Assembly: GCA_947452365.1 (NCBI GenBank)
Contig: CANGCO010000011.1
Coordinates: 1 to 48,045, forward strand
Length of the DNA stretch: 48,045 nt
Direction: 5' to 3'
Source: Caulobacteraceae bacterium
Lineage (GTDB): Bacteria > Pseudomonadota > Alphaproteobacteria > Caulobacterales > Caulobacteraceae
Within the stretch, counting starts at the first letter, position 1, and each line of letters starts with the position of its first letter. The position numbers and the translations under genes are program-made. The notes beneath the pieces were generated by a model. That model made no database searches and was not told where the DNA came from. It saw nothing but the letters and a program-made list of their open reading frames with translations. Below are positions 1 to 48,045 of the stretch, piece by piece.

Positions 1-141
1 GACTGGATTTCCTCTAAAAATGCTGGAAATTTCAGCCTGACCTTGCGGCTCTATAATCCGCAAGACGCGGCTAGGGCCAATTTCGCCGCCATTGCCTTTC
101 CAACCCTGAAAACAGTGTCTTGTGTAAAAGGTGCCGCATGA
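1..141 (+). CDS. DUF1214 domain protein, C-terminal end (partial)
   Basis: The first 46 codons in frame 1 are open and end at a TGA at 139-141, so this is the 3' end of a gene that starts before the window. The translation contains NFSLTLRLYNPQ, which resembles the C-terminal beta strand of DUF1214 proteins (typically S/R-LTLRLY-P). The TGA overlaps the ATG of the next gene (ATGA at 138-141), which indicates translational coupling. The next gene is a DUF1254 protein. These two domains are often fused in one protein or encoded side by side in alphaproteobacteria, which supports the assignment. The biochemical function of the family is unknown. The fragment is too short to be certain. Confidence 0.6.
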   Translation, partial: DWISSKNAGNFSLTLRLYNPQDAARANFAAIAFPTLKTVSCVKGAA

Positions 142-656
142 GCGGATTTTTCAAATCGGCGGCCCTGGTGGTCGTGACGGCCGTCATTGTGCATCTGGCC
201 GTCATATTGGCGACGCCAAACCTGATCATGGGCGTGGCGCTCAAGCGGCTGAGCTTTGGCGAGCAAAAGATCAATGTCTGGTTTCATGGCCCACGCACCA
301 GCGAGGCGTCGCGTTCAGTGGTTCGGCCTTCACCCGATCTGGCCTATTCGTCTTGTGTTTATGACCTAAGCAAGGGGCCGGTGCGGATCATGGCAGCCAA
401 GGCCGCGGACTATATGTCGGTCTCGGTCTATGCGGCCAATAGCGACAATATATTTGCCATTAATGACCGTCAGGCCCCTGATGGGGTGCAACTGGTCTTG
501 GTCGCCAAAGGGCAGGTTGCCCCAACCGGGCTGGGCACGGTCGTGCAGTCGCCAACCGTCCGCGGCATTGTGCTGGAGCGGCGGCTGGCGCCTTCGGCTG
601 AAACCTTTGCTGCAGCGGCGCAGGCCCGGTCTGGCGATGTCTGCACCCCGCTCTAG
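138..656 (+). CDS. DUF1254 domain membrane-anchored protein
   Basis: This 172-residue protein begins with one hydrophobic segment (about residues 5-27), likely a membrane anchor or uncleaved signal. The rest is probably periplasmic. The core has the DUF1254 pattern: VRPSPDLAYSSCVYDLS near residues 57-73, followed by KGPVRI and a FAINDRQ segment. I chose the ATG at 138 rather than the upstream in-frame TTG at 120, because an AAAGG-like ribosome site lies just before it and it forms an ATGA overlap with the DUF1214 gene. The two genes probably form one operon, and their products probably act as a pair that is elsewhere found as one fused protein. Function is unknown. It converges with the export permease gene, whose stop lies only a few bases away. 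Confidence 0.65.
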   Translation: MSGFFKSAALVVVTAVIVHLAVILATPNLIMGVALKRLSFGEQKINVWFHGPRTSEASRSVVRPSPDLAYSSCVYDLSKGPVRIMAAKAADYMSVSVYAANSDNIFAINDRQAPDGVQLVLVAKGQVAPTGLGTVVQSPTVRGIVLERRLAPSAETFAAAAQARSGDVCTPL

Positions 657-659
657 GCC

Positions 660-1889
660 CTATTCGCGGCGAAGGGCCTCGATCGGATCAAGCTGGGCTG
701 CGCGCCAGGACGGATAGGCGCCAAATACGAGGCCAACCAGCACCGAAAACCCGAGGGCCAAGGGCGCGGCCCAGGAGGCAATGGCAATCGGCCAGCCAGC
801 CAGCTTGGCTAGTATGACTGTGCCGATTACGCCAATCAAAAGGCCGATAACCCCGCCGGCCAGCGATAGGGCGACCGATTCCAAGGCAAATTGGGCCAAT
901 ATGTCGGCGCGCTTGGCCCCCACCGCCATGCGCAGGCCAATCTCGCGAGTGCGCTCGGTCACAGCCACCAGCATGATGTTCATAATCCCAACGCCGCCGA
1001 CCACGAGGGATACGGCCGCGACCGCTGCCAGCAATATGGTAAAGGTCTGGGTGGCCGCTTCGGATGCCTTGAGAATAGAGGCCATGTTCTGGGCTTGAAA
1101 ATCATCGTCCTGGCCTTCGCGGATGCGGTGGCGTTCGCGTAACAGATTTGTGGCGTCTTCTTGGACCCGGTCCAGATCCTTTTCGCTGGCGGTTTTCAGA
1201 TAGATCGTCTGGACCGCGTCGCCCTTGACCCTGCGACCGACGACCCGCGAGCGCACCGCGCCTAGGGGGCCAAGCACAATATCGTCCTGGTCCTGGCCAA
1301 AGCCGCTTTGCCCCTTGGGGGTCAGGACGCCAACGACCTGAAAGGGTGAGCCGCCGACCCGGATGCGCTTGCCAAGGGGGTCGGCCTCACCAAACAATTC
1401 GCGCGCCACAGTCGTGCCGATTACGGCAACGGTTCGCCCCTGCCTGGCCTCGCGATCATCAAACATGCGTCCCTGGCCAATGCTTAGGTCTCTGGCGATC
1501 AGATAGTCGGGGGTTACCCCCTCAATGCGGCTATTCCAATTGGTGCCTTCGGCGGCGAGTTGGGCCTGGCCGCGCACACTGGGGGCCACAGCCACTACGC
1601 CATCAAGCTGTTTGGCGAGGGCTTCGGCATCGGCTCCTGTGATGGAGATATCGGTTCCCGCCGCCTGGGCGACAAAGCCAGAGCGCGAGGCGGAGGGCGA
1701 TATAATGATCAGATTAGAGCCTAGCCCCGAAATTGCCCCCATCACGCGTTGCTGAGCGCCGAGCCCGATCGAGGTCATGATCACAACGGCGGCGACGCCA
1801 ATCACGACGCCAAGCGAGGTGAGGGCGCTGCGCATGGGATGGGCAATAATTGCGCCGGCTGCCGACCGCACCAGATCCATACGTTTCAT
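660..1889 (-). CDS. MacB-like ABC transporter permease (FtsX/MacB family)
   Basis: This 409-residue inner-membrane protein has the MacB periplasmic core followed by an FtsX domain. A first membrane helix lies near residues 20-45, with the MacB-type LGVVIGVAAVV motif. A large periplasmic region follows (about 50-270), then three C-terminal helices with the typical GGVGIMNIMLV and ERTREIGLRMAVGA sequences. Family members work as dimers with a cytoplasmic ATPase and a periplasmic adaptor to move peptides, lipids, toxins or antibiotics from the periplasm through an outer-membrane channel. Here the ATPase is a separate gene that overlaps this one by 4 bp. It is the last gene of a three-gene operon. 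No TolC-type channel is seen in the window, and the substrate cannot be inferred. Confidence 0.9.
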   Translation of the reverse strand: MKRMDLVRSAAGAIIAHPMRSALTSLGVVIGVAAVVIMTSIGLGAQQRVMGAISGLGSNLIIISPSASRSGFVAQAAGTDISITGADAEALAKQLDGVVAVAPSVRGQAQLAAEGTNWNSRIEGVTPDYLIARDLSIGQGRMFDDREARQGRTVAVIGTTVARELFGEADPLGKRIRVGGSPFQVVGVLTPKGQSGFGQDQDDIVLGPLGAVRSRVVGRRVKGDAVQTIYLKTASEKDLDRVQEDATNLLRERHRIREGQDDDFQAQNMASILKASEAATQTFTILLAAVAAVSLVVGGVGIMNIMLVAVTERTREIGLRMAVGAKRADILAQFALESVALSLAGGVIGLLIGVIGTVILAKLAGWPIAIASWAAPLALGFSVLVGLVFGAYPSWRAAQLDPIEALRRE

Positions 1890-2566
1890 GGGCGCAGGAC
1901 CTTGTCCAAAACAATACGGCCATCCTCAAACCCGATCTGACGCTTGGCTCTGGCCGCGACACTGGCATCATGGGTCACCACAATCACGGTCAGACCTTCG
2001 CGATTAAGGGTCTCAAACAGGGCCAGAACATCCTTGCCTGTCGCACTGTCCAGCGCCCCTGTGGGTTCGTCGGCTAGCAGCAGGTCGGGGCTATTGGCCA
2101 AGGCCCTGGCTATGGCCACTCTTTGCTGTTGGCCGCCCGAGAGCTGGGTGGGGCGATGATGGATGCGTTCGCTTAAGCCTACCTTGCCCAACATCTGGAT
2201 GGCCCGGTCCTCGCGGTCCTTGGGCGAAACCCCAGCATAAATCATTGGCAGCTCGACGTTTTGCAGAGCGGTTTGGCGGGCCAGAAGCTGAAAGGACTGA
2301 AAGACAAAGCCAATGCGCTGATTGCGAAAATGCGCCAATTGGTCATCATCAAGGCCGCTGACATCCTCGCCTTCAAAGGTATAGGTACCGCGGGTGGGGC
2401 GATCTAAACCACCGAGCACATTCATCAAGGTCGATTTGCCAGAGCCCGATGGGCCGGTGACCGAAAGATAGGCGCCGCGATCAAAGCTTAAACTGACCCC
2501 GTCCAGAGCGGCGAGCGGCTCGCCGCCCATGGTATAAATTTTAAATAGGTCCTGTACCGCAATCAT
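1886..2566 (-). CDS. MacB/LolD-type ABC transporter ATP-binding protein
   Basis: This 226-residue ATPase powers the neighbouring permease. With the chosen start the Walker A motif (GPSGSGKS) is at residues 38-45, the Q loop near 90, the signature LSGGQ at 142-146, Walker B (LLLADEP) at 162-168 and the switch histidine near 199. The order and spacing are those of the MacB/LolD (MJ0796-like) family. The reading frame is open further upstream, to 2650, but those codons overlap the adaptor gene and encode a non-family sequence. The ATG at 2566 gives the usual family start. It begins 10 bp after the adaptor stop and overlaps the permease start by 4 bp, as expected for one transcript. Confidence 0.9.
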
Positions 2567-2576
2567 GACCCGGCTC

Positions 2577-4166
2577 TTAAGGCCGTGGCCGGGTCGGGGC
2601 GGCGCTAAACGGTGTGCGCAACTGCGGCAGGGGCTTTGGGCCACCGCCAATAATCACCTGATCGCCGGGCCTTAATGCGCCCTCAATCTCGGTCACGGAG
2701 CCATCCGATGCCCCAATGCGGACCACTAAGGGCCAAGGCGTCTTGTCCTTGATGATCCAGACCACGCCCGCCGCCTTTGCGCCCGGACGACGACTTGCAA
2801 ATTGCGCCCGCAGGACAATCAGGCGCGCCTTCTGGTCTGATTGCAGCAAGGGCTCCAATTTAGCATAGGCCTGTTCGCGGATCTTGCTGCGGACGGCGCG
2901 GTCATCGCCTGCGGCGGCGCTTTGCTTGGCCATGGCCTCCATAATCGGCTTGGCTTTTGCCTTTTGGGCATTGGTCAGATTGAGTTGGTCCAGAAGCCGA
3001 GTGCCACCGCCTGCACCGCTGGCGTTTGCGCTGCCCGTGCGCGGTGTATTGGTCGGCTGGGGCGGTCCGCCCATTCCGCCGCCACCGCCGCCACCGCCAC
3101 CACTGACTGTGGGTGCAGTTTGCATATCAGCAGGCTTAAAGCGTAGGGCAGCAGCCGGGACCTTGAGCACATTCTTGCGCTCTTCAATCACGATATCGGC
3201 ATTGGCCGTCATGCCGGGCAAGAGCTTGCCGCCAGTATTTGGAGCCTCGGCCATGACCGCATAGGCGACCACATTTTGCTGGGTTTCGGGCTGTTTGCGC
3301 ACCTGGGTGACAAGGCCAGTAAAGGTCTCGTCCGGATAGGAATCGACGACAAACCGCACGACCTGGCCTTCTTTAATCTCGCCAATATCGGCCTCATCGA
3401 CCATGATCTTGACCTGAAGCTTGGACAGGTCCTGGGCGATGCGAAACAGGACCGGGGCCTGAAAGCTGGCCGCGACGGTCTGGCCCGGATCAATCTGGCG
3501 GTCGACCACCACACCATCAATCGGGGACACCACCTTGGTGCGGCCAAGATCATAGAGATTGGCATTGAGGGCCGCCCTCGACTGGCTCACCCGCGCCGCC
3601 TGGGCCTTGATCTGAGCGTTTGCCAAGCTAACGCCGGCGTCAGAGCGGGCAATAGCGGCCCTGGCCTGGTCTAGCGCCTGGCCCGAGGCAAAGCCTTGGT
3701 CTGACAGGGTCTTGGTGCGGTTAAAGGCGGCCTGGTCAACCCGTCTTTGCGCCTCGGCCTGAACTAGGGCCGCGCGCTGCTGGTTCAAACCTGCCGAAAC
3801 AGCGGAAAGATCGGCCCTGGCCTGGTCCACCCGGCTGGCATAGGTCTTAGCGTCGATAATGGCCAGAACCTGGCCCTTGTTGACCTTGCTATTGAAATCG
3901 ACCAGCACCTGGGTGACGAGGCCGGATAATTGCGAGCCGACCTGAACCGTGACCAGGGCCTGGACCGTACCAGAGGCTGACACCGTCTTGGTGACATCAC
4001 CCTGTTCGACCGAGGCAAGGCGATAGGGATCAGCCTTTGGTCCCGGTTTAAACACCTGGCAGGCAAACACCGCCGCCAAGATGAGGCCGATAACGCCTAG
4101 GCCAATCCCGACCGGCCTTGGTATATTGGGCCGCGTGGAAGGCACCGCTCCGGTCTTGGTCGTCAT
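2577..4166 (-). CDS. MacA-like periplasmic adaptor (HlyD/RND family) with extra helical insert
   Basis: This is the membrane-fusion partner of the export operon. It has an N-terminal membrane anchor (residues about 18-37), a lipoyl half-motif (about 70-100), an alpha-helical hairpin (110-205), the second lipoyl half (SPIDGVV near 214-220), a beta-barrel (about 245-335) and a C-terminal membrane-proximal domain (about 467-505). At 529 residues it is much longer than typical MacA (about 370-400). The extra length is a run of nine glycines (356-364), a Pro/Ser/Gly linker and a charged helical segment (about 390-450) with LNLTNAQ and a later LLQSDQKARL. That pattern recalls LTxxQ proteins of the Spy/CpxP type. 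I chose the ATG at 4166 over the GTG at 4181 because a GAGGTG ribosome site precedes it. It is the first gene of the operon. Confidence 0.87.
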   Translation of the reverse strand: MTTKTGAVPSTRPNIPRPVGIGLGVIGLILAAVFACQVFKPGPKADPYRLASVEQGDVTKTVSASGTVQALVTVQVGSQLSGLVTQVLVDFNSKVNKGQVLAIIDAKTYASRVDQARADLSAVSAGLNQQRAALVQAEAQRRVDQAAFNRTKTLSDQGFASGQALDQARAAIARSDAGVSLANAQIKAQAARVSQSRAALNANLYDLGRTKVVSPIDGVVVDRQIDPGQTVAASFQAPVLFRIAQDLSKLQVKIMVDEADIGEIKEGQVVRFVVDSYPDETFTGLVTQVRKQPETQQNVVAYAVMAEAPNTGGKLLPGMTANADIVIEERKNVLKVPAAALRFKPADMQTAPTVSGGGGGGGGGMGGPPQPTNTPRTGSANASGAGGGTRLLDQLNLTNAQKAKAKPIMEAMAKQSAAAGDDRAVRSKIREQAYAKLEPLLQSDQKARLIVLRAQFASRRPGAKAAGVVWIIKDKTPWPLVVRIGASDGSVTEIEGALRPGDQVIIGGGPKPLPQLRTPFSAAPTRPRP

Positions 4167-4245
4167 AAACACACCTCGCACAAGTCACGACCCTGAACCG
4201 GTCAAAAAACCTTGGTAATGTTTTAACGCATGACGGGGCGGTTTC

Positions 4246-4261
4246 CGTCGCATGTGCGACG
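4246..4261. repeat. Inverted repeat between MBL hydrolase gene and macA-like operon
   Basis: A 7-bp inverted repeat (CGTCGCA / TGCGACG) has only two central bases. It lies directly after the stop codon of the hydrolase gene (reverse strand) and about 80 bp before the adaptor start. As RNA it could fold into a 6-bp hairpin, but no T-run follows, so it is a weak terminator at best. The short spacing would also suit an operator for a dimeric regulator of the export operon. I cannot tell which. Confidence 0.4.
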
Positions 4262-4263
4262 AT

Positions 4264-4941
4264 TTAGATATTCATGGATTCTAGCGCTAAATCCGAGACA
4301 TAGGGGTTGGATTTGCGCTCAGCCCCAAAGGTCGACATGGGCCCGTGGCCGGGCACGAACTGAACATCATCGCCCAGCGGCCAAAGCTTTTGGGTAATGG
4401 CGGCAATCAGGTGCTCGAAATTGCCTTGCGGAAAGTCGGTCCGGCCGATTGAGCCCTTGAACAGGACATCACCGACCTGGGCAAAGCGTGAGGCGCGATG
4501 GAAAAAGATCACATGGCCGGGCGTGTGGCCTGGGCAATGCAGGACCTCAAACTCAGTCTCGCCCAAGGTGACGACATCGCCGTCCTCGAGCCAGCGGTCG
4601 GGCTTAAAGCTCTTGGCGTCCGGCAGGCCGTATTTGCGGCCGCTTTCGGGAATATCATCAATCCAGAACTGGTCGGCCTTGTGCGGGCCTTCGATCGGCA
4701 CACCGGTAATGTCCTTGATCGCCTGGGCAGCGCCAGCATGGTCTAGATGGCCATGGGTGATCCAGATCTTGTCCAGGGTCAGGCCGCGCTCGGCTATGGC
4801 GCCCAAAAGGCGGGGTGTCTCGCCGCCCGGATCAATAATCGCCGCCTTTAGGGTCTTGGTGCACCAGACAATGGTGCAGTTTTGCTGCAAGGGCGTGACC
4901 GGGGCGATCATGGCATTGATGGCAGGCGTGGCGGCGTCCAA
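4264..4941 (-). CDS. MBL-fold metallo-hydrolase (glyoxalase II-like, YcbL type)
   Basis: A 225-residue cytoplasmic hydrolase of the metallo-beta-lactamase fold. The metal ligands are visible: HGHLDH at residues 63-68, His139 in a CPGHTPGH motif, Asp158 and His199. The short length without the C-terminal glyoxalase II substrate domain, and the N-terminal VTPLQQNCTIVW sequence, match the YcbL/GloB-like group. Members hydrolyse S-lactoylglutathione or other thioesters, but the exact substrate is not shown here. The start is a TTG at 4941 with GAGGAG eight bases upstream. An alternative start is the internal Met11. It diverges from the alpha/beta hydrolase gene across 81 bp. Confidence 0.88.
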   Translation of the reverse strand: MDAATPAINAMIAPVTPLQQNCTIVWCTKTLKAAIIDPGGETPRLLGAIAERGLTLDKIWITHGHLDHAGAAQAIKDITGVPIEGPHKADQFWIDDIPESGRKYGLPDAKSFKPDRWLEDGDVVTLGETEFEVLHCPGHTPGHVIFFHRASRFAQVGDVLFKGSIGRTDFPQGNFEHLIAAITQKLWPLGDDVQFVPGHGPMSTFGAERKSNPYVSDLALESMNI

Positions 4942-5022
4942 GATGGCGGCTCCTCAAATCGAATTTAGGCCTTAAGATCATTGTTTAGCCCCCAATAAGA
5001 AAGGGGCAAGGGAGGAAAATCC

Positions 5023-6210
5023 ATGGCCGTGCCGCAATATGCCTTTGATCGTGTCCCGTTTCACCTGTACTGGCGGGAAAATTCCAGCTTCAAAGAGACC
5101 TATGGCGGCGCGGTCGATCAGGTCTTGGTCGAGGGCCAGTATCTGCGCCCCATCACGACGGGCCCCAATCCAGCCCCGCCTTGCCGCACAGTGGTCATTT
5201 TCATGCACCCGACCGGGGTGATGAACCTCTTGCCTATGACCAATGCCATGGCCGCTGCCGGCATCCCGACCCTCTGCGCGGCCAGCCGCTATCCGCATAA
5301 TGATAGCGGCCTGATCATGGAAAAGGTGGCCGCTGATCTGGGGGCCTATGTCCGCTATGCGCGCGAAAAGCTGGGTTTTGAAAAGGTGGTGCTGGCCGGC
5401 TGGTCCGGCGGCGGGTCCTTATCGCTGTTTTATCAATCGCAAGCCGAGCATCCAAGCCTGACCCATACGCCAGCGGGCGATGAATTTGATCTGACACGGG
5501 CGGGCCTGATCCCAGCCGACGGGGTAATGCAGCTCGCGGCGCATGTGTCGCGCGCCATTACCCTGACCGAATGGATTGATTCCTCGATTTTGGATGAGAG
5601 CAATCCCAATCATCGCGACCCAGAGCTTGATCTCTATGGCGACCTGATCAAGCCGCCCTATGACCAGGCGTTTTTGGATCGTTATCGCGCCGCCCAGATT
5701 GCCCGGTCGGCCAAGATTGATGCCTGGGTCCAGACCGAGCTTGAGGCCCTGAAGCGCAACCCGCGCGGCGAGATGGAGCGGGCCTTTGTTGTGCATGGCA
5801 CCATGGCCGATCCGCGCTGGCTTGACCTCGCCGTGGATGCCAATGATCGGCAGGGCCCAAACTGGTGCTATATGGGGGTTCCATCCGTTGTGAATATGAG
5901 CCCAGCGGGTCTGGCGCGCTATTCCAGCCTGCGGTCTTGGCTGTCGCAATGGTCATTTAGCCATAGCCGCGCCGATGGCCCCAAATGTGCAGCAAATATC
6001 AGTGTGCCGGTCTTGGTGATCGAAAACTCAGCCGATGATGCCTGCACGCCGTCGCATACGCGCCGGATATTCGACGGCGTTGGCCATGCGGATAAGGAGA
6101 TGCAGGTCATTCAGGGGGCTAGCCATTATTATATGGGCCAGCCCGACAAGATGGCCCAGAGCGTCGCCACCTGCCTAGACTGGATGCGGCGCAAGGGCTT
6201 TGTTGGCTAA
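5023..6210 (+). CDS. alpha/beta hydrolase of unknown substrate
   Basis: A 395-residue protein with an alpha/beta hydrolase fold and no signal peptide, so probably cytoplasmic. The nucleophile elbow GWSGG places Ser128 as catalytic, with Asp338/339 (ENSADD) and His368 (GASHYY) as likely partners. The region between about residues 150 and 290 is a large helical insertion that probably forms a lid. An excellent ribosome site (GGGAGG) precedes the ATG. It stands alone, between a divergent metallo-hydrolase and a convergent amino-acid permease. I do not recognise a characterised close relative. Esterase, thioesterase or amide-hydrolase activity are all possible. Confidence 0.8.
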   Translation: MAVPQYAFDRVPFHLYWRENSSFKETYGGAVDQVLVEGQYLRPITTGPNPAPPCRTVVIFMHPTGVMNLLPMTNAMAAAGIPTLCAASRYPHNDSGLIMEKVAADLGAYVRYAREKLGFEKVVLAGWSGGGSLSLFYQSQAEHPSLTHTPAGDEFDLTRAGLIPADGVMQLAAHVSRAITLTEWIDSSILDESNPNHRDPELDLYGDLIKPPYDQAFLDRYRAAQIARSAKIDAWVQTELEALKRNPRGEMERAFVVHGTMADPRWLDLAVDANDRQGPNWCYMGVPSVVNMSPAGLARYSSLRSWLSQWSFSHSRADGPKCAANISVPVLVIENSADDACTPSHTRRIFDGVGHADKEMQVIQGASHYYMGQPDKMAQSVATCLDWMRRKGFVG

Positions 6211-6223
6211 GCGCCAAACGAAA

Positions 6224-6253
6224 ATGGCCCGCCATCTTGCGATAGCGGGCCAT
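6224..6253 (-). terminator. Rho-independent terminator of the amino-acid permease gene
   Basis: A 9-bp GC-rich stem (ATGGCCCGC at 6224-6232 pairing with GCGGGCCAT at 6245-6253) has a 12-base loop. It sits between two convergent genes. On the reverse strand the stem is followed by TTTT, so it best serves the permease gene. It may also slow transcription from the hydrolase side, where no T-run follows. Confidence 0.7.
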
Positions 6254-6275
6254 GATCTTGGCACTCTAAATCGGT

Positions 6276-7883
6276 TTAGAGATCAGACTTGTCACCCATG
6301 GTGTGAGTATGGCCTGGAATGTCCAGCGCACCCGGGCCGACATCCAGAACGTCCAGGCCCTTGGATAGGCGCGAATGCTTATAGCCATAGACGATATAGA
6401 TTAACGCCCCGACCGCTGCATAGCTGACCAGAATAATCGCTGGAATGGGGTCACCGGTCATGGCCTTAATAATGATATCGGCGACCAAGGGCGCGGCCAT
6501 GACTAGGCACATCAGTATGCCAAGCACTGGAACCGTACCCAGCCAGATGCCATTAATCCGAATGCCGCCAAGCGGCACAGCAAATGGCCGCTCAAGATCT
6601 GGGCGGGTATTGCGCAGATAGATGACGCTGAGGCAGACAATGCCAAACGCCGCTGCTGTGCCCAGGCTCACCAGATCACCCAAAATAGTAATGGGCAGCA
6701 GGCCTGCGGCAATGGCGATCGCTGCGCCGAGCAAGAGTGTGCCGATCCAGGGCGTGCGGAACTTGGCGTGCAAGGTGGCAAACACCTTGGGCAGCAGGCC
6801 GTCGCGCGCCATGGCAAAGAATACGCGGGTCTGGCCATAGGTCAGGATCAGCATGACCGAGGACAGGCCAGCAATGGCACCGATCTTGATCAACTTGGCA
6901 AACCAAGGAAGGTTCATGGCATCCACAGCCACGGCGATGGGCTCAGGCACGCCCAGCTTTGTATAGGGCACAACCCCGGTCAGCACGGCGGCGACGGCCA
7001 TATAAATGATGGTGCAGATGACCAGCGAGCCAAGAATGCCGACAGGGATATCTTTTTGCGGGTTCTTAGCCTCGGCGGCTGCGGTCGAAACCGCTTCAAA
7101 GCCCACATAGGCAAAAAAGATCACGGAGGCGGCGCGGAACACACCGCTGACGCCATAGCCGAACATATGGCCATTATTGGGCGGGATGAAGGGGTGCCAG
7201 TTTTCGGTGTGGATGTAAAACACGCCAAAACCGATAAACAGCAACAGAATGCCAACCTTGATCATCACGATCACATTATTGACATTGGCCGATTCAGACA
7301 CGCCCAGCACCAACAGGCCGGTGACGACCAAGATGCCGAGCGCGCCAAGCAGGTTAAAGCTGCCCGTGGTGACAAAGGCCAAGGCCCCGTCTGGCCCGGC
7401 AACCGACTGGATAAAGGAGCTGGTATATTGCGGCGGTATAACCAGCCCCAAATCTTTCAAAAGACTGGTCGCATAACCGGTCCAGCCCGCTGCAACGGTT
7501 GCGGCCGCAACCCCGTATTCGAGTACCAATAACCAGCCCATGGTCCAGGCAAACACCTCGCCTAGCGTCGTATAGGCATAGGTATAGGCCGATCCGGCCA
7601 CCGGCATGGTCGAGGCCAGCTCGGCATAGCAAAGCCCGGCAAAGGCGCAGGCCAGGCCGGCAATGATGAAGGACAGCATGACGGCGGGTCCGGCAAAATT
7701 GGCCGCCGCATTGCCGGTCATGACATAAATGCCCGCCCCGATGATGCAGCCAATGCCTAGAAACACCAGATTGACGGGTCCAAGGGTACGTTTCAGCGCA
7801 TGGCCCTGAGCCTCGCGCTGGATCTGATCAATCGATTTCTTGATCAGAAGTCGGTGTCCGCTCGGTGCGGCGTCTAAAGCCAT
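6276..7883 (-). CDS. Amino-acid permease, APC superfamily (CAT-like)
   Basis: A 535-residue inner-membrane transporter with about 12-14 hydrophobic segments. The first conserved unit, GIGCIIGAGIYVMTG near residues 42-56, is the substrate-binding unwound helix of APC transporters. It is followed by CYAELASTMPVAGSAYTY, typical of the cationic amino-acid transporter (CAT/YfnA) branch. It probably imports amino acids with protons; the exact substrate is not deducible. The frame is open up to 7925, but the ATG at 7883 has an AGGGGG ribosome site and matches the usual N-terminus. A small hairpin (7905-7922) lies in its leader. A terminator follows its stop. Confidence 0.88.
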   Translation of the reverse strand: MALDAAPSGHRLLIKKSIDQIQREAQGHALKRTLGPVNLVFLGIGCIIGAGIYVMTGNAAANFAGPAVMLSFIIAGLACAFAGLCYAELASTMPVAGSAYTYAYTTLGEVFAWTMGWLLVLEYGVAAATVAAGWTGYATSLLKDLGLVIPPQYTSSFIQSVAGPDGALAFVTTGSFNLLGALGILVVTGLLVLGVSESANVNNVIVMIKVGILLLFIGFGVFYIHTENWHPFIPPNNGHMFGYGVSGVFRAASVIFFAYVGFEAVSTAAAEAKNPQKDIPVGILGSLVICTIIYMAVAAVLTGVVPYTKLGVPEPIAVAVDAMNLPWFAKLIKIGAIAGLSSVMLILTYGQTRVFFAMARDGLLPKVFATLHAKFRTPWIGTLLLGAAIAIAAGLLPITILGDLVSLGTAAAFGIVCLSVIYLRNTRPDLERPFAVPLGGIRINGIWLGTVPVLGILMCLVMAAPLVADIIIKAMTGDPIPAIILVSYAAVGALIYIVYGYKHSRLSKGLDVLDVGPGALDIPGHTHTMGDKSDL

Positions 7884-8059
7884 AGTGTTTAGCCCCCTGA
7901 GGCAGAGCCTACTGCGAGGCTCCAAATGATTTGCTGGACGCGACGTTAGTCAGCCAATCGCTTTTAGGCAATGCTTGCGCCAAAAGGATCGCGCCTGTGT
8001 GCCCGGTTTAGCACATTCACGTCCAATCGCTCGAAGCTTGGGCGACGAAAGTCTGATAA

Positions 8060-10516
8060 GTGACCAAGTCTATGACCTTGCCAATCGAATCGGCCCTGCC
8101 AGACCTGAAAGCGGCGCTTATTGCCAATACCAGCGCTGTTCTGGTCGCACCGCCCGGCGCAGGCAAGACCACGCGCGTGCCGCTGGCCCTGCTGGCTGAG
8201 GCCTGGGTGGGCGGTGGCAAGATCATTATGTTGGAGCCTCGGCGTCTGGCCGCCCGCGCCGCCGCAGCGCGAATGGCGGCAAGCCTTGGCGAGGCCGTCG
8301 GTCAGACGGTGGGCCTGCGCGTGCGGCTGGAGTCCAAGATCAGCGCCAAGACCTGCATTGAGGTGGTTACAGAGGGCGTATTTAGCCGGATGATCCTCGA
8401 TGACCCTGGGCTTGAGGGCATTGCCGCGGTCCTGTTTGACGAATTTCACGAACGCAGCCTCGATGCCGATCTGGGCCTTGCGCTGGCGATTGATGCGCAA
8501 TCGGTTCTGCGTCCGGACCTAAGGCTGCTGGTCATGTCCGCCACGCTGGATGGCGCGCGGGTTGCTAGCCTCTTGGGTCAGGCCCCTGTGATCGAAAGCG
8601 CGGGTCGGCAGTTTCCGGTCGAGACGGTCTATCTGGGCCGTGATCCCGCCCGCAGGCTGGAGGACCATGCCGCCCGGGCTGTGCGCAAGATCATGGCCGA
8701 ACAGCCAGGCAGCCTTTTGGTGTTTTTGCCAGGCCAGGGCGAAATCCGCCGTCTCGAGCGGCTTTTGTTAGATGCAGGCCTTGCCGCCAATTGCGATGTC
8801 GCGCCGCTTTATGGTGCTCTAGATTTGCGCGCCCAGGACCTGGCCATAGCCCCATCGCCAGCGGGGCGGCGCAAGGTGGTGCTGGCAACCGCCATCGCCG
8901 AAACCAGCCTGACCATTGATGGGGTGCGCATGGTGCTTGATTGCGGCCTGTCGCGGGTGCCGCGTTATGATCCAGCCAGTGGCTTGACGCGGCTGGAGAC
9001 GGTGCGGGTCAGCCGCGCCGGGGCCGATCAGCGCCGGGGCCGGGCGGGGCGCACTGAGCCAGGCCTTGCCTATCGGCTGTGGGACGAGGCCGAGACCCGG
9101 GCCTTGCCCGCTTTTGCGCGGCCTGAAATCCTTGATAGCGACCTGTCCGGCCTGGCGCTGGATTTGGCGCGGTGGGGGGCAAGGGATGTCGGTGATCTGG
9201 CCTTTCTCGATGCCCCGCCAGGTGTGGCCATGGCTGAGGCGGTCGGCCTGCTCAAGCGGCTGGGGGCTGTGGATGACCGAGGCGATCTGACCGATCATGG
9301 CCGGGCCTTGAGTACCATGCCCCTGCCGCCGCGTCTGGCGCATATGGTCCTGCGCGGGGCTGAGGCTGGGGCGGGTCTTAGGGCCGCCAAGATTGCCGCT
9401 GTGATCAGTGAGCGCGGCCTTGGCGGCACCAGCACCGACCTGCGCGATCGGTTGCAACAGGCCGATCGAGATCCAACGCCAAGGGGCAAGGAGGCCAATC
9501 TTCTGGCCGACCGTTGGGCCAAGGCGGCAGGCAGGCCAAGCCGAGGCGCGACACCGCTGGACGAGGCGCAACTCTTGGCCCTGGCCTATCCGGAACGGGT
9601 GGCGCGGGCGCGGGGACCCTTGGGCGAATATCAATTGGTCGGTGGGCGCGGCGCCTATCTGAACCCTACCGATGCCTTGGCGCGCGAGGCCTGGCTGGCG
9701 GTGGGCGAGCTTGGGGCCGGTGAGGCCAAGGACCGCATCTTGCTGGCCGCCCCGCTTGATGAGGCGCGGGTCCTCGCGGCCTTTGCCGACCAGATCACCG
9801 ATGAGGACCGGCTAGAGCCCGGTCCCACCGGCAATATGCGCGCCAAGCGCTTGCGCCGCCTTGGCAAGATTGTCATTGAAGAAAAGCTGATCGCTAAGCC
9901 CGACCCGGCCCTGATCGCGGCCGCCTTGCTGGATCAGGTGCGGCAAGACGGCTTGCCTAGCCTGAACTGGGGCGAGGGGGCGGTTTCCTTGCGCGCCAGA
10001 ATCGGATTTTTGCGGGCGGCGGACCCCGATGGGTGGCCAGATTTCTCGGATCAGGGCTTGTTAGAGCGGCTAGAGGATTGGCTCGCCCCCCTTGTCAGCG
10101 GGCGTCAAAGACTGGCCGATATTGGCGCAGCAGCCCTTGAACAGGCGCTTCTATCCCTCATTCCCTGGGACCAGCAAAGGCGGATGGAGACCCTAGCGCC
10201 AGAGCGGTTTGTTGCCCCGACCGGCTCGCGTCTCAGCATTGACTATGCCGCCGAGGGCGGGCCAATGGTGGCTGTGCGGGTGCAGGAATTGTTCGGTCTG
10301 GCCAGCCATCCAATCGTTGCGGGCCTGCCCCTGACCTTGGCCCTGTTATCGCCAGCGCATCGTCCGATCCAGGTGACTAAGGACCTGCCGGGCTTTTGGC
10401 GCGGCTCATGGAAGGATGTGCGCTCCGACATGCGCGGCCGCTATCCGCGCCATGTCTGGCCTGAAGACCCGGTCAATACCGCGCCGACGGCTAGGGCCAA
10501 GCCGCGCGGGACCTAA
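8060..10516 (+). CDS. hrpB: ATP-dependent RNA helicase HrpB
   Basis: An 818-residue DEAH-type helicase of full family length. Walker A (PPGAGKTT) is at residues 31-38, DEFH at 127-130, SAT at 160-162 and QRRGRAGR at 324-331. These are followed by the HA2 domain and the HrpB-specific C-terminal region, which ends in a WRGSW segment and a DMRGRYPRHVWP segment typical of HrpB. The start is GTG at 8060; an ATG four codons later is equally possible. HrpB is conserved in proteobacteria, but its cellular substrate is unclear. It converges with the RNA methyltransferase gene, with six bases between stops, and no terminator is visible. Confidence 0.95.
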   Translation: MTKSMTLPIESALPDLKAALIANTSAVLVAPPGAGKTTRVPLALLAEAWVGGGKIIMLEPRRLAARAAAARMAASLGEAVGQTVGLRVRLESKISAKTCIEVVTEGVFSRMILDDPGLEGIAAVLFDEFHERSLDADLGLALAIDAQSVLRPDLRLLVMSATLDGARVASLLGQAPVIESAGRQFPVETVYLGRDPARRLEDHAARAVRKIMAEQPGSLLVFLPGQGEIRRLERLLLDAGLAANCDVAPLYGALDLRAQDLAIAPSPAGRRKVVLATAIAETSLTIDGVRMVLDCGLSRVPRYDPASGLTRLETVRVSRAGADQRRGRAGRTEPGLAYRLWDEAETRALPAFARPEILDSDLSGLALDLARWGARDVGDLAFLDAPPGVAMAEAVGLLKRLGAVDDRGDLTDHGRALSTMPLPPRLAHMVLRGAEAGAGLRAAKIAAVISERGLGGTSTDLRDRLQQADRDPTPRGKEANLLADRWAKAAGRPSRGATPLDEAQLLALAYPERVARARGPLGEYQLVGGRGAYLNPTDALAREAWLAVGELGAGEAKDRILLAAPLDEARVLAAFADQITDEDRLEPGPTGNMRAKRLRRLGKIVIEEKLIAKPDPALIAAALLDQVRQDGLPSLNWGEGAVSLRARIGFLRAADPDGWPDFSDQGLLERLEDWLAPLVSGRQRLADIGAAALEQALLSLIPWDQQRRMETLAPERFVAPTGSRLSIDYAAEGGPMVAVRVQELFGLASHPIVAGLPLTLALLSPAHRPIQVTKDLPGFWRGSWKDVRSDMRGRYPRHVWPEDPVNTAPTARAKPRGT

Positions 10517-10522
10517 ACGCCT

Positions 10523-11314
10523 CTATTCCGTCACCGCATAGATCATAATGCCGGTGGCCACTGACAGGTTCAGACTATCAGCGCGGCCGCGCATGGGGAT
10601 CTTGACGGCGACGTCGCAAACCGCCTCTAGCTGAGGCGGCAGGCCCGCCTGTTCATTGCCCATCAGGATCAAGGTCGGGCGCTGATAGGGGGCCGCCTTG
10701 TAATCGTGGGTGGCGGTCAGGAGCGTGCCAACCACACTGCCGGGCCAGGATTTGCGCCAGTCGATAAATTCCTCGATTGTCGCCTTGGCGATCTGGACGG
10801 CAAAGATCGAGCCCATGGTGGCGCGCACAGCCTCGACCGAATAGGGGTCAGTGCAATCCCCAATCAGGATGACGCCGCCGCAACCGGCCGAATCGGCGGT
10901 GCGGATGATGGTGCCCAGATTGCCCGGATCGCGCACAGCCTGAAGCCCGACCCAACAGGCTGCCGCATGCGGCTCAATGGCGCTAAGGGGTGTAAAGACC
11001 TGCTCAAACACCCCAACCACGGCCTGGGGGTTATCGCGGCGCGAGACCTTTTCGAGGATGTCGCGGCTGACCTCGATCACCTCGCCGCCGCCATCATGGG
11101 CGGCCTGGGCGGCGCGCTGGAACACCGGATGGCTGGCCGCCTCTGCCCCGTGCAGCAAGACCTTGGGCGCATGGCCCAGGTCCACAGCCTCGGTAATGAT
11201 CTTCAGGCCCTCGGCTAGGAACAGGCCACTGTCCTCGCGGTCTTTACGCATATGCAAGGCCCGCACGGCCTTGACCGTGGGATTGGTCAGGGAGGTGATG
11301 GTCCGGCTGGTCAT
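10523..11314 (-). CDS. TrmH-family (SpoU) RNA 2'-O-methyltransferase
   Basis: A 263-residue SPOUT-fold methyltransferase. An N-terminal substrate-binding region (about 1-100, with the FLAEGLKII motif) is followed by the catalytic domain with the three SpoU motifs: RDPGNLGTIIRTAD, LMGNEQAGL and SLNLSVATGIMIYA. These bind S-adenosylmethionine in a knot and methylate a ribose 2'-OH in rRNA or tRNA. The nearest functional model is the RlmB/TsnR group, but the target nucleotide cannot be read from the sequence. Its ATG overlaps the stop of the upstream methyltransferase (ATGA), so the two are co-translated in an operon of RNA-modifying enzymes. Confidence 0.9.
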   Translation of the reverse strand: MTSRTITSLTNPTVKAVRALHMRKDREDSGLFLAEGLKIITEAVDLGHAPKVLLHGAEAASHPVFQRAAQAAHDGGGEVIEVSRDILEKVSRRDNPQAVVGVFEQVFTPLSAIEPHAAACWVGLQAVRDPGNLGTIIRTADSAGCGGVILIGDCTDPYSVEAVRATMGSIFAVQIAKATIEEFIDWRKSWPGSVVGTLLTATHDYKAAPYQRPTLILMGNEQAGLPPQLEAVCDVAVKIPMRGRADSLNLSVATGIMIYAVTE

Positions 11315-12231
11315 GGGTTTTGCGCGGCCCAGCGGGCAAAGAAGGACAGGCCGACACCGCGGGTTTCGCTATCCTCCATCAAGGCCAATTCGCCCCAGTC
11401 AATCGTGCCGCCGCGCCCCTGCATCTGATCGGCCATCAGTCCCGCTAGGGACAGGCCACTAATGCGTTCGGCATAGGCATTTAAGATTAAAAACTCAGCA
11501 TTTTCGCTTAAAAGTTCGCAACATAGGCCCAAGAGCTCAGGCAGGTCCTCAAACAGCCGCCAGACCTCGCCGGTCGGCCCGCGACCATATTTGGGCGGGT
11601 CCAGAATAATGCCGTCATACTTGGTGCCGCGCCGCACTTCGCGCTGAACATATTTGCGCGCATCCTCACAAATCCAGCGGATCGGGGCCTCGCTCAAGCC
11701 CGACAAGGCTGCATTGTCCCTGGCCCAGCCAATGGCTTTCTTCGAGGCATCGACATGGGTAACCGCAGCGCCTGCGGCGGCGCAGACCAGGCTGGCCACG
11801 CCCGTATAGCCAAATAGGTTGAGAATCTTGGGGGGCTCGCCGCCCTTGGCCACCCTTTGGCGCACCCGTTCATCCAGCCAGGTCCAGTTGGCGGCCTGTT
11901 CAGGAAAGAAGGCCAGATGACGAAAGGCGGTAAAGCGGCCATGAAATTTGACATCGCGCCAGCCGAGCGGCCAGGTCTCCTTGGTTGGCTTGGAAAACCG
12001 CCAGCGCCCAGCCTCATCCTCATCGGTCGGATCAAACACAGCATCGGCCTTGGCCCAGACGCTTTCGGCCAGACGTGGGGCCCACAGGCACTGCGGCTCG
12101 GGCCGGACCACCTGATAGGGGCCATAACGCTCCAGCTTGCGGCCATGACCGCTATCGAGCAGGGCATAGTCCTTCCAGGCGGTGGTGCGCATGACAAGCG
12201 GCGTGGCGGCGACTTTTGGATTTGAGCTCAT
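11311..12231 (-). CDS. RlmI/RlmK-like SAM-dependent methyltransferase
   Basis: A 306-residue class I methyltransferase. The SAM-binding segment is LNLFGYTGVASL with AxVTHVDASKKA, followed by CEDARKYV. The catalytic DPPKYGRG motif is that of the Methyltrans_SAM family (RlmI, RlmK), which methylates cytosine or guanine in 23S rRNA. It lacks an evident N-terminal PUA domain, so it is shorter than RlmI (about 396 residues). The exact rRNA target is therefore uncertain. It begins 18 bp after the glycosyltransferase stop and overlaps the TrmH-family gene by 4 bp. Confidence 0.87.
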   Translation of the reverse strand: MSSNPKVAATPLVMRTTAWKDYALLDSGHGRKLERYGPYQVVRPEPQCLWAPRLAESVWAKADAVFDPTDEDEAGRWRFSKPTKETWPLGWRDVKFHGRFTAFRHLAFFPEQAANWTWLDERVRQRVAKGGEPPKILNLFGYTGVASLVCAAAGAAVTHVDASKKAIGWARDNAALSGLSEAPIRWICEDARKYVQREVRRGTKYDGIILDPPKYGRGPTGEVWRLFEDLPELLGLCCELLSENAEFLILNAYAERISGLSLAGLMADQMQGRGGTIDWGELALMEDSETRGVGLSFFARWAAQNP

Positions 12232-12249
12232 AACCCCTGAAATAGGCGC

Positions 12250-13644
12250 TTAGGGGGCGGTTCGTAAAGCTTCGGGTTGATGCGGGGTCTTGTCCCAGTG
12301 AAACGGGCGCAGGATCAGTTGTAGGATCGCCTTAGATGCGGCCAGGCTTGCCAAGGGCCAATAGGCTAGCGAGAGCACAAGATCACTGAGCCTGAAGGCA
12401 AAACCCGTTCGGTTTGCACCCACCCGCATAGCTATCCCCGTCGCGCTCCAGCCGAGCACGAGGACGGCTAGATCTAGGGCCCAACGGGTATCCGGGTGAC
12501 CGATAATCGCAAATACGGTCTGGATCAGCAGCCAAAGCATTAAGGGGGCATGGATCAGGGCCGATAGGACTGAGAGGCCCAAGGTTACCCAAAGCGTGAT
12601 CTGGTCCTGCACCTTCAGTCGCCCGGGCGCGCGGGTCCAGACCAGCAGGGTCTGGAGATAACCCTTTAGCCAACGGGCGCGCTGGGGCAACCAGGTGCGA
12701 AAGCTTCGGGTCGGGGTCTCATAGGTCGGCAAGCGCAACAGCGCTGTGCCATACCCGCTATAGGCCAGACGAAAGCCCAAATCGGCATCTTCAGTGACAT
12801 TGTAGGGATCCCAACCGCCGAGCGCGCGCAACACGTCTGTGCGCAAATGATTGCTGGTTCCGCCCAGCGGTATGGGGCGTCCGGCGCGCACCAGGGCAGG
12901 CAATAGGGTCTCGAACTGTACGGCATAATCCAAAGCAAACTGGCGCGCGAAAAAGCCTTGGCAGGTTGGGATTCGCAAGGGCGCTTGCAGACAGCCTAGT
13001 TTCGGCCCGCCTTCTGCGAAAGCCATGGCCGCTTCCAGCAACTGGTGGGGGTGAGGCCGGTCCTCGGCATCATAGACCACGACCAGATCGCCTCTGGCCT
13101 GGGCTAGGGCCAGATTACAAGCGCGGGGCTTGGTGCGTGGCTGACCATCGGCTGCGGTCATGACCCGCATCCAGCGCGGTGGTCTTGCGGCACAGAGCGC
13201 CTTGCGCGTCGCCTGATCATCAGCCTCGACCACCAATATCGCCTCCAAGCGCGCGCGGGGATAGGATAGGGCCTTAAGGGCATCGACGATCTGCCGCGCC
13301 ATATCGGCCTCGCGATAGAGCGGCACAAGGATCGAATAGACGGGTAGGGCGGGGTCGCGGCGGCTCGGAATTTTTGGATCGGAGGCTTGGGCTTGGGCTT
13401 GGGCCAGAAGCACGGCCGTGATCTTCAGCAGGCTAGCGCCCACAAACAGGCTCGCAAACGCCGAATGGGCCAAGGCCCAGATCCCATGCGGCACAAGAAC
13501 AATGCCTATGCCAAGACCTAGGATGACACTGGCCAAGACCGCTAACTGGGTCGGCGAAGCCCCGCGCCGGGCCGTTGGCCTGATCATGGTCAGCCAGGGG
13601 GCTGTTTGTGTGGATTGGCGCTTGCCGGTCATGTGCCATTCCAT
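12250..13644 (-). CDS. Membrane glycosyltransferase, family 2 (BcsA-like core)
   Basis: About 464 residues. Two membrane helices come first, then a GT-A catalytic domain, then about four to five C-terminal helices. Catalytic signatures are present: an early Asp in VEADD, the DxD-like VVYDAED, TEDADLG and the processivity motif QRARW. This arrangement is that of processive inner-membrane glycosyltransferases that make and export polysaccharide, but no cyclic-di-GMP PilZ domain and no partner export genes are present. The polymer made is unknown. The frame is open to 13692; the ATG at 13644 or 13632 is a likely start. A threefold GCTTGG repeat encodes an AQAQAQ stretch after the second helix. 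It heads an operon with two methyltransferases. Confidence 0.87.
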   Translation of the reverse strand: MEWHMTGKRQSTQTAPWLTMIRPTARRGASPTQLAVLASVILGLGIGIVLVPHGIWALAHSAFASLFVGASLLKITAVLLAQAQAQASDPKIPSRRDPALPVYSILVPLYREADMARQIVDALKALSYPRARLEAILVVEADDQATRKALCAARPPRWMRVMTAADGQPRTKPRACNLALAQARGDLVVVYDAEDRPHPHQLLEAAMAFAEGGPKLGCLQAPLRIPTCQGFFARQFALDYAVQFETLLPALVRAGRPIPLGGTSNHLRTDVLRALGGWDPYNVTEDADLGFRLAYSGYGTALLRLPTYETPTRSFRTWLPQRARWLKGYLQTLLVWTRAPGRLKVQDQITLWVTLGLSVLSALIHAPLMLWLLIQTVFAIIGHPDTRWALDLAVLVLGWSATGIAMRVGANRTGFAFRLSDLVLSLAYWPLASLAASKAILQLILRPFHWDKTPHQPEALRTAP

Positions 13645-13814
13645 TCTGGAACGGCACGCACCTTGACGATCCCGCAAGGGTTGTAACAGCAATTGGGGGT
13701 TGCTAAGCGAACAAGGCCTTCCCCCTATGCGGGAAACGTCGCGGCTTTAAGGGCTTGCCGCCGCCATGGGTTTCTCGTTTATTGGTCGGGTTGAAAAATA
13801 GTCTGGAGTCTGAC

Positions 13815-14450
13815 TTGTCCCTAATCCTTGCCAAGCCGCCAAAGTCTTCGCGCAAGCCCAAGGGTGATGGCCATTTGAGACGTGCTGAAATCTTGCTCGC
13901 GGCCGAGCGGATTTTTGTCGCGGAGGGCTATGAGGGCGCCACCATCCGCAAGATTGCTGATGAGGTTGGGCTGTCTTCGACCGCGCTTTATATGCATTTT
14001 ACGGACAAGGCTGAGATCCTGCTTGAGATCTGTGCTGAGGCGATCCAGCACCTGTTAGCGTCCAATACGGCCATTGCCCAGATGCCGACCGACCCGGTTG
14101 TGCGGGTGAGGGCCATGCTGGCTGCCTATATGGATTTTGCGCTGAAAAACCCCAATGCCTATCAGCTCTTGTTTGGCGCAACGCCGGGCGAAATCACAGA
14201 AGACCGCGCCGAGGAAAACATGGCGCTTGGCGAGCGTAATTATGACTGTTTTCGCAGTGTCGTGGCCGAGATTGCCGCCTGCGGTCGCTTGCGCATGGGA
14301 ACGGTCGATGGCGCTGCCCAGACGCTTTGGGCGGCCTGTCACGGGCTTGTTGCCCTATTGATTGTGCGTCCAAGTTTTAAGTGGGAGCCTGCCGATAGCT
14401 TGAGTGAGGGCATGTTGGACGGTATCTTGCACGGTCTGGTAACCGATTAG
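13815..14450 (+). CDS. TetR/AcrR-family transcriptional regulator
   Basis: About 211 residues. The N-terminal helix-turn-helix covers roughly residues 20-65 (ILLAAERIFVAEGYEGATIRK, then GLSSTALYMHF), as in TetR proteins, and the C-terminal domain would bind an effector. The frame is open upstream to 13755, but the TTG at 13815 has a GGAG site six bases ahead and gives a normal N-terminus, so I prefer it. The stop codon shares a base with the GTG start of the dehydratase gene (TAGTG), so both are co-translated. It may control itself and that gene, but no operator is obvious, and the divergent glycosyltransferase is an alternative target. Confidence 0.88.
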   Translation: MSLILAKPPKSSRKPKGDGHLRRAEILLAAERIFVAEGYEGATIRKIADEVGLSSTALYMHFTDKAEILLEICAEAIQHLLASNTAIAQMPTDPVVRVRAMLAAYMDFALKNPNAYQLLFGATPGEITEDRAEENMALGERNYDCFRSVVAEIAACGRLRMGTVDGAAQTLWAACHGLVALLIVRPSFKWEPADSLSEGMLDGILHGLVTD

Positions 14451-15439
14451 TGTCTGGGACAGATCTGCCAAGCTTCGCCGATGTCGAGGACGCCGCTCGG
14501 CGGCTGGAACGCTTGGCTGTACGCACGCCCTTGGTGAGAAATAATGCCTTGGATCAGGCCTGTGGCGGGCCGGTCTGGATCAAGGCCGAAACCTTGCAAC
14601 TTACCGGCTCGTTCAAGTTTCGCGGCGCCTATAATCGCCTTTGTCGTCTTAGCGATGATGAGCGCAGCCGCGGCGTGGTGGCGTTTTCGTCTGGCAATCA
14701 TGCTCAGGGCGTGGCCCATGCTGCCCAGATATTGGACATGCCAGCGGTGATTGTCATGCCAACAGATGCCCCGGCGATTAAGCGGGAAGCCACAATCGGT
14801 TATGGCGCTGAAGTAATCTTGTATGACCGGTTTACGCAAAGCCGTGAGGCCATGGCCGCAAGGCTTGCTGCCGAGCGCGGCGCTGTGGTGGTGCCAGCCT
14901 TTGATGATTTTTTCGTCATGGCAGGGCAGGGAACGGTTGGTCTAGAAGCCGCGGAACAGCTTGCGGAGCTTGGTGCTGCGCCAGATGTGCTCTTGTGCCC
15001 AGCGTCCGGTGGCGGGCTTTTGGCCGGAATTGGTTTGGCGTTTGAAGTCAAATGCCCAACCACCAAACTTTATGTCGTGGAGCCCGAGGGATTTACCGAC
15101 CATGCCGATAGTCTGGCTGCCGGTCATCCAGTCGCGCGCGCGCCGGGTCCTGCCAGTCTGTGCGATGCCCTAATGGCACCGAGGCCCGGCGACCTGACCT
15201 TTGCCATTAATGGCCCAAGGCTGGCTGGCGCCCTAAGCGTGACCGATGATCAGGTCTTGGCGGCCATGGCCTTTGCGTTTCGTCACCTCAAACTGGTGAT
15301 CGAACCGGGCGGGGCGGTTGGCCTAGCTGCCCTGTTATCGGGTCAAATGCCCTTGAACGGGCGCACAGCCCTAGTGATTGCCTCGGGTGGCAATGTGGAC
15401 CCAGAAACCTTCGAAAAATCTTTAAAATTCTTCAATTAA
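14450..15439 (+). CDS. Threonine/serine dehydratase-like PLP enzyme
   Basis: A 329-residue fold-type II PLP enzyme. The Schiff-base lysine is Lys56 in TGSFKFRGA, and the phosphate-binding glycine loop is SGGGLLAG near residue 188. It has no C-terminal ACT domain, so it resembles the catabolic dehydratase / serine racemase / hydroxyaspartate ammonia-lyase group rather than the isoleucine-regulated biosynthetic IlvA. It probably removes ammonia from threonine or serine to give 2-oxobutyrate or pyruvate. The GTG start overlaps the stop of the TetR gene by one base. Substrate choice cannot be settled from sequence. Confidence 0.85.
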   Translation: MSGTDLPSFADVEDAARRLERLAVRTPLVRNNALDQACGGPVWIKAETLQLTGSFKFRGAYNRLCRLSDDERSRGVVAFSSGNHAQGVAHAAQILDMPAVIVMPTDAPAIKREATIGYGAEVILYDRFTQSREAMAARLAAERGAVVVPAFDDFFVMAGQGTVGLEAAEQLAELGAAPDVLLCPASGGGLLAGIGLAFEVKCPTTKLYVVEPEGFTDHADSLAAGHPVARAPGPASLCDALMAPRPGDLTFAINGPRLAGALSVTDDQVLAAMAFAFRHLKLVIEPGGAVGLAALLSGQMPLNGRTALVIASGGNVDPETFEKSLKFFN

Positions 15440-15460
15440 ATGACTGGTTTTACGTAATTT

Positions 15461-17623
15461 TTATGGTTGCGCTAAGGTTGACCCTGCATTGCCATCGGAG
15501 CCCAGCTCTGGGGCGGGCCTTGGGTCGCTCTGGGCGGTGATGGCGAGGCCTGCGCCGAATGTGCCCCGACGTAGGTCTTTGGACAGGGTCAGGGGCGCAG
15601 AGCCGCCATTGAGGCGGGCGCGATAGACCTGCACATTTTCCATCACCCGCATGACATAGTTGCGGGTCTCAGCGAAGGGAATGCATTCGATAAAGTCCAG
15701 CGGGTCAGTATTGGCGCTGCGCGGATCGCCGCAGAACCCTACCCAGGCGGCAGGACGGCCCGGGCCAGCATTATAGGCGGCTGCGGCCAGCACATAGGAG
15801 CCGCCAAACCCGTTGATCATATGACCAAGATAGGCCGCGCCCAGACGCATATTATAGTCCGGATCATTCATGCGTGCGGGCTCATAGGAAACACCGATGC
15901 GCTTGGCGGTCGTCCTGGCCGTGGCTGGCATGATCTGCATCATGCCCTGAGCACCGACGCCGGAGCGGACGCGTGGATCAAAGCCGCTTTCCTGGCGCGT
16001 AATGCCAAACACGGCCGCAGGCTCTGGCGCCTCGGCGGCGAGAGGCGCTTCACGCACCGGATAGCCACGTTCGGGCAGGACAAGGCCGCGTTGGGCTGCG
16101 CCGCGCACCACCCGCATGGACAGGTCCTGATCGCCAAGGCCGCGGGCCAGATCGACCAATAGGGCGCATTCCTCGGCATTGGGCAGGGTGTCGTCCAAGG
16201 CCAGGACAAAGGTCTTGACCAGATCTTTGCGGCCGATCTGGTTGAGGATGCGAATAGCCTTGACCATGTCGCGGTCTTCAAACCGGGCCTGATCGGCCGC
16301 ACTTGGCGGCGCTTCGCGCGGAAGGTCAATATGCTCAAGCCCGGCCTTTTCAGCCGATAATTGGCCATAAAAGGTGGTGATGTATTTGGCCCCATCGCCA
16401 TAAAAGGTCGCGGCCGCCACAGGGTCATGCATGGCCTCGCCTGCCCGCCCGCGCCAGTATAGTGCCCGCGACTGGGTGATGGGCGATGCGCTGGTCGCCT
16501 GGATGCGGGCAAAATGCTGGTCGGCCAAAACGGGATCATTCAGCTTGCTTAAGGCCAGCCAACCGGCAAAAAACTCAGCCTCGACATAATTAACACCGGG
16601 GCTAAAGCCATGATTACTCACGGCCAGATAGGCGGTTTTGTAGTCTCCAGCCTTCAAGGCGAGATTAAAGATCAGCCGTCGCTCATGCCAAAGCCGGCTT
16701 GCTGCCTCCTCATAGGCGGGGACTTGGGGCAGGGTGCTGGCCAGGGCTAGGGTCTCGCTATCGCGCCCGGCCTTGCGCAGGAATTGCACTTTTTCATAGG
16801 TAAGCGAAGGATCAGCAGCCAGCTGCGGCGGTAGGCTCAATAAGGTTTGGTCCAGATTAGCACCGGCGCGCAAGGACAGGCGCGCCCCGGCCAATTGCCT
16901 TTGATCCTCATCCAATAGTGGCAGTAGCGCTTGGATCGCGGCGGCATTATTGCCGAGCGACAGCATTTGCGCCCGCTTGGCATGGTCTTGCGGGGTCAAG
17001 AGGTCACCAAACCGCAACAACATACTGGCCTGGGTCGCACCATCGAAAAACGTATCGCGCCAGACCCGGCTAATCAGGGCCTGGGCGGCGGGGATCCTGT
17101 TTAGTCGGCGCAGGGCCCCGGCAAGCGCCATGGCCCCCTGTGCGGTCTGGGGCGGATCGGTCTTGAACCAGTCGACAATCTGTTGGTCGGGCAGGTTTGA
17201 GCTATCAAGACGTTTTTCTGTCGCCAATTGCCGACGGCTTGCGCGCGGCCAGCCTTCAAGCACGGCGCGCGACTGGTCCAGTTCGGCAAAGCTGAGCCGG
17301 TCATTTAGGCCATCAGCCAAGGCCCAGAGCGCAATCTTGCGCAAGGCGCTATCGGAACTGGTGCTGACAATCTGCTTAAGCGGTCCATCCATGCCGCGAC
17401 TGGCGGCGGTCAGGGCCGCTGACAGTCCGTCCACACCCTGATTCGGCAATGAGGGCGCCAGACTGGGCAGGGGGGCTGTGGCTGTGGCCGGTGCGTTCGG
17501 GGTCGGGCCAGATGGAAATGGCGCATAGGGCAGCTGGGGTGTGGCCGTATCGAAGGCGTGGGCGGGCGCTGCGCCACAAATGAGGGCAAATCCGACCATT
17601 AAGCCAAGAGGGCGACACCGCAT
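15461..17623 (-). CDS. Soluble lytic murein transglycosylase (Slt-type)
   Basis: A 720-residue periplasmic enzyme with a signal peptide (residues 1-23, ending AHA). A long alpha-helical superhelix (about 60-500) precedes a C-terminal lysozyme-like SLT domain. The catalytic Glu545 lies in TRQESGFDP, followed by [13 protein letters not shown] and [11 protein letters not shown], the standard motifs of family 1 transglycosylases. It cleaves peptidoglycan between MurNAc and GlcNAc to form 1,6-anhydro ends, during wall turnover or insertion of envelope machines. The ATG at 17623 has an AAAGGTG site. It is divergent from dapA, whose product feeds diaminopimelate and peptidoglycan synthesis. Confidence 0.93.
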
Positions 17624-17713
17624 CAGACGAAAACACCTTTCAAACCCAAGTCATTGTCCCGGGGCAGTTGCCTCAAACCGGTCTGCCGCCCTATTGTCCG
17701 TCTAACATCCCAG

Positions 17714-17738
17714 GCCGCAACCCTTGTCGCGGCGTTTT
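17714..17738 (+). promoter_or_regulatory. Hairpin with T-run just before dapA
   Basis: GCCGC (17714-17718) can pair with GCGGC (17729-17733) across a 10-base loop, and TTTT follows at 17735-17738, with a further six-T run at 17744-17749. The dapA ATG is at 17756 with no ribosome site between. This looks like a weak intrinsic terminator or attenuator in the leader, but the stem is only 5 bp and it may be chance. Confidence 0.3.
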
Positions 17739-17755
17739 ACGGCTTTTTTCGTACC

Positions 17756-18640
17756 ATGTCTCACCCTCAGTTTCACGGCGCCATTACGGCCTTGGTTACA
17801 CCCTTTCAAAATGGACAGGTGGATGAGGACGCTTTTGTCGCTCTGGTCGAGCGTCAGATCGCAGAAGGAATCCATGGGCTTGTGCCCGTTGGCACCACGG
17901 GCGAGACCGCAACCTTGTCGCATGACGAGCATCGCCGGGTCGTGTCCTTGTGCCTAAAGACCGTGGCCGGCCGGGTCCCGGTGATTGCCGGTTGCGGCTC
18001 CAATGCCACGGCAGAATCCATTGAACTGGCCAAGTTTGCCAAGGCGGAAGGCGCCGATGCGGCCCTGGTGGTCACGCCCTATTATAACCGTCCGAGCCAA
18101 GAGGGACTTTATCGGCACTATGAGGCGATCAATAATGCCGTCCAATTGCCTGTTGTGATTTATAATGTGCCAAGCCGGACCAGCGTTGATATCAGTAATG
18201 AGACGGTGGCGCGCCTGGCTAATCTGCCCAATATTGTTGGGATCAAGGATGCGACCGGCGACCTGGCCCGCGCCAGCCTGATGCGGCTAGCTTGCGGCGA
18301 AGGATTTATCATGCTGTCGGGCGATGACCCATCGGCGCTAGGCTATGTTGCGCATGGCGGGCACGGTTGTATCTCGGTCACTGCCAATGTTGCGCCTAGC
18401 GCGGTTGCCAGCCTGTTTAACGCCCTAAAGGCCGCCGACTGGGCCAAGGCGCTTTATGTGCAAGATCGTCTGATCCAGTTGCACAAGGCCTTATTCCTCG
18501 ATGCCTCGCCGTCCCCGACCAAGTTTGCTCTGGCGCAGCTTGGGCTTTGTCAGCCTGATCTACGCCTTCCGATCGCGCCCTGCGCTGAAGCCGTGCAGCC
18601 CCTGATCCTTGAGGCCATGCGAGAAGCCGGAGTGATCTGA
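17756..18640 (+). CDS. dapA: 4-hydroxy-tetrahydrodipicolinate synthase
   Basis: A 294-residue class I aldolase that condenses pyruvate with aspartate semialdehyde, the first committed step to diaminopimelate and lysine. Key residues are present: Thr47-Thr48 in GTTGE, Tyr136 in YNVPSRT, Arg141 and the Schiff-base Lys164 in GIKDATG. The reading frame is open upstream to 17654, but the family N-terminus ([11 protein letters not shown]) starts at the ATG at 17756. That ATG has no clear ribosome site. It is followed after 2 bp by smpB and is divergent from the lytic transglycosylase gene, so wall precursor supply and wall cleavage sit side by side. Confidence 0.97.
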
Positions 18641-18642
18641 GC

Positions 18643-19101
18643 ATGGCTTTTCACAAGCTGATTGCCGAAAATCGGCGCGCCAAATTTGACTATTTCCTCG
18701 AAGACGCGCTCGAGGCGGGTCTGTCCCTGACCGGGACCGAGGTTAAGGCCCTGCGCGAGGGGCGGGCCAATATTGCCGAGTCCTATGCCGCGATCGAGGG
18801 CCGCGAAATCGTGCTGGTCAATGCCTATATCCCTGAATATGGCCCAGCCAACCGGTTCAATCATGAGCCAAGGCGCCCGCGAAAACTCTTGCTGCATCGC
18901 CGCCAGATTGACCGGATGCTCGGGGCTGTGGGTCGCGACGGCCAGACCTTGATCCCTACGCGGCTGTATTTTAACGAAAAGGGCCGGGTGAAGCTGGAAT
19001 TGTGCCTGGCCAAGGGCAAGAAGCTGCACGACAAACGCGCCACCGAGGCCGACCGCGACTGGAAGCGCGAGCAGGGCCGCCTGATGCGCGATCGCGGCTA
19101 G
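18643..19101 (+). CDS. smpB: SsrA-binding protein SmpB
   Basis: A 152-residue RNA-binding protein of standard length. It has the family core: an early [19 protein letters not shown] and a C-terminal basic tail ([19 protein letters not shown]) that enters the ribosomal decoding centre. SmpB delivers tmRNA to stalled ribosomes in trans-translation. The gene follows dapA by 2 bp and is probably co-transcribed. Its stop overlaps the end of the convergent uracil-DNA glycosylase gene by 4 bp. No tmRNA gene is visible in the window. Confidence 0.97.
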
Positions 19102-19736
19102 GCCTGCAGATAGGCCCTTGCTGCGAGGAAAACAGCCTCGAACATGGCGGGCGTGAGGCGGCCCGTATTGGTGTTCAGCCGCGAGCAGTGATAGGAATTG
19201 AACAGGCGATAGGGGCCAATCTGGCCTTGGCTACCATGACCCGGCGCGACCTCATTGGCCTTGGCACCGAGCGCCTTTAGCACATTTCGCCGCGACACAT
19301 CCCCAAGCGTGATGATCGCCTTGAGCCTGGGCAGGGCCGCGATCCGGGCTGCTAGGTGCGGGCGGCATGCGATTTCCTCGGCGGGCAGGGGCTTGTTGCC
19401 CGGCGGGGCGCAACGCACCGCATTGGTAATCATAATGTCCCGCAAGGCTAGGTCATCATGCCCATCGACCTGATATTGGCCGGTCGCAAAACCCGTCCGC
19501 AGCAGGGTTTGATAGAGCAATAGACCCGCATGGTCGCCGGTAAAGGGCCTGCCGGTCCGATTGGCCCCGGTCCGGCCCGGCGCTAGGCCCACCACTAATA
19601 GTCGCGCGCATGGGTCGCCAAACGACGGGGCGGGCCCATTGAACCAGTCCGGGTTTGCGGCAGCATTGTCTTGGCGATAGGCCACCAGCCTAGGGCACAG
19701 CGCGCAATCGCGGGCCGGTTCAGGGATGGCCGCCAT
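19098..19736 (-). CDS. Family 5 uracil-DNA glycosylase (UdgB type)
   Basis: About 212 residues. Motif 1 is [19 protein letters not shown], the characteristic form of family 5, and motif 3 is [13 protein letters not shown]. Four cysteines (CALC near the N-terminus, VRC and ACRP in the middle) would hold a 4Fe-4S cluster. It removes uracil, and in this family also hypoxanthine or other deaminated bases, from DNA to start base-excision repair. I give the ATG at 19736; a TTG three codons upstream is also possible. Neither has a strong ribosome site. It follows the NYN-domain gene closely and is probably co-transcribed with it. Confidence 0.92.
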
Positions 19737-19756
19737 TTCAGGCAAGGTCAGCGCGA

Positions 19757-20362
19757 CTAGAAGTCGTCGCCGTCATCACCGTTCTGATCAAGACCCGCGG
19801 CCTCGTCCTGCATAAAGCGCGGCGAGGGCGACTGGCGCGGACGGCCGATAATATTCGACAAATCGGCCAGATCGACAAAGGAGTCGGCCTGCCTACGCAG
19901 ATCGTCTGAGGCCATGGGCGGCTGCGACTTGACCGTCGAGACCACGGTCACCCGCACGCCCCTTTGCTGAACAGACTCGATCACGCGGCGGAAGTCGCCA
20001 TCGCCGGAAAATAGCACCAGATGATCGGCCTTGGTCGCGATTTCCATCATATCGACCGCGATCTCGATATCCATATCGCCGCGAATACGCTTGCGCCCCA
20101 TGGCATCGGTAAATTCGCGTGCCGACTTGGTGACGACTGCAAAGCCATTATAGTCAAGCCAGTCGACCAAGGGGCGGATGGGGGAATAATCCTGATCCTC
20201 GACCAGGGTGGTGTAATAATAGGCCCGGATCAGGATGCCGCGCTTGCGAAATTCATCAAGCAGCTTCTTGTAATCTATATCGAAATTCAGGCCTTTGGCA
20301 GCAGAATACAGGTTTGCGCCATCTATGAACAAGGCGATCTTGTCGGTAGGGTAGAAGGTCAT
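19757..20362 (-). CDS. NYN (PIN-like) domain protein, LabA/DUF88 family
   Basis: A 201-residue protein with an N-terminal NYN domain, a PIN-like nuclease fold. Acidic residues expected at the metal site are present: Asp14 in FIDGANLY, the GDMDIEIAVDMM segment and FSGDGDF. The C-terminal 40 residues are Pro/Asp-rich and probably disordered. Relatives are thought to process RNA, but few are characterised, and those in alphaproteobacteria are simply called NYN-domain proteins. An AAGGA site lies about 10 bases before the ATG. It is divergent from folK across 33 AT-rich bases and precedes the uracil-DNA glycosylase. Confidence 0.88.
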   Translation of the reverse strand: MTFYPTDKIALFIDGANLYSAAKGLNFDIDYKKLLDEFRKRGILIRAYYYTTLVEDQDYSPIRPLVDWLDYNGFAVVTKSAREFTDAMGRKRIRGDMDIEIAVDMMEIATKADHLVLFSGDGDFRRVIESVQQRGVRVTVVSTVKSQPPMASDDLRRQADSFVDLADLSNIIGRPRQSPSPRFMQDEAAGLDQNGDDGDDF

Positions 20363-20395
20363 ATCCGGGCAATCCTTTTGTTTAAGAATAATTCA

Positions 20396-20899
20396 ATGAA
20401 GAATGATTTTTCAGTCATTATCGCTTTGGGCAGCAATCTAGGATATCAGACGCTATCGTCAAAAGATGTCCTAGAGGCGGCTTTACGCACTCTATTTAAA
20501 CGGGGAATTTCGCAAGTCAATCGGTCATCTTGGTGGCGGTCCAACGCCTGGCCCGATCCTTCCCAGCCCTCGTTTTTCAATGGTGTGGTCATGGCAAGAA
20601 CGACCCTAGAACCCCTAGAAGTCATGAGCCTTTTACTGGATATTGAGGCGCAATTTGGGCGCGAGCGAAGCGCTGCCAATGCGCCTAGGCCGCTCGATCT
20701 AGACCTAATTGCATATGAAGACTGGATCTTGGACCTGCCCGGCCTTGTCCTGCCGCATCCAAGGGCCGCCGAGCGACGGTTTGTTATGGGGCCATTGGCG
20801 CAGATCGCGCCGGACTGGATGCATCCAGGATTGAACCAGACCGCGCTTTTCCTGTCAAAACATGCCTCGGTCGGTCAAGATGCCGCGCCAGAGGCTTAA
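20396..20899 (+). CDS. folK: 2-amino-4-hydroxy-6-hydroxymethyldihydropteridine diphosphokinase
   Basis: A 167-residue enzyme that transfers pyrophosphate from ATP to 6-hydroxymethyl-dihydropterin in folate synthesis. The N-terminal ALGSNLG, central FNGVVMA, and the RPLDLDLIAYED and LPHPRAAERRFVM motifs are diagnostic of HPPK. I chose the ATG at 20396. The frame is open far upstream, but that part lies over the NYN gene on the other strand. No good ribosome site precedes it. The other folate genes (folB, folP) are not in the window. Confidence 0.94.
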   Translation: MKNDFSVIIALGSNLGYQTLSSKDVLEAALRTLFKRGISQVNRSSWWRSNAWPDPSQPSFFNGVVMARTTLEPLEVMSLLLDIEAQFGRERSAANAPRPLDLDLIAYEDWILDLPGLVLPHPRAAERRFVMGPLAQIAPDWMHPGLNQTALFLSKHASVGQDAAPEA

Positions 20900-20953
20900 T
20901 AGGCTTGAAGTTTACGTGTTCGCGGTTGCAAGATTGGGCATAAGCCTCTAGTT
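20889..20953. repeat. Long-range inverted repeat between folK and rpoZ
   Basis: AGAGGCTTA, overlapping the folK stop, can pair with TAAGCCTCT about 45 bases later, near 20940-20950. It could fold the folK tail and rpoZ leader together or mark the end of folK transcription. No T-run follows. This is only a weak structural observation. Confidence 0.3.
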
Positions 20954-20984
20954 TGTCAGGTTCTATTCCCGATCCGAGGACTCC

Positions 20985-21344
20985 ATGGCCCGCGTTACCG
21001 TTGAAGATTGCGTCGAAAAAGTTCCGAATCGCTTCAGCCTCGTGCTGCTGGCGGCGCATCGGGCCCGTGCCGTGTCTGCTGGCGCGCCCCTGCTGATCGA
21101 TCGCGATAATGACAAGAACCCGGTTGTGGCCTTGCGCGAAATTGCCGAGGACGTGGTCGATGCCGATACCTTGCGCGAGAGCTTGATCACTACGCTGCAA
21201 CGCGTTGATGAGCGCTCCGAAGCCGAGGAAGAGGCCGAGACCTTGGCCCTGCTGAGCGATCCTCAGCACATGCATATGAGTGAGCAAGAACTGGTTCGCG
21301 CCCTGCAAAGCGACCGCGACGGTGGCCAGGAGGAGCGGTACTGA
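20985..21344 (+). CDS. rpoZ: RNA polymerase omega subunit
   Basis: A 119-residue protein. The N-terminal [20 protein letters not shown] and the following HRAR segment are the conserved omega core that clamps the beta-prime C-terminus. The acidic tail after about residue 70 is typical of alphaproteobacteria. Omega also forms part of a ppGpp-binding site on polymerase in many proteobacteria, which fits its position directly before the ppGpp synthetase gene. A GAGG ribosome site precedes the ATG. Its last codons contain the AGGAGG-like sequence that may start the next gene. Confidence 0.97.
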
Positions 21345-21418
21345 GCCCATCCGGCACAGACCTGCTCTCATCTCAGGCGGAGATACCCGCCGATCTTGTA
21401 AACGCGCCTCAAGGCCTT

Positions 21419-23638
21419 TTGCCCTTAGGGGCCCTCGAACAGGCCAGCCCGGTCAAGCCGCGGCCAAAAGTGTTGCGGCAATACGAACTCATTGAGCGGG
21501 TTCGTAGTTATGACCCGACCGCCGACGAGACCCTGCTAAACCGGGCCTATGTCTATGCTATGCGTATGCATGGCTCCCAGACCCGCGCTTCTGGCGATCC
21601 TTATTTTGCTCACCCGATCGAGGTGGCCGGGATATTGACCGATTACCGGCTCGATACAGCCACCATTGTCACAGCCCTCTTGCATGATGTCATAGAAGAC
21701 ACCCAGGCCACGCGTGACGAGATCAGCGGCCTGTTTGGCGAAGAGATTGCCGAGCTGGTCGAGGGTGTGACCAAGCTGTCGCGGCTGGAACTGGCCTCGG
21801 AGCACACCAAACAGGCCGAAAATCTGCGTAAATTCATCCTGGCCATTTCCAGGGATGTGCGGGTCTTAATGGTCAAACTGGCCGACCGTCTGCACAATAT
21901 GCGCACGCTGGGGTTTATCGCCAAGCCGGAAAAGCGCGAGCGCATTGCCCGAGAAACCCTCGATATCTACGCACCACTCGCTCGCTCGATTGGCTGTCAT
22001 CGGTTCTGTTCGGAGCTAGAAGAACTGGCGTTTGAGCATCTCAACCCGGTTGCCCGCGATGCCATTGTCTTGCGGCTTCAGACCCTGCGCCTGACTCAAG
22101 GCCCCGCTGTGGCTGTGGTTAGTGCCGAGATCGCCGCAAGGCTCAAGGCCGCCAATATCCCGGCCCGCGTGTTTGGCCGCGAAAAAAACCCCTTCTCGAT
22201 CTGGCGAAAACTACAGCGTAAATCTATCGGGTTTTCGCAATTATCCGATATTTATGCGTTTCGGGTAATCGTGGATAAGGAAGAGGATTGCTATCGTGCG
22301 CTCGGGGTTATTCACCGGGCCTGGCCGTCCGTGCCTGAGCGGTTCAAAGACTTTATCTCGACGCCTAAGCGCAATAATTACCGCTCCTTGCACACAACCG
22401 TGGTTGCGCCGCGCGGCATGCGCATCGAAATGCAGATCCGCACCGAGTCGATGGACCGCATTGCCGAAGAGGGCGTGGCGGCGCATTGGCGCTATAAGGA
22501 CCAGTCCTATGGCTTTGACGCGGCGGCGGCCGAGGCGGCGGGTGGGCGCGATCCGCTGGTCAATCTGCGCAACCTGGTTCAGCTCTTGGAACATGGCGGC
22601 GATGTCGATGAGCTGGTCGAGCATGCCAAGCTGGAAATGTTTCTTGACCAGGTGTTTGTATTTACGCCCAAGGGCCGCCTGATCAGCCTGCCGCGCGGGG
22701 CCATGCCACTGGATTTTGCCTATGCGGTCCATACCGATATTGGCGAGACCACATTGGGGGCCAAGATTAATGGCGAGCTTCGGCCCCTGCGCACCGCCCT
22801 GACCAATGGCGATGTGGTCGAGGTGATCCGGGGCACAAAGCCTGTCCTGCCGTCGGATTGGCGCTCCCTAACGGTCACGGGCCGGGCCCGCTCGGCCATT
22901 CGTCGCCATTTGCGCCAGGCGGAAAAAGATGAGTTCCTAAAGCTTGGCCGGACCAGTCTGGACCAGACCTTTGCCCGGGCTGGCAAGCTTAGGGCCGATG
23001 TGTCCTTGAGGCCTGCCCTCGACCGGTTCGCTATGGCCCATGAAGACGACCTCGTGGAATCGGTTGGGCGGGGCCGGATCACGGCCAACCAGGTGTTAGA
23101 AATCGTGTTTCCGGGTCTGAAAGATACAGAAAAAGCCGCGGCCTCGGCCAGCACCCCGATCGAGGGCGGCAAGGGGGCTCGGCTGTATGTGCGCGGCAGT
23201 GGCATCAGTGCCAATTCGGCGCTGAATTTCGCTGCCTGCTGCAGCCCAGTCCCGGGCGATCGCATTATTGGTATTATTGATCCCGATACGGAGGACTTGA
23301 CCGTACATACGATTGACTGCGCGCGTCTGGCCGAGTTTGAGGACAATGAGGACCTGTGGCGCGACCTTCAATGGACCGCCCAGGCCGAGCGCAATACGAT
23401 TTCTCATGCCCGCCTGCGCGCCACGATCAAGAATGCGCCAGGTGTTCTGGGTCAGGCCTGTACGATTATCGGTGAGGCGGGCGGCAATATTATCAATCTG
23501 CGCATGCATCACCGTCAGTCGGGCTATTTTGATGTCGATTTCGACATTGATGTGCGTGATGCGCGCCATATCACCCATATATCGGCAGCCTTGAGGGCCT
23601 GTCCCGAGGTCGATACGGTGGACCGGGCGCAGGACTAG
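21419..23638 (+). CDS. Bifunctional (p)ppGpp synthetase/hydrolase (Rel/SpoT)
   Basis: About 739 residues. An HD hydrolase domain (about 45-190, HDVIEDT at 89-95) is followed by a synthetase domain (about 230-370, with REKNPFSIWRK and SDIYAFRVIV), a TGS domain (about 410-470), a helical region and a C-terminal ACT domain. An intact HD motif and an intact synthetase domain mean it can both make and degrade the alarmone. In most alphaproteobacteria it is the only long Rel protein. The start is uncertain: TTG at 21419 has AAGG four bases ahead, and GTG at 21470 is possible. The frame is also open back to a CTG at 21341, which overlaps the rpoZ stop and has a strong AGGAG site. Confidence 0.96.
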   Translation: MPLGALEQASPVKPRPKVLRQYELIERVRSYDPTADETLLNRAYVYAMRMHGSQTRASGDPYFAHPIEVAGILTDYRLDTATIVTALLHDVIEDTQATRDEISGLFGEEIAELVEGVTKLSRLELASEHTKQAENLRKFILAISRDVRVLMVKLADRLHNMRTLGFIAKPEKRERIARETLDIYAPLARSIGCHRFCSELEELAFEHLNPVARDAIVLRLQTLRLTQGPAVAVVSAEIAARLKAANIPARVFGREKNPFSIWRKLQRKSIGFSQLSDIYAFRVIVDKEEDCYRALGVIHRAWPSVPERFKDFISTPKRNNYRSLHTTVVAPRGMRIEMQIRTESMDRIAEEGVAAHWRYKDQSYGFDAAAAEAAGGRDPLVNLRNLVQLLEHGGDVDELVEHAKLEMFLDQVFVFTPKGRLISLPRGAMPLDFAYAVHTDIGETTLGAKINGELRPLRTALTNGDVVEVIRGTKPVLPSDWRSLTVTGRARSAIRRHLRQAEKDEFLKLGRTSLDQTFARAGKLRADVSLRPALDRFAMAHEDDLVESVGRGRITANQVLEIVFPGLKDTEKAAASASTPIEGGKGARLYVRGSGISANSALNFAACCSPVPGDRIIGIIDPDTEDLTVHTIDCARLAEFEDNEDLWRDLQWTAQAERNTISHARLRATIKNAPGVLGQACTIIGEAGGNIINLRMHHRQSGYFDVDFDIDVRDARHITHISAALRACPEVDTVDRAQD

Positions 23639-23660
23639 CGCAATTTTCAGCGCCAATGGC

Positions 23661-23687
23661 TTGCGCCGGGGCCTGAGTCTGGCGCAA
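23661..23687 (+). repeat. Hairpin between rel and pyrE
   Basis: TTGCGCC (23661-23667) and GGCGCAA (23681-23687) form a 7-bp GC-rich inverted repeat with a 13-base loop. It lies after the rel stop and before the pyrE start. There is no T-run after it, so it is not a classical terminator. It could tune read-through into pyrE. Confidence 0.35.
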
Positions 23688-23718
23688 AACCGCCTTCAAA
23701 TCTTGATTGGACCAGCGC

Positions 23719-24303
23719 ATGAATACCGAAGATGTCATGGACGAGTTTCGCGCGGCAGGCGCCTTGCGTGAGGGCCATTTTGTCCTGTCGTCTGGCCTGC
23801 ACAGTCCGGTGTTCTTGCAAAAAAACCTGGTCTTTATGGAGGCAGCGCGCACGGAGCGGCTATGCAAGGCCTTGGCGGCCAAGATCCTTGCCGCCGTTGG
23901 CCCGGTCGATGTGGCGGTATCACCTGCCGTGGGCGGGATTATTCCGGGCTATGAGACGGCCCGGCATCTGGGCGTGCCATCCATGTATGTTGAGCGCGAA
24001 GGCGGGGCCTTCAAGCTGCGCCGCGGCTTTAGCCTAGAGCCTGGCCAGCGCGTGGTCATGGTCGAGGATATTGTCACGACCGGCCTTTCCTCGCGCGAAT
24101 GCATTGCGGCGATTCAGGAGGCGGGCGGCCATGTTGTGGCGGCGGCCTGTATTGTTGATCGCTCCGGCGGCAAGGCCGATGTTGGCGTGCCCCTGATCGC
24201 CTTGGCTAGCCTGGATGTCCCTGCCTATCCAGCCGATGCCCTGCCACCAGAACTGGCGGTTATTCCAACCACCGATCCCGGCAGCCGTAGGCTGGCCAAA
24301 TGA
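23719..24303 (+). CDS. pyrE: Orotate phosphoribosyltransferase
   Basis: A 194-residue enzyme that joins orotate to PRPP to form OMP in pyrimidine synthesis. The PRPP-binding motif is [11 protein letters not shown] near residues 115-125, and the [13 protein letters not shown] and YVEREGG segments are family hallmarks. I chose the ATG at 23719; the upstream TTG at 23707 is unlikely. The final codons overlap pdxJ (ATGA). It follows rel after 80 bp, a gap that contains a hairpin. Confidence 0.95.
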
Positions 24304-25058
24304 TCCCCCTAAGGCTTGGCGTCAATATTGATCACGTCGCCACCATCCGCAATGCGCGGGGCGGCGCGCGTCCTGATCCCGTACGCGCAGCAAGGCTGGC
24401 GCTCGAAGCCGGTGCTGACGGCATTACCGCGCACCTGCGCGAAGATCGTCGCCATATTGGCGATGCCGATATTGAGCACTTGTCGGCGCTTTGCCGCCAA
24501 TTGGGCAAGCCACTTAACTTTGAAATGGCTGTGACCGATGAGATGCGCGACATCGCCCTTCGCCACCGTCCCCATGCCGCCTGTCTGGTGCCCGAAAAGC
24601 GTGAAGAGCGCACCACCGAGGGCGGGCTGGATGTGGCGCGGGGCCATAATGCGGTTGCACCTGTGGTTCAGGCCCTGCGCGATGCGGGCGTGCGGGTATC
24701 CTTGTTTATAGAGCCCAGCATTGTTCAGATTTCGGTTGCCCAAGCGATTGGCGCCGAGGTGGTGGAACTGCATACGGGGGCCTATTGCGAGGCGGCGCAG
24801 CAGGGGCGCAAAGATGACGCCCAGCGTTTGCTAGAGGCCCTACAAATAGGGACCTTGGAGGCGCACGCGCGGGGCCTTGAGGTTCATGCCGGGCATGGGC
24901 TGGATTATGAAACGGTTGGACCGGTGGCCGCCATCCCCCAGATTGCCGAGTTAAATATCGGCCATTTCCTGATCGGCGAGGCGATTTTTGTTGGCCTTGA
25001 AGCGGCCATGGGTCGAATGCGGGCCTTGATGCAGGCAGCAAGGGGCGGGCAGGCATGA
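24300..25058 (+). CDS. pdxJ: Pyridoxine 5'-phosphate synthase
   Basis: A 252-residue TIM-barrel enzyme that condenses 1-deoxyxylulose 5-phosphate with 3-amino-2-oxopropyl phosphate to make pyridoxine phosphate. The N-terminal [17 protein letters not shown], the [13 protein letters not shown] segment and [15 protein letters not shown] are diagnostic. Length is normal for the family. It overlaps pyrE at the start and acpS at the end by 4 bp each, so translation of the three is coupled. The product supplies cofactor for PLP enzymes including hemA, glyA and the dehydratase in this window. Confidence 0.97.
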
Positions 25059-25456
25059 TTATCGGCCTTGGCTCTGATCTTTGCGATATTCGCCGCATTC
25101 AGAACAGTCTTGACCGATTTGGCACCCGCTTTACCCAGCGCCTGTTTACTGAGATTGAGCGCGACCGCTCTGAGCGCAAACCCGATGCCGCCGCCAGCTA
25201 TGCCAAGCGCTTTGCCGCCAAGGAGGCCTGTTCCAAGGCCTTGGGCACAGGCTTTCGCCGCGGGGTGTTTTGGCGCGATATGGGCGTGGTTAACTTGCGC
25301 AGTGGTCAGCCGACTCTGGCCCTGACCGGCGGCGCGGCCGAGCGCCTTGCCGAGATGCTGCCAGGCGGCATGCGCGGCGTCATCCATCTGACCATGACCG
25401 ATGACCACCCCTATGCCCAGGCCTTTGTGATTATCGAGGCCCTGCCGATCGTTTGA
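25055..25456 (+). CDS. acpS: Holo-[acyl-carrier-protein] synthase
   Basis: A 133-residue 4'-phosphopantetheinyl transferase that activates acyl carrier protein. Family residues are seen in GLGSDLCDI at the N-terminus (Mg-binding Asp) and in the [18 protein letters not shown] motif, which holds the catalytic Glu and Lys. Usual length is 120-140 residues. It overlaps pdxJ by 4 bp and is followed by lepB after about 95 bp. The pairing pdxJ-acpS-lepB-rnc-era is a conserved proteobacterial order. Confidence 0.96.
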
Positions 25457-25551
25457 TGCTCTGTCGCTTCCCTTGCCCTCGCGGCGCGAAAGGTTTAGCA
25501 CCCACATCAGTTCAGGTCCCTAATCAGACCCCCCAAAAGAGATGGCCATTC

Positions 25552-26328
25552 ATGTCCGTGACCGACAAAACCGCTGCCGATGCCAAGGGCGCTGCCAGTA
25601 ATGAGCTTATGGAAATGCTAAAGACGGTGGGCGCGGCGCTTTTGATAGCGCTGGTGCTGCGCATCTTCCTGTTCCAGCCCTTCACCATTCCGTCGGCCTC
25701 TATGGAGCCCAATCTCTTGGAAGGCGATTACATTATCGTTTCCAAATACAGCTATGGCTATAGCCACCACTCCATCCCCTTTAGCCCGCCAATCTTTTCC
25801 GGGCGGATTTTTGAGCAAGCGCCGAAGCGGGGCGACATTATCGTGTTCAAGCTGCCGCGCGATAGCCACACCGACTATATTAAGCGCCTGATCGGCATGC
25901 CGGGCGACCGGGTGCAGGTGCGGGATGGGATTGTCTATATTAATGACAAGCCCCTGGTGCGGACCCGTGAGGGCGAGGTGGTGCTGGATATGGGCGGCGG
26001 CTTTGGTCAGCCCGCAACGCGCTATCGGGAGACCAATCCAGAAGGTCGCCAATATGTGACCTATGATTTTGGACCCATGGGCGATGTCGACAATACTGGC
26101 GTCTATGTCGTGCCTCAGGGCCAGTATTTCATGATGGGCGATAATCGCGATAATTCGCTCGATAGCCGCTATCCTGAAGAGGTCGGGGTTGGATTTGTGC
26201 CAGCCGAAAACCTAGTTGGCCGCGCCCAGATCATCCTTTTGTCCTGGAACCGGGGTGTGTCGATTTTCAAGCCCTGGACCTGGCTTACCCATGCGCGTCT
26301 GAGCCGCTTTGGCCATGTGCTGAAATAG
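25552..26328 (+). CDS. lepB: Signal peptidase I
   Basis: A 258-residue membrane protease that removes signal peptides from exported proteins. One membrane helix lies at about residues 24-42. The catalytic Ser50 is in PSASMEP and the general base Lys111 is in YIKRLIGMPGD. The later GDNRDNSLDSR box is also present. I chose the ATG at 25552; the open frame upstream to 25453 is not family-like. Its TAG stop is followed immediately by the rnc ATG. It has one N-terminal anchor rather than the two of the E. coli enzyme, as is common in alphaproteobacteria. Confidence 0.96.
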   Translation: MSVTDKTAADAKGAASNELMEMLKTVGAALLIALVLRIFLFQPFTIPSASMEPNLLEGDYIIVSKYSYGYSHHSIPFSPPIFSGRIFEQAPKRGDIIVFKLPRDSHTDYIKRLIGMPGDRVQVRDGIVYINDKPLVRTREGEVVLDMGGGFGQPATRYRETNPEGRQYVTYDFGPMGDVDNTGVYVVPQGQYFMMGDNRDNSLDSRYPEEVGVGFVPAENLVGRAQIILLSWNRGVSIFKPWTWLTHARLSRFGHVLK

Positions 26329-27039
26329 ATGAATGCACGCGCCGCTGCTGTAAACGATCTGGAAACACGACTGGGCTACCGGTTTGAGGATAAGGGTCTG
26401 CTGGAGCGGGCCTTGACCCATTCCAGCGCCGGGGATGGGTTGCGCAAGATTGTCCATAATGAGCGGCTGGAGTTTTTAGGCGACCGGGTGCTTGGGCTCT
26501 GTACCGCCCAGACCCTGATGGCCCAATTTCCAGAGGCGCGCGAAGGCGACCTATCCCAGCGCTATAATATGCTGGTTAATCGTCAGGCTTGCGCCCAGGC
26601 CGGGCGGCAAATGGGCCTTGGCCCTGCCTTGCGGTTGGCGGGCGGCGAGACCCGGCGCGGCGGGCGCGAACAGGACACCATATTGGCTGATGCCTGCGAG
26701 GCGATCTTGGCGGCGGTCTATCTCGATGGGGGACTGGAAGCGGCCAGGGCGGTGTTTTATCAATTTTGGGCCGACCAGATTGAGGCGCTTGGCCAGGCCG
26801 CCATGGGGCAGGTGGCCTTGAGCAATCCAAAATCGTTTCTGCAAGAATGGGCGGCGGCCGCCAAAAAGCCCATTCCCGTGTATAGTGTGGTTCATCGTAC
26901 CGGCCCTGACCATGCGCCGGTGTTTATTGTAGAGGTTCAGGTCCAGGGCCTGGACGCGGCGAGGGCGGAGGGCCGGTCTCGACAAGATGCTGAAAAAGCA
27001 GCGGCCAGCCTCGTGCTGGGCCGGGAAGGTTTGATATGA
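26329..27039 (+). CDS. rnc: Ribonuclease III
   Basis: A 236-residue double-strand-specific endonuclease for rRNA and mRNA processing. The catalytic motif NERLEFLGDRVL is near residues 43-54, and the second acidic site is DACEAILAAVYLDGG near 121-135. A double-stranded-RNA-binding domain occupies the last 75 residues (NPKSFLQEWA to the C-terminus). It begins directly after the lepB stop and overlaps era by 4 bp. The coupling of rnc and era is widely conserved and fits their joint role in 16S rRNA maturation. Confidence 0.97.
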   Translation: MNARAAAVNDLETRLGYRFEDKGLLERALTHSSAGDGLRKIVHNERLEFLGDRVLGLCTAQTLMAQFPEAREGDLSQRYNMLVNRQACAQAGRQMGLGPALRLAGGETRRGGREQDTILADACEAILAAVYLDGGLEAARAVFYQFWADQIEALGQAAMGQVALSNPKSFLQEWAAAAKKPIPVYSVVHRTGPDHAPVFIVEVQVQGLDAARAEGRSRQDAEKAAASLVLGREGLI

Positions 27040-27989
27040 ATACGGATGCCCTGGCGGCTACACGCGCCGGATTTGTTGCCATTATCGGCTCGCCCAATGC
27101 GGGCAAGTCGACGCTGGTGAACCGTCTGGTCGGGTCCAAGGTCTCGATCGTCACGCAAAAGGTCCAGACTACCCGCTTTCCGGTGCGGGGCGTGTGCATG
27201 GACGGCCGCGCCCAGATTGTTCTGGTCGATACGCCCGGCATTTTCACGCCGCGCCGTCGGCTCGATCGGGCCATGGTGCGCTCCGCCTGGAGCGGGGCAG
27301 AAGATGCTGATGCGGTTGTGCATCTGGTCGATGCCCATGCCGAGATCGCGGTCGAGGACGGCACAGCCAAGGCGGCAGAACGACGCTGCGCCGAGGACAC
27401 GGCCAATATTCGCGCGGCCCTGAAATCCAGTGGCCGCAAGGCGGTTCTGGCCCTGAACAAGATTGATCTGGTCAAGCGCGACGCCCTGTTGGCCCTGACC
27501 ACGGCCCTGTTTGAGGAAGGGGTCTATACTCAGGTCTTTATGATTTCGGCGCATAATGGCTCTGGGGTCGAGGACCTAAAACACCATATGGCCAGCCTGG
27601 TGCCAGAGGGGCCATGGCTCTATCCTGAAGACCAGACCGCTGACCTGCCTGTGCGCCTCTTGGCCGCCGAAATTACCCGCGAAAAAGTCTATCTGCGCGT
27701 CCATGAAGAACTGCCCTATGCCGCCACGGTCGAGACCACGGCCTTTAAAGAGGCCAAGGAAGGCGCGGTGCGGATTGAACAGACCATCTATATAGAGCGC
27801 GAGGGCCAAAGGGCGATTATTCTGGGCAAGGGCGGCCAGACCCTGAAATGGATTGGCGAAAATTCGCGAAAAGACCTGATTGAAATTTTGGACAGGCCCG
27901 TGCACCTGTTCTTGCACGTCAAGGTGCGCGAGACCTGGCAGGAGGAGCGCGCCTTTTATGCCGATCTGGGTTTGGACTTTGACGTCTAA
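27036..27989 (+). CDS. era: GTPase Era
   Basis: A 317-residue GTPase needed for 30S subunit assembly. G1 is GSPNAGKST near residues 18-26, G3 is DTPG, G4 is NKID and G5 lies in ISAHNG. The C-terminal KH domain (GQRAIILGKGGQTLKWIG) binds the 3' end of 16S rRNA. The effector region reads QTTRFPVRG. It overlaps rnc by 4 bp and is followed after about 40 bp by a small DUF3297 gene. Confidence 0.97.
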   Translation: MNTDALAATRAGFVAIIGSPNAGKSTLVNRLVGSKVSIVTQKVQTTRFPVRGVCMDGRAQIVLVDTPGIFTPRRRLDRAMVRSAWSGAEDADAVVHLVDAHAEIAVEDGTAKAAERRCAEDTANIRAALKSSGRKAVLALNKIDLVKRDALLALTTALFEEGVYTQVFMISAHNGSGVEDLKHHMASLVPEGPWLYPEDQTADLPVRLLAAEITREKVYLRVHEELPYAATVETTAFKEAKEGAVRIEQTIYIEREGQRAIILGKGGQTLKWIGENSRKDLIEILDRPVHLFLHVKVRETWQEERAFYADLGLDFDV

Positions 27990-28028
27990 CCCGGCCCCTG
28001 TTTGATAATTTTCGAAAGACCTAAAGCT

Positions 28029-28271
28029 ATGAGCGACACGCTTCCGGACCGCCTGTCTGTTAATCCAAACAGCCCCTATTATGATGCGGCCCTGCTGGAG
28101 CGCGGCATTGGCATTCTGTTCAAGGGCGTCGACAAGACCAATGTCGAGGAATACTGCGTTAGCGAGTCCTGGGTGCGCCTGACCGTGGGCAATACGGTTG
28201 ACCGCAAGGGCAATCCCATGACCGTCAAGCTGCAAGGCCCAGTCGAGCCCTATTTCCGTAGTCCAGAATAG
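28029..28271 (+). CDS. DUF3297 family protein
   Basis: An 80-residue protein without signal peptide or membrane segment. The sequence from LPDRLSVNPNSPYYDAALL to the C-terminal KLQGPVEPYF matches the DUF3297 family, a small conserved family in proteobacteria with no known function. I chose the ATG at 28029, which yields the normal N-terminus. It sits between era and recO, and only 15 bp separate it from recO. The context suggests an RNA- or DNA-related housekeeping role, but this is only inference. Confidence 0.85.
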   Translation: MSDTLPDRLSVNPNSPYYDAALLERGIGILFKGVDKTNVEEYCVSESWVRLTVGNTVDRKGNPMTVKLQGPVEPYFRSPE

Positions 28272-28286
28272 GACAAGGCCACGCCC

Positions 28287-29021
28287 ATGACCGAATGGGA
28301 GGATGATGCCTTTATCCTATCGGCGCGCGCTTATGGCGAGACAGGCGCAATTGTCGAATTTTTAACCGAAAACCATGGGCGCCATGCCGCCCATGTCGCC
28401 GGGGCCGCCTCGCGCCGGATCAAGCCCTTCTTGCAGGCTGGCGCACGGGTCGTGGTTATGTACCGCGCCCGGGTGGCCGATCAATTGGGGTCTGCGACGC
28501 TGGAGCCGATAGGCGAGGGGCCTTCAGCCCTGTTTGACGATCCTTTAGCCTTGGCTGGCCTGTCTTCGGCGGCTTCGGTTGTGGCGGGGGCCTTGCCAGA
28601 GCGCCAGGTGCATTCGGGCGCTTATCGCGCCTTTGAGGCCCTGGTTGCGTGCCTGTCCCTGACCGAGATCTGGCCCGCCGTCTATGTGCGGTTTGAGGCC
28701 GGCCTGCTGGATGATTTGGGCTTTGGTCTGGACCTGTCGCGCTGCGCGGCAACGGGCGAACTTGACGACCTGGTCTATGTCAGTCCGCGCACCGGCCGGG
28801 CGGTCAGCCGCGCGGCGGGCGAGCCCTATCGCGACAAGCTTTTGGCCTTGCCGCCGTTCATGCTTTCGGCCCAAGGCGGTCTGGAAGCCGGCGATGTTGG
28901 CGCGGGCCTAGCCTTGACCGGCTATTTCCTCGAACACCATATCTTCGCGGCCCTGAACCGGCCCTTGCCGACGCCTAGAACCCGGATGATTGAACGCCTG
29001 CGCGAGGCAGGAGCGCTTTAG
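28287..29021 (+). CDS. recO: DNA repair protein RecO
   Basis: A 244-residue recombination mediator. The N-terminal OB fold carries DDAFILSARAYGETGAIVEFLTENHGRH, typical of RecO, and a helical C-terminal domain follows. It works with RecF/RecR to load RecA on SSB-coated DNA. The usual zinc-binding cysteine cluster is not evident, as in many alphaproteobacterial homologues. The gene is the last of the rpoZ-to-recO run. A 318-bp repeat-filled gap follows. Confidence 0.94.
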   Translation: MTEWEDDAFILSARAYGETGAIVEFLTENHGRHAAHVAGAASRRIKPFLQAGARVVVMYRARVADQLGSATLEPIGEGPSALFDDPLALAGLSSAASVVAGALPERQVHSGAYRAFEALVACLSLTEIWPAVYVRFEAGLLDDLGFGLDLSRCAATGELDDLVYVSPRTGRAVSRAAGEPYRDKLLALPPFMLSAQGGLEAGDVGAGLALTGYFLEHHIFAALNRPLPTPRTRMIERLREAGAL

Positions 29022-29339
29022 CGGGGTCAGCCCCCATCCCTGGCTTGCGGTACTCCCCCCAGTGGGGGAAGATTTGCTTTTCTTAAATTCTCCCCCCTTG
29101 GGGGAGGGGGACCCCGAAGCGGTGGAGGGGGCTCTGCACCGGCTCCGGCCCAAGCCCCCCGTGCGCCTTCCCCGCGAAGGCAGCGGAGGGGCGGGGAGTT
29201 TAGGCCCCCTTCCCCGGCTATCGCCGGTACTTCCCCCAAGGGGGGAAGATTTAACACGGTTGATCCTCCCCCCTTGGTGGAGGGGGCGGCGCCAAAGGGG
29301 GAAGATTTCTCGCGCGATTGCCGCTAAACTGTCCAAACC
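29022..29339. repeat. GC-rich mosaic intergenic repeat between recO and parC
   Basis: No gene is seen here. The gap is built from repeated modules. Module A (GTAC, C-run, G-run, AAGATTT) occurs at 29047-29075 and 29223-29252, with a half copy at 29291-29308. Module B (CTCCCCCCTTGG, then GGAGGGGG) occurs at 29090-29110 and 29265-29286. Between them lies a region of GGTGGAGGGGG and CCCCGCGAAGGCAGCGG blocks (29113-29220). Most modules are near-palindromic and could fold as hairpins. Similar C-run/G-run repeats occur in intergenic DNA of alphaproteobacterial genomes. It ends about 30 bp before the parC ATG. Confidence 0.75.
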
Positions 29340-31589
29340 ATGAATAAGCCAGTGATTCCGCCCGGCGGCCCAGCCGATGGCGACCGCATTATCGATGAGC
29401 CCCTAACCGAAGCCCTGTCGCGTCGGTATCTGGCCTATGCCTTATCCACCATTATGCATCGGGCCCTGCCCGATGTGCGCGATGGGCTAAAGCCTGTGCA
29501 TCGGCGCCTTCTCTATGCCATGAGCATTTTGCGGCTTGATCCAGAATCCTCGGCTAAGAAATGCGCCCGCGTGGTCGGCGATGTGATTGGTAAGTATCAC
29601 CCGCACGGCGACACGGCCGTCTATGACGCCCTGGTGCGCCTGGCCCAAGACTTTGCCCAGCGTTACCGCCTGATCGATGGTCAGGGCAATTTTGGCAATA
29701 TTGACGGCGATAATGCCGCCGCCATGCGATATACCGAATGTCGTCTGACCCCTGCTGCGGCCCTATTGCTAGACGGAATTGACGAGGACGCCGTCGATTT
29801 TCGCGCCACCTATGACGGTGAGGACGAAGAGCCAGTTGTTCTGCCGGCAGGCTTTCCCAATCTTCTGGCCAATGGCTCGTCCGGCATTGCCGTGGGCATG
29901 GCCACCTCGATCCCGCCGCATAATGCTGCCGAACTGATCGATGCCGGTCTGTTATTGCTGCAAACGCCAGAGGCGAGCACGGCCGACCTGATGGGTCTGG
30001 TCGCGGGCCCTGACTTTCCCACCGGCGGCATAGTGGTCGAGAGCCAGGCCTCGATGCTGGAGACCTATGAGACCGGGCGCGGCGGCATTCGCCTGCGGGC
30101 GCGCTGGTTCAAGGAAGAAATTCCGCGCGGTGGCTATCGGATTGTGGTCACGGAAATCCCCTATCAGGTCAAGAAGGCGGATCTGATCGAACAATTGGCC
30201 ACCTTGATTGAGGCCAAAAAGGCGCCCTTGCTTGGCGATGTCCGCGACGAGTCGGCCGAGGATGTGCGCCTGGTCATTGAGCCTAAATCGCGCAATGTCG
30301 AGCCTGAGGTCCTGATGGAGAGCCTGTTCAAGCTCTCAACGCTCGAGACCCGGTTCCCGGTCAATATGAATGTGCTTGATGCCCGCGGCACGCCGGGCGT
30401 CATGGGCCTTAAACAGGCCCTGATGGCGTTTTTGGACCACCGCCGGGTGGTGCTGGTGCGCCGGGCAAGCTGGCGTCTGGCCAAGATTGAGCAGCGTCTA
30501 CACATTTTGGAAGGCCTCTTGATCGTCTTCCTCAATCTGGATGAGGTGATCCGGATCGTTCGTTTCGAAGACGAACCCAAGGCCAAGCTGATCGAGACCT
30601 TTAGCCTGACCGACATCCAGGCCGATGCCATCCTCAATACGCGTCTGCGCCAATTGGCCAAGCTGGAAGAGATGGAACTTCGGCGTGAGCATGACGCGCT
30701 TTCCGAAGAACGCGACGGGCTGACCGCCTTGCTCGGCTCTGACAAAAAGCAGTGGGCTCTGGTTGGGGTTGGCTTAAAGGCCGTGCGCAAGATTCTTGGC
30801 CCCGATACGGCTGTGGGCAAGCGCCGCACCGATTTTGCCGAAGCACCGCAGGTCGATGCCGCCGCCGCGATTGAGGCCATGATTGTGCGCGAGCCGATCA
30901 CAGTGGTGATTTCCGAACGTGGCTGGATTCGCGCCGCCAAGGGGGCTGTGCAAGATCCTTCAGAGCTGAAATTCAAAGAGGGCGACTCTCTGGCCTTTCT
31001 GGTTCCGGCCGAGACGACGGATAAGCTTCTCCTTTTCGCCTCAGACGGCCGCTTCTTTACGCTGGGCTGTGACAAGCTGCCGTCAGGCCGGGGCCATGGT
31101 GAGCCCTTGCGCCTGATGGTCGATATAGATGATGCGGTAAAAATACTGGACGTGTTCACCCACAAGCCCGGTCGCAAACGGGTCATTGCATCCAAGGCGG
31201 GCTATGGCTTTATCCTGCCTGAAGACGAGGCCATTGCCTTCCGGCGCGCAGGTAAACAGGTCCTGACCGTCGATGAGGCCGGTGCCTGTATCAGTCTGGA
31301 TGCCGAGGGCGATCATCTGGCCGTGATCGGCGATAATGGCAAGATCTTGGTGTTCAAGCTGGAAGAACTGCCCGAAATGGTCCGTGGCAAGGGCGTGAAA
31401 TTACAGTCCTATCGTGAGGGTGGCCTGCGCGATGCCCTGGTGTTTACCAAGTCCATTGGACCGTCCTGGATCGATTCAGCGGGTCGCAACCGGGCCTGGA
31501 CCGACTGGAGCGATTTTGTCGGTCGCCGCAGCAGTGCCGGTAAGATGGCGCCAAAGGGGTTTGCTGCCAATAAGCGCTTTAGGCCTTAA
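29340..31589 (+). CDS. parC: DNA topoisomerase IV subunit A
   Basis: A 749-residue type IIA topoisomerase subunit that decatenates chromosomes. The breakage-reunion domain contains [21 protein letters not shown] at 84-91 and the catalytic Tyr131 in AMRYTE. The C-terminal beta-propeller region is of the shorter ParC type and lacks a full GyrA box. At the positions matching E. coli ParC Ser80 and Glu84 it has Thr92 and Asp96, which may simply be the natural state of this lineage. ParE is not in the window. Its last codons overlap the convergent transferase gene by 4 bp. Confidence 0.96.
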
Positions 31590-32359
31590 GCGGTCTGCGC
31601 GGCGGGCTCTGCTGCTCGGTCTCTGGCCGACATGAGCACCCAGCCGCCGGGACGCAGGATTTCCAAAGGATTGAACCGGGCCTTATAGGCCATCTTATCG
31701 CTGCCCTTGACCCAATAGCCAAGATAGACCTTGGGCAGCTCGTCGGTCTTGGCCTGGGCGACATGATCAAGGATCATGAAGGAGCCTAGGCTACGCTTGG
31801 GCTGATCTGGGTCAAAAAAGCTGTAAACCAGGGATAGGCCATCGGCCAAGACATCGACCAGGGCGCAGGCCACCAGATCGCCTTTTGGGTTTGTATCCGA
31901 TGGTGCGCGGTATTCGACCAACTGGGTCTTTACGGCCGTGTCCTCGATCATGGCGACATAGTCTGGCCAGGCCATTTCGGCCATTCCGCCCTCGGCATGG
32001 CGGGCATTCAGATAGCGGCTAAGCAGGTCAAATTGTTCCATACTGGCCTGGGCCGGGACAATCTGGCGCGTCAGGTCGCTATTGCGCTCCAGGCTTCGGC
32101 GCTCGGAGCGGGAAAACACATAATCGGGCACAGGGATACGCGCGGACCAACAGGCGTCGCAGGCCTCGCAAGAGGGACGATAGGCGATGTTTTGCGACCG
32201 GCGAAATCCAACCTGGGTTAGGGTATCATTGACATTGGCACCATCTGCGACTGGCAAATGGGCAAACACCTTGCGTTCGTTCCGACCCGGCAAATAGGGG
32301 CAGGGCGACGGCGCGGTTAAGAAAAACCGGATCTGTCTAGGCGCAAAGTGGTGCGTCAC
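31586..32359 (-). CDS. Leucyl/arginyl-tRNA-protein transferase (Bpt/Ate family)
   Basis: A 257-residue aminoacyl-transferase. The N-terminal [20 protein letters not shown] and the [14 protein letters not shown] cysteine motif (about residues 60-75) are family hallmarks. The family attaches Leu (Bpt) or Arg (Ate) to N-terminal Asp/Glu to mark proteins for ClpS/ClpAP degradation. The length and bacterial origin favour Bpt, but the specificity cannot be proven. The start is GTG at 32359, with a GGA site about 12 bases upstream. It is downstream of motB by about 80 bp and overlaps parC by 4 bp on the other strand. Confidence 0.9.
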
Positions 32360-32439
32360 GCTGGCTAGGGGTCCTGTGAAGTCGCTATTGCTGCTGTCCC
32401 GACCATTAGGCCAAATCTGTCAACAGACTGCAAGGCTTA

Positions 32440-33318
32440 TCAAAACGTCTTGCTAGTCGGTAGAACCGGGGCTTCGCGCAATAGAGTAATCGTAATGCGC
32501 CGATTGCTGGGCAGGGTTGGATCATCGGGGAATAGAGGTTCAGCGCTAGCCTTACCGGCGACCTGATAAATCCGCTCACGGCTAAGGCCTGATTGCTCGA
32601 GCAAGGCGCGCGCGGCATCGGCACGGCTAGAGGACAGGGCCCAGTCACTAGACGTCTTGACATTGCCGAGATCAACGCTGGTGTGCCCGGCAATACTGAC
32701 CCGATTAGGCAATTGGTTCAAAATCTTGGTCACGGCCTTTAGCAGGACCCTGGCGCGGGCATTGGGTTTGGCCGATCCACCTTCGAACATAGGCCGGCCT
32801 TCTTGGTCGACTAACTGGATTCTAAGGCCCTCTGGGGTCTTATCAATCAGGACCTGCTTGGACAGTTCAGAGAGTTCGGGCATGGATTGTATGGCCTGAC
32901 GCAGAGACTGCGCCGCAGAGTCCATGCTCTGATCGTCTTGTTGCTGTGTGTCGCTGCCGTGCCCTGACGCCCGACTTGTCGAGTTACCGACCTCTGTGCT
33001 GGGCGGGGCCTGTGGCACCAGCTGGTCCAGAGTATCCTTGGCACCACGACTGCGGGAGTTGTCGTCGCTGAGGGTCGTGCCGCCTAGAATGCCCCCGGCA
33101 CCGCTATTGGACTGGGACACGCTGGCGGGGGCAAAATAGCCCGCAATCCCGACCTTTTGTTCGGGCGAGGTTGTGTTGATGAGCCACATCAACAGAAAAA
33201 AAGCCATCATGGCGGTCACGAAGTCGGCATAGGCCACCTTCCAGGCGCCCCCGTGATGACCACCACCGATCACTTTCTTGACCTTTTTGATCATGATGGG
33301 TCTATCGCCGTCCGCCAT
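32440..33318 (-). CDS. motB: Flagellar motor stator protein MotB
   Basis: A 292-residue inner-membrane and periplasmic protein. The N-terminal membrane segment has the proton-carrying Asp32 (AYADFVTAMMAFFLLMW), after a basic cytoplasmic tail. A C-terminal OmpA-like domain (about 180-285, with AGHTSVD and SSSRADAARALL) anchors the stator to peptidoglycan. The Ser/Gly/Gln-rich linker (about 70-130) forms the plug region. The ATG at 33318 has a GAGG site; an ATG four codons upstream lacks one. motA is not adjacent. The separation of motA and motB loci is seen in Caulobacter-like bacteria. It is evidence that the organism is motile. Confidence 0.93.
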   Translation of the reverse strand: MADGDRPIMIKKVKKVIGGGHHGGAWKVAYADFVTAMMAFFLLMWLINTTSPEQKVGIAGYFAPASVSQSNSGAGGILGGTTLSDDNSRSRGAKDTLDQLVPQAPPSTEVGNSTSRASGHGSDTQQQDDQSMDSAAQSLRQAIQSMPELSELSKQVLIDKTPEGLRIQLVDQEGRPMFEGGSAKPNARARVLLKAVTKILNQLPNRVSIAGHTSVDLGNVKTSSDWALSSSRADAARALLEQSGLSRERIYQVAGKASAEPLFPDDPTLPSNRRITITLLREAPVLPTSKTF

Positions 33319-33341
33319 GCCTCGCCTCATTCGGGTTTGGT

Positions 33342-33363
33342 GCTATAAGGCTCAGCTATAAGG
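33342..33363. repeat. 9-bp direct repeat in motB/flavin-reductase divergent region
   Basis: GCTATAAGG occurs at 33342-33350 and again at 33355-33363, a spacing of 13 bases. It lies 24-45 bp upstream of the motB start on the opposite side of two palindromes (33390-33403 and 33422-33435). It could be a binding site for a dimeric or tandem regulator. It is short enough that chance is possible. Confidence 0.4.
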
Positions 33364-33389
33364 GCTGGATGTTAAGATGGGGTTTCGGT

Positions 33390-33403
33390 CCTATGCGCAT
33401 AGG
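33390..33403. promoter_or_regulatory. Perfect 14-bp palindrome, candidate operator
   Basis: CCTATGCGCATAGG is a perfect palindrome 33 bp before the flavin-reductase ATG and 72 bp before the motB start. It is flanked by GG and CC with one mismatch. A site of this size and symmetry would suit a dimeric helix-turn-helix repressor or activator. No obvious regulator gene is adjacent. Confidence 0.5.
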
Positions 33404-33421
33404 CCGATACGACCAGATAGG

Positions 33422-33435
33422 AATTAAGCTTAATT
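33422..33435. promoter_or_regulatory. Perfect 14-bp palindrome touching the flavin-reductase start
   Basis: AATTAAGCTTAATT is a perfect palindrome that ends one base before the ATG at 33436. It lies between a weak AGG ribosome site and the start codon, so it could hinder translation as RNA, or bind a repressor as DNA. It is AT-rich, unlike the surrounding sequence. Confidence 0.5.
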
Positions 33436-33930
33436 ATGGATGAAGCCAGCCAATACCGCCGGGCCCTCGGCGCTTATGCGACAGGCGTTGCCGTCGTGAC
33501 CGTTGCCCAGGACCCGCTTGATTCCGAGCAAGGGGCCTATGGGGTAACCATTAATTCGTTCACCTCGGTATCCTTAACGCCAAGGCTGATCTTGTGGTGC
33601 CTCGATGATGCCTCAGAGCGCGGGCGGCTATTTGCCAAGGCCGAGACGTTTGGCATTAATGTGCTGGCAGAAGGCGACCGCCATGTCTCCGACCGCTTTG
33701 CGCGCGGCGACGGCTATAGGCTCGAGGCCGATGAGGTTAAACCCGGTCCCCATGCCGGGGACGCGCCTGTGCTCAAGACCGCTGTGACGCGCCTGTCCTG
33801 CAAGGTACATGCGCGCCACCAGATGGGCGATCATCTGGTCATTGTCGGCGAGGTTACCGATTTTGATACAATGGAGGGGGATTCTCTTCTCTATTATCGC
33901 GGCAAATATAGCCGCGTTCACGCCGACTAA
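33436..33930 (+). CDS. Flavin reductase family protein
   Basis: A 164-residue flavin-binding split-barrel protein. The N-terminal YRRALGAYATGVAVVT and TINSFTSVSLTPRLILW segments match the flavin reductase domain that reduces FMN/FAD with NAD(P)H, usually for a partner two-component monooxygenase. No monooxygenase gene is nearby. The gene precedes a beta-hydroxyacid dehydrogenase by 11 bp, so both may be co-transcribed. Its start is directly preceded by a perfect 14-bp palindrome. Confidence 0.88.
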   Translation: MDEASQYRRALGAYATGVAVVTVAQDPLDSEQGAYGVTINSFTSVSLTPRLILWCLDDASERGRLFAKAETFGINVLAEGDRHVSDRFARGDGYRLEADEVKPGPHAGDAPVLKTAVTRLSCKVHARHQMGDHLVIVGEVTDFDTMEGDSLLYYRGKYSRVHAD

Positions 33931-33941
33931 GGAATAGGCGC

Positions 33942-34802
33942 ATGCAGATTGGCTTTATCGGGCTTGGGGTTATGGGCCATCCCATGGCCGGGCATCTGGC
34001 CAAGGCCGGGCATGCTGTTCAGGTGTTTAATCGCTCGCTGGATAAGGCCAAGGCCTGGGGTGCTGACCACGGCGGCACGGTCCATAATTCAGCGGTTCAG
34101 GCCGCTGAGGGCTGCGAAATCGTTGTCCTGTGCGTGGGCAATGATGATGATGTGCGCGGCCTGGTTGCCGATATTTTGCCAGTCATGGCCAAGGGCGCGA
34201 TCATAGTCGATCACACCACCACATCGGCCAAGCTGGCCAAGGCCATGGCGATTTCGGCCGCTGAGCTTGGCCGATCCTTTCTCGATGCCCCGGTTTCTGG
34301 CGGGCAGGCGGGGGCTGTGAACGGGGCCTTGACGATTATGATTGGCGGCGACCAGGCAGCCTATGAGCGGGCCGTTCCGGTCTTATCGGCCTATGCCAAG
34401 GCCATTCGGCACATGGGCGAGGCAGGCAGTGGTCAATTGGCCAAGATGGTCAACCAGATCTGTATTGCTGGCGTGGTTCAAGGCCTGGCCGAGGCCGTGC
34501 ATTTTGCCAAGAATGCCGGACTGGACACCGATGCCGTTCTGGCCGCCATCAGCCAGGGTGCGGCCCAGTCTTGGCAGATGGATAATCGCTGGAAGACCAT
34601 GGTTGAGGGCCAATTTGAGTTTGGCTTTGCCGTGGACTGGATGCGCAAGGATCTTGGACTTGTGTTGGATGAGGCCCGCGCCAATGGCTCGCAACTGGCC
34701 CTAGCTGCCCTGGTCGATCAGTTCTATGCCGAGATTCAGGCCATGGGTGGCAACCGCTGGGACACGTCTAGTCTGGCGGCAAGGCTCAAGTCCTCTTCTT
34801 AA
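33942..34802 (+). CDS. NAD(P)-dependent beta-hydroxyacid dehydrogenase
   Basis: A 286-residue protein with the Rossmann motif GLGVMGHPMAGHL at the N-terminus, the DAPVSGGQAGA substrate segment near residue 116 and the catalytic lysine in GQLAKMVNQ near residue 168. This is the 3-hydroxyisobutyrate / tartronate semialdehyde / glyoxylate reductase family. It likely oxidises a 3-hydroxy acid or reduces the aldehyde, but the substrate is not resolved. It follows the flavin-reductase gene by 11 bp. The ammonium transporter follows after about 105 bp. Confidence 0.9.
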   Translation: MQIGFIGLGVMGHPMAGHLAKAGHAVQVFNRSLDKAKAWGADHGGTVHNSAVQAAEGCEIVVLCVGNDDDVRGLVADILPVMAKGAIIVDHTTTSAKLAKAMAISAAELGRSFLDAPVSGGQAGAVNGALTIMIGGDQAAYERAVPVLSAYAKAIRHMGEAGSGQLAKMVNQICIAGVVQGLAEAVHFAKNAGLDTDAVLAAISQGAAQSWQMDNRWKTMVEGQFEFGFAVDWMRKDLGLVLDEARANGSQLALAALVDQFYAEIQAMGGNRWDTSSLAARLKSSS

Positions 34803-34836
34803 GGGAGATGTTGCGCGCGATTGAAATCTTACCCCT

Positions 34837-34902
34837 CCCCAAGCGCGCTTCGTCCTGATAGCAAGGGGCCAAGACGTTCATAAGAGCGCGAAAGCCTTGG
34901 GG
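34837..34902 (+). promoter_or_regulatory. Possible ribosome-site-sequestering hairpin before amtB
   Basis: CCCCAAG at 34837-34843 is complementary to CTTGGGG at 34896-34902, which contains the GGGGGA ribosome site of amtB. The bases inside also pair in part. Such a fold would hide the ribosome site. It could be a translational control element or a chance match in GC-rich DNA. Confidence 0.25.
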
Positions 34903-34908
34903 GAAGAC

Positions 34909-36216
34909 ATGACGGGTTCGAGAGTTTGGCAGGTTGGGGCGGCGATATTGGCGTCCGTGTTCGTGTCACCAGAGACGGCGCAGGCCCAGCCCGTTATCGC
35001 CGCCGGGTCCGGGGATACAGCCTGGATCTTGACCGCTACGGCGCTTGTTCTGCTCATGACCCTGCCGGGCCTGGCCCTGTTTTATGGCGGCCTGGTGCGC
35101 TCTAAAAACGTTCTATCGGTCATGACCCATTGCGTGGCCATTGCCTGCCTGGCTTCAGTGGTCTGGCTGTTGGGTGGCTATAGCCTATCGTTTTCGGGAT
35201 TAAATCCCTGGATCGGTGACCTGGCCAAGTTTGGCCTGATCAGTGTGCCGCGCACGGCCGTGGTCGGGACCATACCGGAATCTGTGTTTTTTGCTTTCCA
35301 GATGGCCTTTGCCATCATTACCCCCGCCCTAATCATTGGCGCCTATGTCGAGCGGATCCGGTTTGGCGCGGTGCTGTTGTTTTCCGGGCTTTGGCTGATC
35401 GTGGTTTATGCCCCCGTTTGTCACTGGGTCTGGGGCGGCGGCTGGCTGATGAGCATGCATGTGATGGATTATGCCGGCGGCCTTGTCGTGCATGCGACCG
35501 CTGGGGTTTCGGCGCTTGTGCTGGCTTGGCAGATTGGACCGCGCAGCGGCTATCCGCGCGAGCTGTCTCCGCCGCATAATCCGGGCATGACCATGATGGG
35601 CGCGGGCCTGCTCTGGGTCGGCTGGTATGGTTTTAATGGTGGTAGTGCCTTGGCTGCCAATGCCGATGCGGGCGCTGCCCTGTTGGCCACCCACTTGTCA
35701 GCCTCAAGCGCTGGCCTGGTCTGGGCCCTGATTGAATGGCGCAAGTTTGGCCGGGTCAGTATGGTCGGCCTGGTGACGGGCGTGGTTGCCGGACTGGCCA
35801 CGGTTACGCCCGCCTCAGGCTTTATTAGCCCGCTTAGCGGGGCCGTGCTCGGGGCAGTGGGTAGTCTGGTTTGCTATTATGCCGTCGAGTTGGTGCGGCA
35901 TGGTCTGAAGATTGATGACAGCCTCGATGTCTTTGCCGTGCATGGTATTGGCGGCATTGTCGGCACGCTCTTGGTTGCGGTTTTGGCGCATCCGGCGCTT
36001 GGCGGTATAGGCTATGCGGCGGGCGTTCAGGTTGGCGACCAGATCCTGACTCAGACGGCTGGCGTGATCAGTGTCTGTATCTGGTCCGGCGTGGCGAGCT
36101 TGGGCCTGGTCTGGATTGTGCGCCGCACGGTTGGCCTAAGGGTCAGTGACGAGGTGGCTGAAGACGGGCTAGACATGGCTGTGCACGGCGAAAAGGCCTA
36201 TCGCTCGTTTAATTGA
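34909..36216 (+). CDS. Ammonium transporter (Amt family)
   Basis: A 435-residue protein with an N-terminal signal sequence (about residues 1-27) and 11 membrane helices. The conserved residues are visible: the Asp-containing MDYAGG segment, then the twin histidines of the pore in VVHATAG and VFAVHGIGG. It transports ammonium and is normally blocked by the PII protein GlnK when nitrogen is plentiful. glnK is usually next to amtB in alphaproteobacteria but is not beside this copy. The ATG at 34909 has GGGGGA nearby. It converges with hemB. Confidence 0.93.
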   Translation: MTGSRVWQVGAAILASVFVSPETAQAQPVIAAGSGDTAWILTATALVLLMTLPGLALFYGGLVRSKNVLSVMTHCVAIACLASVVWLLGGYSLSFSGLNPWIGDLAKFGLISVPRTAVVGTIPESVFFAFQMAFAIITPALIIGAYVERIRFGAVLLFSGLWLIVVYAPVCHWVWGGGWLMSMHVMDYAGGLVVHATAGVSALVLAWQIGPRSGYPRELSPPHNPGMTMMGAGLLWVGWYGFNGGSALAANADAGAALLATHLSASSAGLVWALIEWRKFGRVSMVGLVTGVVAGLATVTPASGFISPLSGAVLGAVGSLVCYYAVELVRHGLKIDDSLDVFAVHGIGGIVGTLLVAVLAHPALGGIGYAAGVQVGDQILTQTAGVISVCIWSGVASLGLVWIVRRTVGLRVSDEVAEDGLDMAVHGEKAYRSFN

Positions 36217-36245
36217 GCGATCGGGCAATTGAGCCGACTTTTCGA

Positions 36246-37247
36246 TTAGCCACCCAAAAGCTTTGCGGCCCTTGGGGCAAAATAGGTGATGATCCCAGCC
36301 GAGCCCGCGCGCTTGAAGGCCTGCAGGCTTTCAAGCATGGCGCGTTCTTCATCGATCCAGCCCTTGCCACCCGCGGCCATGATCATGGCGTATTCGCCGC
36401 TGACCTGAAACGCAAAGGTGGGCATGGCAAAGGCCTCAACCACGCGGCGGATAATGTCGAGATAGGGCATGCCAGGCTTGACCATGACCATGTCCGCGCC
36501 CTCGGCAATGTCCAGCGCCACTTCGCGCAGGGCCTCATCTGTATTGCCCGGATCCATCTGATAGGTCTTTTTGTCGCCCTGCAGCGCCTTGGACGAGCCT
36601 ATGGCATCCCGGTAGGGGCCATAAAAGGCCGAGGCATATTTGGCCGCGTAAGACATGATCATCACATCGCTAAGGCCCGCGCCTTCCAGCGCGCCGCGAA
36701 TAGCACCGACCCGCCCATCCATCATGTCCGACGGGGCTAGGATATCAGCGCCGGCCCTAGCCTGCATCAGGCCCTGTTCGATCAGGCGCTCAATCGTGGC
36801 ATCATTGAGTATGCGGCCATTGTCGATTAGGCCGTCATGGCCGTGGTCTGTAAAGGGATCGAGCGCGACATCACACATGATCCCAACCTCTGGGGCGGCA
36901 TCCTTCATAGCCTTGACCGCATCGGCGATTAGACCGTTTGGATTATGTGCTTCGGTGCCATAGGCATCCTTCTTGGCCCCATCAATATGCGGAAACACAG
37001 CAATGGCGGGAATGCCAAGTGCGCGGGCCTGAACCGCGGCCTTGGCCGACTCGCGCACGCTCAAGCGCTCCATACCCGGCATGGAGGCCACAGGGATGCG
37101 GTCTTCCTTACCGTCATGGACAACCATGGACCAGATCAGGTCATTGGGGGTCAGCACGGTCTCGCGCACCAGCCTGCGGGTCCAGTCGCTCTGGCGCAAA
37201 CGGCGCAGGCGCGTGGCCGGATAGGGGGCAAGGCTAGGAACGGTCAT
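36246..37247 (-). CDS. hemB: Delta-aminolevulinic acid dehydratase (porphobilinogen synthase)
   Basis: A 333-residue enzyme that joins two 5-aminolevulinate molecules into porphobilinogen. The two active-site lysines are Lys203 and Lys257 (MVKPGMP). In the metal-binding stretch the sequence is DVALDPFTDHGHDG rather than the DVCLCxYTSHGHCG of zinc enzymes. It is therefore the zinc-independent, magnesium-dependent type found in Pseudomonas and Rhodobacter. I chose the ATG at 37247 with a GGAAG site; the upstream in-frame ATG at 37265 is less likely. It is reverse to hemA, about 0.9 kb away. Confidence 0.96.
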   Translation of the reverse strand: MTVPSLAPYPATRLRRLRQSDWTRRLVRETVLTPNDLIWSMVVHDGKEDRIPVASMPGMERLSVRESAKAAVQARALGIPAIAVFPHIDGAKKDAYGTEAHNPNGLIADAVKAMKDAAPEVGIMCDVALDPFTDHGHDGLIDNGRILNDATIERLIEQGLMQARAGADILAPSDMMDGRVGAIRGALEGAGLSDVMIMSYAAKYASAFYGPYRDAIGSSKALQGDKKTYQMDPGNTDEALREVALDIAEGADMVMVKPGMPYLDIIRRVVEAFAMPTFAFQVSGEYAMIMAAGGKGWIDEERAMLESLQAFKRAGSAGIITYFAPRAAKLLGG

Positions 37248-37292
37248 GTGGGGTCTTCCAATCAAGAGCAGCAGCGGGGCAGGGACGCGGGC

Positions 37293-37790
37293 CTAGGCCC
37301 GGCTTTGGCCGATCCCGCGATCCGAGGCAAGCCGTAAGGCGCCAAATATTGAGGACAGAACCAGCCAAAATCCCGTTGCAAGGGTTGCAATTAGTGCAAT
37401 CGCGGCAAAGGTCATGGTTGCGACCGGCATATGCACATCCCGGACCTCAAGGCTGAAATTATTGAGGGAAATAGAGCCCTCATGGCTGATCGATTGCGAC
37501 AGGTTCGCGATTAAGGTGCCAAGGCCTGCCAAGACGCTAATCCCGCCGATCAGGGCCAAGACCATCGAGACCCAAAAGATCAGGATTTGAAAGCGGTGGT
37601 GGCTGGCAATCAAGGGCGAAACATCTCCGCGCCTTGAATAGGCAATCACAACAGCGACCAAGGCCGGTGCGCCCGCAAAAAACAACGAAAAGAACAAGAG
37701 GCCGTAAACCAGATAGGCTAGGTTGCGATCAGCAGAATCGTCTCGGCTCGGGCTTGGGCCCGCCTCAGCGGTCGAAGAAGCATCGCTCAT
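37293..37790 (-). CDS. DUF4870-like small membrane protein
   Basis: A 165-residue inner-membrane protein with about three membrane helices (residues about 25-47, 60-90 and 120-145). The phrase VIAYSRRGDVSPLIASHHRFQI matches the DUF4870/Tic20-like family, whose function is unknown. I chose the ATG at 37790, with a GGGAAGGG site; the frame is open upstream to 37913 but the extra sequence is not family-like. It lies between hemB and hemA on the reverse strand, upstream of hemB by about 45 bp, so it may share its transcript. Its tail is highly charged. Confidence 0.75.
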   Translation of the reverse strand: MSDASSTAEAGPSPSRDDSADRNLAYLVYGLLFFSLFFAGAPALVAVVIAYSRRGDVSPLIASHHRFQILIFWVSMVLALIGGISVLAGLGTLIANLSQSISHEGSISLNNFSLEVRDVHMPVATMTFAAIALIATLATGFWLVLSSIFGALRLASDRGIGQSRA

Positions 37791-38122
37791 GGATTTTCCC
37801 TTCCCTATTGCTGCGCATTCATACCATGGGCCAAACCGATCCAAAGCCTGATTGCGGCGCTCTTTCGGCATTTTTTCAATATTTACAGAGTTTGGGGTGA
37901 AATTTTGCGCCAAATCGGTTGCCGATCGGGCCTTTGCCGCTTAGCTAACGATCCGTCTTCAACGCGCTGGACTTGGCGAGATTGTGCGGCATTTCGCCCA
38001 TAGCATCGTGTTTGTCCTGGGTGTGAACTATCATTAGGATGACGGCGGGCGGTTTGGCCTGTTAAACACGGTCAATATGAATGCAGGCTCTTGGTCGGCA
38101 TTTTGGCTCAAGGGCGATGGCA
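37791..38122. other. Divergent intergenic region before hemA
   Basis: No gene is recognised in these 332 bases. They separate the DUF4870-like gene from hemA and must carry both promoters. I see a local AT-rich patch (about 37868-37905) and a short CGG/CCG inverted repeat near 37916-37928. I see no Fnr box or riboswitch pattern. Confidence 0.5.
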
Positions 38123-39346
38123 ATGGATTATAAGGCCGCATTTCAGGCAGCAATTGGACAGGTTCGGTCAGAAGGCCGTTACCGTGTTTTTGCTGATCTC
38201 AAGCGTCATTGCGGCCAGTTTCCAAAAGCGACCTGGGTATCGGAGGCGGGTGAGCGCGAGATCGTGGTCTGGTGCTCGAATGACTATCTGGGTCAGGGCC
38301 AAAACCCGGTTGTTCTGGACGCCATGCATGAGGCGATTGACGCCAATGGCTCGGGCTCTGGCGGCACGCGCAATATTTCTGGCACCACGCACTATCACGT
38401 CGAGCTCGAGCTGGAATTGGCCGACCTGCATGCCAAGGAATCTGCGCTCTTGTTCACCTCGGGCTATGTTGCCAATGAGGCGGCGCTGTCGAGCCTGTAT
38501 AAGATCCTGCCGGGCCTGATTATTTTCTCTGACGAGCTCAACCACGCCTCAATGATTGCGGGCATCCGCAATGGTGGCGGCAAGCGCGAAGTGTTCAAGC
38601 ATAATGATCTTGAGCATTTGGAAAGCCTGCTCAAGGCCGCGCCTTTAGACGCGCCCAAGCTGATTGCGTTCGAAAGCGTCTATTCCATGGACGGCGACAT
38701 TGCCGACCTGGCGGGCACGATTGCCCTGGCTAAGCAATACGGCGCCCTGACCTATCTGGACGAGGTCCATGCGGTTGGCCTCTATGGCGTTCGCGGCGCG
38801 GGCGTGGCCGAGCGTGACGGGGTCATGGCCGATATTGATATCATCGAAGGCACGCTGGGCAAGGCGTTCGGGGTCATGGGCGGCTATATTGCCGGTGACG
38901 CTGATATGGTCGATGCCATTCGTCTGTTTGCGTCGGGCTTTATCTTCACCACCTCCTTGCCGCCCGCCTTGACCGCCGGCGCCCTGGCCAGTGTGCGGTG
39001 GCTAAAGGCCCATGACGAGGTTCGACAGAGCCATCAGGAGCGGGCCGAAAGCTTGAAGCGCAAGATGCGTGCGGTTGGCCTGCCGGTCATGCCATCGGTC
39101 AGTCATATTGTGCCGGTGCTGGTCGGTGATCCGGTGCACTGTAAGCTGGTATCGGACCTCTTATTGTCAGACCACAATATCTATGTGCAGCCGATCAATT
39201 ACCCGACCGTGCCGCGCGGGACCGAGCGGCTAAGATTTACCCCAACCCCGTTCCATACGGACCAGATGCTGGATGATCTGGTTGGCGCGCTCGACAAGCT
39301 ATGGTCGCGCTGCAATGTCCAGCGCCTGGGCGGCCGCGCCGCTTAA
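38123..39346 (+). CDS. hemA: 5-aminolevulinate synthase
   Basis: A 407-residue PLP enzyme, the same length as Rhodobacter HemA. It condenses glycine with succinyl-CoA, the first committed step of the C4 haem pathway used by alphaproteobacteria. Key residues: WCSNDYLG near 50-57, [13 protein letters not shown], Asp213 and His216 in YLDEVHAVG, and Schiff-base Lys247 in [10 protein letters not shown] chose the ATG at 38123, eight bases after an AAGGG site; ATG at 38117 is also possible. Downstream are a DUF6898 gene and glyA. hemB is on the opposite strand nearby, so most of the early haem pathway is here. Confidence 0.97.
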
Positions 39347-39353
39347 GGGTCCG

Positions 39354-39542
39354 ATGGCAGGCCCGCCCGATCCCGACATTATTGTCGAGTTCGTCCACCA
39401 GGGGGCCTATCTGCGCTGTGCGGCCGTGGATACAGCAACCGGCATTGAGGCCACTGCCATGGGCCCGCATAATGTCGATCCTAGGGTGTTGGAAAAGATC
39501 GCGATTGGTAAACTCAAGCGCGCCTTGGCGGCGCGGGGTTGA
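39354..39542 (+). CDS. DUF6898 family small protein
   Basis: A 62-residue protein between hemA and glyA. The pattern [30 protein letters not shown] matches the DUF6898 family found near serine hydroxymethyltransferase genes in alphaproteobacteria; a variable N-terminus and a helical C-terminus ([15 protein letters not shown]) are typical. Function is unknown. Start is the ATG at 39354 with an AAGGGT site; the frame is open upstream, but those codons overlap hemA. Its spacing of 7 bp from hemA indicates one transcript. Confidence 0.78.
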
Positions 39543-39661
39543 CGTCGTGGATTTGCAACCAAATTCGGCGTCTGCGCATTGAACTTAATGCCAAGGCAGG
39601 TAAACAGGACCACAAATGCGCCTTGCGCCTTGAGTCCCAAATTCTTCTCGAAAGGCCCCCC

Positions 39662-40963
39662 ATGACTGTGCAAGCCCCCAAGCCATCGGCCGCCCTGGAC
39701 GCCTTTTTTGGCGCCTCGCTTAAGGATGCAGATTCCGAACTGTTTGCCAGCGTCGCCCATGAATTGGAGCGTCAGCAGACCCAAATCGAGCTGATCGCGT
39801 CGGAAAACATTGTCTCGCGCGCCGTTCTAGAGGCCCAAGGCTCGATCCTGACCAATAAATATGCCGAGGGCTATCCGGGCCGCCGCTATTATGGCGGCTG
39901 CGAATTTGTTGATGTGGCCGAGACCTTGGCGATTGAGCGGGCCAAGGCCCTGTTTAATTGCGCCTATGCCAATGTGCAGCCCCATTCGGGGGCCCAGGCC
40001 AATCAGGCTGTTTTCCTGGCCCTATTGCAGCCGGGCGACGCGTTTTTGGGCATGGACCTCGCCGCCGGTGGTCACCTGACCCATGGCTCGCCCGCCAATC
40101 AGTCGGGTAAGTGGTTTCGCCCCATTGCCTATTCGGTCGATCCGGTCACGCACTTGATCGATTATGATGCCCTGGCCGCCACCGCCCTGCGCGAAAAGCC
40201 CAAGCTGATCATTGCTGGCGGCTCGGCCTATAGCCGTCATATCGATTTTGCCCGGTTCCGCGAGATTGCCGATAGTATCGGTGCCTATCTGATGGTCGAT
40301 ATGGCCCATTATGCTGGCCTGATTGCTGGCGGCGCCTATCCCAGTCCCTTGCCGCACGCGCATGTTTGCACCACCACCACGCACAAGACCCTGCGCGGTC
40401 CGCGCGGCGGAATGATCCTGTCCAATGATCTGGACCTGGGCAAGAAGTTCAATTCGGCGGTTTTCCCAGGCCTTCAGGGTGGCCCCTTGATGCATGTGAT
40501 CGCGGCTAAGGCGGTGGCTTTTGGTGAGGCCCTGCGCCCCGAGTTCAAGCTCTATGCCCAGCAGGTGGTCACCAATGCCCGCGCCATGGCCGCAAGCCTA
40601 GAAGCCGGTGGCGTGGCCATCGTGTCGGGCGGTACAGACAGCCATCTGATGCTGGTTGATCTGCGGCCCAAGGGCGTGACCGGCAAGGCGACCGAGGCCA
40701 GCCTCGAGCGGGCCCATATCACGTGCAATAAGAACGGCATCCCGTTTGACCCCACCCCGCCCATGACCACATCGGGCGTGCGCCTGGGCTCGCCGGCCGG
40801 CACGACCCGCGGCTTTGGCGAGGCCGAATTTGCGCGGATTGGCAGCCTAATCGCAACCGTTGTGGACGGCTTGGCGACAAATGGTGACAATAATGGCAAG
40901 GTTGAGTCTGAAGTGCGCGAAGAGGTCATGGCCCTCTGCGCCCGGTTCCCGATCTACGGCTAG
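39662..40963 (+). CDS. glyA: Serine hydroxymethyltransferase
   Basis: A 433-residue PLP enzyme of usual length. It interconverts serine and glycine with tetrahydrofolate, giving glycine and one-carbon units. Family motifs: LIASENIVS near 44-52, [26 protein letters not shown] and Schiff-base Lys242 in [15 protein letters not shown] chose the ATG at 39662 with an AAAGG site; upstream codons to 39539 are not family-like. The gene follows hemA and DUF6898; glycine made here is the hemA substrate, and its PLP could come from pdxJ. The 119-bp leader shows no riboswitch pattern. Confidence 0.97.
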
Positions 40964-40993
40964 TCACCTTACCGCATAGCGGGGAGTTAGAGC

Positions 40994-41461
40994 ATGCGCT
41001 GCCCATTTTGCGGACACATGGAAAGCCAGGTCAAGGACAGCCGCCCTTCGGAAGACGGGGCGGCCATCCGGCGTAGGCGCAATTGTCCAGAATGCGGTGG
41101 TCGCTTCACCACATTTGAGCGGGTCCAGCTGCGCGAACTGACCATACTGAAACGCTCAGGGCGGCGCACGCCATTTGATCGCGACAAGCTGGTCAATTCG
41201 CTATCAATCGCTCTGCGCAAGCGCCCAGTCGATGCCGAGCGGGTCGAACGCATGGTCTCGGCCATTGTTCGCCAACTGGAAAGTATGGGCGAGTCTGAAC
41301 TGCCCAGCCATGTGGTCGGCGAGCTGGTCATGAAGGCGCTTAAGACCCTCGATGAGGTCGCCTATGTCCGCTATGCCTCGGTCTATCGCGATTTTCGCGA
41401 AACCCAAGACTTTGCCAAGTTTTTGGGCGAGGAGGGGCTCAGCGACGAGCAAGACGCATGA
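40994..41461 (+). CDS. nrdR: Transcriptional repressor NrdR
   Basis: A 155-residue regulator of ribonucleotide reductase genes. An N-terminal zinc ribbon (MRCPFCGH, then [13 protein letters not shown]) is followed by an ATP-cone domain (about 45-140) that senses ATP/dATP. It is a standard family length. It starts the cluster nrdR-rib-nusB-thiL, an order that is well conserved in proteobacteria. It overlaps the next gene by 4 bp. Confidence 0.97.
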
Positions 41462-42123
41462 CGCCCGGGCCTTTGGTCACGCTGAAACTGGCCACTTCGC
41501 TGGATGGCAAGATTGCCACGGCCAAGGGGGAAAGCCGCTGGATTACGGGCGAACTGGCGCGCGAGCAGGGCCATAGGCTAAGGTCTGAGCACGATGCGGT
41601 GGTGATCGGCATCGGCACGGCCTTGGCTGACGATCCCGAATTGACTGTGCGCCTTGAGGGCTATCAGGGCCGCCAGCCGACGCGGGTGGTGTTTGACAGC
41701 CAGCAGAGGTTGCCCGTGTCCTCGAAACTGGTCCAGACCGCGCGCGACGTGCCCACGATCTTAATCAGCACCCGCCCGCTGAATTTACTCTTGACGGACG
41801 CAGGGGTCATTGGGCTCTGCCTTAAGGGTGAAAGGCCTGGCATTGGTGATGCCGCCTGGCAATTGGCGCAATTGGGCAAACACCTTGGGATCGGGCTTGA
41901 TCGGCTCTATATCGAGGGCGGAGGTCAGTTGGCCGCAAGCTTTATGCTCAGCGGTCTGGTGGATCGATTGGAATGGTTTCGCGCCCCGATTGTCTTGGGG
42001 CAAGAGGGACGCTCAGGCCTTGGCGCGCTTCATCTCGCCAGCCTAGCCGCCGCGCCCCGGTTTCGACGCTCACAGATTGTGCCCCTTGGGGACGATGTGT
42101 GGGAACGCTATGAGAGGATTTGA
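41458..42123 (+). CDS. RibD reductase domain alone (pyrimidine reductase)
   Basis: A 221-residue protein that matches only the C-terminal reductase half of RibD. It begins [24 protein letters not shown], like the reductase domain start, and has DDPELTVR and [12 protein letters not shown] later. Bifunctional RibD is about 360-370 residues and starts with a zinc deaminase domain with HAE and PCxxxGRTPPC motifs; neither is here, nor is there room for it because nrdR overlaps by 4 bp. The reductase likely reduces the ribosylamino group with NADPH. The deaminase must be elsewhere. It is followed by ribE, which starts immediately after its stop. Confidence 0.85.
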
Positions 42124-42714
42124 ATGTTTACGGGCATAATTACCGATATCGGCCAGGTTCGGGCCATTACGGATACCAACCGCGATCGGCGGTTTGAGAT
42201 CACGACCGCCTATGACCTAGCCACAATCGATATCGGCGCCTCAATTGCCCATTCGGGCTGCTGCCTGACCGTGGTTGAAAAGGGCGATGACTGGTTTGCC
42301 GTCGAGGTATCGGCCGAAAGCCTGTCCCTAACCACCTTGAGCCAGTGGGGCATTGGCACGCGCATTAATCTTGAGCGCGCGACCAAGCTCGGCGACGAAT
42401 TAGGCGGGCATATTGTTTCTGGCCATGTCGATGGCCTGGGCGAGATCTTGTCGGTCAAGCTCGAGGGTGGATCGCACCGGCTGGAAGTGCGCGCGCCAAG
42501 GCCCCTGCATCGCTATATTGCCCAAAAAGGCTCAATCGCCATGGAGGGTGTATCCCTGACCGTCAATGCGGTGCATGACGACGTGTTTGGCGTTAACATC
42601 ATTCCCCACACCTGGGACGTGACCACATTGGGCCAGATAGTGGCTGGGTCGCGGGTAAATCTGGAAATTGATATGCTGGCCCGTTATGCGGCACGCTGGC
42701 AGGAGACGGCTTAA
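42124..42714 (+). CDS. ribE: Riboflavin synthase alpha chain
   Basis: A 196-residue enzyme that turns two 6,7-dimethyl-8-ribityllumazine molecules into riboflavin. It has two tandem lumazine-binding domains, beginning MFTGIITDIGQV and, in the second half, HIVSGHVDGLGEI. The conserved NAVHDDVFGVNIIPHT segment near residue 145 is diagnostic. Start and length are standard. It starts directly after the reductase stop and is followed 4 bp later by ribBX. Confidence 0.96.
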   Translation: MFTGIITDIGQVRAITDTNRDRRFEITTAYDLATIDIGASIAHSGCCLTVVEKGDDWFAVEVSAESLSLTTLSQWGIGTRINLERATKLGDELGGHIVSGHVDGLGEILSVKLEGGSHRLEVRAPRPLHRYIAQKGSIAMEGVSLTVNAVHDDVFGVNIIPHTWDVTTLGQIVAGSRVNLEIDMLARYAARWQETA

Positions 42715-42718
42715 ATTC

Positions 42719-43834
42719 ATGTCTAAACCATCCGATACCCCGATCTCGCCGATCGAAGACATTATCGAAGATGCGCGCAACGGCCGCCCCTATATTCTGG
42801 TCGATGCCGAGGATCGCGAAAACGAAGGCGATGTGATCATTCCTGCCCAGATGGCGACGCCTGAGCAGATCAATTTCATGGCCAAGCATGCGCGGGGCTT
42901 GATCTGTTTGTCGATCACTGCAGAGCGCGCCCGCCAGCTGCGTCTGCCGCCCATGACAGCCGATAACCGCGCCGAGCACTCGACCGCCTTTACCGTCTCG
43001 ATCGAGGCCAAGGAGGGCGTGACCACAGGCATTTCCGTGCACGACCGTGCCCGCACGGTCGCTGTCGCGATTGACCCAACGCGGGGCGCCGATGACATTG
43101 TCTCGCCAGGTCACGTCTTTCCCTTGGTGGCCAAGGATGGCGGCGTTCTGGTCCGTGCCGGTCATACCGAGGCCGCGGTTGATATTAGCCGCTTGGCCGG
43201 TCTTTATCCTTCCGGCGTGATCTGCGAGATCATGAATGATGACGGGTCCATGGCGCGCCTGCCGGATCTGGTCAGCTTTGCCCAGCTGCACGGCCTTAAG
43301 ATCGGCACGATTGCCGACCTGATTGCCTATCGTCGCCGCACGGAGCGCAATGTTGAGCGGGTGATTGAAACGCCGTTTGAGAGCGTTTATGGCGGTCATT
43401 TCCGCATGATGATCTATCGCAATGTCATTGACCGGACCGAACATGTGGTTCTGGTCAAGGGCCGGATCGATGCCGATCAGTCTACGCTCGTGCGCATGCA
43501 TCAGGTTGATTTTGCCGCGGATATGCTTGGCCATATCGAGGCGCGCCGTGATTATGTGCCTCAGGCGCTCAAGGCGCTTGCTGATTATGACGGCGCCGGT
43601 GTGGCCGTATTCATCCGCGACTCCAATCCGGCCTGGCTGTCTGAGCGTTATGGCGTGCAGGAAGGCCATGAGGCCAAGATCCGGGCCTTGCGCGATTATG
43701 GCGTTGGCGCGCAAATCTTGCTGGATCTGGGCGTGCGCGAAATGATCCTCTTGACCTCAAGCCAGGCCAAGCCTGCTGCCCTAGAAGGTTATGGCCTGAA
43801 GATTACAGCGCGTCAGCCCATCGGGGAGGCCTAG
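42719..43834 (+). CDS. DHBP synthase with degenerate RibA domain (RibBX type)
   Basis: A 371-residue protein. The N-terminal RibB domain (about 10-207) is intact: DAEDRENEGD at 29-38, RAGHTEAAVD at 146-155 and EIMNDDGSMAR. It makes 3,4-dihydroxy-2-butanone 4-phosphate from ribulose 5-phosphate. The C-terminal half (about 208-371) follows the RibA fold but has no cysteine at all, so the three zinc-binding cysteines of GTP cyclohydrolase II are missing. This fits the RibBX variant described in Proteobacteria. I chose the ATG at 42719. It is followed by ribH after 3 bp. Confidence 0.9.
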   Translation: MSKPSDTPISPIEDIIEDARNGRPYILVDAEDRENEGDVIIPAQMATPEQINFMAKHARGLICLSITAERARQLRLPPMTADNRAEHSTAFTVSIEAKEGVTTGISVHDRARTVAVAIDPTRGADDIVSPGHVFPLVAKDGGVLVRAGHTEAAVDISRLAGLYPSGVICEIMNDDGSMARLPDLVSFAQLHGLKIGTIADLIAYRRRTERNVERVIETPFESVYGGHFRMMIYRNVIDRTEHVVLVKGRIDADQSTLVRMHQVDFAADMLGHIEARRDYVPQALKALADYDGAGVAVFIRDSNPAWLSERYGVQEGHEAKIRALRDYGVGAQILLDLGVREMILLTSSQAKPAALEGYGLKITARQPIGEA

Positions 43835-43837
43835 GCC

Positions 43838-44302
43838 ATGATGCAGGAACCGTTGAGAATCTTGATCGTTGAAGCCCGGTATTATCATCATATTGCCGAT
43901 GAGCAATTGCGCGGTGCGCGCAATGTGCTTGGCGATGCGGGCTGTGAAATCGATGTGGTCTCCGTGCCGGGGGCCTTGGAAATTCCAGGCGCAATTGCCT
44001 TGGCTGAGGAGATTGGGCACCGCCCGACGGGTATCCGCTATGACGGCTATGTGGCGCTTGGCTGTGTGATCCGCGGCGAGACCTATCATTTCGAGATCGT
44101 GTCGAATGAGTCTGCCCGCGGCCTGATGGACCTGACCGTTACGCGTAAGCTGGCGATTGGCAATGGCATCTTGACCACCGAAAACGAAGCTCAAGCGCTT
44201 GCGCGGGCACGGGTGGCGGAAGGCGATAAGGGCGGCGGGGCCGCTCAAGCCGCCCTAGACATGATTGCCCTGCGTCGCCGCCTGCTTGGCCAGGCCCGAT
44301 GA
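43838..44302 (+). CDS. ribH: 6,7-dimethyl-8-ribityllumazine synthase
   Basis: A 154-residue enzyme of normal length. It condenses the dihydroxybutanone phosphate with the ribitylamino pyrimidine to form lumazine. Family motifs are visible: [14 protein letters not shown] near residues 46-59, [16 protein letters not shown] near 73-88, and [12 protein letters not shown]. The product goes to RibE. It overlaps nusB by 4 bp. Confidence 0.96.
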
Positions 44303-44760
44303 GCGCGCCCAAAGCAACCAAGGCCCACCAGTCGCGCTCTGTGGCGCGGCTCGCCGCTATCCAGGCCCTCTATCAGATGGAGGTGTCGGGCGTTGGCGCT
44401 GAGGCGGTGGTGCGCGAATTTGTCGATCACCGGTTCGATGCCGATATGGAGGGCGAACCTCTGGCCCAGGCCGATGAGCAATTCTTTGCTCAGATCGTGC
44501 GCGGCGTGGTGGCTGATCAGGCCCAGATTGACCAGATGATCGCTAAGCGTCTGGCCAAGGATTGGCGTCTGGATCGTCTCGATGCGACCGTGCGCTCAAT
44601 TTTGCGGGCTGGCGCGTTTGAACTCAGCCATCTGAAGGAAATCCCGACCGAAATCGTCATTGATGAGTATTTGGAAATCGCCAAGTCCTTCTTTGAGGGG
44701 GTCGAGCCGGGCTTCGTCAATGGGGCCCTCGATGCCATAGCCCGTCATGAGCGGGTCTGA
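44299..44760 (+). CDS. nusB: Transcription antitermination protein NusB
   Basis: A 153-residue all-helical RNA-binding protein. The N-terminal [19 protein letters not shown] and the middle [22 protein letters not shown] are typical NusB signatures. It acts with NusE (S10) in rRNA antitermination. The ribH-nusB-thiL order is conserved in many proteobacteria. It overlaps ribH at its start by 4 bp and thiL at its end by 14 bp. Confidence 0.96.
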
Positions 44761-45733
44761 CGAATTTGGCGATATTGCCAGGCGGTTTGCGCCCCTAAGC
44801 TTTGGCGCGCCCGAGGCCTTGGGCTTGCTTGACGATGCGGCCGTGATTGCTGCTCGCCCAGGCTTTGATCTGGTCATTACCCAAGACGCCCTGGTCGAGG
44901 GTGTGCATTTCATACCGCATGAGCGCGCCGACCGGGTGGCGCAAAAGCTCTTGCGCACCAACCTGTCTGACCTGGCCGCCAAGGGGGCGCAGCCCTATGG
45001 CTGTTTCTTGTCGATCAGTTGGCCAAGCCATTATGACGATGCGGCCAGGGACCTGTTTGCCGCGGCCTTGAAGACAGATCTTGCCCATTACGGTCTTGCC
45101 CTGTTTGGCGGCGATACAACCTCGACCCCGGGGCCCCTGACGGCCAGCTTGACGGCGCTGGGCTGGGTCAAGGCCGGTGGCATGGTCCGGCGCGCGGGCG
45201 CAAAAGCTGGGGACCTTATTTGTGTGTCCGGCACGATCGGCGATGCCTTTCTGGGCCTCAGGCTGGCACGGGGTGAGGATCTGGGTCTAAGCGCCGCCGA
45301 CCAGACCTTTTTGCTAGATCGCTATCACTGTCCCCAGCCGCGCCTAGACCTTCGCGGCGCCCTGCTAGGCCATGCAAAGGCCGCGGCGGATGTATCAGAC
45401 GGGTTGGTGGCCGATTGCGGCCATATTGCCCGGGCCAGCGGCCTTGGCCTGACGCTTGACCTCGACAAGATGCCTCTTTCGGCGGCGGCGCGGCGCTGGG
45501 TGGAGCTCGCCCCCGATCCGGCCAAGGCGCTGCTTGGGCTTGCAACCGGCGGCGATGATTATGAAATCGCCTGCGCGATCGCGCCTGGATCCTTGCAGGC
45601 CGTTTCAGCGGCGACCGGGGAAGCCCGCACGGCCTTGACCATGATCGGACGATTTGAGGCCGCGCCTGAGGTCGATGTTCGTATCTACGGCGATCGTCTA
45701 GAGATCGCCGAGGCGGGCTATCAGCACCGATGA
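44747..45733 (+). CDS. thiL: Thiamine-monophosphate kinase
   Basis: A 328-residue PurM-like kinase that makes thiamine diphosphate from the monophosphate. The N-terminal [12 protein letters not shown], the metal-binding LGLLDDAAV and [11 protein letters not shown] and the [11 protein letters not shown] segment are diagnostic. It starts inside the end of nusB (14-bp overlap), so translation is coupled. A short hairpin (45738-45753) follows its stop. Confidence 0.96.
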
Positions 45734-45737
45734 CCTA

Positions 45738-45753
45738 AAGCCTAGGAAGGCTT
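45738..45753 (+). terminator. Short hairpin after thiL
   Basis: AAGCCT (45738-45743) pairs with AGGCTT (45748-45753) over a 4-base loop. It lies 5 bp after the thiL stop and 30 bp before the next ATG. There is no T-run, so it is a weak terminator or a pause site at most. Confidence 0.3.
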
Positions 45754-45783
45754 GGTTAAACAATCTTAGTTAAGCTCTAACCT

Positions 45784-46206
45784 ATGAAAAAGCTGCCTTG
45801 GTTCATGGTCCTAGTCTTGACGATCAGCGCCAATTTTTTGGCGGTGACGCCGCGGGCCTTGGCCGCGGAAAAAGTAAAACAGTCTCCAATCATAAAATTT
45901 GATGGGCTAGCCGTGCCGATCGTTGAGGACGGACAATTGCGGCAATACATCTTGGTCAGATTTTATGTCGAGGCCTCCCCGTCAGATTCAACCCGGACCG
46001 GACACATCTTCCAAAAACTGCCCTATATTCGCGATGCCATTGTTCAAACCGCCTATAAGTCAAACCTCGGCCTTGCCGGCCAAGTCAATGCTTTGGATCA
46101 AGACAAATTCAGGGCCCTTGTTCGACAATCCTGGGCGCAATTTGTGAGCGTCAAAGATATGAAGCGGGTTGTGATCCTTGAGATCAGGCCTGGCCCAAGG
46201 CTCTAG
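45784..46206 (+). CDS. Small exported protein, possibly FliL-like
   Basis: A 140-residue protein with an N-terminal signal peptide or anchor (residues about 5-28, ending ALAAE). The mature part has PIVEDGQLRQYILVRFYVE, a central LPYIRDAIVQTAY and a C-terminal VSVKDMKRVVILEIRPG. That layout of a strand, a long helix and a strand recalls FliL-like and related membrane-associated proteins seen near thiL/hppA in alphaproteobacteria, but the match is weak and I do not assign a function. No ribosome site precedes the ATG. It lies between thiL and hppA. Confidence 0.6.
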   Translation: MKKLPWFMVLVLTISANFLAVTPRALAAEKVKQSPIIKFDGLAVPIVEDGQLRQYILVRFYVEASPSDSTRTGHIFQKLPYIRDAIVQTAYKSNLGLAGQVNALDQDKFRALVRQSWAQFVSVKDMKRVVILEIRPGPRL

Positions 46207-46415
46207 TCCGGCAGCCAGCCAAACCTAACCGGTCAATCGGTCTGCAAACTTCGCTAGCGGTTGCTTTGCCCGTCTAGTTTTGGCAGTTTCCCCGGGTACA
46301 GCGCGGCGGGACCAAAGACGGGTCCCAAATCGCTGGCCGCTAAAGTCCAGTCGGACGCCTTGGGGTGGCTTTGCCAACCCCAAGGACAAGCAATCAGGGA
46401 AGGGTCGTTTCAGAC
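46207..46415 (+). promoter_or_regulatory. Structured leader before hppA
   Basis: This 209-bp gap holds no gene that I can support. It contains two hairpins on the forward strand: a 6-bp stem (46308-46313 with 46321-46326) and a stronger one at 46358-46385, in which CCTTGGGG pairs with CCCCAAGG and an inner GGC pairs with GCC. The second ends 30 bp before the hppA ATG. No T-run follows either, so they are not classical terminators. They may be control structures, but I match no known riboswitch class. Confidence 0.4.
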
Positions 46416-48045
46416 ATGAGTTCATATATTTGGTGGGTCATAGCCGCAGGGGTCTTGGCAGTGCTTTATGGCATTGTTCAAAGCGCATCCCTGATGCGGG
46501 CCTCTGCTGGTAGCGATAAGATGCAGGAAATCGCGGCCGCTATTCAAGAAGGCGCTCAAGCCTATCTTCGCCGTCAATACACAACCATTGCCATTGTCGG
46601 CGTGGTGATCTTGGCCATTGTTTATTTCCTAATCGGCCCACGCGCCGCGCTTGGCTTTGTCATTGGCTCGGTTTTGTCGGGTCTGGCTGGTTTTGCGGGC
46701 ATGCTGATCTCGGTGCGCGCCAATGTGCGGACCGCACAGGCGGCATCTGAGAGCCTGCAAAAGGGTCTTGGTCTGGCCTTCAAGTCTGGTGCGATCACCG
46801 GCATGCTGGTGGCCGGTTTTGCCTTGATTGGGGTGGCTGGCTATTTCGCCTATCTGACCAAGATCGAAGGCCTTGATGCAACCGGCCGTGAAGTCATTGA
46901 TGGCATGGTGGCCTTGGGCTTTGGTGCGTCCTTGATCTCGATCTTTGCCCGTCTTGGCGGCGGTATCTTCACCAAGGGTGCGGATGTCGGCGGCGATATG
47001 GTTGGCAAGGTCGAGGCTGGTATTCCAGAAGATGATCCTCGCAACCCCGCCACGATCGCTGACAATGTCGGTGATAATGTCGGCGACTGCGCGGGTATGG
47101 CGGCGGACCTGTTTGAAACCTATGCCGTGACCACGGTTGCCACCATGGTTCTGGCGGCGATCTTCTTTCGCGGCACAGCCAATGTCGAGGCCATGATGCT
47201 ATTGCCGCTGGCGATCTGCGGTATCTGTATCCCCGCCTCGATCATCGGTGCCTATTTTGTGCGTCTGGGCAAGAGCCAGAACATTATGGGCGCGCTTTAT
47301 CAGGGCCTGATCGTCACTGGCCTTTTGTCGGTTGTCGGCGTTTATGTCGTTATCAACAAGCTTGTCCCTGCGGCCATTATGATCCAAGGCAAATCCGTAG
47401 ACGCCACTGCGCTGTTCTATTGTGGCCTTGTTGGTCTGGGTGTGACGGCGGCCATTGTCGTCATCACCGAATACTATACCAGCACGGCCTTCCGGCCCGT
47501 GCGGTCGGTGGCCAAGGCTTCGGTTTCGGGTCACGGCACAAATGTGATCCAGGGCCTGGCCGTGTCGCTAGAGTCCACCGCAGCGCCTGCGATTGCGATT
47601 ATTGTCGGCATTATCTTGACCTACCAGTTTGCAGGATTGTTCGGCGTGGCCATCGCCACCACGACCATGCTCGCTCTGGCCGGCTTTATTGTCGCCCTCG
47701 ATGCCTTTGGTCCCGTGACCGATAATGCGGGTGGCATTGCCGAAATGGCCGGTCTGCCTCACGAGGTTCGGGTCTCGACCGATGCGCTGGACGCCGTGGG
47801 CAATACGACCAAGGCCGTCACCAAGGGTTATGCCATTGGTTCGGCAGGGCTTGGCGCTCTTGTGCTGTTCGCAGCCTATACCCAGGACCTGAAGTTCTTC
47901 TCGGCCAATGCCGTTGAGTTCCCCTACTTTGCCGGTATGGGCGAGGTGGCCTTTGACCTGTCCAACCCGTATGTCGTGGTTGGCCTGTTCTTTGGTGGCC
48001 TATTGCCCTTCCTGTTTGGTGGCATGTCCATGACCGCGGTTGGCC
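46416..48045 (+). CDS. hppA: K+-independent H+-translocating pyrophosphatase (partial, 3' end missing)
   Basis: The first 543 codons of a membrane pyrophosphatase; the full protein is normally about 700 residues. The protein has many membrane helices and the pyrophosphate-binding sequences [14 protein letters not shown] (near 41-54), [20 protein letters not shown] (near 183-202) and [23 protein letters not shown]. Lys466 in GNTTKA marks the K+-independent class, whereas K+-dependent enzymes have Ala there. It couples pyrophosphate hydrolysis to proton export across the inner membrane. The ATG at 46416 is the first good start and has an AGGGAAGGG-like site upstream. The gene runs off the window end. 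Confidence 0.95.

Follow-up and report, generated by a model that had tools for sequence, protein, structure and literature searches.

A conserved CtrA-type box upstream of motB, and two palindromes that are most likely chance, in the divergent motB/flavin-reductase region of a Caulobacteraceae bacterium

The 117-nt region between the divergent motB and flavin-reductase genes of this Caulobacteraceae bacterium (positions 33319-33435 of the window, i.e. of the whole stretch of 48,045 nucleotides analyzed) very probably has at its core a minus-strand motB promoter with a CtrA-type box, where CtrA would bind and activate motB from a predicted start, and both perfect palindromes found in the same region would then be chance sequence. 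In all likelihood this motB promoter is an ordinary one of the known CtrA type, with CtrA as its presumed ligand. An earlier note on this DNA had taken the palindromes as a sign of regulation, either of motB or of the flavin reductase or of the two together. What stands of this proposal is that the region controls motB, which is supported by a box of CtrA type and a -10 element, both conserved, within 33355-33386; the role given to the palindromes as regulatory elements finds no support, since they are not conserved.

The motB gene, encoding the flagellar stator protein, lies on the minus strand at 32440-33318 and the flavin reductase-like gene on the plus strand at 33436-33930, and the names that the earlier note gave them are borne out by Pfam (PF13677, MotB_plug, and PF00691, OmpA, for the former; PF01613, Flavin_Reduct, 121 bits, for the latter). 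The length of 117 nt assumes position 33318 as the MotB start; the reading frame also stays open up to another ATG, at 33330, which could serve as an alternative start. The best NCBIfam match of the flavin reductase is FerA, with 128 bits against a cut-off of 260, and its top scores, which belong to FerA and other monooxygenase-partner reductases, are all below the listed curated NCBIfam cut-offs. Of the 60 genomes searched for MotB, counting that of the window, 57 gave a match with E <= 0.001. The two genes are widely kept as a divergent pair: motB was present and divergent in 21 of 30 fetched flavin-reductase loci (window counted), and these 21 make up the intergenic comparison, the stretch fetched for the other nine being without motB. 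At one locus (L020) about 650 nt separate the divergent genes.

The CtrA-type box, GAAACCCCATCTTAAC (AAC-N6-TTAAC), occupies 33371-33386 on the minus strand. It is unchanged in the sister genome, which by itself is weak evidence given 8 changes per 117 nt, and it reads GCAACCCCATCTTAAC in four other members of the genus. In the genus alignment it forms part of a nearly unbroken plus-strand block, GTTAAGATGGGGTT[TG]CGG, or G[CA]AACCCCATCTTAAC when read towards motB. A related site, usually starting 54-75 nt before the motB ATG, is present in most of 80 motB loci plus the window; 128 loci were confirmed and the best 80 of them retained, which biases the set towards close relatives. Of 65 non-redundant loci, 62 carry the pattern [AC]AC-N6-TTAA[CG] upstream of motB, whereas 300 dinucleotide shuffles gave 0.41 on average and 3 at most, with the caveat that the widening to [AC]AC was chosen after inspection of the misses of the stricter AAC-N6-TTAA[CG], which itself occurs in 51 of the 65 (shuffle mean 0.30, maximum 4). 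The set of 65 excludes L145, one of 66 rows, whose contig stops within motB, so that the row does not represent genuine upstream sequence. On the opposite strand the box pattern occurs in none of the 65 loci, and the stricter AAC pattern is absent from all 63 control stretches, which were taken at fixed locus positions and lie nearly all within motB (outside it in a few truncated loci at the edge of a contig). The three loci missed by the widened pattern (L141, L146 and L148) carry the titles Rhizobiales or Devosia. The 58 rows aligned on the box comprise 40 in which the search found a divergent flavin reductase and 18 in which it found none; the box is retained in both groups and therefore belongs to motB.

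The consensus for CtrA is given as TTAA-N7-TTAA in the available text of PMC4287350 and PMC6180460. The half-site TTAA(C) is present in the window as CTTAAC, box columns 10-15 (33376-33371, minus strand), and the strict full TTAA-N7-TTAA is not, the left half being GAAA with only the AA kept. The 58 non-redundant rows were selected by AA-N7-TTAA, so six columns are conserved by construction and only the other columns count; the free box columns C4, C10 and C15 are conserved in 56, 49 and 51 of the 58 rows, respectively. The left half has TT in 0/58 rows and is never TTAAC, for which reason the element was filed in the half-site class with a residual imperfect left half and not as a strict full site. 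GC or GA precedes AAC in 38/58 rows, and the window has GAAAC. GA was seen in 16 of the 40 rows that have the flavin reductase as divergent neighbor and in 1 of the 18 in which none was found, and GC in 10/40 and 11/18, respectively; this difference between contexts may reflect ancestry or a link to the neighbor. The idea that the left-half G[CA] serves as a -35 element of the flavin reductase is not favored because GC is commoner without the divergent gene than with it, but it may play a part, since GA shows the reverse trend.

Downstream of the box, A27 (48/58 rows) and T31 (32/58) suggest a -10 element of the form YANNNT. In the window the predicted -10 of motB is TATAGC at 33355-33360 on the minus strand, with A27 as the second base of the hexamer and a departure at column 31, its last base, which is C and not T; the hexamer is the reverse complement of a piece of the second GCTATAAGG copy. 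The predicted transcription start, which is placed from spacing alone by counting about 38-40 nt from the box's 5' edge, falls at 33346-33348 (minus strand); column 39 has A in 31/58 rows and T in the window. In Caulobacter crescentus the full motif at the CtrA-activated P2 promoter of ctrA begins at -39, and both full and half-site activator CtrA motifs lie near -35 (PMC4287350). The proposed mechanism would start from a CtrA-type box at about -35 (33371-33386) followed by the weak TATAGC. Phosphorylated CtrA would bind the TTAAC half-site, aided by the degenerate left half GAAAC, and the bound protein would recruit RNA polymerase, so that motB transcription could keep pace with the cell cycle and with the assembly of the flagellum. 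Both palindromes, one upstream of the box and the other filling most of the gap between AGGA and ATG of the flavin reductase, would then be chance sequence. Neither sigma-70-type promoters nor intrinsic terminators were found in 33200-33600, and the interval 33300-33440 holds no CcrM sites (GANTC) and no SciP half-sites (GCGNC, both strands). RpoN and FliA promoters were discarded for misfit of spacing, as judged by eye against their consensus sequences.

CtrA itself is encoded in the genome (L163, positions 1462-2163, minus strand; NF045991, 411.6 bits, cut-off 350), and the best PDB match of the encoded protein is CtrA 4qpj, over the receiver domain. The full box TTAA-N7-TTAAC has 10 exact matches genome-wide, two of which overlap, compared with 8 for the backwards control, and is thus not enriched in number. 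Exact full boxes lie 22-195 nt before FlgB-like, eipA, flagellin and DUF1153 genes (with mechanically assigned starts); the contigs concerned are L149, L153, L154 and L155, for eipA, the FlgB-like gene, DUF1153 and flagellin, respectively. The NCBIfam scores of the FlgB-like gene are below the curated cut-offs. The DUF1153 family is the SciP family; among solved structures, the nearest to the protein found here bear the names SiR5 and "uncharacterized protein", and none of the papers searched joins SciP, DUF1153 and CtrA. In the Rhizobiales eipA is described as directly controlled by CtrA (PMC10787603). The family scan of the neighbors of the 10 full-box matches, which excludes L151, L156 and L158, recognized no known CtrA target at L152 and L157. 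The motB-like form MAAC-N5-CTTAAC is likewise not enriched (8 matches, one of them the motB box, vs. 16 in the control), and none of the genes following it at L168, L173 and L174, i.e. at three of the other seven sites, is flagellar. A comparable site precedes motA, where [AC]AC-N6-TTAAG lies 58-59 nt before the ATG in all seven genus genomes (L175-L181), with AAC in five of them and CAC in the window's genome and its sister. The motA upstream region shares AATTAAGCTT with the second palindrome, and this sequence has five genomic matches, two of which are the palindrome's own two strands. A link between the two places was rejected: in motA, AATTAAGC is a piece of the conserved CtrA-type box, whereas next to the start of the flavin reductase its conservation goes no further than the sister, so that it was treated as chance.

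The palindromes and the repeat are present as the earlier note described them: a perfect 14-bp palindrome, CCTATGCGCATAGG, at 33390-33403; another, AATTAAGCTTAATT, at 33422-33435, adjoining the start codon of the flavin reductase (ATG, 33436); and two direct copies of the 9-bp GCTATAAGG, at 33342-33350 and 33355-33363. The sister genome, in which the flavin reductase is 94% and MotB 90% identical, has an intergenic region of equal length with 8 substitutions in 117 nt, none of which falls in 33355-33386 and three of which fall in the palindromes. There the first palindrome reads CCTACGCGCACAGG, with two different pairs broken and uncompensated, and the second reads AATTAAGCTTGATT, with one uncompensated change. 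The first copy of the repeat is GCTATATGG in the sister and the second is unchanged; it is the second copy, and not the first, that overlaps the conserved -10 element. Four further members of the genus have in this region neither palindrome nor any GCTATAAGG (a sixth same-genus relative, G001, gave no match for either gene), and in the upstream regions examined other than the sister's no match to the palindromes with fewer than three mismatches was found. Among 66 non-redundant rows (L145 counted), only two, one of them the window, have a perfect palindrome of 12 bp or more within the 120 nt preceding motB. The earlier note had held that palindromic control would be refuted by lack of conservation in close relatives together with unchanged expression on removal of bound factors; the sequence half of this is what the five same-genus relatives show, none of which has the palindromes intact. 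Both palindromes are most likely chance sequence, as far as such comparisons can indicate.

The opposite reading, in which the palindromes are operators for a lineage-specific flavin-reductase regulator and were recently gained in this species, is very improbable. Its attraction is that both palindromes are perfect and lie 18 nt apart, and that two of them in one 117-nt stretch of such composition have a probability of about 0.0002 if the stretch is fixed beforehand. Set against this, the chance that any two of six randomly placed palindromes start within 32 nt of each other somewhere in the window is 0.02. The density that the earlier note called unusual is therefore mildly so as a clustering and not striking for a feature found by reading 48 kb. 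Single palindromes of such length are ordinary in the window, with 6 of at least 14 bp observed and 4.9 expected under a first-order Markov model (the longest perfect one, GGTTGCGGCCGCAACC, measures 16 bp and lies at 7497-7512). A predicted RNA hairpin of -7.1 kcal/mol in the 20 nt around the first palindrome, equalled by 8 of 200 shuffles, would also favor operators, and for the second palindrome no RNA fold is predicted; folding of the flavin-reductase leader is no better than in shuffles. The two palindromes are unlike each other in sequence, both are broken in the sister without compensation, and the search for further copies that the earlier note had recommended found none with 0 or 1 mismatch to either in the 2.59-Mb genome, a search that a regulator with one single genomic site would escape. 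With up to two mismatches the first palindrome has 12 genomic sites including itself (5 for its backwards control) and the second has 4 including itself (2 for the control).

That the conserved box is the site of another factor, or a plain sigma-factor -35 element, and not a CtrA site, is unlikely, even though the left half is consistently off TTAAC and the full motif is not enriched genome-wide. AA and TTAAC stand at CtrA spacing and at the published distance from the predicted start, CtrA is encoded, and CtrA boxes precede the FlgB-like and flagellin genes. Moreover, the available text of PMC6169604 reports that ChIP-seq in C. crescentus detected CtrA at the promoters of both motA and motB, with occupancy higher in a cckA mutant, and in Rhodobacter sphaeroides motB2 is among the best predicted CtrA hits (PMC6180460). 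A CtrA-type motB promoter is also compatible with the possibility, in itself rather unlikely and with odds that overlap those of the preferred explanation, that one box serves both genes, CtrA activating motB and repressing the flavin reductase by covering its promoter. In R. sphaeroides a single CtrA box is reported to serve two divergent promoters (PMC6180460), and in 32 of the 45 loci with a strict box and a divergent flavin reductase the box starts 16-28 nt before the flavin-reductase start (these loci were not dereplicated, and the starts were taken from the alignments). Such a distance leaves little room for a separate promoter there, and the flavin-reductase promoter of these 32 loci probably overlaps the box or the motB promoter. 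Against a shared box speak the distance in the window, where the box begins 49 nt from the flavin-reductase start, its retention where no flavin reductase was found, and the lack of any conserved promoter on the flavin-reductase side in the alignments. A search for a mirror-image promoter beyond the box yielded at most 0.21 bits in columns -25 to -1, and when the loci were aligned on the start of the flavin reductase little emerged apart from a Shine-Dalgarno-like signal. None of the papers searched joins CtrA, motB and flavin reductase.

In each of the six aligned genus members, the Shine-Dalgarno-like AGGA of the flavin reductase (33419-33422, plus strand, in the window) begins 17 nt ahead of the start. 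A purine signal stands 9-12 nt before the start in 41 non-redundant loci, so that the spacing is longer here. The first base of the second palindrome is the last of AGGA, and the rest of the palindrome makes up the spacer to the ATG.

One may speculate, with considerable doubt, that the CtrA site has been kept imperfect by selection, with GCAAC or GAAAC in place of TTAAC, in order to tune stator production, and that in the many relatives where it abuts the flavin-reductase start it would act as a two-way switch, by which the cell turns on motB and simultaneously shuts off the flavin reductase at one point of its cycle. As to the wider meaning of these observations, perfect palindromes can mislead a by-eye reading of a regulatory region, and the conserved element is what selection kept. 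If the CtrA-type motB promoter proposed here is correct, CtrA control of motB as reported in C. crescentus would extend to a Caulobacteraceae genus represented here by draft genomes and to nearly all sampled related motB loci, in which the site differs from the textbook one in a conserved manner.

The CtrA-activated promoters of C. crescentus, as described in the available part of PMC4287350, resemble the predicted motB promoter in having a TTAAC half-site with AA at full-site spacing, a start (here a predicted one) about 39 nt downstream of the box's 5' edge and a weak -10, and in both cases the target gene is flagellar and CtrA is encoded. They differ in that the left half is here GAAAC or GCAAC instead of TTAAC, a departure that is itself conserved, and in that the promoter described here is a prediction from sequence. 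The CtrA-occupied motB promoter of C. crescentus (PMC6169604) concerns the same gene in the same bacterial family; the Caulobacter loci read here are those titled Caulobacter sp. (L071, L074 and L080-L082). The fliL2p-fliF2p pair of R. sphaeroides, to judge from the available text of PMC6180460, is similar in combining a short divergent region with a single CtrA box; there, in contrast, both genes are flagellar and activated, whereas here the neighbor of motB is a flavin reductase.
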